Shown here: positions 1-64,000 of the stretch, piece by piece
Position numbering within the stretch: the stretch's first letter is position 1
How the letters are laid out: each line of letters opens with the position of its first letter
The notes under the pieces: model-generated
The model's input: only the letters and a program-made list of their open reading frames with translations
What the model was told of the DNA's origin: nothing
Databases searched by the model: none
Position numbers and translations under genes: made by a program
Virus record (IMG/VR): IMGVR_UViG_3300018428_005148
Location: 36,651 to 100,650 of that record
DNA: 64,000 nt
Origin: a virus
Strand: one strand, 5' to 3'

Positions 1-476
1 TGTTGGATGTCTTTGTTTATAAGCCATCTATAAAAACAATTCTTATCGTAACTCGCTAAAGGATCATCGAGGCCGAATGATGTCGTGCCTATGGTTTGTT
101 GGTAAACATCGGGATTGGCATGATAGTTGATGTCTTTGAAATCACGCAGGTATTTAATTTTATGCATCTGTTGTTTGAAGGCTTCTGTTGGTACCAGCAT
201 TATGTTTCCTTCCTCGTTCAACCCTGCCATGGGATGACTTGCGTACCAGACATGTATTTGTGAATTTTCATGCTGTTCAGGAATGTAATCTAAATCAAAG
301 TCTTTCGACAAGTCTACAAAGTTTGCAAAAAACCAAAAGTATTCTGTGTTCACATCTTCGACAACCGCTTTGAGTATTTCAAAGTAACTGCCAACAAAAG
401 GCACTACCCTGGTGTTGGCGAATGGGCTAGGATGGTGCTTTGCGTTTTTAAATCTTACCTGTACACTGTCAAACAT
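1..476 (-). CDS. Conserved hypothetical protein, 3' end cut by window edge
   Basis: This partial minus-strand gene runs off the left edge; 158 codons from the ATG at 476 are visible and contain no stop. The ATG lies inside the last codons of the upstream aminotransferase gene (8-nt overlap), so it is the last visible gene of the accessory operon. The product starts MFDSVQVRFKNAKHHPSP and has short aromatic-rich blocks such as TEYFWFFANFVDLS and SQIHVWYASHPM. I recall similar blocks in marine phage proteins of unknown function that sit among glycosyltransferase genes, but I cannot name a domain. No signal peptide or membrane segment is visible. The reading frame and its overlap are well supported; the function is unknown. 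Confidence 0.7.
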   Translation of the reverse strand, partial: MFDSVQVRFKNAKHHPSPFANTRVVPFVGSYFEILKAVVEDVNTEYFWFFANFVDLSKDFDLDYIPEQHENSQIHVWYASHPMAGLNEEGNIMLVPTEAFKQQMHKIKYLRDFKDINYHANPDVYQQTIGTTSFGLDDPLASYDKNCFYRWLINKDIQ

Positions 477-1527
477 TGTAAAACTTCTTTATTATCTTGC
501 ATACAAGGTCTACTTCAGACTTTTTCATAAAAGGATAAATTGGTAGGCTGAGAGACCGCCTACAAATACTTTCTGCTACTGGATATGAATTCTTAATATC
601 AAGTGTGTGTTCATAGTGTATTTTAGTTTCTACTCCGTTTTCCGCCAAATACCTACGCAGATCATCTCTTTTGTCAACTTGAATGACACACTTGTGATAA
701 CTGCTGGTATGTCTTACGTCTGACTCTATAAATGTCAACTGCGGCAAGTTATTTTTGTACCTCTCAAATATTTGTTTCCTGTGCTTTTGCAGTCTATCAA
801 AACGAGATAAAAGGAAAAGAAGTTGGTTTGCATGATCGTCTGAAAGTAGACTATTGTAACCATAGCTCAGACTGGTTCCGAATCCATGTCGCCTTAGGCT
901 TAACAAAATTTTATAATAATCTTCGTTATCTGTGAGGATCGCTCCACCTCCACCAAAACTTGGCATGTTCTTCATAGGGTCAAAACTAAAGATACTCAAA
1001 TCACCTAGTGTTCCAGACTGCTTTTTAAGGTAAGTTGATCCCTGTGATTGTGCGGCATCTTCAATCAGCACTGTGCCTCTTTTAGAACATATCTTGCTTA
1101 GGCTTTCGTATTCGGCAACGTTGCCGTAAAGGTTGACGTAAATCAAAGCCTTAGGCATACTCATATTGCTTATTTTAAGAGCATCTATGTTGCCTCTGTT
1201 GTCCGTGTCTATGTACTCGATGTGAGCCCCTGTCCTTTTTATCGCACCACTAGTTGCGACATAACTGAGGGCAGGACAAACCACTGTGTCGTTGTGGGTG
1301 ACACCTGCACACCTGAGGGCAAAGTATAAACCATCTGTTGCACTTGCAACCGCAACTGCATATTTCCTTTTGTATTTTTTTGCAAGTTCTTTTTCAAACT
1401 TTTCAAGGTATTGCCCCTGCAACACATTTCCAGTTGCCCATGCCTGCTTTGCCCTACGTGTCAGCCTCCAACTGTACTCCTTGTACAGCCTGTCGACACC
1501 ATTAAATTTTATTTTGAAGCCAGTCAT
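469..1527 (-). CDS. DegT/DnrJ/EryC1/StrS-family PLP-dependent sugar aminotransferase
   Basis: Probable aminotransferase that puts an amino group on a nucleotide-linked keto sugar, using PLP and a cytosolic amino donor. The 352-residue length is close to the family norm (about 370). Visible family marks are the cofactor-binding block VVCPALSYVATSGAI near residue 85, the pyridine-nitrogen aspartate in LIEDAAQSQG (D157), and the Schiff-base lysine in SFDPMKNMPSFGGGGA (K186), followed by a conserved RRHG. The gene overlaps the upstream epimerase by 26 nt and the next gene by 8 nt, so it is probably translationally coupled. With the epimerase it suggests synthesis of a modified amino sugar, presumably for host surface glycan or virion decoration; the exact sugar cannot be read from the sequence. 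Confidence 0.9.
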   Translation of the reverse strand: MTGFKIKFNGVDRLYKEYSWRLTRRAKQAWATGNVLQGQYLEKFEKELAKKYKRKYAVAVASATDGLYFALRCAGVTHNDTVVCPALSYVATSGAIKRTGAHIEYIDTDNRGNIDALKISNMSMPKALIYVNLYGNVAEYESLSKICSKRGTVLIEDAAQSQGSTYLKKQSGTLGDLSIFSFDPMKNMPSFGGGGAILTDNEDYYKILLSLRRHGFGTSLSYGYNSLLSDDHANQLLFLLSRFDRLQKHRKQIFERYKNNLPQLTFIESDVRHTSSYHKCVIQVDKRDDLRRYLAENGVETKIHYEHTLDIKNSYPVAESICRRSLSLPIYPFMKKSEVDLVCKIIKKFYNV

Positions 1528-2452
1528 AATAATTTTTAAGTCCCTGCTCTAAGGTGAATTCAGGTTGGTATCCCAAGAGATCTTTTGCCCTGCTGATGTC
1601 AAGTGTGCCACGCATTGGATACAATTCATGATTTCCTATATCAACAATGTCTGAATCGCTACCTGTTATTTCCAATATCTTTTCTGCCAGAGTTCTAAGG
1701 CTACTAGCATTGCCGGCAGTAATGTTGAAACTAACATTGGCCACTGGCGACAGTGCTGAAAGTATTATCCCTCGTGCGGCATCTTGCCTATACGTAAAAT
1801 CAACTTTGTTTGCACCATTGTGTAATGTGATGTCTTTGCCTTTCATGGCCTTATCAAAGAACTTTGACACTACCCTGTCTGGCATGTCCCCCGGACCATA
1901 CACACCGCTGGGTCGCACTATGTTGTAATTCAATCCCGACCGTTTTGCAAACAATTTGACCATTCTTTCACCAGTAAGTTTTGCCTCACCATAGATATTT
2001 TTGGGTTTAGTTTTTCCGTCCTCTTTGGTTCCATCAGCAAAGTCACCATAGACCATGCTACTGCTGACATAGACAATTTTTTTGACTCCAAACTTTTCAC
2101 AGTGCCATAGCAAGTTTGTAGTGGTGTTGATCACTTTCGGTACTCCTACAATAGGATCTGCGTCGACTATCTTTGCCCTAGGATAGGTTGCAAGATGGAT
2201 TACAATGTCTGGATTGTATGAAAACGCCTTAAGGCAAACTAACCTGTCCAAAATATCACCACGTATGTAGGAAACTTTCTTTTGATCCCAATTCCTGGTC
2301 CGCCATTCATATAACTTACGAAGTTGTTCATTGGTCATGATATCGTAGTTGTCTTCGTTGTCCACCACAGTGATGCTGTGGTTATCCTCACATAACATCT
2401 CAACTATCTTGGATCCTATAAATCCTTTTCCACCTGTTATAAGTATTTTCAT
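1502..2452 (-). CDS. NAD-dependent epimerase/dehydratase (extended SDR)
   Basis: A 316-residue extended short-chain dehydrogenase/reductase of the nucleotide-sugar epimerase/dehydratase type. It has the N-terminal Rossmann motif GGKGFIG (residues 7-13), the catalytic serine region VYVSSSMVYG (residues 127-136) and the catalytic pair Y154-x3-K158 in NIYGEAK. The start was set at the ATG at 2452, which places MKILITGG at the N-terminus as in the family; a longer reading would add 14 residues with no homology. That ATG shares one base with the TAA stop of the upstream lipoprotein gene (TAATG), and the 3' end overlaps the aminotransferase. The pair would convert an NDP-sugar to a keto or epimeric form and then aminate it. 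The substrate is unknown. Confidence 0.9.
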   Translation of the reverse strand: MKILITGGKGFIGSKIVEMLCEDNHSITVVDNEDNYDIMTNEQLRKLYEWRTRNWDQKKVSYIRGDILDRLVCLKAFSYNPDIVIHLATYPRAKIVDADPIVGVPKVINTTTNLLWHCEKFGVKKIVYVSSSMVYGDFADGTKEDGKTKPKNIYGEAKLTGERMVKLFAKRSGLNYNIVRPSGVYGPGDMPDRVVSKFFDKAMKGKDITLHNGANKVDFTYRQDAARGIILSALSPVANVSFNITAGNASSLRTLAEKILEITGSDSDIVDIGNHELYPMRGTLDISRAKDLLGYQPEFTLEQGLKNYYDWLQNKI

Positions 2453-2634
2453 TAAAATTTCTTTGTAACTCCAAGTTTTGGTTGTGTAACACAATTTTTT
2501 GCCTTGTCTATGATTTCCTGACTCATAGTTTTTTGTTCTTGAACTTTGTCGATTTTCTCAGATCCAGGAATACAGTTGGCATGCGGCTTAAAACCACAAG
2601 CAGTTATCAAGACAAAAAGAAGCAAATATCTCAT
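2452..2634 (-). CDS. Small predicted lipoprotein
   Basis: A 60-residue protein with a short hydrophobic leader (RYLLLFVLITACG) ending in a lipobox-like ITAC-G, so Cys13 is a probable lipidation site after signal peptidase II cleavage. The mature part is polar and carries two further cysteines. It overlaps the carbamoyltransferase stop by 4 nt (ATGA) and touches the epimerase start. Small lipoproteins in phages can be superinfection-exclusion or spanin (Rz1-type) proteins, but the mature part is not proline-rich as Rz1 usually is and no Rz partner is adjacent. Its place within a surface-glycan operon suggests an envelope role. The function is not recognised. Confidence 0.7.
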   Translation of the reverse strand: MRYLLLFVLITACGFKPHANCIPGSEKIDKVQEQKTMSQEIIDKAKNCVTQPKLGVTKKF

Positions 2635-4097
2635 CCTAATACCTTGACCCCATACTTGTTGGTAAATGCTTTACCATCCTCCCTGTCATTCACTATCGGT
2701 TGCCCTTTTATGTTGAGACTGGTGTTGAGAAGTATGGGGCAACCAGTCTGTCGTTTCCATTCTGTTAGCAGTGCGTGAAACCCCGGATTGTCAGTTTTCC
2801 GCACGGTTTGTACCCTAGAAGTGTGATCATGATGTATTATGGCAGGGAAGTCTTTACCATGCGTACACGCCGCTGTATATTGCATATAAGGGGTGTTTTT
2901 GACTCCTTTAGGTAGGGTAAAATAGTCATTTACATCCTCCTCTAATATGGCTGGGGCGAACGGTCTGAACTTCTGTCTCTTCTTGATTGCATTTACCATG
3001 TCCTTGATGTCCTCACCCCTAGGGTCCGCTAGTAATGATCTATTACCAAGTGCCCTCGGACCAAATTCCGCTCTACCGCTCGCAACTCCCACCATCTTGT
3101 TTTCCTTCAATTCCTTGATAAGTGCGTCCACAGGATACTCACCGTCTATCTCTGTGCCCAGGAACGGGTGTTGCCAATCTATGAATCTCTTCTCGTGTGC
3201 GGCTATGCAACCAACACTTGATCCCGCGTCTCCGGGATTTGGTATTATCCAGATGTTGTCAAACAATCCCATGTTGGCCAACACCCTGTTCGCGGCACAA
3301 TTCAGTGCCACACCGCCCGCATACACAAGGTTGCGTGATCCGTAACTGCTGGCCCTGTGCCACAAGTCTGCGAGGCATTCTTCTGTGACTGCCTGTATGC
3401 TGGCCGCTATGTCCATCACGTCCGCTTCTGGATGCCAGTCTCCGAGGCCCCTGTGTAGGTTCTGTTTGAGTTTGAAAGGTGCTTGTTCAACGAAGTCTTC
3501 ATATATGTCCTGTTTGTATTTTGGCTCGCCGTACGCGGCCATGCCCATGAGGATGTACTCCTCTTCCGCTGGTTTGAGACCACAACGGTGTGTGAATGCC
3601 GAATACAGTATGCCCAGGCTGTGTGGATACCTGATTGTTTCCTTACGTTCGATGTTCCTTCCACGAGCGGTTGAAATACTGGCAGTGTCCCATTCGCCTA
3701 TCGCGTCCACTGTTAGTATCGTTGCCTCACGGAATGGTGACGTGAAGTATCCCGCCGCCGCGTGTGAGTCATGGTGCAACACGTACTCGTCTATCCTGAT
3801 GTGGAACTGGTCAAGGTGCCACTGAGGCATCTCTGACTGTGCGAATGCTTCTCTGTACTGACCCGCGTAGAACTGTCTTGTCTTCTTGAGCAATGGTTTC
3901 TCGTAGTACACCACCTTTTTGAATGGTCCGTATTTGTTTGCTTCGTTGACTATACCCCAGTTGAGGTAGTGGTCATTTTTTACCTTGGAATAGCGTTCCG
4001 AGTGAGCGGCCCATAGTATCCGGCCAACACCCGCTTGGAACTCTATGACCGCCATGGCGGCATCGTGATTCATGCAGTTAATTCCCAGTATTCTCAT
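2631..4097 (-). CDS. NodU/CmcH-family O-carbamoyltransferase
   Basis: Probably transfers a carbamoyl group from carbamoyl phosphate to a hydroxyl of a sugar or similar acceptor. At 488 residues it is somewhat shorter than the usual 550-600. The N-terminal ASKHA (Kae1-like) lobe shows NHDAA at residues 10-14 and the metal/substrate block VLHHDSHAAAG (H108, H109, H112), then YAGGVALNCAANRV and NPGDAGSSVGC in the nucleotide-binding region. The C-terminal lobe contains GRAEFGPRALGNRSLLADPR and RPFAPAILEED, typical of the family. It sits between a zinc-ribbon gene (20-nt overlap) and the lipoprotein gene. NodU-like enzymes decorate oligosaccharides, so carbamoylation of the same glycan built by the epimerase and aminotransferase is the simplest inference. 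Phage carbamoyltransferases of this family are common in marine myoviruses. Confidence 0.92.
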   Translation of the reverse strand: MRILGINCMNHDAAMAVIEFQAGVGRILWAAHSERYSKVKNDHYLNWGIVNEANKYGPFKKVVYYEKPLLKKTRQFYAGQYREAFAQSEMPQWHLDQFHIRIDEYVLHHDSHAAAGYFTSPFREATILTVDAIGEWDTASISTARGRNIERKETIRYPHSLGILYSAFTHRCGLKPAEEEYILMGMAAYGEPKYKQDIYEDFVEQAPFKLKQNLHRGLGDWHPEADVMDIAASIQAVTEECLADLWHRASSYGSRNLVYAGGVALNCAANRVLANMGLFDNIWIIPNPGDAGSSVGCIAAHEKRFIDWQHPFLGTEIDGEYPVDALIKELKENKMVGVASGRAEFGPRALGNRSLLADPRGEDIKDMVNAIKKRQKFRPFAPAILEEDVNDYFTLPKGVKNTPYMQYTAACTHGKDFPAIIHHDHTSRVQTVRKTDNPGFHALLTEWKRQTGCPILLNTSLNIKGQPIVNDREDGKAFTNKYGVKVLG

Positions 4098-4245
4098 CTT
4101 CCTCCTTGTGCCAACCCATGTCCTCTATGTTTTCACTACTGCAACTTGGACAAACATACCATTCGTTCGTTGTATCATCTTTTTCTAAGTCGTTGGCAAC
4201 ACCCTTCCATTTACAATCATAACAGAAGAAGTTCCACCATGTCAT
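4078..4245 (-). CDS. 55-aa zinc-ribbon protein
   Basis: A tiny gene below usual length cut-offs. The protein starts MTWWNFFCYDCKWKG and has a second pair VCPSCSS, giving CxxC-x20-CxxC, a classic zinc-ribbon knuckle pair. Its ATG overlaps the stop of the upstream gene (ATGA, 4242-4245) and its 3' end overlaps the carbamoyltransferase start by 20 nt, which strongly supports real translation in this compact operon. The C-terminal tail is acidic. Phage zinc ribbons can act in transcription, in nucleic-acid binding or as subunits of larger complexes; nothing here decides among these. Confidence 0.75.
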   Translation of the reverse strand: MTWWNFFCYDCKWKGVANDLEKDDTTNEWYVCPSCSSENIEDMGWHKEEDENTGN

Positions 4246-4886
4246 TTTATTTTGAAGAACCCTTTCGCCTTTTCAAGTGCAGTCTCCCACTCCTCCAGCG
4301 TGATGTCGTACTCAAAATTTTGTGTGGTCTCGTTGACTTTTAATTCTTTCGCTCCATTCTTGATGTGGAATCTCCTAGCCATGTCTGTGAGTGGTGACAA
4401 CGTGATTAGCCTGTTGAGGTGATTGGACTTCTTGATCATCTTGTATACCTCATTCACTATTGCTTTACCACCACCTTTCTTCTTTGCCCATACCGTGTAT
4501 GCTATCGCAATAGATCCCTGCACGCCTGCACGGTGTACTGCCTTGAGTGCGGCATCGTAACTCATCCTGTCCATTTCTTCAACAGTTTTTGGCACTTCAT
4601 CTGTGAATGCGAAACACATGATCGCCGCAATATCGCCAACGTCATCCTTCAGACCATAAATCTTCCTACCGTACGTCTGCCTGAATGCCAGGTCTAATTC
4701 TGGTCTCACTGGATCCTCGGCACAATCTATGTATGGCATTTCAACGAGTTCATATTTGGATTCTTTGATCTGCTGTTTTGTGTATGACTGCAACTTGGTA
4801 AATTTTTCCATAAGATTTTTGATAGAAGGATGGCCTTTCCATTCCTCTAGTTTCTGCACCAGTTTGTCCTTGTTAAGAATTTCCAT
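4242..4886 (-). CDS. Conserved hypothetical protein, possible GNAT-fold acyltransferase
   Basis: A 214-residue protein. The first 50 residues are charged and helical. The centre has a hydrophobic strand (IAAIMCFAF) and a GSIAIAYTVWAKKKGGGKAI segment that resembles the acetyl-CoA loop (R/Q-x-x-G-x-G/A) of GNAT enzymes. It is followed by RLITLSPLTDMARRFHIKNG, which resembles the last strand-helix of acyltransferases where a residue near the C-terminus marks a shift to a paired beta strand. I therefore suspect a GNAT-like fold, weakly. It starts one base after the stop of the 34-aa gene and overlaps the zinc-ribbon start. An acyltransferase acting on an amino sugar would fit the aminotransferase in the same operon. 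It could equally be an unrelated conserved phage protein. Confidence 0.55.
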   Translation of the reverse strand: MEILNKDKLVQKLEEWKGHPSIKNLMEKFTKLQSYTKQQIKESKYELVEMPYIDCAEDPVRPELDLAFRQTYGRKIYGLKDDVGDIAAIMCFAFTDEVPKTVEEMDRMSYDAALKAVHRAGVQGSIAIAYTVWAKKKGGGKAIVNEVYKMIKKSNHLNRLITLSPLTDMARRFHIKNGAKELKVNETTQNFEYDITLEEWETALEKAKGFFKIK

Positions 4887-4887
4887 T

Positions 4888-4992
4888 TTATTTGTATATG
4901 AAAGGGTCTTTTTTCTTCAATTCTTTAAGTCTTTTCCTATAAGCAATCTCATTTTTGATCTTGCTTATAATTTTTTTTATCCAATTGAACAT
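4888..4992 (-). CDS. 34-aa basic peptide
   Basis: A very short gene (MFNWIKKIISKIKNEIAYRK to FIYK) with a strong Shine-Dalgarno AGGAGG located 5-6 nt before its ATG, inside the last codons of the SGNH-like gene; ATG and upstream stop share one base (TAATG). The peptide is rich in lysine, with an amphipathic first half, and could lie on a membrane. The optimal ribosome site and exact packing between neighbours argue for translation. The function is unknown. Confidence 0.6.
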   Translation of the reverse strand: MFNWIKKIISKIKNEIAYRKRLKELKKKDPFIYK

Positions 4993-5777
4993 TATTTTCC
5001 TCCTGTTATTTCTGTAAATCTCTGTTTCATTAACATTATAGCATCTTGGTGTGCTTTGTCTAGTGGATGGGTAACCCCGCGGGGATAATCATTCAGCAGA
5101 GCCCATTGATTGAATCCCATCATCCTTTCCCCAAAAGAAAACCACTTGGTAAAGTCAATTTCCGAGTATAGTTTTTTTAGAAATCCATCTTGGTCGGCGT
5201 GTAATTTGTGTTCATGGTAAAACAGGCTGTTGTCAGCAAGTGTAAACATGTAAGGAATATTCTTCTTTTCGAGAATGTGTTGCAACCATATGATGCTCTT
5301 CCAACTTAGGTAAATTTCGTGATATTCGTTGGCCGCGTTTCGGTAAAGGGAATCCACGAAAGGTTGTATGCCCGTGTCTGCCAACAATCTTGATCTTCTT
5401 TTTTGCTGTTCTAGTTGTGGTTCGGAACCTGTTAGTGCCTGATGTCTCTGGTCTGCAAACATGTTGGTGTCCCATGGTGACAATGACGCCCATCTTGTCT
5501 GCTCCAACTGTGAATTCCTAGGAAAGGCCCAATCATATCTCGAGAGAAAACTCCACATGACGACAACACACCGGACTTCCGGGTCCTGGGCCACCTGTTC
5601 AAATACACGCCTCGCTATGCCACTGTTACCAGATCCCGCCCTGGCTGTGCATACATATTGGCTATCACCCTTGAGTCCGTAGGCCCATGTCTTTTGTGAT
5701 GGTGTTTTACCCTCATTGTCATCACTGAGCTCGTGTCCAAATGTGAAACTACAACCGCCTGATACAAATTTATTCAT
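4992..5777 (-). CDS. SGNH/GDSL-like hydrolase domain protein
   Basis: A 261-residue protein with the blocks of an SGNH esterase/acetyltransferase fold. It has GGCSFTFGHEL at the N-terminus (nucleophile Ser10 in GCSFT), AGSGNSGIARRV for the oxyanion-hole Gly/Asn, a hydrophobic strand VVVMWSF, and a C-terminal THPLDKAH that could supply the catalytic His (block V is usually DxxHP). Members of this type in marine viruses and bacteria often sit among glycan genes, where they may remove or transfer O-acyl groups. The start overlaps the last radical SAM gene by 8 nt. The block II spacing is not exactly that of characterised enzymes, so catalytic activity is inferred only. Confidence 0.7.
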   Translation of the reverse strand: MNKFVSGGCSFTFGHELSDDNEGKTPSQKTWAYGLKGDSQYVCTARAGSGNSGIARRVFEQVAQDPEVRCVVVMWSFLSRYDWAFPRNSQLEQTRWASLSPWDTNMFADQRHQALTGSEPQLEQQKRRSRLLADTGIQPFVDSLYRNAANEYHEIYLSWKSIIWLQHILEKKNIPYMFTLADNSLFYHEHKLHADQDGFLKKLYSEIDFTKWFSFGERMMGFNQWALLNDYPRGVTHPLDKAHQDAIMLMKQRFTEITGGK

Positions 5778-6951
5778 ATATTTTCAAAACTTTATTTAAA
5801 AGTGGAAAAACCTCACTGAAATTTTCATTGCGATACTGATCGGTCTGGAGAATTCTTTCTTTTCTCCTTTGTCGAATCTCCACATTGTCTCTTTCAGAGG
5901 CATTCATGTACCGTAGCGAAGGTTGGAAGTCTGTAAGCATGTGGTACCTTGTGTTTATGATGTCCTTGACCTGTTTTGGCAAGGTCTGTATGTTGAAAAC
6001 GTCTGGATCAAAACAGGTGTTTACGTAGAAGAACTTGGGTTGGTACTGCGCCACCCACAAGGCAATCTTGGCCCAGTTGAATACGTTGAATATACTGACT
6101 GTCGTGCATATTTGAAAGTCCATGTTGTCAGTCTTGCGTTCCTTAAACTTGACAAGGTTTGCACTTACTTCACGCCAGTTGGCTGGATGCCTCTGGTATT
6201 CAAACGCCTGACCTATGTCATCAATGCTAAATGCTATCTCGACGTTCTTGAAGTACGCCCAAAGGTCGAATATCTCCTGCGGTGGCAGTTGTGTACCATT
6301 TGTGTTGTAATGTATGTCTATGTTCTTTGCGTAACCCTTCTCCACACAGTGCATTAGGATTTTGAAGTGGTCTTTGATCATGAACGGCTCGCCTCCCGTG
6401 AACTCGAAATATTCCACATGCCTGAGATCATCTTTTAAGTCTTCAAAGAACTGCGGATTGCGTTTTGGCCAGCCACCCTCCCGAAGTTGTTTCCGTGCGA
6501 CAGGGTTATCTCCGCCCTTCGCTAATTCGTAGTCAATTTCCTCCTGGGCCCATTTTGAAGAACTCCAGGAACCACATATCCTGCACTTGAGATTACAGAC
6601 GTTGCCTAACTTAAAATCAATGAACTTTAAAGATGGCTCGCTATTAGGTGTCCAGTCTTTGAGGCTTCTCGACATCTTGTACAAACTATTTTGCCTCTTT
6701 GACGTCTTTCCTGCGTCCTCCTCTGCCCAACAGTTGCTACAACCCGAGGGCCTTTCTCCATTACGGAACTGCTGTCTAAGGTTTTCCATGTACTCGCTGT
6801 GCTGTATGCTTTTAAGGCTTTGTTCATATACCTTGACGTTGGGTATGCTACCTTTGAAGAGACAGCATGGAGATGCACCTCCGTTTACATCAACCTCTAG
6901 GTGCGTCCAAGGCAATGCACATACGTTCGATCCTATATACTTGTCCACCAT
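5770..6951 (-). CDS. Radical SAM protein with N-terminal twitch/SPASM-like cysteines (array member 5)
   Basis: A 393-residue radical SAM enzyme. The [4Fe-4S]/SAM motif is CNLKCRIC (C119, C123, C126), followed by GNVC context and FTGGEP (GGEP 186-189), which binds the SAM amino group. Ahead of the barrel is an N-terminal module with C11 in CALPWTHLEV, the CC pair at 29-30, and C71-x2-C74 (GCSNCW). This PW...CC...CxxC pattern resembles the auxiliary-cluster SPASM/twitch motif, normally found after the barrel. It is the last of five consecutive paralogues in transcription order, overlapping the preceding one by 19 nt and the SGNH gene by 8 nt. The substrate is unknown; SPASM/twitch enzymes often modify peptides, nucleosides or sugars. 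Confidence 0.88.
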   Translation of the reverse strand: MVDKYIGSNVCALPWTHLEVDVNGGASPCCLFKGSIPNVKVYEQSLKSIQHSEYMENLRQQFRNGERPSGCSNCWAEEDAGKTSKRQNSLYKMSRSLKDWTPNSEPSLKFIDFKLGNVCNLKCRICGSWSSSKWAQEEIDYELAKGGDNPVARKQLREGGWPKRNPQFFEDLKDDLRHVEYFEFTGGEPFMIKDHFKILMHCVEKGYAKNIDIHYNTNGTQLPPQEIFDLWAYFKNVEIAFSIDDIGQAFEYQRHPANWREVSANLVKFKERKTDNMDFQICTTVSIFNVFNWAKIALWVAQYQPKFFYVNTCFDPDVFNIQTLPKQVKDIINTRYHMLTDFQPSLRYMNASERDNVEIRQRRKERILQTDQYRNENFSEVFPLLNKVLKIYE

Positions 6952-8342
6952 TCCAAAGCCTTTTTGTTTTTTGAAAGTATTTTTTTTATGTCTGTGCCTC
7001 TTATGGAGTCAAGCCTCTCGATTTCTTTCTTTCCAAATTTCTGCCCATTTGTGTATTGTTCTCCTTCGTAAACTAGTTCGTTATTCCTTTTTTGTTCTAG
7101 CATAGTAGCAAGTTGGTCAAAGAATGGTTTTGTCTTTTGGTTTTTATATTTGGATGTCTTGTGTAATACATCCTCTATCATGTCTTTCATAATGTCATAC
7201 GGCATAAACAACGGAGCCATTGCATTGTCTGGAGTGAAGTTAAACACTTGTTTTGTCAGCAACCCTAAATTTCCCAAATCCACAGACATCTTCACCATGT
7301 TTTCTAAGTCGAACAGTCCTGGAAGTGTGATCGTAAGGTCGAGGTCGATGGTCTTTGTAGCACCGTCTGTGTAAGGTAGGCCTTCTTTGATGTTGGCTAG
7401 CCATTCATCGAACTTCAAGCCAGTCCTGATGTACTCGCCTATCTCACCTGTGCCGTCTATCGACGCACATATTTGAAATTTAGGGAAGTGTTTTAGTATG
7501 TCGGCAAAGAGATGCTGATCATAATAGGTTATACGACTCATGTTTGAATTGTATCTTGCAAGTACCTGATCTTGGTAACCTAAATCCACTATCCTTTTCA
7601 TTGCCTCCCAATGTATCTTCCACATCAATGGTTCACCCCCGCACCAGTAAATCTCTGTGATTCTTTTATCCTCAACAGCCTCAACAAATTCTTTCACAAC
7701 TTGGGTGTCATGGAATTTCTGTAACTGCTCTTTGACGTCTTTACGACCCCATATGGCCCAGTCGTCGTAATGGCCTCGGCCGTGCCTTTTGTTTTCAGTC
7801 TCCCAACTACTGGATAACATGTCACCACACATTCTGCAACTGAAATTACAGAGATTCGAAAACCTGTAATCGAAACTTTGAACTTTCATAGTAGTTGCAC
7901 CAGTATCATCAGTGGAAGCATATGCCTCGTCAATTTGGTTCCTGTAGTATTGGTTGAAATGATTCCTGTAAACAGAGTCATTAAGAAGTTTGTGATTGCA
8001 GACTGCACACTGCGGTATTTCCTCACCGGCCAGCAACTTTAATCTCACTGACTTCATGTAATCTGAATTCCAATGTTGTTCTAGGGTCGTCAAGTTAATC
8101 TCCCCCGTTGGGCGATTCTTTTCGTCCATGGGTATGGTGTCTATGTATTGCTTGAAGTTGTGTGAATTCTCCCTCGAACTACAACAAAGTCGCCTTTCAA
8201 TTTGCGGACTGAGGTAGGTGTGCGTCCATGGCGCCATGCAGAAAGTTTTGTTTCCATCTTTTGGTTTTATCCTTTTATTCATATTCGTCAACGTTCCTTG
8301 CCTGGGCCATCTCTCGTCGGCTGTTGGAAATCTATCTGTCAT
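6933..8342 (-). CDS. Radical SAM protein with N-terminal twitch/SPASM-like cysteines (array member 4)
   Basis: A 469-residue radical SAM enzyme starting at the ATG at 8342; a TTG 9 nt upstream is possible but worse placed, and a GAGAAG ribosome site precedes the ATG. The cluster motif is CNFSCRMC (C165, C169, C172) and the SAM-binding GGEP lies at 235-238 (YWCGGEP). The N-terminal module has C35 in FCMAPW, a CC pair at 53-54 and C112-x2-C115. The N-terminal region is longer than in member 5. The start overlaps the stop of member 3 by about 11 nt, so translation is probably coupled. Sequence similarity to members 3 and 5 in both modules indicates tandem duplication with strong divergence. No substrate can be assigned. 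Confidence 0.88.
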   Translation of the reverse strand: MTDRFPTADERWPRQGTLTNMNKRIKPKDGNKTFCMAPWTHTYLSPQIERRLCCSSRENSHNFKQYIDTIPMDEKNRPTGEINLTTLEQHWNSDYMKSVRLKLLAGEEIPQCAVCNHKLLNDSVYRNHFNQYYRNQIDEAYASTDDTGATTMKVQSFDYRFSNLCNFSCRMCGDMLSSSWETENKRHGRGHYDDWAIWGRKDVKEQLQKFHDTQVVKEFVEAVEDKRITEIYWCGGEPLMWKIHWEAMKRIVDLGYQDQVLARYNSNMSRITYYDQHLFADILKHFPKFQICASIDGTGEIGEYIRTGLKFDEWLANIKEGLPYTDGATKTIDLDLTITLPGLFDLENMVKMSVDLGNLGLLTKQVFNFTPDNAMAPLFMPYDIMKDMIEDVLHKTSKYKNQKTKPFFDQLATMLEQKRNNELVYEGEQYTNGQKFGKKEIERLDSIRGTDIKKILSKNKKALEWWTSI

Positions 8343-9621
8343 ACTTCTCAAACAGTTCGGTCCATTCTGGGAACACTTCTTTTGTGTTTTCAGTCCTTAT
8401 GTTGTCGTACTTCTTAGTATTTTCAAAAAACAATGGCAGATGCTTTTGGTTGTCAGTTTTATTCATCCAATTGATAGCAGACTCAAATCCTTTTGTTGCC
8501 CTAGTAAGGGGATCTTTATCAGACAACCAAGAAAGGTGATCCTTGTATTTGTTTTCTATCTGTTGTTTGTATTCTGGCGGTAGTATGTCTATCCGTTGCC
8601 ATATAGGATGTTGCAAAAGGTTGAAATTGAAATCTTGCGGCTTGATCAAACCCTGTTCTGCCCAATTCTTGTGAAAGTCACAAACGTGCAGTGCGTTGAG
8701 AAGTCCCACTGTTGAACTGATATAAAAATCAACTTTGGGACAAACTTCAATCATACGTTTCCTGTTTGCCAAAGTTTCTTCCCATATCGTGCCTTTACGC
8801 ATGAGTTCGGCCCTGGGTCCTTCTGCATCGAGGCTGGCTCCAACACTGACACTATCAAACTTATTCCATAATTCAAAAACATCAATATCTTTGAAAGTAG
8901 ACCTGCTGAAATTAGTGTTATAAATTAGACGCACATGATACATTTTCCTTTTATCTAATTCTTTCAATATGCGATAGTGCTCCTCCATAATAATCGGCTC
9001 GCCACCTGCAAAATAGAATTGCTCGGCATGATCGAAAGACTCAAGCATCTGTTCCCAAAGATCATCTGTGCTTCGGCCAACCTTCATGATTTTTGCATGT
9101 GGTGGTGGGGCACCTGTAAGTTTTTTATGATCCTCGTACCAGTTAGAGCTGAACCACGTGCCACAACTCCTGCAGGCCATGTTGCACAAATTAGAAAATC
9201 TTATGTCCCAATATTTCATCACGAAGTCTGCCGTGCCATCATCCTGTGTGCTGTCCACAAGTCCTATGTTGTGTCCGAAGTGCTTGTTTGAACTAAGGCG
9301 TAGACTGAAAAAACCTGACTTTTCTTGATCATAGCATTTTACACAGCCACGTGATTTTTGATTGTTCAACATCCTCACACGCATTTGCTTCATTTTTTCA
9401 CCATTGAAGACTTCCTTTAGACTCTGCTTGTTGAGATCTCCCACGGGGTAGGGATCAAATGCGAAACAACATGGATATGCTCTTCCATCAGGATACGCAT
9501 GTAAGTGCATCCATGGAAGCATACAGAAAGTGTCGCTTTCGAGCAACAACTCCTTTTGCCTCGGAGTCATGTCCTTGATTTTAATTTTTTCGGGCTCTTT
9601 GGCCCCGTACTCATATGCCAC
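8332..9621 (-). CDS. Radical SAM protein with N-terminal twitch/SPASM-like cysteines (array member 3)
   Basis: A 429-residue radical SAM enzyme with a GTG start at 9621 inside the 3' end of member 2. The barrel motif is CNMACRSC (C146, C150, C153) with FAGGEP (GGEP 206-209). Its N-terminal module is the most SPASM-like of the five: C33 in FCMLPWMHLH, CC at 51-52, then VGDLNKQSLKEVFNGEKM, which matches the typical GNLxxxSLxEIW region, and C93-x2-C96. In classical SPASM proteins this pattern follows the barrel; here it precedes it. It belongs to the PW/CC subgroup with members 4 and 5. A role in surface or peptide modification is inferred from the operon only. Confidence 0.9.
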   Translation of the reverse strand: MAYEYGAKEPEKIKIKDMTPRQKELLLESDTFCMLPWMHLHAYPDGRAYPCCFAFDPYPVGDLNKQSLKEVFNGEKMKQMRVRMLNNQKSRGCVKCYDQEKSGFFSLRLSSNKHFGHNIGLVDSTQDDGTADFVMKYWDIRFSNLCNMACRSCGTWFSSNWYEDHKKLTGAPPPHAKIMKVGRSTDDLWEQMLESFDHAEQFYFAGGEPIIMEEHYRILKELDKRKMYHVRLIYNTNFSRSTFKDIDVFELWNKFDSVSVGASLDAEGPRAELMRKGTIWEETLANRKRMIEVCPKVDFYISSTVGLLNALHVCDFHKNWAEQGLIKPQDFNFNLLQHPIWQRIDILPPEYKQQIENKYKDHLSWLSDKDPLTRATKGFESAINWMNKTDNQKHLPLFFENTKKYDNIRTENTKEVFPEWTELFEKYDR

Positions 9622-10954
9622 GGTACCATTCTCCTATGATTGGGAAAGTCTTCTCGAAGTCCTTGCCCCTACGCTTGTCATACTGGCTGTAGAAAGCCTT
9701 GAAATCCTTCTGTAGTTTGCCCTGTTCGGCCGCGCCCGCATGCGGTGTCTTTACAACGTCAAGATAATCTATAAGCCTTTGTGTATGATTGATTTCCATT
9801 TGTTCCAAATATTTCTCATTTGTATTTAAAAATTTGGTAATGTCGGTCTTAAATTTTTCACGTAGATCGTCTGGTAGTACGAGCGGTGATTGGAAACTTG
9901 GGAATCTCAATATATTCAGGGTGTAGTTGATTGTTGGACCATACACCTTGCTGGCACTCTTGAACCATACTATCTTTTCCAGGAACTCTGGCAGTGACTC
10001 TAAACATAATGCGTTAATCGTGGCCATGTTGTGTATGGCCATCGGTACTTTGTTCGACATGAAATCCAACACGTTCTTGAACCAGTCTGTGTATATCAGG
10101 CCATCCCTTATGTACTCCGCTTGAGAGCCAACTGCTTCATTGGACGTGTACAATTCGAACTTTTTAAAATTTTTCAACTTGCTTTTGAATCTCTCTAATA
10201 TCTCGTGCTTTGCACCAAGGTTACTGTTGATTGCTATACGCATATCGGGATTCATTTTATCACCTTGCGTCTCTATCCAGTCCAGCAGTCTCCACAGGTT
10301 GGGTGACATCATTGGCTCACCACCGGTTATCCTTAACTCGTCCAGACTCTTGTGTAGGTCGGTCTCCCACCATCTGTAGAATGCCTCAACATATGGATTG
10401 GTCTCATCCTTCTTGTATGGTTCCGCTGAGTCGTGTGCGTGTGTGAAATGGTTCCTACCGTCTGATTCCAATCCGGTGTAAGGACCTTTCTGCTTGATAT
10501 CATTGGCCCAGGTAGTGCTGAACGCAGGATTGCAATAGGTACAGGCGAATTGACAGGTCCTATCAAACGCTATCTCCAACGTCTTCAAGTTGTAATCTTT
10601 ACTGTGATCGTTATCAAATGCTGTTTGTAAATCACTGTTGGTAAAAATTTTGCTCTTATAAACCCTGTCACTGATGTTGTCCCTGTTGATGTCCTCTATC
10701 TTCCAACAGTACTCACAGCCTGCCGGCCTCTCGCCACACTGCATCTGTCTTCTCTGTTCCTTTTTTTGACGTGTGTTGTGGATTGCACTGGGATTGGCTT
10801 TGATTTCTACTAGGTCTATCTTATGTGGCAATGGGTGGTGGCAACTTGTGGTCATGCCTGATCCCAACCATATGGTTGCGTTGTACCACTTGGCTCCGCA
10901 GAAGCTCGCGGATTTGGTGTCCAGTATCTGTTTCTTGTATTCTAGGTCGTCCAT
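9611..10954 (-). CDS. Radical SAM protein with variant N-terminal cysteine module (array member 2)
   Basis: A 447-residue radical SAM enzyme starting at the ATG at 10954; a GGGAGGAG ribosome site precedes it, so the earlier TTG at 10975 was not used. The cluster motif is CQFACTYC (C134, C138, C141), with ITGGEP (GGEP 211-214). The N-terminal module is a variant: C19 in FCGAKW, then SCHHPLPHKI at C38 (a single Cys plus His residues instead of CC), and C80-x2-C83 (GCEYCWKIED). It overlaps member 1 by 13 nt. Together with member 1 it forms a second subgroup (KW...C-x-H) that is more alike internally than to members 3-5, including a long insert of about 60 residues between the cysteine triad and GGEP. 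Confidence 0.88.
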   Translation of the reverse strand: MDDLEYKKQILDTKSASFCGAKWYNATIWLGSGMTTSCHHPLPHKIDLVEIKANPSAIHNTRQKKEQRRQMQCGERPAGCEYCWKIEDINRDNISDRVYKSKIFTNSDLQTAFDNDHSKDYNLKTLEIAFDRTCQFACTYCNPAFSTTWANDIKQKGPYTGLESDGRNHFTHAHDSAEPYKKDETNPYVEAFYRWWETDLHKSLDELRITGGEPMMSPNLWRLLDWIETQGDKMNPDMRIAINSNLGAKHEILERFKSKLKNFKKFELYTSNEAVGSQAEYIRDGLIYTDWFKNVLDFMSNKVPMAIHNMATINALCLESLPEFLEKIVWFKSASKVYGPTINYTLNILRFPSFQSPLVLPDDLREKFKTDITKFLNTNEKYLEQMEINHTQRLIDYLDVVKTPHAGAAEQGKLQKDFKAFYSQYDKRRGKDFEKTFPIIGEWYRGI

Positions 10955-12321
10955 GTGTTCTTGCACTCCTCCCAAAATTCCAACATCTCAGGGAACGTGT
11001 TCTCAAAGTTAGTTAAGCGCCTGCGATCGTGTTCGTTAAAAAATGCGTAAAAGTTCTTTTTCAGAGATGCGCTCGCATCAGCGTTTTCGCGCCAGTAGGC
11101 GAGATTGCGTCGCATCTTTTGGATCTCGAAGTCCTTGAATATGTGTAGCCCGCTCGACTCGCCGGAGTTCTCCTCCATGTATTGTATGTTCGCCTCGTGT
11201 ATGCTCTGGTACGACTCGGGCAACATGGTTATCTGTTGCCACGCGGGTTGTCTCAGCAAGGGCACGTCGAACCACACACGCTGGTAGTCCTTTGAATATC
11301 TCTTACGCAGGTCCAGTATGCGCTCCAGCAGTTTGTCCATGCTGGTGACACTGAGGTTGTTGTAGGTTATGATGAATGTCACTGAATTCCTGTGTGGTAT
11401 GCGCTCCAGGAACTCCTCCACGTTCGCCATCATGCGATCGAATTCCAGTCCGTTGCGTATGTACTCCGCCCGCTTGCCGAACGCATCCACGCTGACGAAC
11501 TGCATCACGTGTTCCACCTTCTGCTGTAGGCATATCTGCTGTAGCATGTTGAAGTACTTGGTCTTCAACTTGGGGTCCGGTGGACAGAAGTTGCTGGTTA
11601 TGTTCAGGTGCAGGTCATCCTTGGGGTGATCGATGATGTACTGGAACACTCTGTAGGTGTTGGGATCCATCATGGGCTCTCCGCCCGTCATCCTGAAGTG
11701 CTTGAGGTTCTTGTACAGCGTGGGCCACCATTCCCAGAACGCCTTCACGTATGGGTTATCCTCGCGGTTTGGTATGGGACGCCTCCTGCCCTGGAAGTGC
11801 TCGGGTGCGTTGTGGGGAGGGGTGGTCGGATATTGGTCATAGCGATCCACCTCCTTGCCCCACGTGGTCGAGAACTGTGGTGAACAATAACTGCACTTGA
11901 AGTTACAAGCGTGGTTGAAGTTTACCTCCACGTATCTCGGCGTCCAATCCGCCTTCATTGGATTCTGTCTTATCTGTTCGAAGTCCTGCATGGCCCAAGG
12001 TTCACCAGAACGGTAGTGCCTGTCCGACATCTCGCCCGTGTCCTCCAGTTTCCAGCAGTAACTACAGCCCTTGGGACGCTCGCCCTTCAGCATCTGCTCA
12101 CGCTGTCGCAGTTTCTCCTTGGTGTTGTGCAGTGCGGCTGGATTGTGTTTCAGTTGTTCGGCATCTATCTCGTGCAGGGGCGGGTGGTAGCAACTGTTGG
12201 TGAGACCCGTGGGCAGATGCAGGCTCACCTGGTTCCACTTGGCCAGGCACATGGTGGGAGAAATCGTCTCCAGTTTGTGCCTTGCGTGTTCCGCCTGTGA
12301 CTTGTAATCGCTAGTGCTCAC
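10942..12321 (-). CDS. Radical SAM protein with variant N-terminal cysteine module (array member 1)
   Basis: A 459-residue radical SAM enzyme with a GTG start at 12321 that overlaps the stop of the glycosyltransferase-like gene by 11 nt. The cluster motif is CNFKCSYC (C139, C143, C146), and MTGGEP gives the SAM-binding GGEP at 213-216. The N-terminal module contains C25 in MCLAKW, SCYHPPLHEI at C44 and C86-x2-C89 (GCSYCWKLED). It is first of the five radical SAM genes to be transcribed and is the closest relative of member 2. The base composition looks richer in G+C here than in members 3-5 and the right-hand neighbours, which could mean a separate acquisition; this was judged by eye only. 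Confidence 0.88.
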   Translation of the reverse strand: MSTSDYKSQAEHARHKLETISPTMCLAKWNQVSLHLPTGLTNSCYHPPLHEIDAEQLKHNPAALHNTKEKLRQREQMLKGERPKGCSYCWKLEDTGEMSDRHYRSGEPWAMQDFEQIRQNPMKADWTPRYVEVNFNHACNFKCSYCSPQFSTTWGKEVDRYDQYPTTPPHNAPEHFQGRRRPIPNREDNPYVKAFWEWWPTLYKNLKHFRMTGGEPMMDPNTYRVFQYIIDHPKDDLHLNITSNFCPPDPKLKTKYFNMLQQICLQQKVEHVMQFVSVDAFGKRAEYIRNGLEFDRMMANVEEFLERIPHRNSVTFIITYNNLSVTSMDKLLERILDLRKRYSKDYQRVWFDVPLLRQPAWQQITMLPESYQSIHEANIQYMEENSGESSGLHIFKDFEIQKMRRNLAYWRENADASASLKKNFYAFFNEHDRRRLTNFENTFPEMLEFWEECKNTWTT

Positions 12322-13207
12322 GGTCCTGTACTCCTCTGTTCACGTGTGCCGGCATCACAAACCTGTAGAACCTGCTGTCCGCCTCGTCGAAATCCGCTAT
12401 GGGCATGTCCAACTGCTGTCGTAGGCTGTTGCCCCACATCTCAAGCTCTCTGTCTATGTTGGCAGGTTGCACCGCGGAATGGAAATAGTCCGCCATGCTG
12501 TTGAGGTCCGTCACGTCGAATTCCTCGTTCTTGTGATCTATCACTGTGTAGAAACTGCCCATCCTGGCACCCAGCATGGCGAACTTGCCGTGCTCCACGT
12601 CGGCACCAACCGTGCACCACGTGGTCAGTATGCGTAGGTTTGTGGGCCAAATGGATGAAAAATGTTCTGGTGAAATTGCCTTGCCCTTGTCGGTGCTCAT
12701 CTTGACTCCCTCACGGAAACCAGCCACAAACGCCTGTTGGGCAGTGCTGTTTATCACTGTCTCCGAGTAGCAGTTGTGTAGGTTTTCATGGGGTACACCC
12801 CAGCAGAAATCTATCCTATTCTTGTCGTCGTCGGCGTTCTCGTGTGTCCTCATCTCGAGGCAAGTCTTTTTGGGCCATCCCACCACACCACCGTTGCCAT
12901 ACACGAGCCCGTTGACACTGTTCCGGGCACGCCATCTGTGCACCTTATTCTTGTCTGTCTTTGACCAGTCCAGGGTCTGCAACAGGAAACTCTCGTCCAA
13001 TATGTTGTCACCGTCTACGCTGATGAAGAAATCAGTTTCCGCCATCTCGGCGGCCGCCTTGTGTGCCGAGTCGAACCCCACTACCCCGTCCACTCGCTTT
13101 GCCCATGGCACCTTGTTCTTGAGGTCGGCCCAGTTCTGTTCCTTGTTCGGCTCTTTGAAACTGATGTAAACAAAGTCAAGGTCGTTCACTCTCACTTTTT
13201 CTGCCAT
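12311..13207 (-). CDS. Glycosyltransferase-like (GT-A fold) protein
   Basis: A 298-residue protein starting at the ATG at 13207, preceded by AGGGGG at good spacing; a longer frame to 13240 has no support. The block AETDFFISVDGDNILDES contains a DGD motif after a hydrophobic strand, like the DxD metal/nucleotide-sugar site of GT-A glycosyltransferases. Further on, VNGLVYGNGGVVGWPKK looks like an acceptor/sugar-binding loop. The N-terminal segment (DFVYISFKEPN) fits the first Rossmann-like strand. The family is common in marine phage genomes as an uncharacterised glycosyltransferase. It lies directly before the radical SAM array and overlaps it, so it is probably expressed with it. Confidence 0.65.
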   Translation of the reverse strand: MAEKVRVNDLDFVYISFKEPNKEQNWADLKNKVPWAKRVDGVVGFDSAHKAAAEMAETDFFISVDGDNILDESFLLQTLDWSKTDKNKVHRWRARNSVNGLVYGNGGVVGWPKKTCLEMRTHENADDDKNRIDFCWGVPHENLHNCYSETVINSTAQQAFVAGFREGVKMSTDKGKAISPEHFSSIWPTNLRILTTWCTVGADVEHGKFAMLGARMGSFYTVIDHKNEEFDVTDLNSMADYFHSAVQPANIDRELEMWGNSLRQQLDMPIADFDEADSRFYRFVMPAHVNRGVQDREH

Positions 13208-13470
13208 GAGTGTCCCCCTTGTACCACGCCGTTGGGCCAATGTATGTCATTGTCCTGAAATGCGTAACCTTTCTGTGATTTGACCAGGCAGTTATAGAGA
13301 AGTTTTGTGTTGGCTGGCCTATAAACTGCTTTGCCCCCTTCGATTACGTAGTTGTGCTCTCCCCTCTGTATCGCCAACAACTTCTCTTTCAATGAAACCT
13401 CAAATTGTTTGCCTTGCACTGTGACAAAATGTTTTTTGGCAGGACGTGGAGGTAGCAGGTCAAATTTCAT
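13192..13470 (-). CDS. Small conserved hypothetical protein (92 aa)
   Basis: A 92-residue basic protein (MKFDLLPPRPAKKHF) with a predicted compact alpha/beta composition and a C-terminal glycine/His-rich tail (NGVVQGGHSWQKK). It overlaps both neighbours (11 nt with the glycosyltransferase-like gene upstream in the operon, 16 nt with the one downstream). No cysteine cluster, signal peptide or membrane helix is seen. Being a small protein beside radical SAM enzymes it could be tested as a modification target, but it lacks the leader/core layout of known radical SAM peptide substrates. The function is unknown. Confidence 0.65.
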   Translation of the reverse strand: MKFDLLPPRPAKKHFVTVQGKQFEVSLKEKLLAIQRGEHNYVIEGGKAVYRPANTKLLYNCLVKSQKGYAFQDNDIHWPNGVVQGGHSWQKK

Positions 13471-14254
13471 GTACTTCTATGTCCTTTTTTACGTAATGCC
13501 ACGGCCGTGAAACACGTTGCTCACCGAGATACAGGTGTCTTCCTGCCCTGTTGGGCATGAGATATTTGATGTGATCAGACTGTTTTTCAAGATTGTTCAC
13601 TGCTGGTTTGTTATGGATGAACTTGAACCATTCGTAGTCTATCAATTTTTGGCTTGTTGGATCTATTATCCTGTACGCTAGAGCAAACACAACATCTGTG
13701 CTTGGAAACTCGTCGTGACAGTTGATCAGCATTGTTTTCCTGACATCTTCCCAATTTTCTGCCACATAACTTGCAGTATTGAAGAACTTCTGAGCCCAGC
13801 GGCTTTTCCTGAAGTACATCAAACCGTTGTAAATGTTTGGCAAGTTGTTCCTTGCGAAAAGTTTTCTATATGGAGTGTGCTTGACCACCTGGTCCTTGTA
13901 ATTTCTACAATTGACTGCAAACACCAAATCGTGTTGCCAAAGATGATTCCACCACCAATCCGTGTTGCAAGTCCACAGCATGTCACTCTCTAACTTTATG
14001 GTATGGGTGAAAGGGCTGAGGGAAAACGCTTTGTATTCATTGGCCCACTTGATCTTGTGGTTCTCACTGCTGTCTTTTTTAAGTATCTTTACGTAGTCAA
14101 CTGCATCGTGCGTGAACTTGCTGTGTTCGTCAGTGACTACGCATATCTGGTTTTCCTTGTTCCATGACTTGATGCTTTCGGCCAATCTGATACTAATCTC
14201 CACGTAGTTGGTCTTGTCATTGTTCTGTGCGAACCATAGGAAACCTTTAGACAT
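13460..14254 (-). CDS. Glycosyltransferase-like protein (GT8-like)
   Basis: A 264-residue protein starting at the ATG at 14254, which has AAGGAG at ideal spacing (the frame extends 7 codons further without support). The N-terminus GFLWFAQNND...YVEISIRLAESI and NQICVVTDEH resembles the first strands of GT-A glycosyltransferases of family 8, and THTIKLESDMLW is positioned like the DxD block (ESDM here). It has many Trp and Tyr residues, as in sugar-binding proteins. It overlaps the next glycosyltransferase-like gene upstream (14247) by 8 nt. The two share the same architecture and are probably a duplicated pair. Donor and acceptor are unknown. Confidence 0.65.
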   Translation of the reverse strand: MSKGFLWFAQNNDKTNYVEISIRLAESIKSWNKENQICVVTDEHSKFTHDAVDYVKILKKDSSENHKIKWANEYKAFSLSPFTHTIKLESDMLWTCNTDWWWNHLWQHDLVFAVNCRNYKDQVVKHTPYRKLFARNNLPNIYNGLMYFRKSRWAQKFFNTASYVAENWEDVRKTMLINCHDEFPSTDVVFALAYRIIDPTSQKLIDYEWFKFIHNKPAVNNLEKQSDHIKYLMPNRAGRHLYLGEQRVSRPWHYVKKDIEVHEI

Positions 14255-14993
14255 CGATCTCCTTGTTGAGCACATGCACGTCTTGGTCCTCCGTGAACAT
14301 TACCTGGTCATCATATTTCCACGACAATCCTCTGTCACCTATTTCAAGCACCTTGCAATCTGGTGGAAGAGTTGGCAATGATATTGGCATGGTGTCATAC
14401 GTCATAAAACCATTGGCGTGTTGCAGAGCTATTGCAAATGCGTAGTCGTTACGAAAGTTCAAGGCCCTTACCCTGTAAAGTTTATTGAAGTGTGCATAGT
14501 ATTTTTTTACATACTTCACCATGTCGAATATCCTTTTTGCTTTCTCAGTCTTTCTAAAAATTATAACAGTTGCCCAGACCATATCAATCACGCTGAAACG
14601 TGCATGGTCAAAACTGTTTCTTCCTGATAGGTCGTACGCTTCTTTCGACACAAGGAAGTCATAGCCTGTGTCCATAAGTTGTCTCAGGTTGTCAGTGAAA
14701 GGGAAGTAGTCTATGTCGATCAATAGTGTGCAATCATACGGTGAAAGTTCATAGGCCATGTGCCTATCAAGGTTTCGCCATTCTTTTTTGTTCTTCGTGT
14801 TGCCCAGTTCGGGGTCGATTAATTTATAATTAACGAATCCCAATGGCTTAATCATCTTGAAGGTTTGCAGGTCAGTCACTACTGTGACATCCAGGCCAAG
14901 ATTTTTCTTTACAAGTGCAACACATGTCTCCAACACCCTGTGGTATTTGGTGTCTGCCGTGTCAAAACAGAATAAAAGTACACCCTTCTGCAT
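14247..14993 (-). CDS. Glycosyltransferase-like protein (GT8-like)
   Basis: A 248-residue protein. VLLFCFDTADTKYHRVLETC is a first strand-helix unit, LDVTVVTDLQ a second, and PYDCTLLIDIDYFPF carries a DID motif in the place of the catalytic DxD that binds metal and nucleotide sugar. The later block IDMVWATVIIFRKTEKA fits the central sheet. It is the counterpart of the gene at 13460-14254 in layout. Its ATG at 14993 shares a base with the upstream gene's TGA (14993-14995). A glycosyltransferase role in decorating host surface glycan or virion proteins is inferred from the fold hints and neighbours. Confidence 0.65.
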   Translation of the reverse strand: MQKGVLLFCFDTADTKYHRVLETCVALVKKNLGLDVTVVTDLQTFKMIKPLGFVNYKLIDPELGNTKNKKEWRNLDRHMAYELSPYDCTLLIDIDYFPFTDNLRQLMDTGYDFLVSKEAYDLSGRNSFDHARFSVIDMVWATVIIFRKTEKAKRIFDMVKYVKKYYAHFNKLYRVRALNFRNDYAFAIALQHANGFMTYDTMPISLPTLPPDCKVLEIGDRGLSWKYDDQVMFTEDQDVHVLNKEIDV

Positions 14994-15310
14994 CAGTCAC
15001 TCCGCTTCTCAAATGTTTTAGACATCTGATGATACGAACTGATTGCTTCTTGGTTCCTCTCAGTCAACTTTTTGAGAAATTGCTCTGGATCTTTGATCTC
15101 AACAGGATTGTTATTCGAGTCAAGCACAAAAAACTGGTCGTGATCATCTGCAAGAGTCTTGACCAGGCAGATTGTTTCTGCGTCTGCTTTGAATATGTGT
15201 TCGTTGTATACAACTATCATCCGCGAGTGTGCCTTCTCCAGAGCGTTGCGTTTGGCAACCGCTATGTTGTATGAAAGATCAGATTGTTTTTTTAGTTCGC
15301 CAATATCCAT
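14993..15310 (-). CDS. Conserved hypothetical protein (105 aa)
   Basis: A small protein beginning MDIGELKKQSDLSY, chosen from the ATG at 15310; a TTG 15 nt upstream is in frame but no ribosome site supports it. It is helical and charged, with a central hydrophobic patch (ETICLVKTL) and C-terminal coiled-coil tendency (ERNQEAISSYHQMSKTFEKR). It is the first gene of the accessory operon and is separated by 48 nt from the last tail-fibre-like gene. I recall similar proteins in cyanophage-like myoviruses without a known function. Confidence 0.65.
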   Translation of the reverse strand: MDIGELKKQSDLSYNIAVAKRNALEKAHSRMIVVYNEHIFKADAETICLVKTLADDHDQFFVLDSNNNPVEIKDPEQFLKKLTERNQEAISSYHQMSKTFEKRSD

Positions 15311-15358
15311 GCCACAATTATACAATAATTATGGTGGTAAAACAACCTGGTAAAATTA

Positions 15359-16321
15359 TTATACTATTGTGTTAGATACCGTGTCTGTTGAACTCGGCGC
15401 CAGTCCTGTGCCCAATCCCTGTGATGTGTCTGGATCTATCGAGAACAGAGTGGTCACCATCTTAGGTGTGTTCTTGACGTCTGCGGGAACGCTCTGAGTG
15501 TTGCCTGACGTGAACCCAGTATCATTCGCCGGGTCCGTGGCCACCATCTTGATGGTCATGGTCACTGATGAGTCAACTGCCGCGTCCAGTTTGGCAGATA
15601 TCTCCACCGTGTTTGACGTGTAGTCGGAGTTGTCTGAAGTCAGTTTCAATAATGCAGTGTATGAAGTTCCTAAATCACGGAAACCGTTCGCCAGACCGTC
15701 CGTGGTTAAAGTCTCGCCTGATCCCGATCTCGTGGTTGCCAAAGATGCGATGTCTAGGTTACCGATCGCTGTGCCTAAATCTGAGAATGCTGTGTCTTTG
15801 TCACTTGTAGAAGCGGCCGTTATGCCCACTGTCACTCTCAATTTTCCACCTGCATTGAAAAAATGTCTCATCGCGTCCGCACTTGCGAACGTGGCGGAAA
15901 CTTCCTGAGTGGCGGACGTGTCCCAGCCCTCTGAGGCCGTGGTCACTGTCTGTAGTGCCGATGAAGTTGTAAGTGCTGTCGCCGATGTTGAACCGCCGGC
16001 TACTGAAGTTGCTAGAGTGGCAAGGTCTGTTGCCACAGCGGCTTTGATTGCTATCGTGTCGCCTGCTGAAACCTGTGTCCTTGATGTGATTGTGTCGTTT
16101 GTGTGATTAGCGATGTTGTCAATTCCTGTTAGTAGACTGTTCCATTGTGCGGCAGTGATTGTACTGCTACCGCCCGACACTGTTGCTATTTCTGTTTGGC
16201 CAAGTCCGTATTCTCCAGCACCTGTTCCAGCAATGTGATTATATCCGTAAGGACTCGTACTGCTGTTAACAAAAGTATTATATTCTGTTGCTAGAATTTT
16301 ATCACCTGCTGTATATGCCAT
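15359..16321 (-). CDS. Fibre-like virion structural protein
   Basis: A 320-residue protein rich in Thr, Ser and Ala, with MAYTAGDKILATEYNTFVNS at the N-terminus. The first 90 residues look like a repeat-bearing attachment domain (TEYNTFVN..., then TAAQWNSLLTGIDNIANHTN). The remainder is low-complexity beta-structure typical of phage fibres. It lies 3 nt after a tail-fibre gene and ends the structural run. The N-terminal unit is seen in other marine T4-like virion proteins. A role as a tail-fibre accessory or short fibre is inferred; there is no enzymatic motif. Confidence 0.7.
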   Translation of the reverse strand: MAYTAGDKILATEYNTFVNSSTSPYGYNHIAGTGAGEYGLGQTEIATVSGGSSTITAAQWNSLLTGIDNIANHTNDTITSRTQVSAGDTIAIKAAVATDLATLATSVAGGSTSATALTTSSALQTVTTASEGWDTSATQEVSATFASADAMRHFFNAGGKLRVTVGITAASTSDKDTAFSDLGTAIGNLDIASLATTRSGSGETLTTDGLANGFRDLGTSYTALLKLTSDNSDYTSNTVEISAKLDAAVDSSVTMTIKMVATDPANDTGFTSGNTQSVPADVKNTPKMVTTLFSIDPDTSQGLGTGLAPSSTDTVSNTIV

Positions 16322-16324
16322 AAT

Positions 16325-17977
16325 CTATTTCACTCCTATCACGCACTCTGTAAGTGCTGTTTCTTTGCTGTATTTAGCCTTAATCAGTCGACCTATGGTG
16401 TTAAAAGCGGTGCACTCATCTAATTCAACCACCATTGCCTCTCCGTTTCCGGCAGAAACAAGCCTGCTTCCAGCGGCGCCTGTGCCAGTTACTTTGACAA
16501 AAACCCTGCCTTTTAAGGCTATCATGGGGTGTGTGCTGTCGTCACCTGCCTGTGCGTTCATTAGCACAGCGGGTTTTTCAGATACGACACCAAAAACCTT
16601 GTCCGACAGTGCTTCGTCACAGCGTGTAATTTCTTCTTGGCCACCCAATATTACTACATCTCCTTTTTCTAATGGCATGTCTGTGGCATATCTTTCCGCC
16701 AAATCCGCATACTGGGCCGATGTTGACGTTGCATGTACCACGTTTGCTCTGATATCCACCAACGTTGGTGCTTCCAATTCTGTGTCTGTCTCAGAACTCT
16801 TGAACGCTGTCCAGGCACCTCCAGCGTTTCCATGGATAGTGGTACCATCATCAGCAAAAGTTTCATCCCATACCCAATATAAATTTTGTTCTGTAGGGGA
16901 CGATGACTCTCCCCTGTTGACTTTGAGTCCGGTGTAGTTTGGCATACCCGCATTTGATGATATATTCCTGTTAAGTTCGATGATGTTGTCCTCAATGGTC
17001 ATTGTGGTTGTGTTGAAAATCGTCTGTGTGCCTTTGACCTGTAGATTTCCGTTAACCGTTAGGTCATTTATCGCTGTGTCACTGAATATAACCCTACCTG
17101 TGCTTCCTTGGATTGTTATAGGCGTTTTTGTTATTCCGCCATCATCAACCGTAAACAAGATGTCCTTGTCTTGAGTGGTCTGTGCGATAGTGAAGTTATC
17201 ACTTGACAGTGTCATTGTGACGTCATTACCAGCACCGATTCTCAAACCATCGTCGGTCTGTACGCTTAATCGACCTGTAGTTGTGTCAGCGGTGTCGGAC
17301 CTCAGATAGTTTGCGGCGGCAACTCCACCTAATGCGTCTGAATCTGTTGCTGTGCCTCTGAACTTTGCGGATGAAACTGTTGATGATAGTTGTAGTCCTT
17401 GTGCCACTGTAGAAAATCCTGCTGTGATAAGTGCGGCACCAAGAGTTTCAGTAGAGCTGGGAGTGAATGCTACGTTAGATACAACTCCCACCACTGTATC
17501 ATTAGTAACTAATTTTAAAATTGATTGCTTGACGCCCGTGTTGTCCTCCGGCGTCTCCGTGATTACCTGAGTAACGCCCGATCCAGCCACAGTCGTTGGA
17601 CCTATTAAGGTCCATGCAGTTCCAGTGTAAACATAGAGCTGGGTGTTTGAAGTATCAAACCACATGTCGCCTTGGACTGCGTTCGAAGGCTGACTTGCAG
17701 AGTTTGTTGGACCACCGGCAGGTTTCCATTTGTCACCTGTCCAGACATTAATTCTTTTATTCGTCTTGTCAAACCAAAGTTGTCCTTGTTGTTTGTTGCT
17801 GGGTGCTGACGTGTTGTTGAAATTTTCTAGTAATTTTAAAAAGTTTTCGTTTAATTTTTCTCCAAAACCTGCGTATCCTTTTCCGATGAGTGTAAGATCA
17901 GTAGTTGCAGTGTCTATGGTACCATCTGCAAGTGTGACCAGTAAGGTTCCAAATGTGTTGTTGATCTTATATGCCAT
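16325..17977 (-). CDS. Tail fibre protein, paralogue C
   Basis: A 550-residue trimeric-fibre-type protein. The N-terminal 140 residues share with two other genes here (19586-20977 and 20987-22495) the motifs GKGYAGFGEKLNENFLKLLE and two copies of a sugar-lectin-like unit (QGQLWFDKTNKRINVWTG, QGDMWFDTSNTQLYVYTG). A middle shaft segment (DTADTTTGRLSVQTDDG, TTQDKDILFTVDDGG) is also shared. The C-terminus starts at TSAQYADLAERYATD and includes GDVVILGG and VFGVVSEKPAVLMN, resembling the peptidase-G2-type C-terminal domain of fibres that self-process or assist trimerisation. It probably serves in receptor binding or fibre assembly at the tail tip. Confidence 0.8.
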   Translation of the reverse strand: MAYKINNTFGTLLVTLADGTIDTATTDLTLIGKGYAGFGEKLNENFLKLLENFNNTSAPSNKQQGQLWFDKTNKRINVWTGDKWKPAGGPTNSASQPSNAVQGDMWFDTSNTQLYVYTGTAWTLIGPTTVAGSGVTQVITETPEDNTGVKQSILKLVTNDTVVGVVSNVAFTPSSTETLGAALITAGFSTVAQGLQLSSTVSSAKFRGTATDSDALGGVAAANYLRSDTADTTTGRLSVQTDDGLRIGAGNDVTMTLSSDNFTIAQTTQDKDILFTVDDGGITKTPITIQGSTGRVIFSDTAINDLTVNGNLQVKGTQTIFNTTTMTIEDNIIELNRNISSNAGMPNYTGLKVNRGESSSPTEQNLYWVWDETFADDGTTIHGNAGGAWTAFKSSETDTELEAPTLVDIRANVVHATSTSAQYADLAERYATDMPLEKGDVVILGGQEEITRCDEALSDKVFGVVSEKPAVLMNAQAGDDSTHPMIALKGRVFVKVTGTGAAGSRLVSAGNGEAMVVELDECTAFNTIGRLIKAKYSKETALTECVIGVK

Positions 17978-17980
17978 TCT

Positions 17981-18157
17981 TTAGTTAGATCCGTTGTCTC
18001 TTACATTGACCAAGAAACTCACATCTCCTAAAAGTTTGATTAATATCTCTGCTACTTCAGGATTCATCTTTTGATCGATCTTTGCTATCTCTTCTTCGGT
18101 CAAAAGCGATGTTGCGTTAGCGTTGATGTAATCTGCTACTTCTTGTTTTGTTGCCAT
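17981..18157 (-). CDS. 58-aa hypothetical protein
   Basis: A short gene between two fibre genes, starting MATKQEVADYINANATSLLT and ending VSFLVNVRDNGSN. AGGAG stands 5 nt before the ATG, and the stop lies 3 nt before the start of the next fibre gene, so translation is likely. The protein is acidic and predicted helical, with no membrane segment. Position suggests a fibre-assembly helper or a small fibre component; nothing in the sequence proves this. Confidence 0.65.
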   Translation of the reverse strand: MATKQEVADYINANATSLLTEEEIAKIDQKMNPEVAEILIKLLGDVSFLVNVRDNGSN

Positions 18158-18177
18158 TTTTACTCCTATGTGTGTAT

Positions 18178-19581
18178 TTAACTGTTTTGTGGATCATAAA
18201 TTTGAAGCCATTTTGTGAATCGTTTTTCCACAAAAGGTCTCACAATTAAACCCACTGTCCAACAGAAACTTTCTCCAATTAATCTTGTTATGATGCCGAG
18301 AGCATCTCTTTTCTTGCTGACTCCCATCGCATAGGCAAGTTCATTGGCACGTGCCTGTGCGAGTGCTCTAATTACCTTGATCACTAGTCTGCCAAATTTG
18401 CTACCCTTTTTATCTGCATTGGTCATGTATTCTACCAATGGCACTGCCCAGAACCAATATCCTATCTTGGTGTTCCGAGAAATATACTTCACGCTGTATT
18501 CTGTATCAACCGCTAGGTCTTTGGCAGAGAAAAGTCCACGTTCCTGTAACCAAGTACAGATCACACGTCCTCCACCGCCTCCGCCACCAGAGCCTGGTGT
18601 TCCTGAGCTAGAACCACCTGCGTTGTCGCCGAAACCGGCCGCTGTCTCTGTGAATTCTACGCCGGAATTGAACAATGCTTTCCACACACCACCTACCTTC
18701 ACGTAGCCTGCTGTCACTCTCTTCCATGTGCCTGATACCTTGTAATACATATCAGTGACGCTTTTCCACGCACCTGAAACTTTATAATTTGCTTGTACAC
18801 CAATATTAAAGACAACTACTGCCTTTCCGTTGCCTCCCGATGAACCTGGATTGCCTCCAACTGCTACACCCGACGAATAGTAGGCATCTCCACTACCCCC
18901 AGGGGTAACTCCAGATCCGTTGTCCTCTGTGCCCGATCCTGTGTAGTTTGAACCTGATCGTCCACCCGTTCCGCCATTGTCACCTGAACCACCGTTACCA
19001 CCTGTACCGCCATCGACTCCTCCGCCTCCGGCACCTCCTCCCGCTCCGTCTCCAGAGTGGTCTGCACCGTTCTCTCCGAGAGTGCCTGGTGAGTTGGCTG
19101 TTGGTGAATTGGTGTTTATACCTGCTGTGCCGTTTGATCCTTTCCCTGCGCCGGCTCCTCCGCCGCCGCCTCCGGCCACTGCTTTGTGTTCTCCGTCGAT
19201 CAAGACTGCCGTTGCGCCACCACCGCCACCTCCTGATCCTGAGTATGGTGTTGGCCCAGCGTTTCCGCCTCGTCCGCCTGAATATCCTGTTATGCTTTTT
19301 CCGTTTCTTCCGCCAGCGGCACCACCACCCGATGAGCCACCTGCTCCGCCTCCACCAACTGCTACCTCTATGGTTTTTCCTGCGTCAGATGATGCGATGT
19401 TGATGTTCGTTTCTGTTACATAGTGTCCCGCGGCACCCGTTCCTCCCGGGCCTCCCGCGTCAGAACCTCCACCACCACCTGCTCCGCCCCATAGGTGTAC
19501 GTTGATAGATGTTGTCCCTGCCGGAACAATGGCTTGCTGAAGTGTGCCTGTGTAGAGAAATGTCTTAACGACTGTGGCCAT
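18178..19581 (-). CDS. Glycine-rich tail-tip adhesin-like protein
   Basis: A 467-residue protein in three parts. Residues 1-30 (TFLYTGTLQQAIVPAGTTSI) form a beta segment seen at the start of glycine-rich phage proteins. Residues about 30-260 are dominated by Gly runs (GGAGGGGGSDAGG, GSGGGGGGATAV, GGAGGGGVDGGTGG), like the polyglycine-II sandwich of the gp38-type adhesins that cap T-even long tail fibres. After three repeats of a YKVSGxWKxVT unit, a C-terminal domain of about 125 residues (ICTWLQERGLFSAKDL, YWFWAVPLVEYM) is present. I recall that domain in many alphaproteobacterial phage proteins as a domain of unknown function. The gene lies among fibre genes. A host-receptor role is inferred. 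Confidence 0.75.
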   Translation of the reverse strand: MATVVKTFLYTGTLQQAIVPAGTTSINVHLWGGAGGGGGSDAGGPGGTGAAGHYVTETNINIASSDAGKTIEVAVGGGGAGGSSGGGAAGGRNGKSITGYSGGRGGNAGPTPYSGSGGGGGGATAVLIDGEHKAVAGGGGGGAGAGKGSNGTAGINTNSPTANSPGTLGENGADHSGDGAGGGAGGGGVDGGTGGNGGSGDNGGTGGRSGSNYTGSGTEDNGSGVTPGGSGDAYYSSGVAVGGNPGSSGGNGKAVVVFNIGVQANYKVSGAWKSVTDMYYKVSGTWKRVTAGYVKVGGVWKALFNSGVEFTETAAGFGDNAGGSSSGTPGSGGGGGGGRVICTWLQERGLFSAKDLAVDTEYSVKYISRNTKIGYWFWAVPLVEYMTNADKKGSKFGRLVIKVIRALAQARANELAYAMGVSKKRDALGIITRLIGESFCWTVGLIVRPFVEKRFTKWLQIYDPQNS

Positions 19582-19585
19582 GGGA

Positions 19586-20977
19586 TTAAGCCTCCCTTAC
19601 GAACCAGAAGTCTCCGTTGTCACCGTCACCTGATGTTGGTGCGGAAGTCGAAACTGTTTTTGCTGATCCGCCCCACAAGTCACCAAATGTTACCACGGCA
19701 CCTATGGTCGGTACGTTTTGGTTGGTTGTGTCACCTTCGGAAATAGTGCCCACTGCTCCCAAAGTTGCTGTCGTAACTTTGACATTTCCTGAAGCGTTTG
19801 TTTTCAATACTTTTTCTTTTGATGCGTCGCCATCTGCAACGGCGTCCGCTAATCTTATGATCGGAGAGTATGATTGGTTCTCACCAGCACTCCATCTGTT
19901 CTCGCTTACGTCATAGAACAATCTAGCATCATCTGTGTCTGACGTCTCAACTATCATACCGGCATCCACTTCGGAGTTTCCGTTGTTCAGTTTGATGAAT
20001 GCGTCATCGTAAGTGCTGACCACCGAAGAAGCCGTGTTATACTCACCTGTAATGTTGAGGTTACCTGTGATTGTGACATCACCTGTGATGTCAATACCGC
20101 CATCGGCACCTGTCAACTGTAAAGGTGTTTTGGTCACACCTCCATCATTGACTGTAAATTTTAGATCCTTGTCTTGTGACGTCTGAGCAACTGTCACGTC
20201 ATTGCTTGAAACCGATATTGTTAATTCCTGTGCGTCACCAATTCTTATACCTGTATCTGTATCAACAGTAATTTGTCCTGTTGTTGTGTCCGCCGCATCG
20301 GCCCTTAAGAAGTTTCCGCCTGCTATAACTGTCGGTGATGTGTTCGATGTGCTGGAAACATCTATGTTTGCGGCCTGTGTATTTGTTCCTTCGAACACTG
20401 CTCCCAGTGTCGAGTTAAGTGTAAATCCTGCTTTGATTTCTGCGAATCCTGTCTGTGTCGCTGTTGGTGTGAACGTCTCTTTACTCAAGATAGCCACACG
20501 TGTGTTGCCCACGTACATTGATGATACTACCTTGTTGCCACCTGAACTGGCCAGTGTCTCTATCTTCCATCCAGACAGTGTCTGGCCCGAAGTGTAAACT
20601 GGTCCAACCAAAAGCCATTCACTGCCGGTGTAGACATAGACTTGATCGTCGTCTGTGTCTAACCATTGGTCCCCTGCTGACGGAGATGTTGGTTGTGATG
20701 ACTGTGCTTTGGAACCTCCAGTTGGTTTGAAACTGGTTCCGTCATAAACTTTGAGTTGGTTTGTGTTTGTGTCGAACCACAGCTCACCTTCGAGCGGTGC
20801 TGTGGGTGCCGATGTTGAAGCGGCGTTTTCTAATAATTTCACAAGGTTTTCGTTCAGTAACTCACCAAAACCTGAATAACTTTTTCCAAAAAGTGTTAAA
20901 GTTGTTGTATTGTCAATAGTTCCATCCGTGATTGTTGCAACTACTGTACCGTCTGTTTTGTTGATTGTGTACGCCAT
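19586..20977 (-). CDS. Tail fibre protein, paralogue B
   Basis: A 463-residue fibre protein with the shared N-terminal attachment region (GKSYSGFGELLNENLVKLLE) and the two WFD-type units (EGELWFDTNTNQLKVYDG, AGDQWLDTDDDQVYVYTG). The shaft has DAADTTTGQITVDTDTGIRI and TSQDKDLKFTVNDGG, as in its paralogues. Its C-terminus differs: it lacks the YADLAE domain and ends with short Thr/Gly-rich beta units, so it probably binds something else or joins to another fibre segment. A weak late-promoter-like GCTAAATA lies just upstream at 20984-20991. It is 4 nt before the glycine-rich gene. Confidence 0.8.
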   Translation of the reverse strand: MAYTINKTDGTVVATITDGTIDNTTTLTLFGKSYSGFGELLNENLVKLLENAASTSAPTAPLEGELWFDTNTNQLKVYDGTSFKPTGGSKAQSSQPTSPSAGDQWLDTDDDQVYVYTGSEWLLVGPVYTSGQTLSGWKIETLASSGGNKVVSSMYVGNTRVAILSKETFTPTATQTGFAEIKAGFTLNSTLGAVFEGTNTQAANIDVSSTSNTSPTVIAGGNFLRADAADTTTGQITVDTDTGIRIGDAQELTISVSSNDVTVAQTSQDKDLKFTVNDGGVTKTPLQLTGADGGIDITGDVTITGNLNITGEYNTASSVVSTYDDAFIKLNNGNSEVDAGMIVETSDTDDARLFYDVSENRWSAGENQSYSPIIRLADAVADGDASKEKVLKTNASGNVKVTTATLGAVGTISEGDTTNQNVPTIGAVVTFGDLWGGSAKTVSTSAPTSGDGDNGDFWFVREA

Positions 20978-20986
20978 TTGCTATAT

Positions 20987-22495
20987 TTAGCACCTTCCCA
21001 CTACAATGTTAATTGTGCCTATTTCGTCAGAATTGTAGTCTTCTAGTGCTTTTCCTATCACCTCTCCCACTTGTGGATCATGCGTTTTCTTAGCAACCCC
21101 GTTGTACGTAGGATGAGAAGAAAGCATGTCACCTTTGTTAATCATGCCGACCACCTTGCACTTGACTTTTCCCATAAGTGCCACAGGCAGTCCATCTGCT
21201 TTGTTGTTCATAAGATATGCAGGGCTTTCACTTATAACTCCTGCTACAGTTTTGTCATTCCCTGTAGTAGATATCGTGATTTCCTTGCTACCCCCAAAAA
21301 CAACGACCGTGCCGGCCTCGTATTCATCGTCTGATTCATATATCTCAGCCAAGTCAGCGTACTGTGCCGATGTTGCTTTGGCGTAAACAGTGTTGTAGCC
21401 TTTGAGAGACGTACCTATGTCATATGATACGTCAGCGTCAGGTTCAATTTCTTGTGTTACGAGTTTATCAGAAAGTGTCAACGTGCCCATTGTGTTTGCC
21501 CCAGAGCTTGTAACGTTTCCCGTCAAGTTGCCTGTGACGTCACCTGTGATGTCTCCTGTGAATGCTGTGGCAGTTACCGTGCCACTTACTTGCAGTTTTG
21601 TAGAAGGAGTAGTTGTGCCTATACCGACCCTAGACTCCGAACCATCAATGGTCATCACTGTGGTTGTTGAGCCACCGTCATTAACTTTGAAAGTGATATC
21701 AGTGTCTTGTGTCACATTTGAAATTATACCACCTGTAGCATCTACAGTTATTGTGATATCGCTATCAGTGCCTACCGTGACTCCGCTGTCATTGATTATA
21801 CCCAAAGTGCCTGAAGTGGTGTCATTGGCGTTGGACCTCAGATAATTTGCCGCGGCTACGCCTCCCAACTGATCAGAATCTGTTGCCGTGCCTTGGAACT
21901 TGAGATCACTTATTGCTGTTGACAGTGTGATTCCTTTTTTTATACTGGCAAAACCAGATATCGAAACCTTTGGTGTGAAAGTGTCTTCTGATATGATTGC
22001 AATCAAGTTTCCATCATTGAAAAGTTTTGTTATATTCTGTGTCGCGTCAGACGAGTCAAGTATGCTGTCAAAGGTGAATCCATTGGTTGTTCCAGTCGAC
22101 GATGGTGGACCAACTAATATAGAACTCGATCCATTGTAAAAATAAAGTTGTCCTGTGTCAGAGTCAATCCATAAATCACCCTGTGTAATCGCCGCCGGCG
22201 CCGTTGACTGGTAAGGCACGTTACCACCAGATGGTACAAACGAAGAGCCTGTGTAGACTTTCAACCGGTTGGCACTGCTGTCATACCACAACTGTCCTTG
22301 CACTGGTTTGGAAGGCGCAGACGTGTTTGAAAAATTTTCAAGTAGATGTAAAAAGTTCTCTGCAATCAGTTCTCCATAACCTGCGTAGCCTTTACCTATG
22401 AAACTTAGGTCAGTTTGTGTGTTTACCACTCCGTCCTGCACAGAGTATTGATTTGGCGATGATGATGTATTTGTTTTGTTTACTGTGTATGCCAT
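20987..22495 (-). CDS. Tail fibre protein, paralogue A
   Basis: A 502-residue fibre protein, first of the three paralogues in transcription order. It shares GKGYAGYGELIAENFLHLLE and two WYD/WID units (QGQLWYDSSANRLKVYTG, QGDLWIDSDTGQLYFYNG). The shaft includes NANDTTSGTLGIINDSG and TQDTDITFKVNDGG, then short GDVTGNLTGNVTSSG repeats typical of a triple beta-helix. The C-terminus TSAQYADLAEIYESDDEYEA with GVISESPAYLMN and IGKALEDYNSDEIGTI matches that of paralogue C, consistent with a peptidase-G2-like assembly domain. Start: ATG at 22495, 3 nt after the stop of the upstream structural gene. Confidence 0.8.
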   Translation of the reverse strand: MAYTVNKTNTSSSPNQYSVQDGVVNTQTDLSFIGKGYAGYGELIAENFLHLLENFSNTSAPSKPVQGQLWYDSSANRLKVYTGSSFVPSGGNVPYQSTAPAAITQGDLWIDSDTGQLYFYNGSSSILVGPPSSTGTTNGFTFDSILDSSDATQNITKLFNDGNLIAIISEDTFTPKVSISGFASIKKGITLSTAISDLKFQGTATDSDQLGGVAAANYLRSNANDTTSGTLGIINDSGVTVGTDSDITITVDATGGIISNVTQDTDITFKVNDGGSTTTVMTIDGSESRVGIGTTTPSTKLQVSGTVTATAFTGDITGDVTGNLTGNVTSSGANTMGTLTLSDKLVTQEIEPDADVSYDIGTSLKGYNTVYAKATSAQYADLAEIYESDDEYEAGTVVVFGGSKEITISTTGNDKTVAGVISESPAYLMNNKADGLPVALMGKVKCKVVGMINKGDMLSSHPTYNGVAKKTHDPQVGEVIGKALEDYNSDEIGTINIVVGRC

Positions 22496-22498
22496 CTA

Positions 22499-23227
22499 TT
22501 AGTATCCTGTATTGCCACCTGACGTAGTTCCGCTAACAGTGTTAGAAGTTGTCAGAGATGTGCCACTTGTTTCTGTGAACGTTGTCAAGCTCTGGATTCT
22601 CACTGTGTAATCTATCTGTATCAGCCTATTCAAAGATTTCTGTACAGGATGGAATATAACATGTGTTAGCAATTTGTTGGTCGACCCGTTTTCGGTCCCT
22701 TCCCAACTTTTTAATCCCAACTCATCAAACACGTAGTCGCCATTAAAGTTCGTGGTGTTGTCAAATGCTTCTTGGCCTGTTGGCTCTCCGTAATCCAAAG
22801 TACACGTGCAGACAATGTCAGTGTATTTGTTTCCTGCTGTGTGCCTGATCTCCATTTTGTTCCTGGTTGTGTCTTTGTTGGTTGCTGAATTGTCATCTAT
22901 GACTTTGTAGTAAGTTTGATTGTAGAGCGTGGCATTTGAACCTGTTGAATTTGGGGTCAAATATGTAATGATACCTGTTGGATCAACCGAAGTTCCGCCG
23001 TTACCGAATGCCATTTCATGCACAAAGCCAGTGCTTTTGTTGGCCAGCGAATTGGCTAGTGCCTGAGACATGTTTTCGTAGTGTATGGCGTTTCTCTTGT
23101 CCACTAACACCTCACCGGTCTCTGGGTCAAAAATCTTGATGTGTCCGGTCATCATTACTCCTGAATTTTCCTGAGGCTTTTTATTGTTCTCTTCTTTTGA
23201 TTCTGTCTGTTTGTTGTCCTGTGTCAT
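22499..23227 (-). CDS. Conserved virion structural protein (fibre/baseplate connector)
   Basis: A 242-residue protein with a charged, Lys/Glu/Asn/Gln-rich N-terminal 24 residues and then GHIKIFDPETGEVLVDKRNA, IHYENMSQALANSLANKS and FVHEMAFGNGGTSVDPTG. These blocks recur in virion proteins of cyanophage-type myoviruses encoded between the large baseplate protein and the fibres. The C-terminus is Thr/Ser/Gly-rich. It may link fibres to the baseplate. The late-promoter-like AATAAATA at 23234-23241 overlaps the stop of the giant gene just upstream, so this gene and the fibres could be transcribed separately. Confidence 0.75.
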   Translation of the reverse strand: MTQDNKQTESKEENNKKPQENSGVMMTGHIKIFDPETGEVLVDKRNAIHYENMSQALANSLANKSTGFVHEMAFGNGGTSVDPTGIITYLTPNSTGSNATLYNQTYYKVIDDNSATNKDTTRNKMEIRHTAGNKYTDIVCTCTLDYGEPTGQEAFDNTTNFNGDYVFDELGLKSWEGTENGSTNKLLTHVIFHPVQKSLNRLIQIDYTVRIQSLTTFTETSGTSLTTSNTVSGTTSGGNTGY

Positions 23228-23233
23228 CTAGTG

Positions 23234-23241
23234 TATTTATT
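23234..23241 (-). promoter_or_regulatory. Late-promoter-like element AATAAATA
   Basis: On the minus strand AATAAATA overlaps the giant gene's TGA stop and lies about 7 nt before the ATG of the next gene. It differs from the T4 late element TATAAATA at the first base; NATAAATA is accepted in cyanophage relatives. It is so close to the start codon that the transcript would be nearly leaderless, which lowers confidence. Confidence 0.35.
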
Positions 23242-26200
23242 CAGGTGCATTTGTGGGCTCATCCGCTATGAATCTAGCCTGTTGAGTGGTAGATTTCTGC
23301 AATCCTTTACCATCAGCAGGATTACCATCCTTGGCCGTGTACCATACCTGTCCTCTCTTGTGTAATATTTTGATCTGTGTGCCAGAAGCAGGAGCACTCG
23401 TCAAAGTCACTGCCTGGGTACTGCCATCCACAGAATAGTTGATTGTAGATCCGTCCTCGCTGGTGAGCAACAATCGTTGGCCACCAATGAATATGTCTAA
23501 CTCGCCAGCAGAAGACGGTGCTTGTGATAGAGCAAACACCACAGTACTTCCATCACCCGTGAAGGTGTTGGTGTACACAGTGTCCGCGTAAGGGATGGTT
23601 TGAGTACCAGATGCGTCTACCACTTCAGCACCTGATCCATGCGCCTTAATTCCTGTTCCCAACGTACCACGTCTAAGTTGACCCAGCACGTTGCCTGTTT
23701 TTGTAAAGTATTCTATTCTTTCCTTGTCTATGAAAATCACTCCTGGAGTGTTATTTCCAATGCTCGGGGTCGCCAAGACCGAACCATCTCTGACGGTTAT
23801 GGTCTGTGAGCCTTCCGTGACCACATTGGCTATTTCAGTCGTTGCATTTTTACTGATACGTTTATAGAAAGTTCTGTTCAGCATGTCTTTGAAAATCCTG
23901 AAACCTGTGGCACCTTTGGCCGACTCCAGGGCGAAATACATAACATCCAACCTGTCACTGGATGTGATAGTTTTACCCACAATAGTAATTTTTGTGTCAT
24001 CAGAAGTGAAGTGAGGCGTCACTGTGTAGTCCACGCCCTGTGTTATCTGTTCCCCGTTCAACCATACCCACATGTACGATGCATTGAGTGGAGCGAACCT
24101 CAGATAGAACTCGCCACTAGGTTGTCCTTCCAGCACTTCTCTTCTCTGTTTCATTCCCAGTGCATTGTTGAAGGTGGTAACAGACAGCACATCATTCGTG
24201 TTCAGAGTGTATCCGTCAGTGGCTATCTGAGAAGGCTTGAGAATTACATCTGTGCCTTGGTTGTAATAATGATTGTCAACCAGCGTTGATATGCATATAA
24301 CATCTGTTGCAGTAGGCACACTGTCTGTGTTGAAGTTTACATTTTGATTGCCTATATCTACCGTGTAATGGGTGTTTAAATTTTTCTCAACACCATTCAC
24401 AAAAACTTGCACCTGCAAAGCCGACGTGATTGTTTTTGCTGGGTCCACCGTTGACTCATCTCCTAGACCGGATGCAACCCCGTATGTGTATGTGCTTCCA
24501 TCTCCAACGTAATACGTGTTGTCAGGCCCTCGAAGTACCTTGCCGTTTACTTCTATCATTGTAAGTCCTGAGAATGGACCAATAGAACCAGGCGGATAGG
24601 TCAAAGTGTATCTTGTGGTGGATCCATCATAGGTTATCCCCTCATTTCTAATGCTGGCATGGCTTCTAGTTGTAGTGGCCGATTTGTTGTAGCCTGCGAC
24701 CTGTATGAAAGAATCCGCGGGGGGTACAGTGGTAAACGTTACTGTCACAGTGTTGGCCGATATGCTGGTAGTAAAGTCTGTTGTTGGAACGCCGTCTATT
24801 GTTATGTATATTTCGGAAGATGTTGAATCTAAATTGAATTCACCCCTAGTGGAGGTCAAGAAAGTGGTGGTACTGCCATCACCTGTGTAGGTATCAAGCA
24901 CTCGATAATTTTCTCCAGATATGGCAAATACCTTAGTAGATATTACAGAAAGGTTAGCCGGAGCAGTGTCAAAAGTGATTGTTTTGGCCCCAACGTCGAT
25001 CGTGTAATCTGAAATTGTAGAATCTAAGGCACTGCCTTTCTGTATCACTCCGTCCACGGCAACTGTAACCGATCCTAGTGTGCCTGGGTAATCTCCTAGT
25101 GCAAATGTTGTTTCTGTTCCATCTCCCCTATAGTTTTTCTCAGTGATGAGTGGCACGCCGGATTCAGGAGAAGTGTACACCTTGATGTCTACTGTATCGA
25201 ACATCTGTCCAGGTACGGCCTCTTCAGGCGCATAACTGGTGTCGGGAGTCACAAAACCATCACCTTCTAAAAGTATGTCACTAGGTGCGTGACCTATCGC
25301 AGAAGTGAATAGACCACCCTTGACTATGGAATCGAGAGTCCTGTCGTCCGTTGGCGTCAGCACACCGTCGTCGTCGAATGGAATAAATTCAACAAGGTGT
25401 CCACTCGCAGGTGCTGTGGAAAGCGTGAATGTAGTCGTTGAACCATCACCCCTGAAACTGTCGGCGGTTTTGGTCCTTACGCCGTCTGTTTTTGTGTAAA
25501 CTTGATATACGTCTGTGCTTGAAGGTGCAGTAGAGAATGTGAATGCCACTGTTGATCCGTCTCCTACAAATGTCACCACACGTGATCCACCGTAGTTGTC
25601 CCATGCAAAATCATACCATCCTGCGTTGTCCCATCCTGCCTCCTGATTGAACAGCAACCCAGTAACCATTGTTCCACCGTAATCAACTCCTGTCATCAAT
25701 TGTGACAGCTCATTGCCTGCCATTCCAGACGAAGGCGTGTAGAAACCTTTAGTTCTATCTGCCGCAGTAAGACCTGTTTCGTCACCATAGTACTTGTAAA
25801 CATTTCCTAAATTGTCATCGAAATCTGTGGTCGACGTGAAGGCGCTGGTAGCCTTGTACAACTCGTTGTTGTACCTGATTAAATCTTGGTATGCGTAACT
25901 TTTATTTTTTTCCCAATCAACGACTGTGGACGTGGCACTAATCCTGTCAAACTTAATTGTCGTGTCAAAGTCTCTGACCAGGTCATTGTTCAAGTTGGCG
26001 TATGCCTTGGCAGTGTCTGTTGGAGTAGAGCCGTCCTTCTTCCCTCCCGTGATCAACACCACAGGCGTTGAAGTGTAGTTGGCTCCTTTAGTGTTAAGCG
26101 TAATCTTGTTGACTGCTCCGTTCTGAATTGTGGCCGTGGCTGTGGCCGCTGTTGTGGACGGAGTCACATACATTTTGAATGTGCCTGATTTGGTAGACTG

Positions 26201-29200
26201 CGCCTCCATCGTCGAAGACGCTGGACCGTAAAAAGTTCCCGCGTAGTTCACAAATGTGTAACTCTTGGTGCTCCCTGCTCCGCTGTTCTGCGTGTCATAT
26301 ATTTCCGCCTGCTTCTGTGAAGTGAACAAAGGATAGTAGTAACCAAAAGACCCGCTGGTGCTACCAGAACTGCTTGTGGCTTGTATCTGGAATGGACCTG
26401 TTGAACCAACCGTGCCTCCTAGCACCGTGACAGTTGGTGCAACTTCGTACCCACTACCACCCGAGGTAAGTGTGATATCGCTCACATACTTCTTGTGATA
26501 GTCATTCCACATCTGCCATGGGTACTCTGTAAGTTTTGCTGTGTCACTGTTCACATTCAACGACCTAATCTTGCCTGTCGCGCTGTCATAGAACGCCGGG
26601 GCATCAAAGTCGGTGAATATGCCGTCTTGTGTCTCCAATGACGTGTAACCCAACTTGTATTCTCTGAGCTTGGTGTGGAATGGTTTAACTTCGTTGATAT
26701 AGCTCTCTATCCAATTGTCGGTGCCCAAGGTATAGGTCTTTCTTTGGTCCAACTCACGCACACTGTTACTTGCATTGATGAAACTGGTTTTAAACATCCA
26801 ATCGACATAGGTCTGCTGTTCTAGAACTTTTCTCAGACCCGTGAAGAAAAGTGTGTTGTATTCAATTGCAAGATCGTTGATGAAAAGGTCATCCCTCAGC
26901 GCAGTCAATATATTCCTTGTCTCTGCAGAAGGCTCCTCGTCAAAACTGTTGTCGTCAAAGTTGTCCGCCCCAGCGAACCCTGTTGCGTCTTGTGAGTAGT
27001 CATATAGTTTAGTGCTGATCCTTATTGTGCCGTTTTCGGTACCAACGTTCTCCCACGACGTTGCAGTCTTCATGAACAACTTCCATCCACCTGTGTCTGC
27101 ATTGGTCACTTTCACATGCTTTCCTATGTCAAGGTCCAGCGTGTCTAGTTCATATTGGTATGTGACCTGTGCGTCTATCACTGTGTTTTCATCATGGACC
27201 ATGTCACCATCGCTCTTGTACCAGTCTATGTAACTCCAGAATCTGTCTGTTTTGAAACTCTGCACCTTGGTCCTGGTGAACTCTGTGCCATCCCATGAGT
27301 AAATAGCCCATAACCCATCACAGGTTTCGTCCGCCTTAACCAAATATTTCACCGTGCCTGATAAGTTCCTAGTGTCAATATATGTGAGGTCGCTGTACGT
27401 GTCAACTGTGGCATCCCATTCTAAACTGTTGGCTGTCGGCTCAGGGTCCAATTTATTGAGATTTGTTTGACTGAACTGTCCCACCATCTGCTGTTTCTTC
27501 AACACGGTGTTTGCATAATCTATTATTTCCTTGAGGGCGGCGTATCTATCTGTGTACCAACTCTGCCTTGGGCGTACCCTGTTACCGTATCTCTCGTTTA
27601 TTGGAAGAGAAATGTCAGGCACAAGATCCCCTGCTGTGTTTTTTCCTATCAAAGAATCCCACCATCTTGTCTCCACATTAGATCCTGGCCTGAATGCCGG
27701 ATCGCCTTCACGCACCAGTTTCCATACTGAATGATTGGTTCCATCAAACTCTATTGATTTGAAGTCAACGTTGAGCACTATGTGATCATTGGTCAAGTTC
27801 GTGATGTTGTATACCAACAATTTGTTTGGATCAGTTATGGCATAGTATTTGATGCCATAACGCTGTGGATTTGCAATCAAATTTGCAACGTAAGACACGC
27901 TGTTCTTCCTTGTCACAACTGAATTGTTTGGAAGATTTACCTTGTTCCTTACCCAGAAGTAATACACATTTACAAACCTGTCTAGGTTAGCGTTGTATCG
28001 TCTTTCTACAGAATACCTGCTGTCATCGGGGGCGTATGGTGTGCCGCTAATTCCTTCTCTGTTTCCTTGATCAGATCCTGACCTGATATCCCATTGGCTC
28101 GGCAACACAGTAGATTCAACCCATTCGTAAATGTCAACACTAGACCCAGGGAATAATTTACCCCAGTTGTTTGACTTGTATTCTTGACTGCCTTGTTCAT
28201 ACCATATCCATTTTACCTTTGAAAGGTCCCACCAAACTTCACCAATGTGCTCCTTGCCCCACGGCGCCTGGTTTGTGTCAACGTTGTTGTACTGTGCAGG
28301 ATCCCACGGTGTCCTTATGTTTATCTCTCTGTCTGCTATGCCCGGAATTCTGCCTTTGACAGGATCATATAGGTCATAGTGACTCCTAATTGATTTACTT
28401 CTGTTATCGAAGTCAAAAACCTGTCCCGCCAAGTTGACATTGATCAAAGGTTCTTCATAGGCAATCTGTTTCCACGCATATTCCTGTGCAGTCGTCAGTT
28501 CAAATGCCGTGACTGTTCCGTCGTTGCTAACCTTGGTGCTACCGTCTGTGGTCAAGTTACCGTCGTCGTCTGGTGCTCCAACAAAAACGGCATCGTCTAT
28601 CACTGTAACTCCTCTTCCAAAGTCATCAAAGGAATCGACATTGGTAGTCACCAGCCTGTCATCGATCACGTATTGTGTGTTGTACAGAGTCGCTGTGTAT
28701 GTTGCACCTGATCCTGTGTTGGAATCAACTATTGTTGTGTCTTGTAGGTCAAATGTGGTTTCACCTGAATCAAATTTCATTTCACGGCTGTTTGCAAAAT
28801 TTTCCGAACCTATTGCAATTCTGTTTCCTGAATTGTTGATGCTCACAGTTGATCCAAATTTCATATTGATCTGTGTGTCTGGTGAACTGATTGTCTGTTG
28901 CAGTGTGTAGGTGTTGGTGCTACCATCTGCATTCCACTTGTAATAATACACAGCACCAAGGTCCGCTGACTCGCTCCCGTCTACACCTGGTGCACCTATT
29001 ATGAGCGTGGTGCCATCTTTGTTCATGTCCACACTTTCACCGAATGCAGTATTCAAAGACGAACCGTCACTGCTGGTGCCGGTCAATGTCTGTACGTGTT
29101 CAAAAGAATTCTGCGTACTTCCGTCGTTGCTTTGTGAAGTTCTCCTGAATATTTCCACCTTGCCCGCGTTGCCGGGTGCCAGTGAACTGATCGCTAGGAT

Positions 29201-32200
29201 GTCGCCGTTATCATTGGCGGCAATCCTGTGTCCAAATCTTTGGCCTGAACCACCATCTGGTGCCTGTATGGTGTAATCCAATGTCCATGAGTCATAAGTT
29301 GATCCATCCGCGCCAACTCCCCAAGTGTACATGTAAACCACTCCTGTGTCGCTGTTTAGGCCTGGCGCCGATACAAACATGTACTTCGAAGCAGTGCTCC
29401 TGACCGAGTCAGCGCCTGGCTCTGATATCTTGTGCGCCCAACCAAAATTCTGACTTGCGGCGTCCGTGGGAGGTCTACGTGTAACTAGTGTGCCGTATTT
29501 GAACGTAGAAGGATCCCAAACGAAAACTTTGATGGCGCCCGCGTCAGCAAATCTCGTGCTACCATCTGAACCAATGGCATTGGCGTAGGGTGCGCCAGCC
29601 ACTACAAAATTTTCATCTGTGCTGATTGATAAACTTTCTCCCAACCTTGATGTGTTGTCATCACCCACGGTCGTTGTCACCGTTGATTGTGTTTCAAACG
29701 CTGTGCCGGGCGACGTAGAACTCCTGAACAGGAAGTGAACAGCGCCTTGATTTTTGCCTGGGGCGGTAGCCACCAGTGTTCTCCCATCGTTCCTTGCCAC
29801 TACTCTGTGGCCGAATTCCTGATCAGTGGTCGTGGAGTCTGGTGACAGTATCTGCTTCACTGTGTATGGATCTTGTTTTTCGTACACACGCCACAATCCG
29901 CTTGAATCTGCGTCCGCAAAAACCACGTCTCCCTGCCTTCCCGCAGAGTATTCCTTGTCCCTGTACTGAGAATATGAAAGGTTGTCATTGACATTGTTCA
30001 TAGATGCCAGACGCACCGAAATAAATTTGTACACGTTACCATAAGAATCCGCAGTTGATCCATCCTCAAGAACCGGAATAAACGAGGTGTTGCCGTCGTA
30101 ACCTATTACCACTGTGTTGTGATCTATCACCCTCGCGACTTGATAGGCACCGTTCAATGTTTCTGACTCGCTGTTGGCTATGGCAAAATAGTCTGCTTCT
30201 GTGGTCATGCTTCCTGCACTTAATCCATGGCTTCCAGTGAATCTTATCTGCAACTGTGTTGCGTTATTGAGAGATTTTATACTTGCGATTTTGAAACCTG
30301 CCACTGTCAGCCTCAACACGTCCCAGTCCTTGTTGCCTTTGTTGGCAACCCAGATCAATTCATTCTCACTCACTTCGTTGACGTCTATGTCAAGCAACTC
30401 GGTAATGTCGAACAGAGTCCTTTGGACCTGAGTCAACCTAGGGTATCCCGCAGTTTTCAATACCTGCACCGTGTCCCTGTCCACGTCGGCTTTCGAGTAA
30501 TCATAGGTTTTGAAAGTGGTCGCCGCTGTGTAGTCTATAGGCTTGTAGTACAACGAATCTTTTTGTACCGTTACGCTTCTTGCCCATTCTGTGGCATCCG
30601 TGGTTGTGTCTGTGAGCTCTATGCTCTGCGGGTTCAGTAGAACTTTGTCGTCTTCTAAGGTGATCTGCACATTATTGACGGAGTCACTGTTTCCGAACTC
30701 TCCGGTCCTAATCATCCACTCTGGATAAAGATTGATGTCAATGTCTTCTCCCTCATACTTGGCCTTGAGGATTTTATCTATTGCCTTCTGCGTGCCTTTG
30801 TCGCGTATGTAGCCTTGGTAGAACTTGTACTGCGACACGTCATTGACGAAAAGGTTTTCCAGGTAATCCCTGCTTTGGTAACCTATCAATCTTTGTGCTA
30901 GGTTCTGTTGTGATTCATCAAAATTATTTGTTTCAAGATTGTAGAAATCATTGAACTGCGATATCTTGTAGTCGAAGTTTGGTATCAGCGATGGTGCTGG
31001 TTTTTCTGTCTTGTATATCCAGTTTCCTGTTATGAATTTACTGCCTGAATTATGATTGACACTTGCCACATAGAATTTTCCTTGGTACTCGACAGTGTCC
31101 CCTAGTCTGTAATCGGTGTTGGCCAACCAGTATGTAACCTGGGCCGCGTCGAACACAAATCCAGGTGAGTAATAATCGCCGTTCCACCCTCCTGTCTTCC
31201 ATCCAACCAGTTTCAGCCTTTGCTGTCTGAATCCTGTGAAAGGTTGGTAGATGATGTCTGAGAATGCTGTGGTGTTGTCAAGCAATATGATGTGCTCCTT
31301 CTGGACAGTGTTTAATGCAATGTTGTACAATCCAATGTTCGGATTCTTGATTCCCAGGTCGAATGTTTTGCCTATCTTCTTGATGCTGGTATCACGTATG
31401 TCGATTTTCCTACCTCCTGCGTCCAACAGAGAGTAATCACCTGTGAGGTTACGCAACTTGCCTACGATAGAGTTTTCAGTGTCAAGCTCAAAGCCGTCCG
31501 CCGCTGGAGAAACAGTGATTGCCGATCCCGGTGCCCACTCCTGGGTCGTCCAATACAAAAATTCTTTTGTGGCGTTTGTCCAGTTCAAAACTTCCTTCAG
31601 TTCATTTGAGTACTTGTTGAATTTGAATCCTTTATCCTGTAACCAGTGGCCGTATCCCAACAAGAAGTCAGCCACGTCCTGCGCTGTGTCAAACACATAT
31701 CCGTATGGGATAGTTTGAGTGACTTCAGAATATTGGCTGTACTGCAAGACATCTATTGAGCCGCCCACGCTTACCTTGGTTGATGGCGATGCTTTCACAG
31801 GATAGTTGAACTGGAAGTAAGGCGTGGTTGTAGAATAACCGAGAACCTTAAATCCTCCCGACAGTGTAGAACCGTCCTCGCTGATGTCTGTATTCTTCTC
31901 TATCAGCACTCCAGAATAGTAGAAAGATTCTACAGGGTTTGATGTCCTGAACAGTATCTTGTAGTTCTCGTCAGGTATAATTTTACTGCCCGCTGTGGAT
32001 CCAGGCGATACAGAGTCCGTCAATATTTTTAGATTGTCCTTGTCAGTGAAGCCTCCTAGTTTGTAGGCGAGTTGCACCTTCAGATTTTTCATCTTATCGT
32101 AATAAAAAGTTACCGGATCTAGGTTCCTATGCACAAGGTAGTTCACTACAAAGTTCTGATAACCGGCTGTCTGATACCTTGTCGTGACTCCTGTCGCGTT

Positions 32201-35200
32201 GTTTGTTTCTGTTTCCAGATGGTACTTGGCATCTTTTAAAGTTGCACGAACGCCTGTAGTGGAATATATTTGGTTGCCTGCGGTGTTGGTTGACAACCTT
32301 GAAGTATCAAAGAAGTTTGAAAAGAATTTAGCAGGTTTGGTTAGCGCCAAAGTTTTCACAACAGTAAACGGATACGCCGACGACCTCCTCCAGGCCGTTT
32401 CCGCCGGTGATTGGTCACCAAATTTCCATGAAGATCGTCTGCCCGGAATGTTAAAATTACTGATAAGTCCTGCCGCTATTGGGTCGAGAAGGTTTCCTGA
32501 TGCGTCGACCGGCAAGTATGATTTGATGTTTGGTTTGCCGTATCTGCCGGTTTGAGTGGCGATTGCGTCCCATAAAACGTCATTGCCTGAAGTGTATGGA
32601 GCCGCACCATATGTGGTTTCCCAATTTGTTGGCTTCTCACTGTGACCGAGTATCTCCCATGGTCTAGTGTGTGGTGAATCTGTGTCGTAGTAGTACTTGT
32701 AGATCGCTCTCCAGTATCCAGGCAATTTTGCACTGTCAAGTCTACCTGTTGAATTCGAATAGTTGTAGGTGAAAGGTGAACCTTCAGAAAATGTTGTGTT
32801 GTTGATGTACTGGACACTATTCCTGCCGGCCCACACGTAGAAATCAGAGGCCATGGAGTCGTTGACCTCTTGCAGGGTATACTCAGTGCTGTAAAAAGCG
32901 GTCGGCATAACATCGTTAATGTCTAAAAGACTTGAATCATACGACACCTTGCAGTTGTTGTATATCCTTTTCTCTAATTCCAGTATTAGGTCATCCCTTT
33001 CGTCGCCATACGCTTTGATAATAGAACCATCGTGCCTCCTTATAACCGATTGGTTAGTGATGTACGTGTCATCTGTGTAGGTCTCGGGTTTGAACCTAGG
33101 GTACATGCCCATCTTTGTAGGCGAAGGAGGCATGTAACTTCCTGTGGTATCTGCATAATCTTTAATTTTTATCTTGTCACCAACTGCCAATGCCTTTGAT
33201 ATGCTTACGCTGTCGTCCTCAGTACTGAAACTGTAATCCTGTCCCAATACCAGTTGCACATCATTGAGGTAAACGTACACGGCTCTGTTGCTGGTGCTGG
33301 TCACGTCAAACTGTGAATCTAGTGCATAATCTGTTTGTGAAACGCCCTGCACAGTGTATGACCTTGTAGATACATTCTCTCCCCAACCCAACATGTCTTC
33401 ATAAAAGAATGGAAAACTATTGTTCTTGCCAGCAGACATGGATGCAATGATTTCATCCACCCTGGCGGCCGCATCGCCCTCATATGCAGTGCCAACAGCG
33501 TGTGTAAGGAATGCGTTGTACCATTTTTCATATTCCTGATTAGAGTATTCTATTGACCTGATAACGTTTGATTCTTGATCTATCAAACCAAATATGGCAG
33601 GCACCAAAGAGCCCTCGTGCTGTTGGATTGTGCCACCCTTTAATCTTGCATCAGGTACGTCACGCAAATTAGTGACCCCAGGAATCGCACCTGTCACGTC
33701 AGCATTTTTGTCCAGTATATCTTGGGCGTGTTGTAAAATTTGTCCATATGTAAACGTGCCTAGTTTATCATTCAATCCATTTGTTGCAAGGTTCTCTGGC
33801 AATTCATAAATTCCTTTATTTGATGCTTTGTCAGACTTGCTGTAACCTGCTATTCTCACCTGGTCGTTGGCCTGCAAATCTTTATTAAACTTCACGTACT
33901 TGTTCACTGTTCCGTCAACTAAAGTGTAGTCAGTGACCACATTTTTTTGAGTTCCATTTACCTTGACACTTATTTCTAGATCGGACAATGTTGCAGATTG
34001 ACTATAGAAATCAACGGGAAAAAGTTTTTTCTCATTGTCATCCACAATCAGAGTCCTGATTACCCTTTGCTTACTTTCAGATTCCCTTTGGATCCATGCA
34101 CTCTTGCTGTTGTGAGTCGTTCTTGCTGTGGTGTAATGCAAATGTCCCTCTGCAAAATTTTTTGTCAGGTTTGTTGTTCCTGACTTGTACGTGAATGTGC
34201 CCGACGTGTGGTCAGATTCGAAGACCATATCTCCAACGTTGTTCAATGTGTTGTATTTCACTTTAATACCAAGCACCGTATCTGTTGTAGCGGAATCACT
34301 TGTTGCAAATGCAAAAACCTTGGCGCCTGTGAATGACGAATTGGGATACACTGTGCTATCTGCAAAACTTTTGTGTTGATTGTCAAACATGCCAAAAAGA
34401 GGCTGTTGGTTCAAACCTGTCTTTTGTTGTGACTCCTTCCATGTCGAGCTGTCACTATCGTAGTGAAAAGTCTTACCTTGATTGTCTGTTCCAAACTCTA
34501 TAAACACACTGTCTAGGTCCTCCGGTGAGCCATCACTGGCTTCTGTCAATGATATTACCTGCGTAGAATCACCTGCTGTGACAAAGTTAACATCATAAAT
34601 CTTTCCTTTAACCAACGGATCCGTGTCATTGGCAAAGATTACCCTCATTCCTGTCTGCAATGATAGCCCATCAATAATGTAACCTGTCTGTTTTACGACA
34701 TCACTGAATGCGTCTGTTGTCACTGTGTCATAAAGTGTAACTGAACGTTTGGCAACGGTACCGTGGTTGTATAACGCAAGTCCCGAGTCAAACTCGATGA
34801 TGGGACGTTTGGCCCTGTCATCTTCATTGAAAGTTGGGGTGAACCCGCCAATCCTCGCTGTCTCTTCTATAACTGACCTGTGAAACCATCTGTTGTACCT
34901 GGACCATGCGTTCTGGTCTAGAGAATCTCTCTTGATCGTGATGTAATCTTTGTCTTCTGGTGTGTAAAAAGCCTTTGCATAAGGACGAGTGTCATAGGCC
35001 ACTTGATCATAAAGTATTGTGGTCTCTGTTGCGTAACTGCCTGGGGTAATTAGATCGGTGACATCTGTAAGTGTAATCGCATCTCCCACTCCTTCCACGT
35101 AAAACTCTTTGTCCTGATATTCACTGCCTACTAAACTGTTTGTGAATTTTATCTTCATTCCATTTGAAAGGTCTAGTGTTCGCAGACTGTAATTTTTCAC

Positions 35201-36112
35201 ACCTATTATGTCATCGGCCACGTTTATGCTTGTGGTTGTGGTCGCGTCCACTATCTGCAAAATACCATACATGGCATCATGATTTCCACATTGGTAGTAA
35301 AGTGTGTCTGGTGTGTCTGTCGACACGGTAAAAGTCACCGTGCCCTTGTCAGTACCGTTGTTAGTCACGCCAGTGGAGTACACTGTAGATGTTGACCCAT
35401 CTTGGGCAACCTTGCTCTTGTAGGGTTCTGTCATTATCCAGAATGGATGACCATTTGCGTCAACGTTGAATCTATAGGTATTGCCTCTGTACAACTTCAG
35501 TATTGGATTGGTTTCATTTTTCCTGTGCGTAAAATCCCAACCACTCCTATCAGTCTTGTTAGTGACCTTGTACTCCGCAACAGCAGAAGGGCCAACCCCG
35601 TCTATTTCTATTGATCCCGGGCCTCCAGGCATCCAGTAGTATTCTCTGTAATTTACTAGTTTGTCTATATCAATTGCGGGATTCCATGAGTACACAGCCT
35701 CCTTGTTAAGCCTGTCATGATTGTCTACCTTACCACCAAAATATTTGATCTGATTTATGTAATCATCATAGGTTCCTGTGAACTTGACTTGGTCCTCTGG
35801 GTTGACTGATGTCGTATCTTTATCGGTATAAGTCACAGCAGGTTCCAGTTGGTATGCGAATCTGTCCCTGCTTGTGGCAGATACATACCTGTCTGTAATT
35901 TTTCTTGTGTAGGCGTCTTGCCTTCCAATAAATCCATCCAGTCTTTCAAGTTTTCCTTTTTGGACTAATGGATCAAGCGTACTGGCAAGGAACCTTTGGT
36001 TAGCATCTGTCCTGTAGAATGCAGGCAGGTGTTGCACCGTTCTTCTGTACTCGTTGCTTCCTTGCTTTACTACCTCGTTGTTTGTGAGTGAATCTGTTAT
36101 GCTGTCAGCCAT
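23237..36112 (-). CDS. Giant virion structural protein (4291 aa), baseplate/tail, at the gp7 position
   Basis: One uninterrupted frame of 4291 codons directly after gp6 (TAATG overlap). The N-terminus (about 1-190) resembles the large baseplate-associated proteins of cyanophages. Residues about 200-290 form a cupredoxin-like domain: GHPFW (H222) and LYYQCGNHDAMYGILQIV (C275, H278, M281), a complete type-1 copper ligand set. Residues about 2095-2520 hold at least five FG-GAP-like blades (EFGHRVVARNDGRTLVATAP, FGESVDMNKDGTTLIIGAPG, FGSTVSINNSGNRIAIGS), likely a beta-propeller. Residues about 3510-4225 contain repeated GDGST-x-FxL units with VDGV-type turns. Position after gp6 suggests the wedge role of gp7, with fibre or adhesin functions added. 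No protease or muralytic motif is recognised. The frame is certain; the function is inferred. Confidence 0.85.
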   Translation of the reverse strand: MADSITDSLTNNEVVKQGSNEYRRTVQHLPAFYRTDANQRFLASTLDPLVQKGKLERLDGFIGRQDAYTRKITDRYVSATSRDRFAYQLEPAVTYTDKDTTSVNPEDQVKFTGTYDDYINQIKYFGGKVDNHDRLNKEAVYSWNPAIDIDKLVNYREYYWMPGGPGSIEIDGVGPSAVAEYKVTNKTDRSGWDFTHRKNETNPILKLYRGNTYRFNVDANGHPFWIMTEPYKSKVAQDGSTSTVYSTGVTNNGTDKGTVTFTVSTDTPDTLYYQCGNHDAMYGILQIVDATTTTSINVADDIIGVKNYSLRTLDLSNGMKIKFTNSLVGSEYQDKEFYVEGVGDAITLTDVTDLITPGSYATETTILYDQVAYDTRPYAKAFYTPEDKDYITIKRDSLDQNAWSRYNRWFHRSVIEETARIGGFTPTFNEDDRAKRPIIEFDSGLALYNHGTVAKRSVTLYDTVTTDAFSDVVKQTGYIIDGLSLQTGMRVIFANDTDPLVKGKIYDVNFVTAGDSTQVISLTEASDGSPEDLDSVFIEFGTDNQGKTFHYDSDSSTWKESQQKTGLNQQPLFGMFDNQHKSFADSTVYPNSSFTGAKVFAFATSDSATTDTVLGIKVKYNTLNNVGDMVFESDHTSGTFTYKSGTTNLTKNFAEGHLHYTTARTTHNSKSAWIQRESESKQRVIRTLIVDDNEKKLFPVDFYSQSATLSDLEISVKVNGTQKNVVTDYTLVDGTVNKYVKFNKDLQANDQVRIAGYSKSDKASNKGIYELPENLATNGLNDKLGTFTYGQILQHAQDILDKNADVTGAIPGVTNLRDVPDARLKGGTIQQHEGSLVPAIFGLIDQESNVIRSIEYSNQEYEKWYNAFLTHAVGTAYEGDAAARVDEIIASMSAGKNNSFPFFYEDMLGWGENVSTRSYTVQGVSQTDYALDSQFDVTSTSNRAVYVYLNDVQLVLGQDYSFSTEDDSVSISKALAVGDKIKIKDYADTTGSYMPPSPTKMGMYPRFKPETYTDDTYITNQSVIRRHDGSIIKAYGDERDDLILELEKRIYNNCKVSYDSSLLDINDVMPTAFYSTEYTLQEVNDSMASDFYVWAGRNSVQYINNTTFSEGSPFTYNYSNSTGRLDSAKLPGYWRAIYKYYYDTDSPHTRPWEILGHSEKPTNWETTYGAAPYTSGNDVLWDAIATQTGRYGKPNIKSYLPVDASGNLLDPIAAGLISNFNIPGRRSSWKFGDQSPAETAWRRSSAYPFTVVKTLALTKPAKFFSNFFDTSRLSTNTAGNQIYSTTGVRATLKDAKYHLETETNNATGVTTRYQTAGYQNFVVNYLVHRNLDPVTFYYDKMKNLKVQLAYKLGGFTDKDNLKILTDSVSPGSTAGSKIIPDENYKILFRTSNPVESFYYSGVLIEKNTDISEDGSTLSGGFKVLGYSTTTPYFQFNYPVKASPSTKVSVGGSIDVLQYSQYSEVTQTIPYGYVFDTAQDVADFLLGYGHWLQDKGFKFNKYSNELKEVLNWTNATKEFLYWTTQEWAPGSAITVSPAADGFELDTENSIVGKLRNLTGDYSLLDAGGRKIDIRDTSIKKIGKTFDLGIKNPNIGLYNIALNTVQKEHIILLDNTTAFSDIIYQPFTGFRQQRLKLVGWKTGGWNGDYYSPGFVFDAAQVTYWLANTDYRLGDTVEYQGKFYVASVNHNSGSKFITGNWIYKTEKPAPSLIPNFDYKISQFNDFYNLETNNFDESQQNLAQRLIGYQSRDYLENLFVNDVSQYKFYQGYIRDKGTQKAIDKILKAKYEGEDIDINLYPEWMIRTGEFGNSDSVNNVQITLEDDKVLLNPQSIELTDTTTDATEWARSVTVQKDSLYYKPIDYTAATTFKTYDYSKADVDRDTVQVLKTAGYPRLTQVQRTLFDITELLDIDVNEVSENELIWVANKGNKDWDVLRLTVAGFKIASIKSLNNATQLQIRFTGSHGLSAGSMTTEADYFAIANSESETLNGAYQVARVIDHNTVVIGYDGNTSFIPVLEDGSTADSYGNVYKFISVRLASMNNVNDNLSYSQYRDKEYSAGRQGDVVFADADSSGLWRVYEKQDPYTVKQILSPDSTTTDQEFGHRVVARNDGRTLVATAPGKNQGAVHFLFRSSTSPGTAFETQSTVTTTVGDDNTSRLGESLSISTDENFVVAGAPYANAIGSDGSTRFADAGAIKVFVWDPSTFKYGTLVTRRPPTDAASQNFGWAHKISEPGADSVRSTASKYMFVSAPGLNSDTGVVYMYTWGVGADGSTYDSWTLDYTIQAPDGGSGQRFGHRIAANDNGDILAISSLAPGNAGKVEIFRRTSQSNDGSTQNSFEHVQTLTGTSSDGSSLNTAFGESVDMNKDGTTLIIGAPGVDGSESADLGAVYYYKWNADGSTNTYTLQQTISSPDTQINMKFGSTVSINNSGNRIAIGSENFANSREMKFDSGETTFDLQDTTIVDSNTGSGATYTATLYNTQYVIDDRLVTTNVDSFDDFGRGVTVIDDAVFVGAPDDDGNLTTDGSTKVSNDGTVTAFELTTAQEYAWKQIAYEEPLINVNLAGQVFDFDNRSKSIRSHYDLYDPVKGRIPGIADREINIRTPWDPAQYNNVDTNQAPWGKEHIGEVWWDLSKVKWIWYEQGSQEYKSNNWGKLFPGSSVDIYEWVESTVLPSQWDIRSGSDQGNREGISGTPYAPDDSRYSVERRYNANLDRFVNVYYFWVRNKVNLPNNSVVTRKNSVSYVANLIANPQRYGIKYYAITDPNKLLVYNITNLTNDHIVLNVDFKSIEFDGTNHSVWKLVREGDPAFRPGSNVETRWWDSLIGKNTAGDLVPDISLPINERYGNRVRPRQSWYTDRYAALKEIIDYANTVLKKQQMVGQFSQTNLNKLDPEPTANSLEWDATVDTYSDLTYIDTRNLSGTVKYLVKADETCDGLWAIYSWDGTEFTRTKVQSFKTDRFWSYIDWYKSDGDMVHDENTVIDAQVTYQYELDTLDLDIGKHVKVTNADTGGWKLFMKTATSWENVGTENGTIRISTKLYDYSQDATGFAGADNFDDNSFDEEPSAETRNILTALRDDLFINDLAIEYNTLFFTGLRKVLEQQTYVDWMFKTSFINASNSVRELDQRKTYTLGTDNWIESYINEVKPFHTKLREYKLGYTSLETQDGIFTDFDAPAFYDSATGKIRSLNVNSDTAKLTEYPWQMWNDYHKKYVSDITLTSGGSGYEVAPTVTVLGGTVGSTGPFQIQATSSSGSTSGSFGYYYPLFTSQKQAEIYDTQNSGAGSTKSYTFVNYAGTFYGPASSTMEAQSTKSGTFKMYVTPSTTAATATATIQNGAVNKITLNTKGANYTSTPVVLITGGKKDGSTPTDTAKAYANLNNDLVRDFDTTIKFDRISATSTVVDWEKNKSYAYQDLIRYNNELYKATSAFTSTTDFDDNLGNVYKYYGDETGLTAADRTKGFYTPSSGMAGNELSQLMTGVDYGGTMVTGLLFNQEAGWDNAGWYDFAWDNYGGSRVVTFVGDGSTVAFTFSTAPSSTDVYQVYTKTDGVRTKTADSFRGDGSTTTFTLSTAPASGHLVEFIPFDDDGVLTPTDDRTLDSIVKGGLFTSAIGHAPSDILLEGDGFVTPDTSYAPEEAVPGQMFDTVDIKVYTSPESGVPLITEKNYRGDGTETTFALGDYPGTLGSVTVAVDGVIQKGSALDSTISDYTIDVGAKTITFDTAPANLSVISTKVFAISGENYRVLDTYTGDGSTTTFLTSTRGEFNLDSTSSEIYITIDGVPTTDFTTSISANTVTVTFTTVPPADSFIQVAGYNKSATTTRSHASIRNEGITYDGSTTRYTLTYPPGSIGPFSGLTMIEVNGKVLRGPDNTYYVGDGSTYTYGVASGLGDESTVDPAKTITSALQVQVFVNGVEKNLNTHYTVDIGNQNVNFNTDSVPTATDVICISTLVDNHYYNQGTDVILKPSQIATDGYTLNTNDVLSVTTFNNALGMKQRREVLEGQPSGEFYLRFAPLNASYMWVWLNGEQITQGVDYTVTPHFTSDDTKITIVGKTITSSDRLDVMYFALESAKGATGFRIFKDMLNRTFYKRISKNATTEIANVVTEGSQTITVRDGSVLATPSIGNNTPGVIFIDKERIEYFTKTGNVLGQLRRGTLGTGIKAHGSGAEVVDASGTQTIPYADTVYTNTFTGDGSTVVFALSQAPSSAGELDIFIGGQRLLLTSEDGSTINYSVDGSTQAVTLTSAPASGTQIKILHKRGQVWYTAKDGNPADGKGLQKSTTQQARFIADEPTNAPE

Positions 36113-39100
36113 TAATATCCTGCCCCACTACTGCCGGAACTTGATCCCGATCCTGATGTAGTAGAGCCTGATACCGCTGAACCTGTTGTGGTGTTCGAAG
36201 TGGCTGTTGATGTTGATGTGACCACAGTTCCGGAAGCCTCAAGTTGGTTGGCTCCAAGTGCTGTTATAATCGACACATCATCAACGGTGGCCCCACTGAT
36301 GAAAATCTCGTCTGCCGCTGAATCTATTTGGAACAGAGACCCAAAACTCTGACCGGATTGGTTTGGCACTATCACTGCGGTCAGCAGGTCTGGTGCCAAC
36401 CTGTTGTGTATGTATGCGGCTAATTCTGTAAAGTAAAACGTGTCACCAAAATCCCAGTTATCCAGTGCGAAGAATTCGTTTATGGCCTGTATCACACGTG
36501 TTTTAATCACTGCATTGGTGACGTTGGTTTTTGGATTTTTGACAACCTTGAATGTGGCTTGAAGTTCATCATCGGCGTTGTTTCCAAAAAGTATCTTGTA
36601 TTTCACAGGATGATAAACTATTTGATCAGACAGTGATTTCAATGGGTTAAGTATGCCCGAGTATGCGATTCTCAATTGGTCAGAGGTCGAAGGTGTTGGT
36701 TTAGCGCCTCCATCCTGCAACCAAACCCTGTATGCGTTGTCGTACGTTCTCTCCAACATGAAGATATCTATTATGTTAGACACACTAGGATCTATCCTGG
36801 TCTCCTGTCCTGCGTTGTGCTTGTATTGGAAACTGATCGAGCTTCTACCTTTTCTCGCAATATAATCTGTGCTGGTAGACAGTGTGTTGGTTGCTGAATC
36901 ATATTTTTTAATAACATTTTCTGATGTATCAAAGAAATAAAACAACTGGTTGTTGTCGTAACTTGTCACATTCAAGTCGATGTCCGACTCGTTCTGTGTG
37001 ACAACAAAGTTACTTGCGGCATATGGCCTGTATCGTTCTATGTTGTCATAAGAAAGATATTTTTCAAAGAATACGAATTTTGTTGATTCTGACAAGGTTG
37101 GCTCAACATATATGTCAAACAGTTCGGGATTGTCAACCACTCCGTCATCATCTCTGTCATAGAAACCTATTTTCACTTTCCTGTTGTCCTGGAATCCATC
37201 AGATTCTGTTACTGTGTCTACCACCTGCCATTCTAATGGATAACCAATACTGTTAGAAGTAGAAATAATGCTGTTTGTTTTAAGTATTTTCACCGTGTCT
37301 TTCACAGTCTGTCCTGTCTTGTAGTCGTAAATTTTTTCCTGGCTGTCATAATGGAATTTGTTTTGAGCTTCTGATTCAAAAATGTAATCCAACTTCCTAT
37401 AAGTTACTGTGTAGGTGCTACCGTCATTAGAAAACTTGAACCACCAACTTGTATCAAGGTTGGTTCCTGAAGTGTCGCCTGAGTTGTTCAAACTGAACAC
37501 GGCACTGCTACTCAAATTAGATGATGTAATTACTTTCCACGTTTCTGTGTCAATGTCATACCTTAAACCAAACTCCTCGTAGGCCTCTATTCTGTTCAAC
37601 AAATCTGCTTCCAGACTAGCCGGAAAAGATGTGGTCAAATTTGGAATTACGGCGTTGAGCACTGCTCCTCCTGGGACCACGTTTGCAAGTGTTACCGGGC
37701 CAGATCCGTTTTCCAAGTTTCCGTTTCCTCCGTTGGCTCCATCGCCAACCACTGCACCTATCTTGGCCCATATTCTGTCTTCGGCGTTTTCAGTGCTGGA
37801 AGTCACGAGTTTGCCATTTTTGAATTTACGTGTATCCGGAGATGTGAATTTGATCAATGAACCGACTTTTGCGTACTTCAAGTTGGACGTGGCAAAGTCA
37901 CCTATGACCAACGCTCCACTTTGGTCGACGTACCCTGTGTTGCTGTTGGATGATGTCGTGGTGCTGTTCCAGGTTGCAGTCAAACTGCTAAGATCTTTTG
38001 CGGCGTACTTCAAATAGTAAAATTGTCTGCTGTACGCTTCCTTTAATTTGGCTTCGACAGATGTATCTATAACTGATTGTATCTCACTCCTATTTGTAAA
38101 ATTAAAAGTGAACTGCTGAGTAGACTCTTCTCTGTAAATTATGCCGTCGTCGGCGAAAACATTTACATTACTGTAGGCCCCTGTCGGGTCTAATATTTCT
38201 TTTGCCCTCGATATTCCAGACGCTGATCTGTTAGTGGATCGTATTTTTACTATTTCCTGTGAAGCGGACAAAGGCACTACCTGGTAGTCCTCAGCGGTTA
38301 TCATCCTGTTCTGAGAGTAGTAAACCTGACCTGCCTTTTCTCTGATTGAATCGTTTGATTCTGTGGCAGAAGCGTTGTACACGCTTGACTTCAAACCTAA
38401 AGATATTGTGATAGTCTGCTGTGCCCCGTTCGCATCCGAGTAAGGCACCGCCAACTGTATGTTAGTTAGGTCCGCTGGCTGTATTGAAAATTTTTCATTG
38501 TCACTGACCCTAAAGTATGTCCTGAACGTGCCCAATGGTAGGTTAGAAAAAGTTCCGTCTCCGAAGACAAAATCTATTGCGTCATCTGTTTTTGTTACAA
38601 CATTGTAGATATTTCTTTCATTGTTAGAAAGTGAATTGTATATTGCATTATTACCGCTCAATGATGGTACCTTTGTCCACTTCTCCAGTATCTGCCCGAA
38701 TTGATCAAGTTTGTATAACCACACATCAGAATCATTGATGTCTATCTGTTCTATCGACTTGACAAAATTTGTAACAGCAGTGTTCACAGTGAACTCAGAC
38801 AGTTGTAGGTTACCTTGCTTGAAAAGGAAAAAGAAACCAGTGTTGTTGGAACTGTCTCCTGATCCATCTGACCTGTATGTGTAAGTAAGACCTGTGCCTG
38901 GTATAGGATCGCCTTCGTATATTGACTCTGAACCAGTGATCTTGCATGGCACTATTTCGAACTGCCTCGCCACTCCTCCCACTGCTTTGTTGAATTTAAA
39001 AAGCGGTAGGTCTGTCTGGTTGGAACTCAACGTGTAGACTTCCGTGTCGATGCCACCTATCTGTGATGACTCCCTGGGCTTGCCAAAAAGTTGTCCTGTT

Positions 39101-39594
39101 TGGTTGGCCGCGTTCATGATTGCGATGATCTGCTCACGGTAGTTTGAATTGGCGGAGTCATTCCATATAATCGTCTGGTTTGCAAGATTCACTCCCGCAG
39201 AGTCAAAGACATCTTGCGTTGTTGACACACTGTCCACTTTCAAAAGTCCTGTGGCCGGCTTGTTACGCTTTGCGTTGTAGTTGATTAGTCTTGCAAGACG
39301 CAAAACCGAATCACGCCTTTCCGCTGTCTCTAAAAAATTTTCTCTTGCGTTGAGGTCCACCCTGAACGAAAGGGCCTGGGCCACGTATGCTATCAGATCT
39401 ATCAGTGCGACGTATTCCGAACTCTCCGTGAAGTCATTGAAGTCATCAGGATAATTCTCTCTCAGATATGCCACCATGGTCCTACGAAGTGTCTCAAAAT
39501 CGTAAGACTTGAAATCTGCCTGCTTGAACGCTTGGTAAATTTTGCGCCAATCCTCGGCAACTAGCAATCTGTTTTGTCTATCTGTTGTGGCCAT
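36112..39594 (-). CDS. 6: Baseplate wedge protein gp6
   Basis: An 1160-residue homologue of T4 gp6 (660 aa), the wedge protein that dimerises to form the baseplate inner ring and belongs to the gpJ/baseplate-J superfamily. The N-terminus (KIYQAFKQADFKSYDFETLR, YLRENYPDDFNDFTESSEYV, LIDLIAYVAQALSFRVDLNA) is the well-conserved gp6 region. Middle insertions of low-complexity beta-structure make it longer than T4 gp6, as in cyanophages. A C-terminal tail is Ser/Gly/Thr-rich (about 35 residues). A perfect T4 late promoter lies 15 nt upstream of the ATG. It is followed by the giant protein with a 1-nt overlap. Confidence 0.92.
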   Translation of the reverse strand: MATTDRQNRLLVAEDWRKIYQAFKQADFKSYDFETLRRTMVAYLRENYPDDFNDFTESSEYVALIDLIAYVAQALSFRVDLNARENFLETAERRDSVLRLARLINYNAKRNKPATGLLKVDSVSTTQDVFDSAGVNLANQTIIWNDSANSNYREQIIAIMNAANQTGQLFGKPRESSQIGGIDTEVYTLSSNQTDLPLFKFNKAVGGVARQFEIVPCKITGSESIYEGDPIPGTGLTYTYRSDGSGDSSNNTGFFFLFKQGNLQLSEFTVNTAVTNFVKSIEQIDINDSDVWLYKLDQFGQILEKWTKVPSLSGNNAIYNSLSNNERNIYNVVTKTDDAIDFVFGDGTFSNLPLGTFRTYFRVSDNEKFSIQPADLTNIQLAVPYSDANGAQQTITISLGLKSSVYNASATESNDSIREKAGQVYYSQNRMITAEDYQVVPLSASQEIVKIRSTNRSASGISRAKEILDPTGAYSNVNVFADDGIIYREESTQQFTFNFTNRSEIQSVIDTSVEAKLKEAYSRQFYYLKYAAKDLSSLTATWNSTTTSSNSNTGYVDQSGALVIGDFATSNLKYAKVGSLIKFTSPDTRKFKNGKLVTSSTENAEDRIWAKIGAVVGDGANGGNGNLENGSGPVTLANVVPGGAVLNAVIPNLTTSFPASLEADLLNRIEAYEEFGLRYDIDTETWKVITSSNLSSSAVFSLNNSGDTSGTNLDTSWWFKFSNDGSTYTVTYRKLDYIFESEAQNKFHYDSQEKIYDYKTGQTVKDTVKILKTNSIISTSNSIGYPLEWQVVDTVTESDGFQDNRKVKIGFYDRDDDGVVDNPELFDIYVEPTLSESTKFVFFEKYLSYDNIERYRPYAASNFVVTQNESDIDLNVTSYDNNQLFYFFDTSENVIKKYDSATNTLSTSTDYIARKGRSSISFQYKHNAGQETRIDPSVSNIIDIFMLERTYDNAYRVWLQDGGAKPTPSTSDQLRIAYSGILNPLKSLSDQIVYHPVKYKILFGNNADDELQATFKVVKNPKTNVTNAVIKTRVIQAINEFFALDNWDFGDTFYFTELAAYIHNRLAPDLLTAVIVPNQSGQSFGSLFQIDSAADEIFISGATVDDVSIITALGANQLEASGTVVTSTSTATSNTTTGSAVSGSTTSGSGSSSGSSGAGY

Positions 39595-39608
39595 ACTGTT
39601 TGTATGGA

Positions 39609-39616
39609 TATTTATA
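39609..39616 (-). promoter_or_regulatory. T4-type late promoter TATAAATA upstream of gp6
   Basis: An exact TATAAATA on the minus strand in the 42-nt gap between gp25 and gp6. In T4 this element is recognised by RNA polymerase carrying gp55 (also encoded in this window) with the sliding clamp. It would start a transcript through gp6, the giant protein and the fibre genes. Confidence 0.8.
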
Positions 39617-39636
39617 TGTTATATTAAGTGCGTACT

Positions 39637-40050
39637 TTAAGATAGACGCATAAGAGAGTCTTCGTCGAAATTGAAGCGTAATTTCTCTGTGATATTAAGA
39701 GGCACGTAAGTGATAGTGGCCTGTATTGATATTCCTCTATCTGCCTCCTGAACAATGATATCTTGCGTTGCAAGTCGTGGATCGGCGTTGAGATTGGCGG
39801 TAACATCCTCTAGGATTTGGTCCTTAAGGTCCTCTGTGAACGGCTCGTGTATGGCGTCATATATGATTGTACCAAACTCTGGGTTCTCCACACGCTCTCC
39901 CTTTCGCACGCTCAACCTGTTGATGAGGTCCTGCTTGGCCACCTCGAAATCATACAATTTGTAGTTCTGCCTGTCGGCCCTCGAACTGAAACCTTTGAAA
40001 ACAACCTTCCCGTTGCCTGATGCAGTGCTGTTGTTGTCTCCGTATGCCAT
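39637..40050 (-). CDS. 25: Baseplate wedge protein gp25
   Basis: A 137-residue homologue of T4 gp25 (132 aa), the lysozyme-like-fold wedge protein that joins sheath to baseplate and is related to TssE of type VI secretion. It contains SRADRQNYKLYDFEVAKQDL and the conserved RVENPEFGTIIYDAIHEPF, the family's EPR-like core (here ENPEFG). The remaining part with ILEDVTANLNADPRL fits. The start overlaps the gp5 stop by one base (TAATG at 40050). The order gp5, gp25, gp6 is that of T4-like marine phages. Confidence 0.93.
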   Translation of the reverse strand: MAYGDNNSTASGNGKVVFKGFSSRADRQNYKLYDFEVAKQDLINRLSVRKGERVENPEFGTIIYDAIHEPFTEDLKDQILEDVTANLNADPRLATQDIIVQEADRGISIQATITYVPLNITEKLRFNFDEDSLMRLS

Positions 40051-42674
40051 TAATGCAACCTCCTAAATTCAACGTCGACCTTGCTGTAATCGACTGCCCA
40101 ATACCCCGAATCTGTCATGTGCCTTGCCCATGGCACCTCCTGTGCCATGACACCGATGTATCTTCCTGGTATCTGATAGTATTTAAACGAATATATGTTT
40201 ATGCCCGACGGGGACCTTCCAACAAGCCTTATGTCCTCCTTCAGCCTGCGATCACTGAACTTGCTGAACACTCTGCTCACTGCCTTGCCCACTGTGCCAC
40301 CTCCCAGCAATTTAGGCAGAGCAAGTGCACCTATCTTGACCCCTATGCTGGCGAATCCGGTCACTGAACCTCCGCCCATTGCTATGTCTCTCGCTGTGGC
40401 TCCTCCTAGCCCTGCCAGGAAGCCTGATGCCTGTGCCTTCACTGCCGATAAGGCAGTTGATGTGACTGCTGACGTAACTTGGCCAGCAACCACATTTTTG
40501 AATACGTTAGTCGTTGTCTTGATATCCGTAAGACTTTTGATACTGCGGATGTCTACGGTTCCCGTGATCCCGGATATGTCTAGGCCGCCGATGTTGGTGG
40601 GCAGTCCCGATCTTTCATATATGGTGTTGCCAAACTTGTCCACGCCTATGGCCTTCTTCTTGGTGAGTGCGTTGAACGCCTTGTCGGCCGCGCTCTGCAC
40701 CACGTTGTTGCCAACGTCTGTGGCGAAGCCCTTGATGTCTCCTGCCAGTATCTTGCTGGTGTCACCTATCGTGAACAGTTCCCCCGCCTGGTTAACAAAA
40801 ACATTGTCTTTGAACAAAGCAGTGGCTTCTTTTCCTGTGAAATTATCTATGACTTGATTGGACAGTTGGTTAGCCAGGTTGCCTGCCACGTCTTTTGCTA
40901 GATTGTTCACGTCAAAATCTTTCAACTTGTTGCTTATGCTGAGAGCAGTGTCAAATGCTCCTTGGGCTTGATTCTGTATGTCGAACAATTTGTCGTATTC
41001 AGCACCGAAATCTTGAAGCAACTGTTTTGCCTTCGCTGAGTCAGTGGAAACACCCATCTTCTCTTTCAAATATCTTTCTGCGTCCGCCTGGTACTGTCCG
41101 AGCCTGACGCTTTCTATGGGGCTCAATCTGTTCTTTTGCTCCATGTACTCGTTTGTGCCCGGTGATGACGCCAACCTGAACCATTGCTTGACGTTGTCCG
41201 CGCCGTCGATCGGTAAGGCGCCTTCGGTGGTGAAACCTCTAAATCTTGCCATTGGCTCGTGCGTCACAAACCTATGCACAGTGGTCTTGGTTTTTTTCGT
41301 GCCTCTTTTCAGTATAGCCGGTGAATCTTTTTTGGCAGTCTCGACATCAAGTTCCTCTCTTTCGTTTATGCTGATTCCTGGGTAGTCCGGCTTCAACCAC
41401 TTAGGTCCCCATGTAGAACTCGCGCTGGTGGAGTTGAAGTGCACCTGTGAGCCCGCTAGGTGGAATACGCCCAGTGATCCGTGTAACTGTGTGCCCGGGG
41501 TGAACGAAGAAATTCCGTCCTTTGCGTAATCTCTGATACTGCCTTTCTGTGAACTGTTGAATATGCCTTTCTCCCCCATGGTCATCATGTAACTGCCTGC
41601 ACTCTGGATTATGTCATTGCTTGAGCTCATCCTGATCTGCCCGCCGGCGTGCATGTTGATGTTGGTGTCCGAGTGTAAGTTGAAGTCCCCTTGGCTCCTA
41701 AGGTTGATTCCTCCCACGCCCGAGAATACGTCTATTCTGCCTTCACGGTCCATCTCCAGCCATGCGTTTCCGCTCGCGTTAGAGATGTATATCACACCCG
41801 CGGTGTCGTGCATCAGTATCTGGTGTCCCGATGCGGACCTCATCCTTACCAATTGGTTAGTGCCGTTTGCCGCTCCATCATCCATGACGAAACTGTGTCC
41901 ATGATCCCTGTCCACTCTCACCGGCCGGTTATCCAATCCTATTCTCGGCTGTGCAGAATCTGACTTGATCCTGCCCGGCGTCGTTATACCGAACACTGCA
42001 CTCGGAGTCTCACGCCTTGCAGAACTGCTTGTGGTCCCACGTTCTGGATCCTGTATCAGTCCTTGCTTACGCAACTGCTCTGCAAGACGTTCATTGATCG
42101 GAAACTTCTGATCACGTACCCTGACACCCTCGTTGACAAGCCTGTTACGCTCTCCTGCAGGCAAAAAATCTGTACCGTACTGCTCCTGTTTGGTCTGGCT
42201 ATCATAATCTGTACTGCCGGCCCTGGGTGCTGTCTCTGTCCTGGCCGCGTGTCCTGGTATCTGTTGGTTTACCAAAGGCTCCTGCACACATCCGATCCAA
42301 AATGCGCTCATCCTGTTCTTGTCGCCTTTTGCGAAGATCACCAACACCGAGGTGTCTATGTCGGGCGGAACCGCCCACATGCCATAACTGGTCTGGCTGG
42401 TGTTGTAGTTGTATGGATCATCCTTGCCGATCGCCTTGGCTGGTTTTGCACCGTAGAACGGTGACAGGTACTGACACCAGGTTATCTGCTCGGGCTTGGG
42501 ACTGGTGGTTCCCGAAAGTGCGGGTATGTTCACACCCAACCTGCCCATCCTCTCTGGATCTTCCGTGAACTTGACCGTGCCAAGATACGGGCCCGGATCA
42601 GAGTCCAGGAACCTCTCATTGAAGTCTTTCTGGTTGTCGTGTGTGTCTGTGAAACCCCTTGAATCTTTGTACAT
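40050..42674 (-). CDS. 5: Baseplate central spike gp5-like with C-terminal S74 chaperone domain
   Basis: An 874-residue spike protein. The N-terminal OB-fold region has PYLGTVKFTEDPERMGRLGV and IDTSVLVIFAKGDKNRMSAF, as in gp5/VgrG. Residues about 230-380 hold the VgrG-like segment SASGHQILMHDTAGVIYISN and DFNLHSDTNINMHAGGQIRM, a beta-helix needle. No T4-type lysozyme domain is recognised. The last 68 residues (SDRRLKEDI from S807) are an intramolecular chaperone of endosialidase (peptidase S74), with the self-cleaving Ser and following Lys of the SDRRLK motif present. The middle is predicted helical with low-complexity stretches. The gene is followed by gp25 with 1-nt overlap. Confidence 0.85.
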   Translation of the reverse strand: MYKDSRGFTDTHDNQKDFNERFLDSDPGPYLGTVKFTEDPERMGRLGVNIPALSGTTSPKPEQITWCQYLSPFYGAKPAKAIGKDDPYNYNTSQTSYGMWAVPPDIDTSVLVIFAKGDKNRMSAFWIGCVQEPLVNQQIPGHAARTETAPRAGSTDYDSQTKQEQYGTDFLPAGERNRLVNEGVRVRDQKFPINERLAEQLRKQGLIQDPERGTTSSSARRETPSAVFGITTPGRIKSDSAQPRIGLDNRPVRVDRDHGHSFVMDDGAANGTNQLVRMRSASGHQILMHDTAGVIYISNASGNAWLEMDREGRIDVFSGVGGINLRSQGDFNLHSDTNINMHAGGQIRMSSSNDIIQSAGSYMMTMGEKGIFNSSQKGSIRDYAKDGISSFTPGTQLHGSLGVFHLAGSQVHFNSTSASSTWGPKWLKPDYPGISINEREELDVETAKKDSPAILKRGTKKTKTTVHRFVTHEPMARFRGFTTEGALPIDGADNVKQWFRLASSPGTNEYMEQKNRLSPIESVRLGQYQADAERYLKEKMGVSTDSAKAKQLLQDFGAEYDKLFDIQNQAQGAFDTALSISNKLKDFDVNNLAKDVAGNLANQLSNQVIDNFTGKEATALFKDNVFVNQAGELFTIGDTSKILAGDIKGFATDVGNNVVQSAADKAFNALTKKKAIGVDKFGNTIYERSGLPTNIGGLDISGITGTVDIRSIKSLTDIKTTTNVFKNVVAGQVTSAVTSTALSAVKAQASGFLAGLGGATARDIAMGGGSVTGFASIGVKIGALALPKLLGGGTVGKAVSRVFSKFSDRRLKEDIRLVGRSPSGINIYSFKYYQIPGRYIGVMAQEVPWARHMTDSGYWAVDYSKVDVEFRRLH

Positions 42675-42689
42675 ATCCTAATTTATCCT

Positions 42690-44930
42690 TTAACCAACGC
42701 CGGGAACATTACCATCAGCATCGTCAAGCCTCTCGTTCTGACTATATTCGTAGTTGATCCTTTCTCTATCTCTATCCTTTTGTGTCTTTTTCTGTTTTCC
42801 TAGGTAATCCGGGTTCTTGGCGCTACTGCTCAGCACAAGAGGAGCCTGTCCCGTGCCCTGCTGGTTGTTCATCCTCACACAGGTCAGCGTCTGAAGGAAC
42901 TGTCCATTGGTGAACTTGCTGTCAACTTTGACCACCTGGTACACCCCGTTGAAGAACAGGTTTTCATCCCTGTACCTACGCTTGCCTGAGAACATGGTGC
43001 CCTCCACCCTTTCGTCCAGGTCCGCCGGCAACCGGTACCTGAGGTTGATCATCGGCATGAACGAGTCGGCATTGAACGACCCATATTCTTCGCTGAAGTC
43101 TTGGCCTGTTTGGTCTATCACCTGCACCGTTAAATCTTTCGTCCTCTGCTGTAGAAGTGCGAACACATCCTGGCACAGGTATTGCGGGTCACCCAGTATG
43201 TCCAATTCAATCCTCATCATGTCGGCCTCTGGGTTGGTCAGGTAGTCAAAGAACTCCTGGGCACGGTTTCCTCCCGCCCTCAGGTTTTTCACTGTGGACC
43301 TGCCCTTTATGTTTGAAGGATATGACCTCAAGGGCAGAAGTGGTTCTGGATAGTCTTCTTTCCCGAACACCTGGTTCCAGGCATTCACTGCCCACTTGGG
43401 TACCACGCCCTTTTCGTTTTCTGTCTGGTCATCACCCCGCACGTTCCTCATGTAGTATGCCGACTTGTAGTTCAGCCTCAGTCCCTGCACGTCGACGTTG
43501 TCACCTGTGTACAGGTAGTCGTAGTTCTTCCTGACGAACCTGTGCCAACTGACCTTGCCTATGCTCATTCCTGCAGTCAGTATTTTCAAAACGTGTATCT
43601 TGTATGGTATGGCCTTGTACACCAGTGTCTTTGGGTGCATCTTGGTGACGGGATCGAGCCTGTCGGTATCCGTGAACACCGTGGTCTTGATTTTGAACCA
43701 TGGAATGAACTGGTGCCTAACGAGTAGGTCTGCCACCTCGCCCTCCCTGTCCTTGTTGGTCAAGAGATCTCTGATCTCGCTTGTCCTAGTTGCCTCGTCA
43801 TTGGAAAGTTTGTAGCCGGCCATGTGCAGGTATGCACGCCAAAAATCCTGCGTAAGATCAAAGAAGCCAGGTTGTGACCTGATCCAGTCCTCGAACGCCT
43901 TTGTGACTGTTGTGCCTGCGTCAATTGTCTGCGTCTGGTTTTTTACAATCGCTGAGTATTCTGACAGACCGAAATCTTGTGGATTTATGTATTGTATTCC
44001 CGAGGCTTGGTTTACAGTTGCCCCGGTATGTATGCTGTCTAGGTCGAAAGCGTATTTGAAAAGTTGCGAGTCGAACAATCTGAGGTCCACCTCGAACTGG
44101 TACTTGTCCCTGTATGCCCTTACTTTCTCTTCTATCTCCTGATCCATCTGATCATCGAGGCCTTTCTCCATGGAGGTCTTCCACTCATTGAACGTGCCAC
44201 CGGCCTCCACCTCGAACTGTGTACGCAAAACCTTGAACCTGTCATCGAATGGCATGTCGCTGTAGGGCACTGCCGTGACGTCATAAACCGCTCCTCCCTC
44301 GTTGATGTCAAAGTCCACCCTGACTATCAACACAGGTATCTTTCTGGTCTCAGCCAGGCCAGTCAACACAGGCTTTCCATTTTCGTCTGTGCCTTTGAAT
44401 TCTATGGTCAGTAGCAACGGAGCGTCCTGGTAGTCCAGGAATCCGCTGTTGAAAGTGGCGGCCCGGACCTTCTCCGTGAACGTGATGCCATATGGTTCGT
44501 GTATCTTGAATTCCATTTTGGTGAAGTTAGAGGTGTTACGCTCCGAGTTGGGGCCTACGGTTGACAGTATGTTGACGTCTTCAAAGAACACGTCATGGTG
44601 CCTCTCCAGCACGTCTATGCTGTCCCTGTACTGATCGAACTGGGCATCCAGTCTTTCCAATACCGCGTCCTGTGCCGGTCCCCTTACACGTTCTTTTACT
44701 CGATCTTTTTCCGCGATCCTGTAACCACTCCTGGCTCCGTCTGGTCCTATTCCGCCTGTCCTCGCCACCACGTCGTGCAATGGTGCCTTGAGGTAGGCGC
44801 CTGACTTGATCTCTTCTTCGGTAACGCCGCTCAGTGTGAAGATGGTGTTGTAGGTCGCGAACCTGTGCAGGGGGTTGGGTTTCTCAGCGGTCTTATCTAT
44901 AAAACCTTCGTGTATGTTTGGATAGGCCAT
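42690..44930 (-). CDS. Baseplate hub structural protein (gp27-like candidate)
   Basis: A 746-residue protein between gp53 and gp5. It has the conserved blocks NPLHRFATYNTIFTLSGVT at the N-terminus, KIPVLIVRVDFDINEGGAVY, and a C-terminal part with MINLRYRLPADLDERVEG, NLFFNGVYQVVKVDSKFTNG and FLQTLTCVRMNNQ. The last block is the type of beta-barrel ending seen in hub proteins of the gp27/gpD class. Cyanophages carry a similar large protein in the same place. Together with gp5 it would form the central hub. It begins a gp5-gp25 run with 15 nt spacing to gp5. The T4 gene number is inferred from position, not from clear sequence identity. Confidence 0.75.
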   Translation of the reverse strand: MAYPNIHEGFIDKTAEKPNPLHRFATYNTIFTLSGVTEEEIKSGAYLKAPLHDVVARTGGIGPDGARSGYRIAEKDRVKERVRGPAQDAVLERLDAQFDQYRDSIDVLERHHDVFFEDVNILSTVGPNSERNTSNFTKMEFKIHEPYGITFTEKVRAATFNSGFLDYQDAPLLLTIEFKGTDENGKPVLTGLAETRKIPVLIVRVDFDINEGGAVYDVTAVPYSDMPFDDRFKVLRTQFEVEAGGTFNEWKTSMEKGLDDQMDQEIEEKVRAYRDKYQFEVDLRLFDSQLFKYAFDLDSIHTGATVNQASGIQYINPQDFGLSEYSAIVKNQTQTIDAGTTVTKAFEDWIRSQPGFFDLTQDFWRAYLHMAGYKLSNDEATRTSEIRDLLTNKDREGEVADLLVRHQFIPWFKIKTTVFTDTDRLDPVTKMHPKTLVYKAIPYKIHVLKILTAGMSIGKVSWHRFVRKNYDYLYTGDNVDVQGLRLNYKSAYYMRNVRGDDQTENEKGVVPKWAVNAWNQVFGKEDYPEPLLPLRSYPSNIKGRSTVKNLRAGGNRAQEFFDYLTNPEADMMRIELDILGDPQYLCQDVFALLQQRTKDLTVQVIDQTGQDFSEEYGSFNADSFMPMINLRYRLPADLDERVEGTMFSGKRRYRDENLFFNGVYQVVKVDSKFTNGQFLQTLTCVRMNNQQGTGQAPLVLSSSAKNPDYLGKQKKTQKDRDRERINYEYSQNERLDDADGNVPGVG

Positions 44931-44931
44931 T

Positions 44932-45231
44932 TTACAATCCTAGGTCACGGTTTACGTTGCTAGGCTTGGGCAACTGTATAGTCACGCCCGGCCTGAAATC
45001 GTATATGGGGTCCTCTATCTGGTCTGGGTTACGCTGTGCGAACACCCACCACAGCCTAGGCGTGCCGTACAAGTCATATGCCAGTAGGTCGGGCCTGTAT
45101 GCGTAGGTCCTCTCGATGGTGTAGCTCTGGTCATCCAACTCTGCAGTGATCACACGCGGCTGGAAAGCCTCAAGGTTGTCTTTGTTCTGGGTAGTGTTGA
45201 AATACGGTGAAGTGGATGAGTACTTGGCCAT
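44932..45231 (-). CDS. 53: Baseplate wedge protein gp53
   Basis: A 99-residue protein of the gp53 family; T4 gp53 is about twice as long (196 aa). The core ERTYAYRPDLLAYDLYGTPR followed by LWWVFAQRNPDQIEDPIYDF and GVTIQLPKPSNV is the LysM-like region conserved in cyanophage gp53. It joins neighbouring wedges in the baseplate. The ATG shares its first base with the stop of gp48 (45231) and the stop lies 1 nt before the hub gene, so these genes are one translational unit. Confidence 0.9.
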   Translation of the reverse strand: MAKYSSTSPYFNTTQNKDNLEAFQPRVITAELDDQSYTIERTYAYRPDLLAYDLYGTPRLWWVFAQRNPDQIEDPIYDFRPGVTIQLPKPSNVNRDLGL

Positions 45232-46067
45232 TATATGAATCCTATCTGATCTGCGCCCTTGCCATTCAACTCACCACGTGCGAAATCCGCCAGTGAGAAG
45301 TTCTTGATTGATTCCCTCGAGTAGACAGGTGTCAGTAGCACTGAAATGTTTGAAACTGTGGGTGCCCAGGTCTGGTCTATGCTGTTTGGATTGAATTGCT
45401 TACTTGCCGCCAGCTCTCGAGCGTCAGAACTCAGCCTTTGATACACGTCATCCTGTTTAGTGGATATGTAGTCTATGCCTTGTCTAAGTTCAACGTTGAA
45501 CGAGTTTACAACCACCGGGACCTTGTTGAACACATGGTCTCCAAAACCAGAAAGATGTAGTATCGGCGGAGGATTACCTTTGAGCGGCTGTTCCTTGCCA
45601 AAGAACATCTTGGTCACTGTACGCAAAAAATTTATTGTTGCCACCCAGTGAGCCGCGTCCTGTTGATTCTGCACCGGGAACTCTCCCAACACGTTGAACG
45701 AGTCCACCTGTGAATTCTGGTAGGCCTGGAATGGATAATTGCTGTGGGTCTGTGCCAATGGGTTATAGTTTGCCATGTGCTGTATCTGTACTACAGGCGT
45801 CAGAGGCCAGAAAATTCCACGTGACGGCACCAATGGTTCTAGAAGTTTGTTGTTCCGCATCAGGGCATCATACAATGCGTCAGCACCTGCCGGTATTGAC
45901 AACCTGACACGCCAGTCTACCTTGTCCTGCCTACCGCTCCACTTCGCACGTGCCTTCAGCACCCTGGAATCGACAGACACGCCTGACTTGGTAAGTCTAG
46001 ACAGCGTGCCGCCCAGTATGCCTTGGCCCACGTTCTTTGCTATGTTTCCAATTGCTTTTAACACCAT
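45231..46067 (-). CDS. 48: Baseplate tail-tube cap protein gp48
   Basis: A 278-residue protein resembling T4 gp48 (364 aa), which caps the baseplate and starts tail-tube polymerisation. Blocks include WRVRLSIPAGADALYDALMR, NYPFQAYQNSQVDSFNVLGE, DAAHWVATINFLRTVTKMFF and GIFWPLTPVVQIQHMANYNP. The T4 paralogue gp54 is similar, so the exact number is a little uncertain. It is the first gene of the leftward baseplate operon, 46 nt downstream of a perfect late promoter. Confidence 0.85.
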   Translation of the reverse strand: MVLKAIGNIAKNVGQGILGGTLSRLTKSGVSVDSRVLKARAKWSGRQDKVDWRVRLSIPAGADALYDALMRNNKLLEPLVPSRGIFWPLTPVVQIQHMANYNPLAQTHSNYPFQAYQNSQVDSFNVLGEFPVQNQQDAAHWVATINFLRTVTKMFFGKEQPLKGNPPPILHLSGFGDHVFNKVPVVVNSFNVELRQGIDYISTKQDDVYQRLSSDARELAASKQFNPNSIDQTWAPTVSNISVLLTPVYSRESIKNFSLADFARGELNGKGADQIGFI

Positions 46068-46112
46068 AATTTACGGTTGCTTTTCCTAGTAAAATTTCGT
46101 ATACTTTAACTA

Positions 46113-46120
46113 TATTTATA
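46113..46120 (-). promoter_or_regulatory. T4-type late promoter TATAAATA upstream of gp48
   Basis: An exact TATAAATA on the minus strand in the divergent region between gp48 (leftward) and gp55 (rightward). It would drive the gp48-gp53-hub-gp5-gp25 operon. The divergent gap (46068-46210, 143 nt) shows no second element of this type facing gp55, in line with gp55 needing to be made before late transcription starts. Confidence 0.8.
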
Positions 46121-46210
46121 GGCACAATTCTAGGCGCACTTAATAACCCATACGGCACGATTCAACAGACCTGTTTGTGGTCATTTTTCACGAATAATAA
46201 CTGGAGAAAC

Positions 46211-47191
46211 ATGAAGAGAGTAAAATATCTTAACAACCGAGATCTGTTGGCACAGATACACGCCAGCAAGAACACCTACTGCTCGTACGTGGCGCCCGAG
46301 GACGCACAGTACGACTTGATTGTGCCGAACCTCAGCAAGATCAACATCAGGACCATATCCGAGGCACGCAAGGCCAAGGCCAAGAGGCTGACACAGGAGG
46401 CGTGGGAGCAGGCCAAGGCCGAGGGCAAGAAGAAGATCAAACTGATGGACTACACAGTGAGTCCTAGGAAGATCGAGAAGACAGACCTGGTGTTCCGTGT
46501 GATGACCTTTGACCACGTGCCAATGGACGACACACGTAAGAAGAATCCCAAGCAAATTTCAGATCACCACACCAAGGTCAACTTCCCGCCTTTCCAGCAC
46601 TACAGGTTGGACAAGAAGGGCAAGCCTGTGTGTGTGGGCAAATCACACTGGGTTGGCGGAATGGACAACGGCTACTTCTCCACAGACCATGGCAAGATGA
46701 CCAACCAACTGGCACTGATGTACATGAAGTTGTGCGAACGTTATGGAACGAGGGCCAACTGGAGAGGTTACACATACAATGACGAGATGCAGTCACAGGC
46801 CTTGATGCAGTTGAGCCAGATAGGATTGCAGTTTGACGAATCCAAGTCAGACAACCCATTCGCCTACTACACCGCGGCAATCACAAACAGTTTCACAAGG
46901 ATCCTCAACATCGAAAAGAAAAACCAAGCGATCAGGGATGACCTTTTGGAGTTCAACGGCATGATGCCAAGTTTCACGAGACAGAACGAGAACGAGACTA
47001 CCACCGTAAGTTACAAAAAGAGAATGAAAACCGCACATGGTGAGGTTCGAATCGTGAACAAGACGGGCATAGCAAAATTAAATAAAAAGTTGAAGAAGAC
47101 AGGCAAAATAGAATCTGACGATTTCCAAGAGGTCAACTACAAGAAGGTAGACATGACCAACCACAAACCGATCGTGAAAAAGAAATGGTAA
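46211..47191 (+). CDS. 55: Late-transcription sigma factor gp55
   Basis: A 326-residue protein whose second half contains the gp55 core: YNDEMQSQALMQLSQIGLQF, DNPFAYYTAAITNSFTRILN and IEKKNQAIRDDLLEF, the sigma region-2-like helices that read the late -10 element. T4 gp55 has 185 residues; here an N-terminal extension of about 140 residues holds Lys/Arg-rich stretches (SEARKAKAKRLTQEAWEQAK) and FPPFQHYRLDKKGKPVCVG. The start was set at the ATG at 46211, preceded by GGAG at 4 nt; the TTG upstream lacks a site. It is followed by gp47 after 3 nt. Confidence 0.88.
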   Translation: MKRVKYLNNRDLLAQIHASKNTYCSYVAPEDAQYDLIVPNLSKINIRTISEARKAKAKRLTQEAWEQAKAEGKKKIKLMDYTVSPRKIEKTDLVFRVMTFDHVPMDDTRKKNPKQISDHHTKVNFPPFQHYRLDKKGKPVCVGKSHWVGGMDNGYFSTDHGKMTNQLALMYMKLCERYGTRANWRGYTYNDEMQSQALMQLSQIGLQFDESKSDNPFAYYTAAITNSFTRILNIEKKNQAIRDDLLEFNGMMPSFTRQNENETTTVSYKKRMKTAHGEVRIVNKTGIAKLNKKLKKTGKIESDDFQEVNYKKVDMTNHKPIVKKKW

Positions 47192-47194
47192 CAG

Positions 47195-48217
47195 ATGGCA
47201 TTCTTTAAAAAAGTCGCTTGTTTCACTGACATACACTTTGGCCTAAAAGGCAACAGCCGTGTACACAACGACGACTGTGAAGAATTCGTGTACTGGTTCA
47301 TCGAGCAGGCCAAGGCACACGGGTGTGAGACATGCATATTCCTGGGCGACTGGCACCACCACAGGTCGGCAACCAACGTTTCAACTATGAACTACACTGT
47401 GTCAAACATGGAGAGACTGGGCAGAGCATTTGAAAAGGTGTACGTGATAATGGGCAATCATGATCTGTACTACAGAGACAAGAGAGAAATCAATTCAATG
47501 GAATACATCAGAAACATACCCAACATACACATAGTGAATGAATGGTTGGTGGAAGATGACGTGGCCATAATTCCATGGGTGGTGGGCGATGAATGGAAAG
47601 TGATACAGAAGATGACACAGAAGTATGTGTTCGGACACTTCGAACTGCCGTACTTCAAGATGAACGCAATGGTGGAGATGCCGGACACGGGCACCATACA
47701 GGCAGATCACTTCGCTGGCTGTGGTGAGGTTTTCTCAGGACACTTCCACAAGAGGCAATACATGAAGAACGTCACATACATGGGCAACGCCTTCCCACAC
47801 AACTACGCAGATGCGGGTGACGATGAGCGTGGCATGATGATAATCGAATACGGCGAGAAACCAAAATTCATTAACTGGCCGGACATGCCTAGGTACAGAA
47901 CAATAAAAATAAGTGAACTACTGCAAGATCCAGACCAACACCTGAAACCAAAGATGTATGTGAGGGTCACACTGGACATCAAGATCAGTTACGAGGAGGC
48001 CAACTTCATACGTGAGACCTTCGTGGACAAGTATGAATTGAGAGAACTGCAACTGATACCAGAACAGATCGACCAGGCACAACAGCCAATGGTGGAGGTG
48101 CAGAAGTTCGACAGCGTGGACCAGATCGTGATCAAGCAACTGCAAGGCGTTGATTCCGAGGTTTACGACAAAAAAATATTAACAGCGATTTACAACGATC
48201 TAGATGTCGAGAATTAG
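47195..48217 (+). CDS. 47: Recombination endonuclease subunit gp47 (SbcD/Mre11-like)
   Basis: A 340-residue metallophosphoesterase of the Mre11/SbcD type. Phosphoesterase motifs are present in order: CFTDIHFG (D12, H14), FLGDWHHH (D52), IMGNHD (N88, H89), YVFGHFELP and FSGHFHKR for the metal-binding histidines. With gp46 it forms the nuclease-ATPase that resects DNA ends for recombination-dependent replication and helps degrade host DNA. Length matches T4 gp47 (339 aa). The 3' end overlaps a 54-aa gene by 14 nt. Confidence 0.95.
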   Translation: MAFFKKVACFTDIHFGLKGNSRVHNDDCEEFVYWFIEQAKAHGCETCIFLGDWHHHRSATNVSTMNYTVSNMERLGRAFEKVYVIMGNHDLYYRDKREINSMEYIRNIPNIHIVNEWLVEDDVAIIPWVVGDEWKVIQKMTQKYVFGHFELPYFKMNAMVEMPDTGTIQADHFAGCGEVFSGHFHKRQYMKNVTYMGNAFPHNYADAGDDERGMMIIEYGEKPKFINWPDMPRYRTIKISELLQDPDQHLKPKMYVRVTLDIKISYEEANFIRETFVDKYELRELQLIPEQIDQAQQPMVEVQKFDSVDQIVIKQLQGVDSEVYDKKILTAIYNDLDVEN

Positions 48218-48368
48218 TAAAAAGAAACTGATAAAGGCTTTAAGGGGCGAACTTGAACAAAAAGTGACCCGACAATCATTGCTGGATGAACTGGCAAAAC
48301 CTGTAACACAGGAAGAATGGCTGAGAGGCTACAACGAATGGAAGAAGAAACAACTTGCTAACGATTAA
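48204..48368 (+). CDS. 54-aa hypothetical protein between gp47 and gp46
   Basis: A short basic protein (MSRISKKKLIKALRGELEQK to NEWKKKQLAND) whose ATG lies within the last codons of gp47 and whose stop lies inside gp46, overlapping by 14 nt on each side. It fills exactly the gap between them, so it is probably translated by coupling. Its helical, charged make-up with a WLRGYNEWKKK tail could bind DNA or the 46/47 complex. T4 has small genes (46.1 and similar) in this region; homology is not claimed. Confidence 0.6.
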   Translation: MSRISKKKLIKALRGELEQKVTRQSLLDELAKPVTQEEWLRGYNEWKKKQLAND

Positions 48369-50130
48369 AGAAATCACAGTTAAGAACTTCATGAGCGTGG
48401 GCAACCAGGCACAGGCCATCGACTTCTCCAACAAGAATCTAGTCTTGGTGATAGGAGAGAACATGGACCTGGGAGGCGATGACGCCGGTGCCAGGAACGG
48501 TACAGGGAAAACAACAATAATAAATGCATTGAGCTATGTGTTTTATGGCGAGGCACTGACCAACATACGAAGAGACAATCTCGTTAATAAGACCAACGAG
48601 AAAGGCATGATGGTAAGTGTCAAGTTTGTGAAGAACAATGTCACATACACAATCGAACGTGGACGTAAGCCACAGATATTCAGATTCTATGCCAACGACA
48701 TAGAACAGAAAACTGATGCCAACGAAGCACAGGGCGAGAACAGAGAAACACAGGTCGAAATCAACAAACTTTTGGGCATGACCCATGCAATGTTCAAAAA
48801 CATAGTCGCGCTGAACACATACACACAACCGTTCCTTTCAACGAAACAGGCAGAACAACGTGAAATAATCGAACAACTTTTAGGTATCACACTGCTATCA
48901 CAGAAAGCAGATTTGCTGAAAGAAAAGCAGAAGGCCACAAAGCAAATGCTGACAGAAGAAAAACTCAGACTTGAGGCAATAAATGCATCAAACGAAAAAA
49001 TACAGGAATCAATAGAAAGTTTAAAAATCAGATCAACAGCATGGATAAAACAGAAAAAAGAGGACATAGCGAACTTCCAAGACGCGATAGCGGAACTAGA
49101 GAAAGTGGACATCAAGGCAGAACTGGATGCACACAAAAAGTTGCAGACACACAACGAGATGCAGACAACACTACGTGGACTGGAGAAAGAGAAAGCGTAT
49201 CATGAGAACAGCCTGACAAAGGCAGAAGGCAACGTGGAAAAGACAAAAACAGACTTGAAGTTTGCAGAACAACAAAAGTGTCCCACTTGCGAACAGGCAC
49301 TGCATGACGACAAACACACGCATCTCCAGGAAAAACTGAAACAACAACTCAACGAATCCACGGATTATGCCAACCAACTGAAAGATGATCTTGCAAAGAT
49401 ACAACAGGGCATAGACGAGATCGGCGACCTGGGCCAGGTACCGGACACATACTATGACACACTAGACGAGGCCTATAACCACAAGGGCTCGCTACAAGAT
49501 CTCAAAAGGCAACTTGACAGGACTGAAAAACAAGAGAACGCATACGCCGAGCAGATAGAAGAACTAGAGAGCAAGGCTATACAGAAAGTGGATTATGAGA
49601 AAGCAAACGAACTGGAAGACCTGCACAGGCACCAAGACTTCCTATACAAATTACTGACTGCCAAAGATTCATTCATAAGAACTAGGATCATAGAACAGAA
49701 CTTGACATATCTAAACCAGAGATTGGCTTTCTTCCTGGGCAAAGTCAAATTGCCACACACAGTCACATTCCAATCTGATCTCAGTGTGCGTATCGAGGAA
49801 CTAGGCAGAGAATTAGATTTTGACAATCTGAGCAGAGGAGAAAGAAACAGACTGATACTCAGTATGAGTTGGGCGTTCAGAGATGTTTGGGAGAACCTAT
49901 ATCAACAGATCAACTTGCTCTTCATAGATGAGCTCGTAGACGCTGGAATGGACATCTCGGGGGTTGAAAGTTCCATGGCAGTGTTGAAGGACATGAGTAG
50001 AACACAGAAAAAAAACATATTCCTGATTTCGCACAAAGACGAACTGGTAAGCAGGGTCAACTCTGTACTGAAAGTTGTCAAAGAGAACGGATTCACGAAC
50101 TACGCCAACGACGTTGACATTATCGTCTAG
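48355..50130 (+). CDS. 46: Recombination endonuclease subunit gp46 (SbcC/Rad50-like ATPase)
   Basis: A 591-residue SMC-type ATPase, similar in length to T4 gp46 (560 aa). The frame starts with TTG at 48355; no in-frame ATG precedes the conserved KNFMSVGN strand, so this non-standard start is needed. Walker A is ARNGTGKTT (lysine 52; the first Gly of the usual motif is Ala). A coiled coil spans about 170-440, split by a zinc hook CPTC (C309, C312). The signature LSRGERNRL and Walker B INLLFIDEL follow. It partners gp47. Its TAG stop interlocks with the stop of the convergent gene. Confidence 0.93.
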   Translation: MLTIKEITVKNFMSVGNQAQAIDFSNKNLVLVIGENMDLGGDDAGARNGTGKTTIINALSYVFYGEALTNIRRDNLVNKTNEKGMMVSVKFVKNNVTYTIERGRKPQIFRFYANDIEQKTDANEAQGENRETQVEINKLLGMTHAMFKNIVALNTYTQPFLSTKQAEQREIIEQLLGITLLSQKADLLKEKQKATKQMLTEEKLRLEAINASNEKIQESIESLKIRSTAWIKQKKEDIANFQDAIAELEKVDIKAELDAHKKLQTHNEMQTTLRGLEKEKAYHENSLTKAEGNVEKTKTDLKFAEQQKCPTCEQALHDDKHTHLQEKLKQQLNESTDYANQLKDDLAKIQQGIDEIGDLGQVPDTYYDTLDEAYNHKGSLQDLKRQLDRTEKQENAYAEQIEELESKAIQKVDYEKANELEDLHRHQDFLYKLLTAKDSFIRTRIIEQNLTYLNQRLAFFLGKVKLPHTVTFQSDLSVRIEELGRELDFDNLSRGERNRLILSMSWAFRDVWENLYQQINLLFIDELVDAGMDISGVESSMAVLKDMSRTQKKNIFLISHKDELVSRVNSVLKVVKENGFTNYANDVDIIV

Positions 50131-50936
50131 CACTGATTCAAGATACCTGCAACACCAACCGATTTTCCATTTTTCTTCGCCACGTGTATGAAATTGGTTT
50201 TTTCTAGGGCAAGTTTATCACAGATCACGTTGTAGTTTTGTTCGTGTCTGTCCCATGCATGGTCCACTGAGATGTTGTCCAGGATAAAGTTCGCACAATT
50301 CGTTGTGTTCTTGTTTATCCACCCGTTGGCGTTTCTCACAGTGATACTGTCAATTGTCTTTTGTTTAGAAAATCTAATGCCAAACTTGTTCCATTGAAAT
50401 CCTGTTTTGGTGATACTGAACGCAACTGTTTTGATGTTTGGATGGCCGACGTCCAAAGACATGTCTTTGGTTGCTGTGAACCATGCGGCATCTAGATGAA
50501 TGCTTATGTTCTTGCTTTCACATTCGTCCAGAAACTCTTTCCAGTCCGGTCTTGAGTTGCCAAAATGCCAATTGGGCAGTGAAACAATGATTGGCACATT
50601 GGACTGTAAATCCCCTACCTTGCTTTCCTGTTGTCCAAAAAGCCTGTAATATGAATAGTCTTTTTCTAATATTTGATAAGTTTTTTCCTTCATCAAGAAA
50701 CTGTTGATGTAGTCTGTGCAACCGTAGATTATATCTAATTTTTTAAAGTGGTCAATGCCATCCACTTTATTTCGTCTGCTAGACAAAAACCATTCACCTG
50801 CCTTCTGTGTCAGAGTGTTGATGTCTGTGTCATCTTTAGGTTGTGTGTGCAACCAGTCATATCTCACTTGCTGTACCTTGCTGTCAGCGATGTGATGGAG
50901 TTTTTGCGTCAACAGGTCTTCACGAATATCTAACAT
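50127..50936 (-). CDS. PLP-dependent aminotransferase-fold protein, diverged
   Basis: A 269-residue protein starting at the ATG at 50936; the frame extends 19 codons further upstream over the oxygenase gene but without a ribosome site. SIHLDAAWF (D149) looks like the aspartate that pairs with the pyridine nitrogen of PLP, and VAFSITKTGFQW (K177) like the Schiff-base lysine, followed by NKFGIRFSK. The spacing of 28 residues fits fold-type I enzymes, but the protein is short (typically 350-450) and the N-terminal domain is reduced. Its partner gene encodes a 2-oxoglutarate oxygenase with which it overlaps by 17 nt. An amino-acid modification role is inferred. Confidence 0.55.
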   Translation of the reverse strand: MLDIREDLLTQKLHHIADSKVQQVRYDWLHTQPKDDTDINTLTQKAGEWFLSSRRNKVDGIDHFKKLDIIYGCTDYINSFLMKEKTYQILEKDYSYYRLFGQQESKVGDLQSNVPIIVSLPNWHFGNSRPDWKEFLDECESKNISIHLDAAWFTATKDMSLDVGHPNIKTVAFSITKTGFQWNKFGIRFSKQKTIDSITVRNANGWINKNTTNCANFILDNISVDHAWDRHEQNYNVICDKLALEKTNFIHVAKKNGKSVGVAGILNQC

Positions 50937-51465
50937 ACAAACTCTTTCTGCCATCATGTTGCAGTTCGGGTACACCGTGCCAACTGTTTTCATTGTTCAA
51001 AAGGGCATAGCCAAAATTCCTCCTGAAAGGAAATGTGTGGACCTCCTTCTTGTCTTTGCTGTAGAGACAAGTACCTTGGTTGTCGTCACTCAAGTACACT
51101 TGTAGGTGTAACCTAATTGATGCATCATCTCTGTGTGGGTAATTGTAGTATCCTTTGCCATCTATCCAATAGTCAACAGAATTGAATGTCAATGGCACGC
51201 CGAACTTGCCTGCCAAGGACTCTGTGATTTTTTGATTCATGAAGAACACTTTTATCTTTCTCATTTCTGTGCTTTGCTGTCCCAACACAACACGGTTAAG
51301 GTGTTCCTGCATTGGCAGTTTCTGATAATCCTGTTGTTTACCAACTTGCAAATCATATTCTGATCCGAAGAAATTTTGGTATTCTTGGAAAAAAGCGCCA
51401 TTTAAATTTACCAAAGGTGAATTTTCTATTGACGAAACCACTTCTTGTGTGCTTAAATTAAACAT
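50920..51465 (-). CDS. 2-oxoglutarate/Fe(II)-dependent oxygenase
   Basis: A 181-residue protein with the facial triad of 2OG-Fe(II) oxygenases. YPHRDDASIRLHLQVYL gives H111-x-D113, NSWHGVPE gives the distal H163, and GRKSLYVRYS supplies R173, which would bind the 2OG carboxylate. The jelly-roll strands QVYLSDDNQGTCLY and FPFRRNFGYALLNNE fit between. Marine T4-like phages often carry such genes; substrates are mostly unknown. The gene starts at the divergent region before the histone-like gene and overlaps the PLP-fold gene, suggesting a two-step modification of one substrate. Confidence 0.85.
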   Translation of the reverse strand: MFNLSTQEVVSSIENSPLVNLNGAFFQEYQNFFGSEYDLQVGKQQDYQKLPMQEHLNRVVLGQQSTEMRKIKVFFMNQKITESLAGKFGVPLTFNSVDYWIDGKGYYNYPHRDDASIRLHLQVYLSDDNQGTCLYSKDKKEVHTFPFRRNFGYALLNNENSWHGVPELQHDGRKSLYVRYS

Positions 51466-51511
51466 ATGTTAATTAATTATATCGTACGATTATAAAGGAA
51501 GGAAAAAACAT
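51466..51511. promoter_or_regulatory. Divergent promoter region with palindrome ATCGTACGAT
   Basis: A 46-nt gap between the leftward oxygenase gene and the rightward histone-like gene. Its centre is the perfect 10-bp palindrome ATCGTACGAT (51481-51490), flanked on both sides by AT-rich -10-like boxes: TATAAT reads leftward toward the oxygenase, and TTATAAAG toward the histone-like gene. AAGGAAGG serves as the ribosome site of the latter. The symmetric arrangement suggests one controlling site for both genes. No late element is present. Confidence 0.45.
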
Positions 51512-51700
51512 ATGTCACAGACACATGAACAGATCATGACAGAGATACAAACTTACTCAGAGGAGAATGGTAAATTTGTAGACAAGGGCGTGAAGGCTTC
51601 TGCAACAAGAGCCAGAAAAGCACTTGCTAATCTTTCGAAACTGATCAAAGCAAGAAGAAAAGAGATTCAGGAAGTCAAGAACGCGGCAAAAACTGCGTAA
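51512..51700 (+). CDS. Small basic histone-like protein (62 aa)
   Basis: A 62-residue protein, acidic in the first third (MSQTHEQIMTEIQTYSEENG) and strongly basic and Ala-rich in the rest (VKASATRARKALANLSKLIK, ARRKEIQEVKNAAKTA). The second part is probably a long amphipathic helix that binds DNA, similar to the histone-H1-like small proteins of cyanophages and SAR11 phages. A strong ribosome site (AAGGAAGG) and a strong terminator immediately downstream mark it as an independent, probably highly expressed gene. Nucleoid condensation or DNA protection is inferred. Confidence 0.75.
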   Translation: MSQTHEQIMTEIQTYSEENGKFVDKGVKASATRARKALANLSKLIKARRKEIQEVKNAAKTA

Positions 51701-51728
51701 CGATTTTTGGATTTGCAAAACCAATAAA

Positions 51729-51759
51729 CCCTCGGCTTGTCGCAAGTCGGGGGTTTTTT
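51729..51759 (+). terminator. Rho-independent terminator after the histone-like gene
   Basis: An 11-bp stem (51729-51739 paired with 51743-51753, two G-T wobbles) with a 3-nt loop is followed by six T residues. The T-run overlaps the stop codon (51758-51760) of the convergent amidinotransferase gene. The mirror strand has a weaker T-rich tail, so it may stop transcripts from both sides. Confidence 0.85.
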
Positions 51760-52597
51760 ACATGTAGGTTTCTAATTGCCCTTCGCGATATAGGTCCTGG
51801 GTCACACAGTGGATGCCGTTGTCCCAAAACTCTTTGTGTCGAAAATCACACACTATAGGATTGACCTTGTGCCTTTCCAGGAATCTCATTAGTCCTGTGT
51901 CCATGCTGGTAGAGATACAGTTCGAATCATTGACCGACAGTATGTTCACATCATAGTTGCTCTCCTCGTGGTCGCCTCCCCATTCGTGCTTTAACGGCGT
52001 CACCTTGTTCTGTTGGCGAGCGTAATACACTTCCCAGCCTTTGTAAATTTCCTCCATGCTCCTAAAGTCCTCTGACGCCACTATGACACCTGGTTTGATT
52101 ATGCTGTACACGCCGTCCATGTGCCAGCCTTTCCTCGTGATGCTGACCCTTATTCCCTGGTCTGACAACCATTGGATTATTTCCTTCTCGACATCCTGTT
52201 TCACAAACCTACTCACGTCCCAATGCACGTGGTCCCCACAACGCACCATGTTTCCGGTAGATACATCATTGTCCAAATACCATTTGATGTTTTTCCTGTC
52301 TATTGAGGACAGTATGTCCTTGTATCCCGGAATGACCTTTCCAACCAGTATCTTGTCACCAATCACAGCAAAGTAGTCTCTCGGAGATATCGGTGGTCTA
52401 TCACTGCCCTCCACCACTAGTGGCCTGTGGCACACCACTCCAAAACCTTCCAGCAGTTTTATAAGACCCTGTAGGTCCTCCTCGGTTTCGTGCATGATGT
52501 CCTCTAGCCTGGGGTCATGGACGCCTGCCACATGTGGTCTACCCACGATGCAGTGCTTCAATTCATGGAATGTGGCGTGTCCCTTTATCGGTATCAT
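51758..52597 (-). CDS. Pentein-fold amidinotransferase/deiminase-like protein
   Basis: A 279-residue protein of the guanidine-modifying (pentein) superfamily, which includes glycine amidinotransferase, arginine deiminase and dimethylarginine hydrolase. Visible active-site elements are PRDYFAVIGDKI (R73-D74), GWHMDGVYSIIKPG (H159, D161) and DNGIHCVTQDL near the end, with the nucleophilic cysteine C264. This is the normal order. The N-terminal block HELKHCIVGRP resembles the first pentein strand. The substrate could be arginine or another guanidine compound; the length suits a minimal amidinotransferase. It overlaps the GIY-YIG gene by 4 nt and ends at the terminator. Confidence 0.8.
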   Translation of the reverse strand: MIPIKGHATFHELKHCIVGRPHVAGVHDPRLEDIMHETEEDLQGLIKLLEGFGVVCHRPLVVEGSDRPPISPRDYFAVIGDKILVGKVIPGYKDILSSIDRKNIKWYLDNDVSTGNMVRCGDHVHWDVSRFVKQDVEKEIIQWLSDQGIRVSITRKGWHMDGVYSIIKPGVIVASEDFRSMEEIYKGWEVYYARQQNKVTPLKHEWGGDHEESNYDVNILSVNDSNCISTSMDTGLMRFLERHKVNPIVCDFRHKEFWDNGIHCVTQDLYREGQLETYM

Positions 52598-52998
52598 TTC
52601 TTGATGATGCCCTTACCGTGTACCCTCACACGTATGTGACCGTTGTAGTATTTGTCACTCTCCAGCACTTTCCTGGCGAACTGCTCCCTGGCCTCCACGT
52701 AACTTAATTCTGCTTTGGACTTGCAGTAAAACAGTATCTCCCTGTCAAACTTGTCTTTTCCAATTTTCTGTATGTCTGCTGTGAGTTCGTCACTGCTTCC
52801 GTAGTAATCCCGCCAGTCCGAATCCACCTTGTACCTGCGCTTGTTCTTCCTGCCCTTCAGTGGTGGCCTGGATCTTTTGAACCTGGCCAACTTCTTGCCT
52901 ATGTACATCCTGCCGTTGGTTGTGTTGGTAATTTGGTAAACGAAACCCACCACGTCTTCTGGTAAGTCATCCACTGTTTTTTGCTCGTAAATCCACAT
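52594..52998 (-). CDS. GIY-YIG-like nuclease-domain protein
   Basis: A 134-residue protein starting at the ATG at 52998 (a TTG 6 nt earlier is in frame). VGFVYQITNTTNGRMYIGKK matches the two strands of the GIY-YIG module (G19-F-V-Y and M31-Y-I-G34). A basic region RRYKVDSDWRDYYGSSDEL follows, and ELSYVEAREQF may supply the glutamate. Similar proteins occur in many T4-like phages, sometimes as homing or repair-type endonucleases. It has no separate DNA-binding domain. A homing role is uncertain because it is not inside another gene or intron. The start lies beside the long non-coding stretch. Confidence 0.7.
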   Translation of the reverse strand: MWIYEQKTVDDLPEDVVGFVYQITNTTNGRMYIGKKLARFKRSRPPLKGRKNKRRYKVDSDWRDYYGSSDELTADIQKIGKDKFDREILFYCKSKAELSYVEAREQFARKVLESDKYYNGHIRVRVHGKGIIKK

Positions 52999-53496
52999 TG
53001 CCAATATTTAAAGTCAAAAAGATTGACCTTACAATTTAAAGAGTATAAACAAGTGCGATAGGCACACAAACACAATTCTTACAAATTCACACAGGCAAAC
53101 ATAGCATCCATGAAGTGAGCACGGAAATGCGGCAGTAATGCGACAGGTGAATCCGTTGATGCAAAAGGCAAAAATGATGGGGCTCTGAGAAACAGCAACC
53201 CCAGGTCTGCTATGGATTATCTTACAAAGACATGGCGGGCTCGCGTTGGATGAATAAGCGAATGGGTACAGCACAACCGCCCAGTTACGACAGCATTGTA
53301 TGATGACTGCGAACTCACCACAGGGTTCAAGTCAGTTCGGCTAGAAATAGCCGAATTGTGACTGCTCATCTACCACAGGCGACGCATAAATGCGTCATTA
53401 AGTTTTACAACTGCGTAAGTTAAAAAAACAAACGAGCGTAAGCGAAGTTTCAGATGGCGCAAGCCGGCTGTTGAATCGCCATTAAGTATTGCAACA
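52999..53496. other. About 500-nt stretch without a credible gene
   Basis: This is the only long non-coding stretch in the window. The frames on both strands are broken; an 81-codon minus frame (53029-53274) has no ribosome site and an odd composition. It contains a TTTAAATA element next to the GIY-YIG start, TATAAACA at 53044-53051 facing right, and the hairpin-rich part described as a candidate RNA. Confidence 0.7.
53044..53490 (+). ncRNA. Candidate structured non-coding RNA
   Basis: Dense inverted repeats favour a plus-strand RNA. 53330-53363 is a long hairpin (5-bp base, then 8 bp) with a GAAA tetraloop. 53311-53328 pairs GAACTC with GGGTTC around ACCACA. A GACGCA/TGCGTC hairpin lies near 53380-53396. 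53430-53450 has AAAC/GTTT closing a GC-GTAA-GC tip. 53454-53482 pairs ATGGC with GCCAT and contains GGC-GCAA-GCC. Three loops are GNRA type on this strand only. Other pairs include GGGG/CCCC near 53179-53202 and GCTATG/CATGGC near 53208-53236. TATAAACA at 53044 is one base off the late promoter. ACCACAGG occurs twice. It does not match tmRNA, RNase P or intron cores that I know. The class is unknown. Confidence 0.5.
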
Positions 53497-54264
53497 ATGC
53501 AGATGATGTTCGACCACACCTTCGGAAAACAGGAACAGCAGGACCTAGTCGTGGCCAAACCCATGTGCATATTCGAGCGTGAGGAGGAGCAGGGCGCGAT
53601 AGAGCACGGGTGGCTGGCCCTGGACGAGCCCATACACGGAAAAGAAGTTTTCTACCAGTCACGCAGTACACGTGTGAACATGAGGAAGTGGCGCCCACGT
53701 TTCCGGGAACACAAACTGAACGGTAAACAGATAGAGTACAAGATCATAGAGGCCTCCGACATGGTGAGGCTGTTGGGACTGCCCCAAATATACGAGCGAT
53801 ACATGAAGCGGAAAAAATTTGGCGCGGACTACACGCCGTTCCGGCACCACCACAAGCGGGACCGTTTCATGGTGTTCTACACAGGAACCGCTGACAACAT
53901 AGTGGCGTTCACCAAGCAGAAGTTGTACATCGCGGAGGACCCACACTACTCGCAGATCGGCGACCCCTACGTGGAGTACGCGGGCGTGGAGAGTTGCATA
54001 CACGCCAACACCGCACCCATAGGTGCGCTCACATTGGACCTCGAACTGAAGTGGGCCTCAGAGCACCAGGTGCCCTTCTACTACACGGGATCAGGATACG
54101 AACGGAGCTCGGAGTACAAGAGCAGTTGGAGGGGATTCGAGTGGTGGACGGGTGTGGAGTGGACCAACAACAGGCGTCTGTACAAGAGGCTGTGCGGGCG
54201 TGATTCTAAGTTGACTAGGTTTTCCGAGCTCGGAAACCTTTCACTGATTCCAGATAAGCGTTAG
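53497..54264 (+). CDS. Conserved hypothetical protein, possible acyltransferase-like fold
   Basis: A 255-residue protein rich in Tyr, Trp, His and Arg. Several ATGs (53497, 53503, 53506) precede MFDHTFGKQEQQ; none has a clear ribosome site, so the exact start is unsure. The C-terminal half (TLDLELKWASEHQVPFYYTG, SGYERSSEYKSSWRGFEWWT) recalls the last strands of GNAT-type transferases such as aminoacyl-tRNA-protein transferases, but no cofactor motif can be pointed out. It lies downstream of the structured non-coding stretch and its last 50 nt overlap the convergent gene. Conserved in marine T4-like phages as far as I recall. The function is unknown. Confidence 0.6.
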   Translation: MQMMFDHTFGKQEQQDLVVAKPMCIFEREEEQGAIEHGWLALDEPIHGKEVFYQSRSTRVNMRKWRPRFREHKLNGKQIEYKIIEASDMVRLLGLPQIYERYMKRKKFGADYTPFRHHHKRDRFMVFYTGTADNIVAFTKQKLYIAEDPHYSQIGDPYVEYAGVESCIHANTAPIGALTLDLELKWASEHQVPFYYTGSGYERSSEYKSSWRGFEWWTGVEWTNNRRLYKRLCGRDSKLTRFSELGNLSLIPDKR

Positions 54265-54730
54265 ACCAATTACGGTAGTAGGGACCTTTCTCCAGCATTT
54301 TTGAAAACTTGTTCAACTTGCTCAGACTCTGCACGAGCAGAAGTGTGTAGTGCCCGTTGTTGAGTTTGACTTTGCCGACGTGTTCCTCTATGTCGGGGTG
54401 ATCCTCCAGTATCACCACGTCGCGTGGCATGAACCTCTCGTTCAGCCATTCCGCCATGCTGGTGGTCTGCTGGGCGGTGAACTGTTGCGGGTGGGCGATG
54501 ATGCAGAGCACGTCCTTCTTGCCAAAATCGAAGTTCCATATGTGTGAGTATACGGTGCGCCAGTCCGCGGCGCCGTCCAGCTCGACGAAACTGACCTTGT
54601 CATCCACGATCGCCTTCTGTGCGAACGGGCATGGTGGCAGGTCACCGAACACGGGGTTTGGCTTCGTGACGAAGTCCCTAATCCACTTCTTTATCGTCTG
54701 TGTGGGATTCTGTTTCTTGCGTTGAGTCAT
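54215..54730 (-). CDS. Conserved hypothetical protein with PCPFA motif
   Basis: A 171-residue protein. IKKWIRDFVTKPNPVFGDLP followed by PCPFAQKAIVDDKVSFVELD is the recognisable block; it recalls bacterial DUF1415-type proteins, whose function is unknown. The middle has a hydrophobic strand VLCIIAHPQQF and the C-terminus an aromatic segment MLEKGPYYRNWSNAYL. The start overlaps the coiled-coil gene upstream by 53 nt, and the 3' end overlaps the opposite-strand gene by 50 nt. It may act on the phage-infected cell's metabolism; no evidence beyond conservation. Confidence 0.65.
   Translation of the reverse strand: MTQRKKQNPTQTIKKWIRDFVTKPNPVFGDLPPCPFAQKAIVDDKVSFVELDGAADWRTVYSHIWNFDFGKKDVLCIIAHPQQFTAQQTTSMAEWLNERFMPRDVVILEDHPDIEEHVGKVKLNNGHYTLLLVQSLSKLNKFSKMLEKGPYYRNWSNAYLESVKGFRARKT
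54217..54239. terminator. Hairpin in the overlap of two convergent genes
   Basis: AGGTTTTCCGAG followed directly by CTCGGAAACCT forms a nearly perfect inverted repeat (one bulged T) with an AGCT tip. It lies wholly within the 50-nt overlap of the two convergent coding frames and is followed by only a short T-run. It could act as a two-way terminator or an RNA end protector. Confidence 0.5.
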
Positions 54731-54995
54731 CCGTCAGTGATTTGATCCTTTCCAGTGCTTCCTCCAGCAGTCGTTCCTTGGTCTCGAGCTTGGCCTCCAG
54801 GTCCGCCATCTTCTTGTTCTGCTCGCCTATCTTGTGTCCCATGCTCTGCACGTCGTCCGTTGCGTGTTCAAGTTTGATCATGACCTGCCTCATCCTGGAT
54901 TCCTTGGTCTTGACCTTGTCCAAGGCATCATCGCGGTCCTTTGTGAGTTCCTTGATGTTTTCCTTGAGTTCTCGAACTAGATCTCGTTCTGACAT
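54678..54995 (-). CDS. Coiled-coil protein (105 aa)
   Basis: A 105-residue, highly charged protein (RDLVRELKENIKELTKDRDD, ADLEAKLETKERLLEEALER) with continuous heptads over about residues 5-90 and an acidic tail. It has ACAGGA as a ribosome site 7 nt before its ATG. The 3' end overlaps the PCPFA gene by 53 nt, which is long for this genome but both frames look coding. Location next to gp26 suggests an assembly helper; not proven. Confidence 0.65.
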   Translation of the reverse strand: MSERDLVRELKENIKELTKDRDDALDKVKTKESRMRQVMIKLEHATDDVQSMGHKIGEQNKKMADLEAKLETKERLLEEALERIKSLTDDSTQETESHTDDKEVD

Positions 54996-55030
54996 AATGT
55001 CCTGTAATTATCTGCTGTTTCAAATACCAT

Positions 55031-55044
55031 TATAGTATACTATA
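55031..55044. promoter_or_regulatory. Perfect 14-bp palindrome in the 51-nt gap
   Basis: TATAGTATACTATA is a perfect palindrome in the gap between the coiled-coil gene and the 73-aa frame. On the minus strand it also ends in TATAAT, a good bacterial -10 box facing the coiled-coil gene; a convincing -35 was not seen. It may be an operator overlapping a host-type promoter. Confidence 0.4.
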
Positions 55045-55046
55045 TC

Positions 55047-55268
55047 TTAGAAGAAAGGTTGACCGGTCTTTTTGGTTGTTTCCATGTTGTCTTTTACCAA
55101 CTGTGCTATTATCTCCCGCTCCTGTGGACTCATTGTGTTGGCCTCGTCGTAGGTAACACCGCCACGCATGAACCAACATATCTTGAATAATTCGTGTTTC
55201 AGTTCTTTCTGGGAGCTCTCCATGTCCTTGAGGGTCTTTATTATGTCAGATTCCGTTTGTGACAGCAA
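55047..55268 (-). CDS. 73-aa tail-assembly frame, probably made as -1 frameshift extension of gp26 (gp51 position)
   Basis: The frame encodes LLSQTESDIIKTLKDMESSQ and ends with ICWFMRGGVTYDEANTM and KDNMETTKKTGQPFF, blocks I associate with the small T4-like hub-assembly protein next to gp26. Its only early start is a TTG without a ribosome site; the first ATG is 15 codons in. The frame is open upstream into the end of gp26 and is reached by a -1 shift at the heptamer AAATTTT (55280-55286). A gp26-fusion of about 359 residues would result. The pair lies next to the tape-measure gene, as do tail-assembly-chaperone pairs in other phages. It may also be translated alone at low level. Confidence 0.7.
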   Translation of the reverse strand: MLSQTESDIIKTLKDMESSQKELKHELFKICWFMRGGVTYDEANTMSPQEREIIAQLVKDNMETTKKTGQPFF

Positions 55269-55270
55269 GG

Positions 55271-56125
55271 TTATACGAAAAAATTTGACGAATCGAAAGT
55301 GATAGGAACATTATAGGTAACTGGTGCCCCTAGTTTAGTCTGTTCTTCGGTGGCCTTCATTCGGAGAGGCTTGACCGCACCTTGTGTCCTCAGATCAGTG
55401 AGGTTGTTCTCTATCTCCTTGATCATTGTGGTGTTGGCGTTGTCCGCGAACTCCTTGATATGCACAGGGTCATTAATGACCGTGCCATCGGCCATTGTAA
55501 TCGACTCGATGTTCTTGAGCAGTATATTGGTGTTGAGATCTGTGAGTGTCTTGAAAGCGTCATTGAATCGCTTGGCCTTCTCCTCGTCTGACAGTTGTGA
55601 GTCCTGTATGGCCGAGTACATCTTCTGTTGCTGGAACGTCTGCAGGCTGGTTGTTGTCATGTCCTTGTATGTGAGTGGTCTGACCGTGATTTTCAATCCG
55701 TCCTTCAGGGAAAAATCATTCGTGATCGTCTTATTGCTGATCTCGTCAAGCAACGACGGTAGGTTGATGGTGTGCGCCACTGACTGGTTTGCCCCCGGCA
55801 CTGTGAAATTGATCTCCATGGTCTCACCGTATGTGGCTATCCTGATGGCTATCAGTATGGTGTCGAGGTCGTAGCTCTTGATCTGCCATGCGTCCTTGAT
55901 GTCTGGCACACAGCTCTGTATAACATCCACGACTCCCTGTCCGTTCATGAGAGCGTCTGGTGTTTTGAACCTTATCTCGTCTTTGGCAGTCATGGGCATG
56001 ACCCCCAGTTCTCCCGACTGCGTGGGTGCGACCACGTGCGGTGGGTAGGCCGTTTTGGAGGGCAGTTTGACGTAAAGAGACGGTTGCCGAAAATACTTGT
56101 TTAATGGGTTTGTGTTTTCTGTCAT
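55271..56125 (-). CDS. 26: Baseplate hub protein gp26
   Basis: A 284-residue protein of the T4 gp26 family (T4 gp26 has 208 aa). SLYVKLPSKTAYPPH, ELGVMPMTAKDEIRFKTPDA, VVDVIQSCVPDIKDAW and DLDTILIAIRIATYGETMEI give the conserved N-terminal half, including the fixed LP-x-K and P-M-T-A-K-D-E motifs. The C-terminal half is helical. It is required for hub assembly and behaves like a tail-assembly chaperone in related phages. The frame ends SSNFFV just after an in-frame slippery A AAT TTT. Transcription is from a perfect late promoter at 56169-56176. Confidence 0.85.
   Translation of the reverse strand: MTENTNPLNKYFRQPSLYVKLPSKTAYPPHVVAPTQSGELGVMPMTAKDEIRFKTPDALMNGQGVVDVIQSCVPDIKDAWQIKSYDLDTILIAIRIATYGETMEINFTVPGANQSVAHTINLPSLLDEISNKTITNDFSLKDGLKITVRPLTYKDMTTTSLQTFQQQKMYSAIQDSQLSDEEKAKRFNDAFKTLTDLNTNILLKNIESITMADGTVINDPVHIKEFADNANTTMIKEIENNLTDLRTQGAVKPLRMKATEEQTKLGAPVTYNVPITFDSSNFFV
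55280..55286 (-). other. Slippery heptamer A AAT TTT, probable -1 ribosomal frameshift site
   Basis: In the gp26 frame the codons read TCA AAT TTT TTC GTA TAA. A-AAT-TTT follows the X-XXY-YYZ rule for tandem -1 slippage, and the -1 frame continues TTT CGT ATA ACC TTG into the 73-aa frame without a stop. The site lies three codons before the gp26 stop. No strong downstream stem-loop was found by eye. Confidence 0.7.
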
Positions 56126-56135
56126 TTTTTAATTC

Positions 56136-56143
56136 TATAAATA
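56136..56143 (+). promoter_or_regulatory. T4-type late promoter TATAAATA, rightward, tape-measure operon
   Basis: An exact TATAAATA on the plus strand 64 nt before the tape-measure ATG. It lies only 11 nt outside the gp26 start codon and faces the leftward late promoter at 56169-56176, so the two late transcripts overlap at their 5' ends. Confidence 0.75.
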
Positions 56144-56168
56144 TACACTAACTGCGCATAGATGTCTA

Positions 56169-56176
56169 TATTTATA
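56169..56176 (-). promoter_or_regulatory. T4-type late promoter TATAAATA, leftward, gp26
   Basis: An exact TATAAATA on the minus strand about 44 nt before the gp26 ATG. The initiation point expected about 6-7 nt downstream would lie between the two late promoters. Confidence 0.78.
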
Positions 56177-56206
56177 TGCGTATAAAAAGGTGCGAAATAA
56201 AGTCAT

Positions 56207-58345
56207 ATGGCAGAATACACAGAAGAAGAGTTGAAAAAATTAGGTGACACGGTAAGGAATCTCTCCAAGGAGATCCAGAAACAGGCAAGGGCGCAAAAGG
56301 CCAGCGCAGACCAGGAGGCGAGGATTGCCCGTGACAAGATCAGAGACGCACGACAAGAAATCGCCACAAACGTAAAAAACAAAAAACTCCGACAAGAACT
56401 AAACAACGCACTCGAGGATCAAGTAGATGAATACGAAGACCTCAAAAAAGCACAGAACAAACAACTGGAACAGTTGGGTAAACTGGGCGACAGTTTCATG
56501 GGACTGGGCAAGGCGGCGTTCGAAGGATCGGGATCTATCAGTGCGTTCACTGACAACATCAAGGGCCTGGGATTCCTGGGACGTAGGCTGGACACCAACG
56601 TTGAGACATTCAGACAACTTTCACAGACGGGAGCCAACTTTGGTCAGAGCATAGTGGAGTTGAGGACCGCGGCGGCATCTGCGGCCTTACCATTGGACGA
56701 CTTTGCGTCCTTGGTGGCAAATAATTCATCTAACCTAGCGGCGCTGTTCGGCTCAACCACGGAAGGTGCCAAGAGGATAGCGGAACTGGGCAGGATCACC
56801 AGAGAGGTGGGAATAGAAAGACTGGCGCCACTGGGGTTCACTGTTGATGAACTCAACGAGACACTGCTTTTGAACCTAGACTCGCAGAGAAGGACAGGAA
56901 TACTGAACCTACTCACAGACTCCCAACGTAGAGACAGTGCAATCAGTTTCGCAGAGCAATTGGACAGATTGGCAAAACTAACAGGTCAGCAAAGAGACGA
57001 ACTGCGACAACAGATAGAACAACAGCGTGCCAATGAAAGATTCCAAGCCGCACTCCAGGGACAGACAGATGCAACACGTCAAAGACTTCAGGCATTCGCG
57101 GGAACGGTGGCAGGTATCAGTCCAGAATTGGCCGAAGGCTTCCAGGACCTTATAGCCAACGCAGGTGTTCCGGTTACAGAATCCGCACTGGCGTTAGTTC
57201 AAAACATTCCTGGTGCACAACAAGTGATAAGAGATCTGATAAGCGGAGTAACAACCAGTGAGGAGGCTCTGGTGAGGATCAGAGACATCTCGGCAGGTAG
57301 CATAGATAGATTTAGACAGGCCACTGTGACTGGACAGGTCGAATTCTTGAGGCTTCAAGGTGGAATAATAGAACTAGGGAGAAGGGTAACCGACGCAGGT
57401 GCAGTACTGGACGAGCAGAACAGGTCAGCGACCAGCCTCGTAAGGAACCTTACCACTTTCGAGGATGCCACAAAAGTTTTATCAAGTCAGTTCCAAGGCA
57501 TAGAAACTGCCTTACTGAAATCGTTTGGTCCGGCACTCGGAGGCCTCGTGGGAACACTTAAGACAACATTGGGCGCAGGAGGTGCCATTGCAACGGCACT
57601 GGCACAAATGCCCGTGGTGTCCGCAGGACTGCTCATAGCAGGGCTAGGTGGCAAGTTCCTGTTCAGCAAGGCATTACAAATAGGAATAATAGCCAAGGGT
57701 ACGGAACTAGGGTTCAGGATGGCACAAACCGGGGGCGGCCTGATCCAGACGCTGACCGGTGGCAAGGACAAAGGAGCACGTGCCGGTGGTGGCATTAGGT
57801 CGGCACTCAACAGCAACGTCGGACGAGGACTGGGAGCGGCCGGTGTGGCGCTTACAGGACTATCAGTGGGCAATCAACTGCTGAACAAGGACAAAGACGA
57901 CAATGCCTCTGGCTTGGGTGGCCTCATAGGGATGGGTCTGGGCGGAATCGCTGGGTTCATGTTGGGCGGACCGGGCGGCGCACTACTTGGAGCATCTCTG
58001 GGAGGAAGCCTAGGACAGGGTGCTGGCGCATTGTTTGGTGGCGGAAAACAGTTTGGTGGCGGAATGGACACGGGAAAAACTTACCTTGTAGGTGAGCGAG
58101 GACCGGAAATGGTAACCGCTGGAACCAAAAGCACCGTAGTTGCTAACCAGGATCTAAAGAACACATTCAACACAGAAGCACTGGAAAACAAGATGGCCAC
58201 CATGACCACAGAACTAAACAACGCCAACAAGGCGTTAGCGAATATGGTCAATGGCGTAAATACGCTTGTTGCAGTAGAATCTCGGGCATTAAAAGCCGTT
58301 GAAACCACAGCACGGAAAGATCGTAATCAAGTAGGCCTAGTTTAG
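56207..58345 (+). CDS. Tail tape measure-type protein
   Basis: A 712-residue protein. Residues 1-120 are charged coiled coil (EELKKLGDTVRNLSKEIQKQ). The middle is long, helical and Gln/Arg-rich (LAKLTGQQRDELRQQIEQQR). Residues about 440-640 contain hydrophobic glycine-rich stretches (LAQMPVVSAGLLIAGLGGKF, GLGGIAGFMLGGPGGALLGA), like membrane-interacting parts of tape measures. The C-terminus has TYLVGERGPEMVTAGTKSTV, a motif typical of tape-measure tails. It is placed beside the gp26/73-aa pair and before the portal, with its own late promoter. T4 gp29 (590 aa) is the functional counterpart; sequence identity with gp29 is not evident. Confidence 0.75.
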   Translation: MAEYTEEELKKLGDTVRNLSKEIQKQARAQKASADQEARIARDKIRDARQEIATNVKNKKLRQELNNALEDQVDEYEDLKKAQNKQLEQLGKLGDSFMGLGKAAFEGSGSISAFTDNIKGLGFLGRRLDTNVETFRQLSQTGANFGQSIVELRTAAASAALPLDDFASLVANNSSNLAALFGSTTEGAKRIAELGRITREVGIERLAPLGFTVDELNETLLLNLDSQRRTGILNLLTDSQRRDSAISFAEQLDRLAKLTGQQRDELRQQIEQQRANERFQAALQGQTDATRQRLQAFAGTVAGISPELAEGFQDLIANAGVPVTESALALVQNIPGAQQVIRDLISGVTTSEEALVRIRDISAGSIDRFRQATVTGQVEFLRLQGGIIELGRRVTDAGAVLDEQNRSATSLVRNLTTFEDATKVLSSQFQGIETALLKSFGPALGGLVGTLKTTLGAGGAIATALAQMPVVSAGLLIAGLGGKFLFSKALQIGIIAKGTELGFRMAQTGGGLIQTLTGGKDKGARAGGGIRSALNSNVGRGLGAAGVALTGLSVGNQLLNKDKDDNASGLGGLIGMGLGGIAGFMLGGPGGALLGASLGGSLGQGAGALFGGGKQFGGGMDTGKTYLVGERGPEMVTAGTKSTVVANQDLKNTFNTEALENKMATMTTELNNANKALANMVNGVNTLVAVESRALKAVETTARKDRNQVGLV

Positions 58346-58380
58346 GTTGCTAAAATGAGGAAAAGATTGTAATATAAAGT

Positions 58381-60126
58381 ATGGCTTGGAAAAAATACTT
58401 CAAAGACGCTAACATGTCTCCAATATCTGGAGAGAAAGTGCCAAATTTCGCAAAGAGGAACTACAGTTCTTACCTGCCGGACGTGTACACAGGACACCCC
58501 AACAGGATACAGAGATACTTCCAGTATGACCAGATGGATTCAGACTCGGAAATCAACGCCGCTTTAGATATACTCGCAGAATTCTCAACACAGAAGAACA
58601 CAGAGAACGAGACACCGTTTGATATTGTGTTCAAGGACGAGACCACAGAGCACGAAGTTAAACTTTTGAAGAAGGCACTGCAACAGTGGACGAAGTCGAA
58701 CAAGTTCAACAAGAGGATCTTCAGGATATTCAGGAACGCACTGAAATACGGAGACTGTTTCTTCGTTAGAGATCCAGAGACCATGAAATGGCTTTACGTT
58801 GACAACGCAAAAGTTGACAGGATCGTAGTAAACGAATCCGAAGGCAAGAAGCCAGAGCAGTATGTGATCAGAGACATCAATCCAAACCTACAGAGACTAT
58901 CCGCGACACAGATAACACCAAACCAAACGTACGGTGGAGGTGGAACAACAGGTGGCGGTACTGCGGCATATGGATCAAGTTATGCAAACGCCGGTGCTAC
59001 AAATAATATGTCAGGCTTTGCAGGTGGAATGTCGGGTGGAAGATTTTACAGGACCATGAATGCCTACAACATAAACGCGGAACATGTGATACACATGAGT
59101 ATGTCAGACGGTTTAGACAACCTTTTCCCATTTGGACAATCGGTTCTAGAACAGGTATTCAAAGTTTACAAACAGAAAGAATTATTAGAGGACGCGATCA
59201 TAATTTACAGGGTGCAGAGGGCACCTGAAAGAAGGGTTTTCTACATCGACGTGGGTAACATGCCAACACACTTGGCGATGCAGTTCGTTGAGAGAGTGAA
59301 GAACGAGATCAACCAAAGAAGGATTCCAAGTGCGTCAGGTGGTGCCAACTTCATAGACGCTACATACAACCCAATGTCGATCAACGAAGATTACTTCTTC
59401 CCACAGACAGCAGAGGGTAGAGGATCTAAAGTTGACACACTTCCAGGTGGTACAAACCTAGGTGAGATCGATGATCTAAGATATTTCACAAACAAACTGT
59501 TTAGAGGACTGAGAATTCCAAGTTCATATCTGCCAACTGGAGCAGAAGACGGACAGCAACAGTACAATGACGGCAGGGTGGGTACTGCTTACATACAAGA
59601 ATTGAGATTCAACAAGTATTGTGCTAGATTGCAATCGATGTTGGCGGGAACATTTGACGAAGAATTCAAATTATGGATCAAATCCAAAGGTTATAACATT
59701 GACAACGGAATGTTTGAACTGAAATTGAACCCACCACAGAACTTCGCACAGTACAGACAGACGGAAATGGACCAAGCAAGGGTAAACACATTCACGGCAG
59801 TGGCAGAACTGCCTTACATGAGTAAGAGATTTGCATTAAAAAGATATCTCGGTCTCACAGAAGAGGAGATGGCTAGGAATTCTGAACTTTGGGCAGAAGA
59901 AAACAATGTTCCACAACGAAAACAGACCAAATCAAATCAACTCCGAAGTGCCGGCGTGACACAATCCGGCATTTCAAGTGACCTAGACCAGTTCGAGGAA
60001 CCAACAGCGGACGCTGAAGCACCAGGACCAGACTCACCACAGCCAGGACAACCGGGTCAAACACCGGGAGGACAGGGCGGCGGAGGCACGACCCCAGGTG
60101 GCACAGGCGGCGGTGGACAGGTATAA
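58381..60126 (+). CDS. 20: Portal vertex protein gp20
   Basis: A 581-residue portal protein (T4 gp20 524 aa), forming the dodecameric DNA channel and initiating prohead assembly. Conserved blocks include RIQRYFQYDQMDSDSEINAA, ALDILAEFSTQ, FRIFRNALKYGDCFFVRDP-like region, PFGQSVLEQVFKVYKQKELL, EDAIIIYRVQRAPERRVFYI and LGEIDDLRYFTNKLFRGLRI. An insert of Gly/Thr/Ala residues (about 180-210) and a Pro/Gly/Gln-rich C-terminal tail (about 550-581) are of low complexity. It follows the tape-measure gene after 35 nt; no ideal ribosome site stands before its ATG. Confidence 0.95.
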   Translation: MAWKKYFKDANMSPISGEKVPNFAKRNYSSYLPDVYTGHPNRIQRYFQYDQMDSDSEINAALDILAEFSTQKNTENETPFDIVFKDETTEHEVKLLKKALQQWTKSNKFNKRIFRIFRNALKYGDCFFVRDPETMKWLYVDNAKVDRIVVNESEGKKPEQYVIRDINPNLQRLSATQITPNQTYGGGGTTGGGTAAYGSSYANAGATNNMSGFAGGMSGGRFYRTMNAYNINAEHVIHMSMSDGLDNLFPFGQSVLEQVFKVYKQKELLEDAIIIYRVQRAPERRVFYIDVGNMPTHLAMQFVERVKNEINQRRIPSASGGANFIDATYNPMSINEDYFFPQTAEGRGSKVDTLPGGTNLGEIDDLRYFTNKLFRGLRIPSSYLPTGAEDGQQQYNDGRVGTAYIQELRFNKYCARLQSMLAGTFDEEFKLWIKSKGYNIDNGMFELKLNPPQNFAQYRQTEMDQARVNTFTAVAELPYMSKRFALKRYLGLTEEEMARNSELWAEENNVPQRKQTKSNQLRSAGVTQSGISSDLDQFEEPTADAEAPGPDSPQPGQPGQTPGGQGGGGTTPGGTGGGGQV

Positions 60127-60143
60127 AGGGTTAAATACGCAAA

Positions 60144-60386
60144 ATGAAACTATTTGAATTCTTCACATACGGCGCAGACGGGTTTGAACAGGACAAAACC
60201 TACCAACCTGAGAACGACATTTCTGTTCTCGACGACGAGGACACAAGGAAAACAAGACTCACACTCAAAGACATCAATTCAATGAGGTTGGCGTCAGAGG
60301 CGCACGACGAACAACAGAAGGAAGAGGCCGTATTCGTCCAAAAGATGTACGGCACACCAGCACAAGACGATAACTTAGAGTTATAA
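60144..60386 (+). CDS. Small acidic prohead-core-type protein (80 aa)
   Basis: An 80-residue acidic protein (MKLFEFFTYGADGFEQDKTY, ISVLDDEDTRKTRLTLKDIN) located between portal and protease, the place of gp67/gp68 prohead core proteins in T4. KLFEF at the start and the charged composition agree with small core proteins of cyanophages. It is 17 nt after gp20 and shares one base with the next gene (TAATG). A scaffold role is inferred from place and composition. Confidence 0.65.
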   Translation: MKLFEFFTYGADGFEQDKTYQPENDISVLDDEDTRKTRLTLKDINSMRLASEAHDEQQKEEAVFVQKMYGTPAQDDNLEL

Positions 60387-61006
60387 TGTCCAACACAGCA
60401 TTTGTATTAGGTAACGGAGAATCCCGAAGGGGCATAGACATAGATGATCTCAAACAGCAAGGCAAGGTGTTTGCCTGCAACGCTGTGTACAGGACACATC
60501 GACCTGACTTCCTGGTTGCTGTTGATCCCAAGATGATCATGGAAATAGCCGAAGGTGATTACATGATCAACAACAAGGTCTATTCGAATTTCAATGCACA
60601 GTACAACAAAAATCAAAAAATACTCGATCATTGCAACTGGTTCAAACCAAGTCTCGGCTGGAGTTCGGGCCCGACTGCCCTAAGACTAGCCCTAGACCTA
60701 GGATTCAAGGACATCTACATACTGGGTTTTGACTACCAAGGACACAAAGTAGGAAGTGGCTTCAAATTGAACAACATGTTTGGGGACACCAGGAATTACA
60801 AAAGAAAAAAAGACGAAGCAACTTTCTATGGCAACTGGATGAACCAAACAAAGCGATGCCTACAGGATTTTCCTGATGCCAAATTCCATAGAGTCATACC
60901 AAAGGGCTGGTTCCAACCAAAAGATCTCGAGTGGAATGGCAACATTGATCACATGACCACCGAAGAATTCCTATCAAAGTTCAATTTACAACCGAAATTA
61001 GGTTAA
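60386..61006 (+). CDS. GT42/DUF115-like sugar transferase protein inserted in the head operon
   Basis: A 206-residue protein starting AFVLGNGESRRGIDIDDLKQ, followed by VFACNAVYRTHRPDFLVAVD, WSSGPTALRLALDLGFKDIY and ILGFDYQGHKVG. This order (GNGxS loop, CN-x-x-Y, DPDF-like block, GxxALxxALxLGFKxIYxLGxD) is that of GT42 sialyltransferase and DUF115-type proteins with Rossmann-like folds, which bind nucleotide sugars. It has no usual role in head assembly and is framed by a coupled start and a terminator, so it looks like an added module. Possible functions are decoration of capsid or host glycan. The family call is moderate. Confidence 0.6.
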   Translation: MSNTAFVLGNGESRRGIDIDDLKQQGKVFACNAVYRTHRPDFLVAVDPKMIMEIAEGDYMINNKVYSNFNAQYNKNQKILDHCNWFKPSLGWSSGPTALRLALDLGFKDIYILGFDYQGHKVGSGFKLNNMFGDTRNYKRKKDEATFYGNWMNQTKRCLQDFPDAKFHRVIPKGWFQPKDLEWNGNIDHMTTEEFLSKFNLQPKLG

Positions 61007-61043
61007 AAAAGCACATTTTTTGCCAGTTAATGTGCCCTTTTTT
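61005..61043 (+). terminator. Rho-independent terminator after the sugar-transferase-like gene
   Basis: GCACATT (61011-61017) pairs with AATGTGC (61029-61035), flanked by A6 on the 5' side and, after CC, T6 on the 3' side. The A-run lies at the gene's stop codon. It would stop the portal transcript before the prohead core gene, which has its own promoter. Confidence 0.75.
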
Positions 61044-61069
61044 GCGCCTTTTTGTAAATACAATACACT

Positions 61070-61077
61070 TATAAGTA
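61070..61077 (+). promoter_or_regulatory. Late-promoter-like TATAAGTA upstream of prohead core gene
   Basis: TATAAGTA differs from TATAAATA in one base and is 28 nt before the ATG, downstream of the terminator, in a 98-nt gap. It would start the operon for core protein, protease, scaffold and capsid. A GTAAATA lies just upstream at about 61053. Confidence 0.6.
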
Positions 61078-61104
61078 CAAATCGACAATAAAGGAGCACG
61101 TGTA

Positions 61105-62034
61105 ATGTCAAATAATAAATTTGAGAGTTTATTAGAATTACTGATAAACGAAGAAAACGACAAAGCAGAAGCACTATTCCACGAAATCGTAGTAGAAAAA
61201 TCTAGAGAAATCTACGAGAACCTAGCGGATGAGGAAGTGACTGCTGAGGCTAAAGAAGAGTCTAAAGAAGAAGTTAAAGAGACGGAAGCATCTGAGGAAG
61301 AGAAAGTAGAAGAAACTACAGAAGAAGCAAAAGATGAGAAAGTTGAAGAGACTTCTGAAGAATCTAAAGACGAGCAAGTAGATGAAGTTGTTGAATTAGA
61401 AGACGAAGCAACAGAATCTGAAACAACTGAAGAAGAATCAATCGAAGAAGTAGGCGGTGACGCAACTGACGAATTGGTTAAAGACATATCAGCCGAAGAA
61501 GAAGGCGAGATGGATGCAGACAAAGGCGAAGAAATGCCAGCAGACATGGACGCTGACAAGGGCGAAGAAGATATGGAAGACAGAGTTGTTGACTTGGAAG
61601 ACGCTTTAGACGAATTAAAAGCAGAATTCGAAGCAATGATGAGCAAGAAAGACGACGGCGAAGAAGAAAAAGAAGAGGCCGTTGAAATGCCAGCTCAAGA
61701 AACTCCAGAAATGCCAGTGGAAAGCAAAGAAGCAGACACAAAGGAAACTGTAAAAGAATACAAGATCCAAAAATCTGCGAACAACACTGACGGATCTGAC
61801 AAGTCTGCAAAATCACCAGTAGCAGATGCAGGAACTAAAATGGGCCAAGGTGGTGCAAACATCGCCAAAGGCGGAGCAGAAGACAAAGGAAGACCGGCTC
61901 CAACTGCACAAAAAATGGGTGAGTTCGAAAACAGTCCAGGAAAAGACAAATCTTCTTCAATGAAGAAAGAAGTTAAACCTGCAACTGCTGACGGATCAGA
62001 CAAATCAGCAAAATCACCAGTTGCTTCTAAGTAA
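61105..62034 (+). CDS. Acidic prohead core protein with repeated tail motif
   Basis: A 309-residue protein. The N-terminal 45 residues (KFESLLELLINEENDKAEAL, FHEIVVEKSREIYENL) are helical and seem conserved. Residues 45-215 are extremely Glu/Asp-rich with Lys and Thr. The C-terminal 100 residues are Lys/Ser/Gly-rich, with the unit DGSDKSAKSPVA occurring twice (about residues 230 and 297). Composition and place directly before gp21 indicate a prohead core (scaffold) protein that the gp21 protease would cleave into peptides on maturation. GGAG lies 8 nt before the ATG. No sequence match to T4 gp67 or gp68 is claimed. Confidence 0.75.
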   Translation: MSNNKFESLLELLINEENDKAEALFHEIVVEKSREIYENLADEEVTAEAKEESKEEVKETEASEEEKVEETTEEAKDEKVEETSEESKDEQVDEVVELEDEATESETTEEESIEEVGGDATDELVKDISAEEEGEMDADKGEEMPADMDADKGEEDMEDRVVDLEDALDELKAEFEAMMSKKDDGEEEKEEAVEMPAQETPEMPVESKEADTKETVKEYKIQKSANNTDGSDKSAKSPVADAGTKMGQGGANIAKGGAEDKGRPAPTAQKMGEFENSPGKDKSSSMKKEVKPATADGSDKSAKSPVASK

Positions 62035-62057
62035 TTGTTGATTAACGGGAGTTTGGA

Positions 62058-62687
62058 ATGTCATTATACCTAAGGGAGAATCTAACTTTTGATCAGGCCA
62101 GGGTGCAGGTCTTACACGAGGGAAAAGACGGTAAGGATTTGTACATGAAGGGCATCTGTATCCAAGGTGGGATCAAGAACGCTAATCAGAGAGTTTATCC
62201 TGTGTCAGAGATCGCCAAAGCGACAAAGACACTGAACGATCAGATCAGTTCTGGATACTCCGTGTTAGGTGAAGTTGACCATCCAGATGATTTAAAGATT
62301 AATTTGGACCGTGTGTCTCACATGATTACTGAAATGTGGATGGATGGTCCAAATGGATACGGCAAGATGAAGATTTTGCCGACACCAATGGGCTCACTTG
62401 TGAAGACTATGTTGGAATCGGGTGTGAAACTGGGCGTATCGTCAAGAGGAAGTGGTAACATTTCCGAGTACGGCGGTGGCGAAGTTTCAGATTTTGAGAT
62501 CATCACAGTTGACGTGGTAGCCCAACCTTCGGCACCAGGTGCTTATCCAACGCCAATTTACGAACACCTAATGAACACCAAGGGTGGTAACATGGCGAAA
62601 GGTTTGGCGGCCGAAGTTAGAAATGACCCAAAAGCACAAAGGTATCTGAAAGATGCCCTAACAAACATAATAAAGGACCTAAAATAA
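62058..62687 (+). CDS. 21: Prohead maturation protease gp21
   Basis: A 209-residue serine protease (T4 gp21 212 aa), which cleaves scaffold and capsid proteins in the prohead. IQGGIKNANQRVYPVSEIAK is the conserved N-terminal region; GEVDHPDDLKINLDRVSHMI carries the catalytic H75; KLGVSSRGSGNI carries the serine (S128/S129). VDVVAQPSAPGAYPTPIYEH closes the domain. The C-terminal 30 residues are probably removed by self-cleavage. GGGAG precedes the ATG. One base separates it from gp22. Confidence 0.95.
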   Translation: MSLYLRENLTFDQARVQVLHEGKDGKDLYMKGICIQGGIKNANQRVYPVSEIAKATKTLNDQISSGYSVLGEVDHPDDLKINLDRVSHMITEMWMDGPNGYGKMKILPTPMGSLVKTMLESGVKLGVSSRGSGNISEYGGGEVSDFEIITVDVVAQPSAPGAYPTPIYEHLMNTKGGNMAKGLAAEVRNDPKAQRYLKDALTNIIKDLK

Positions 62688-62688
62688 A

Positions 62689-63756
62689 ATGATCGATGCA
62701 ATATCAAAACTTGTTGAATCAGGAGCCATATCGGAAGACGTTCAAAAGTCTATCCAAGAGGCTTGGGATTCAAAAATCAAGGAAAATAGAGAAAATGTTA
62801 GTGCCGATTTAAGAGAAGAGTTCGCAAAAAGATACGAACATGACAAATCTAACATGATCGAAGCGATTGACAAGATGATGACTGAGAAGTTATCTGAGGA
62901 AATCACGAAGTTCGTGGAAGACAGAAAAGCATTAGCACAAGAAAAAATTGCCTACAAAGAAAACGTAGGCGCTCACTCTGCCAAACTGCAGGAATTCATA
63001 ATGCAGAAGTTGTCAGAGGAGTTGAAAGAACTACACAACGACAGAAAAGGTGTGCATGAAAACTTTAACAAAATGGAAGAGTTCGTAGTAAACGCTCTTG
63101 CAAAAGAAATTAAAGAGTTCCATGAAGACAAAAAAGGCGTTGTGGAGACGAAAGTCAAACTAGTAGCCGAGGCCAAAAAACAAATGGCCAAGATGAAAGA
63201 GGCTTTCATTACAAGATCTGCTAAAGTTGTAGAGTCTGCTGTAAACAAAAAACTTGCTGAAGAGTTGAAAGCTCTTAAAGAAGACATCACAGCGGCTAGA
63301 GAAATCAACTTTGGCAAGAAAATATTCGAGGCGTTTGCTTCTGAGTACCAGAATTCTTACTTAAATGAGAAGTCTGAGACTGCGAAGTTAATGAAAGTAG
63401 TGGATGAAACCACTCTTAAGTTGAAAGACGCTGAGAAGGCCGTCGAAGAGAAACAAGCGGTGATTGAGTCCAAAGACGCGGAAGCGAAAAGACAAGCGGA
63501 CTTGATGGAACGCAAGGAAAAGATGGCTGAGATGCTCAAACCATTGGGCAAAGAAAAGGGTGAAGTTATGAGCCAACTGCTTGAATCAGTTCAAACAGAC
63601 AACTTACAGGCTTCATTCGACAAGTATCTACCACATGTGATGGCTGACAAACCAGTTGAAACTGCCAAACAAGTTATGACAGAAGCAAAAGGTGACAGAG
63701 CACAAAGGGAAGATGCTGACTTAACCAATATCCGTAAATTAGCGGGTATTAATTAA
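62689..63756 (+). CDS. 22: Prohead scaffold protein gp22
   Basis: A 355-residue, almost wholly helical protein (T4 gp22 269 aa) that forms the prohead core. It begins MIDAISKLVESGAISEDVQK, has repeated segments with heptads (EEITKFVEDRKALAQEKIAY, AKEIKEFHEDKKGVVETKVK) and ends DLTNIRKLAGIN, a typical scaffold tail. Glu/Lys content is high. It lies between protease and major capsid as in T4. It would be digested by gp21 during head maturation. Confidence 0.92.
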   Translation: MIDAISKLVESGAISEDVQKSIQEAWDSKIKENRENVSADLREEFAKRYEHDKSNMIEAIDKMMTEKLSEEITKFVEDRKALAQEKIAYKENVGAHSAKLQEFIMQKLSEELKELHNDRKGVHENFNKMEEFVVNALAKEIKEFHEDKKGVVETKVKLVAEAKKQMAKMKEAFITRSAKVVESAVNKKLAEELKALKEDITAAREINFGKKIFEAFASEYQNSYLNEKSETAKLMKVVDETTLKLKDAEKAVEEKQAVIESKDAEAKRQADLMERKEKMAEMLKPLGKEKGEVMSQLLESVQTDNLQASFDKYLPHVMADKPVETAKQVMTEAKGDRAQREDADLTNIRKLAGIN

Positions 63757-63778
63757 CAAACTAAGGGGAAAAGATCAA

Positions 63779-64000
63779 ATGTCAGATATATTTGAATCAA
63801 AATGGGGCGAAACTAAACAGGCCCTAACCGAAGGTTTAACAGGCAACAAGAAAAAAACTATGGATGTCGTGTTAGAAAACACGAAGAGATACTTGGCTGA
63901 GCAGTCAACTGCTGGTGCCACATCTGCAGGTAACGTTGCTACGTTAAACAGGGTTATCCTACCAGTAATCAGAAGGGTTATGCCAACTGTGATCGCTAAC
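63779..64000 (+). CDS. 23: Major capsid protein gp23, 5' end only
   Basis: The first 74 codons are visible before the right edge: MSDIFESKWGETKQALTEGL at the start and NVATLNRVILPVIRRVMPTV near the edge, the latter being the conserved gp23 segment (ILPVIRRVMPTVIAN). The N-terminal 60 residues probably form the propeptide removed by gp21. AAGGGGAAAAG is a strong ribosome site about 8 nt upstream. No separate promoter is seen between gp22 and gp23. Confidence 0.93.
   Translation, partial: MSDIFESKWGETKQALTEGLTGNKKKTMDVVLENTKRYLAEQSTAGATSAGNVATLNRVILPVIRRVMPTVIAN

Follow-up and report, generated by a model that had tools for sequence, protein, structure and literature searches.

A stretch of the analysed DNA (hereafter the window: 64,000 nt, positions 36651-100650 of the 100,650-base IMG/VR virus record of a T4-like phage) contains, at 53050-53470, what is almost certainly a member of a real structured RNA family. 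Judged by sequence and covariance-model comparison the family is new, as none of the RNA families described so far could be detected as a relative. The best overall explanation, which we hold with modest confidence, is that this family member would be transcribed by the host and would carry twin docking sites for a partner acting in trans.

Covariation and secondary structure

Single-sequence folding was modestly unusual when compared with shuffled sequences (z = -2.6 for the plus strand and -1.8 for the minus strand) and, given this modest signal, the support for the RNA comes from comparison. An exact 19-mer (53265-53283) was scanned in IMG/VR and found in at least 120 stretches, while a profile seeded from four relatives (reached via the 255-aa protein encoded next to the RNA) matched 141 fetched loci, some of them clipped by contig ends, over which the alignment spans about 447 model positions. 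The type-A tests (tree null and helix-by-helix) were run on a sequence-only alignment. Under a tree-aware null, 69 dereplicated full-length marine sequences yielded 11 significant column pairs, 10 of which were Watson-Crick. Helix by helix (null of 300 shuffles), the double changes exceeded every shuffle in ten helices (P1-P6, P8-P10 and a 9-bp pseudoknot formed by the P4 loop; Table 1), and the 5' hairpin P0 failed the covariation test. The pseudoknot was 98.4% paired, with 78 double changes as opposed to at most 35 in shuffles, and its slid controls were 14-51% paired. In a core alignment of 53 sequences from all marine subtypes (fitted to the model and hence biased towards the model structure), 95.4% were paired versus 71% after shuffling, and the covariation score was 0.66 versus 0.197 ± 0.014 in shuffled alignments and 0.06-0.19 in slid controls.

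An earlier note on this DNA had proposed a large structured RNA, and covariation was set beforehand as a check that might overturn it; the compensatory changes proved strong, far above shuffles and slid controls, and bear the proposal out across relatives. G-U cells outnumber A-C cells (523 vs 30), thus placing the RNA on the plus strand. The hairpins with GAAA (53344-53347), GTAA (in P9, 53429-53451) and GCAA (53459-53462) loops are present as had been described. Among the 69 dereplicated relatives GNRA-type loops were found in P8 (99%) and P10 (72%), and the P6 loop was of the UNCG (45%) or GNRA (32%) type. P7, which would show the first copy of the twin motif in its loop, is weakly supported; in subtype A2 its stem has different letters and is still paired (by eye).

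Table 1. Features of the RNA and of its immediate surroundings, in window coordinates
Feature	Position	Strand	Remarks
SegE-like GIY-YIG gene	52594-53004	-	adjoins the RNA in most marine loci
Sigma70-like promoter (putative)	53023-53049	+	TTGACC 53023-53028, TATAAA 53044-53049; spacer 15, or 17 to TAAACA
Whole RNA	about 53050-53470	+	5' end inferred from promoter, 3' end from last conserved hairpin
P1	53104-53162	+	GCATC 53104-53108 / GATGC 53158-53162; 95.7% paired, 12 double changes; reached by 0/300 shuffles
P2	53121-53125 / 53152-53156	+	ACGGA / TCCGT, inside P1; 94.8% paired, 50 double changes; reached by 0/300 shuffles
P3 hairpin	53178-53203	+	TGGGG/CCCCA, conserved interior CTCTGAGAAACAGCAA; 98.8% paired, 41 double changes
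P4 hairpin	53204-53241	+	11 bp; 97.3% paired, 145 double changes vs at most 45 in shuffles
Pseudoknot strand 1	53218-53226	+	in P4 loop; pairs with 53297-53305
CGCGTTG element	53242-53248	+	near-universal; CGTTG in most subtypes and jumbo phages
P5 hairpin	53263-53283	+	TGGGT-ACAGCACAACC-GCCCA; 100% paired, 22 double changes; overlaps the scanned 19-mer
P6 mini-hairpin	53284-53291	+	loop UNCG or GNRA (here TACG); 100% paired, 47 double changes
Pseudoknot strand 2	53297-53305	+	pairs with 53218-53226
P7 hairpin	53311-53328	+	loop holds the first twin motif; weak: 89.7% paired, 3 double changes
Twin motif copy 1	53317-53324	+	ACCACAGG, module TGACTGCGAACTCACCACAGG; hexamer identical with copy 2
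P8 hairpin	53333-53358	+	GAAA loop 53344-53347; 99.2% paired, 51 double changes
Twin motif copy 2	53372-53379	+	ACCACAGG, module TGACTGCTCATCTACCACAGG; changes shared with copy 1
Variable hairpin	53381-53396	+	GACGCATAAATGCGTC; counterparts in relatives L004/L005, absent or replaced in L002
P9 hairpin	53429-53451	+	stem, GA, GC-GTAA-GC, GAA, stem; 96.2% paired, 25 double changes; inner loop pattern kept
P10 hairpin	53452-53469	+	AGATGGC-GCAA-GCCGGCT, last conserved element; 94.6% paired, 42 double changes
255-aa gene	53497-54264	+	family unassigned; directly 3' of the RNA in the window

Genomic context

The two genes that bracket the RNA (52594-53004 and 53497-54264) are separated by 492 bases. 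The absence of a credible gene from these roughly 500 nt, noted earlier, holds: none that was plausible was found on the plus strand of the intergenic stretch. The second result that might have overturned the proposal, a coding frame through the region, was not borne out either: no frame is kept, since 586 of the 642 indels (91%) are not multiples of three; together with minus-strand ORFs that lack family matches, these frame-breaking indels dismiss a coding region.

The home locus is ordered as gp46 nuclease gene, RNA, and then reverse-strand gp26-like gene, tape measure and portal, and adjoins the gp46/47 recombination genes and the gp26-like baseplate gene. Marine subtypes A, A2, B, C, D and E have little common sequence and occupy this same locus. 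An element linked to the homing endonuclease was considered and rejected, as SegE is usual in the marine loci, yet absent from subtypes C and E, and its place in jumbo phages is taken by EndoVII or RusA, both Holliday-junction resolvases. In many loci a TTAAATA- or TAAGTA-like word is found 5-12 bases 5' of the start codons on both flanks of the RNA (about 53003-53015 and 53483-53499 in the window), and could be either a start signal or a leaderless late promoter.

Given that in the window the RNA lies directly 5' of the 255-aa gene, it might be read as a leader of that gene or a regulator of it in cis, or else as a ribozyme or intron. However, the RNA does not have a constant 3' neighbour (some marine loci have the 255-aa family there, and elsewhere there are other genes, some on the opposite strand), the jumbo-phage copies reside at unrelated loci, and no intron or ribozyme family was matched, which makes such readings highly improbable.

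A bacterial gene was likewise discarded: the genome contigs that passed the profile were four marine MAG contigs, and the remaining matches were due to chance. All four (L212, L219, L221 and L226) contain the RNA and are probably binned phage contigs, although they are labelled Neomarinimicrobiota, Pacearchaeota, TMED41 and Pelagibacter.

Promoter

The near-consensus late promoter suggested by the earlier note is a weak reading: TATAAACA is present at 53044, where it is likelier to be the -10 of a sigma70-like arrangement. The promoter pair of the window is an imperfect match (a generic scan did not pick the exact pair), and TTGRCN followed at 14-19 bases by a TATA-like element precedes the RNA in 85 of 107 type-A loci. 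The alternatives at the -10 position are mostly TATATA or TATACA, which in about half of the loci stand in place of the TATAAATA-type element, the TTGAC -35 being common. Thus, a TATAAATA-type element (the T4 late promoter form) is not kept before the RNA. Because the nearest perfect TATAAATA sites are situated at 56136 (+) and 56176 (-), back-to-back between the gp26-like and tape measure genes, a host sigma70-type promoter appears more likely than a phage-late one. To judge from the promoter type, host RNA polymerase would in this case make the RNA from early infection onwards.

A twin module evolving in concert

The octamer ACCACAGG, reported earlier as a repeat, is indeed present at 53317 and 53372, and what had been described as a recurring word belongs to a twin module whose copies change together. 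The two versions (TGACTG-n-AACTC-ACCACA and TGACTG-n-ATCT-ACCACA) flank P8, and the first six bases of both copies were identical in 67 of 68 sequences while taking six states (shuffled mean 28, maximum 37), the lone mismatch being a one-base alignment shift. On the tree (136 branches in total) 11 of the 12 inferred hexamer changes fell on shared branches. Other subtypes have a different word that is again present twice (by eye). We looked inside the RNA for a complementary third partner of the hexamers, and no column behaves as one. Since the hexamers are identical, change together and have no internal complement, we infer a partner in trans, and one such partner, read twice by the twin hexamers, is likely.

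Concerted change could in principle also stem from homotypic RNA contacts. An RNA-only homo-oligomer of the GOLLD, ROOL or OLE kind (with loop-loop and A-minor self-contacts, and with the twin hexamers meeting between molecules) would agree with the ornate fold, the GNRA loops, the pseudoknot, the phage-encoded nature of the RNA and its multi-copy genes; nevertheless, base-paired self-contact would need a covarying complement of the hexamers within the RNA, where none was found, the GOLLD, ROOL and OLE families of Rfam were not matched, and the window has no tRNA genes, unlike the usual GOLLD/ROOL setting. Even with the GOLLD/ROOL cages as precedent (PMC12286853), we regard self-assembly as unlikely. 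A two-seed antisense RNA, whose hexamers would each base-pair with one common RNA of the host or the phage while the fold stabilises and presents these seeds, seems unlikely to the same degree: the hexamers change together yet stay identical, as if tracking one changing nucleic-acid partner, but six to eight bases are short, and the 64,000-nt window shows no clear excess of ACCACAGG (2 + 2 occurrences outside the RNA, with about 1 expected per strand).

In the explanation that we favour, of docking by a trans partner, the RNA would fold compactly, with the P4 pseudoknot and the GNRA loops keeping the particle together. The twin modules, one to each side of P8, would be single-stranded and equivalent, and a single kind of trans partner would dock at both, either as two copies or as a dimer.

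Relatives in jumbo phages

As blastn of the window and of four other subtypes against phage isolates returned no match, synteny and a covariance model were needed to reach the isolates. In portal and gp26 the nearest isolates are jumbo phages, and a long unannotated gap was found at the home locus of PA5oct, Phosso, XaC1, GAP32, CBB, Munch, SNUABM_19 and 121Q. The GAP32 gap sequence had 249 matches in 58 phage records; GAP32, CBB, Munch, SNUABM_19 and XaC1 carry about 5 copies each on one strand, Rak2-like phages have about five same-strand copies, and PA5oct has three. In GAP32 (JN882285) the copies are placed on the same strand at 35.3, 98.8, 177.4, 261.5 and 340.7 kb, in intergenic gaps with shared conserved elements, most of them with the TGGTATAAT extended -10.

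The covariance model (R2) was made from marine sequences only, and its E-values come from a shortened calibration. In GAP32, Munch, XaC1 and PA5oct, every match that it gave at E<=1 lies on a same-strand copy that had been found otherwise, which places the Rak2-like phages and XaC1 in the family. With E-values of 0.04-0.8 in GAP32, Munch and PA5oct the matches are weak singly, and the homology rests on their coincidence with independent copies. In PA5oct the home-locus gap was matched by R2 (16.5 bits, E 0.05-0.08) and the P3 motif was present in 3/3 copies, CTCTGAGAAACAGCAA being among the few blocks kept between the paralogs of this phage. Atu_ph07 had an R2 match at E = 6.5e-4 and the CGTTG/P5 sequence GGGTACAGGACAACCGCC; its 989-nt gap is located 5' of the tape measure and portal genes and the model-supported copies lie elsewhere, a second one near 383.3 kb within a 2.2-kb unannotated gap (382156-384352). 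The latter gap holds much further noncoding sequence besides this copy. Phosso, in which neither an R2 match at E<=1 nor a pattern match was found, is linked by synteny only, through a 1,014-nt unannotated home-locus gap; an annotated RNase HI gene (L230 7837-8223) adjoins it. The second and third R2 matches in G009 resemble protein-coding sequence and were rejected.

Taken alone, the 24 jumbo copies were 94.1% paired versus 79.5% when shuffled, with 301 double changes where no shuffle exceeded 103, in a structure predicted from the same alignment (to which the figures therefore lean). One PA5oct copy falls inside NC_071039.1 246116-246734 (ncRNA004, PQE65_gs004) on the same strand, a GenBank entry named 'putative lncRNA' and annotated from RNA-Seq; transcription is thus shown, by the annotation of others, for one relative.

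The five GAP32 copies are 53-84 kb apart, which is more regular than expected of points placed at random (post hoc p about 0.004), and the spacing is similar in CBB, SNUABM_19 and Munch and weaker in XaC1. This evenness (minimum-gap p about 0.001-0.006 in the GAP32-like phages, which is post hoc and represents one evolutionary event) would suit an origin transcript, whose R-loop primes replication and whose spaced jumbo copies are separate origins, as would the neighbours of the home locus (gp46/47, endonuclease VII and, in Phosso, RNase HI) and the minimum of the cumulative GC skew of the window at 53109, inside the RNA. The skew, however, follows gene direction in large records, and that of GAP32 climbs along almost the whole genome without a turn at the copies, leaving an origin by GC skew unsupported in both; moreover, a primer has no obvious need of GNRA loops or twin hexamers. 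Hence, we find an origin transcript quite improbable.

Inferred role

We reason that the several gene copies in jumbo phages point to a stoichiometric role, and thereby favour a scaffold or sequestration over a catalytic or cis-regulatory role. The docked RNA may accordingly scaffold or sequester a host or phage factor, although a decoy or scaffold specifically is a tentative assignment. Whether the family is ancestral to T4-like jumbo phages and their marine relatives, and was multiplied to several copies with two docking sites co-evolving with one trans partner (as a host-takeover or assembly RNA), is for us an evenly balanced proposition. A large structured RNA family would thereby be added in phages whose hosts are easy to grow in the laboratory (E. 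coli for 121Q and its relatives, A. tumefaciens for Atu_ph07), where it has lain in unannotated gaps; the concerted hexamers would lead straight to the partner, and jumbo phages with five copies would allow a dosage experiment.

Comparison with known RNA classes

In line with what had been noted from the sequence, Rfam assigned the RNA to no tmRNA, RNase P RNA, intron or other class. At the gathering threshold no family was found in the window, 12 subtype loci or the jumbo loci (the models of RNase P RNA and of group I and II introns included), nor was anything relevant retrieved for the RNA region of the window up to E = 10. The GOLLD, ROOL, OLE and HEARO covariance models gave no match in the same three sets, ARAGORN and the Rfam tmRNA model found no tmRNA or tRNA-like element in the window, and literature searches returned no published description of the family.

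Large phage RNAs without an assigned function are already known as a loose class, and GOLLD and ROOL genes are usually set among tRNA genes. The new RNA resembles GOLLD and ROOL in being phage-encoded, hundreds of nucleotides long, endowed with pseudoknots and of unassigned function; it differs from them in that no subtype matches Rfam, the conserved sequences are others, the window lacks tRNA genes, and jumbo phages carry multiple copies. GOLLD and ROOL RNAs assemble into cages (PMC12286853), and the authors who described an abundant noncoding transcript of about 800 nt in ICP1 liken it to them (PMC7567579); like ours, it is a large phage noncoding RNA. Another close counterpart on record is ncRNA004 of PA5oct, which has the P3 motif GATGCTCTG..GAAACAG in common with the new RNA and was recorded as a single unclassified transcript, without structure, family, paralogs or a link to marine phages. 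This orphan 'putative lncRNA' would thereby gain a family.
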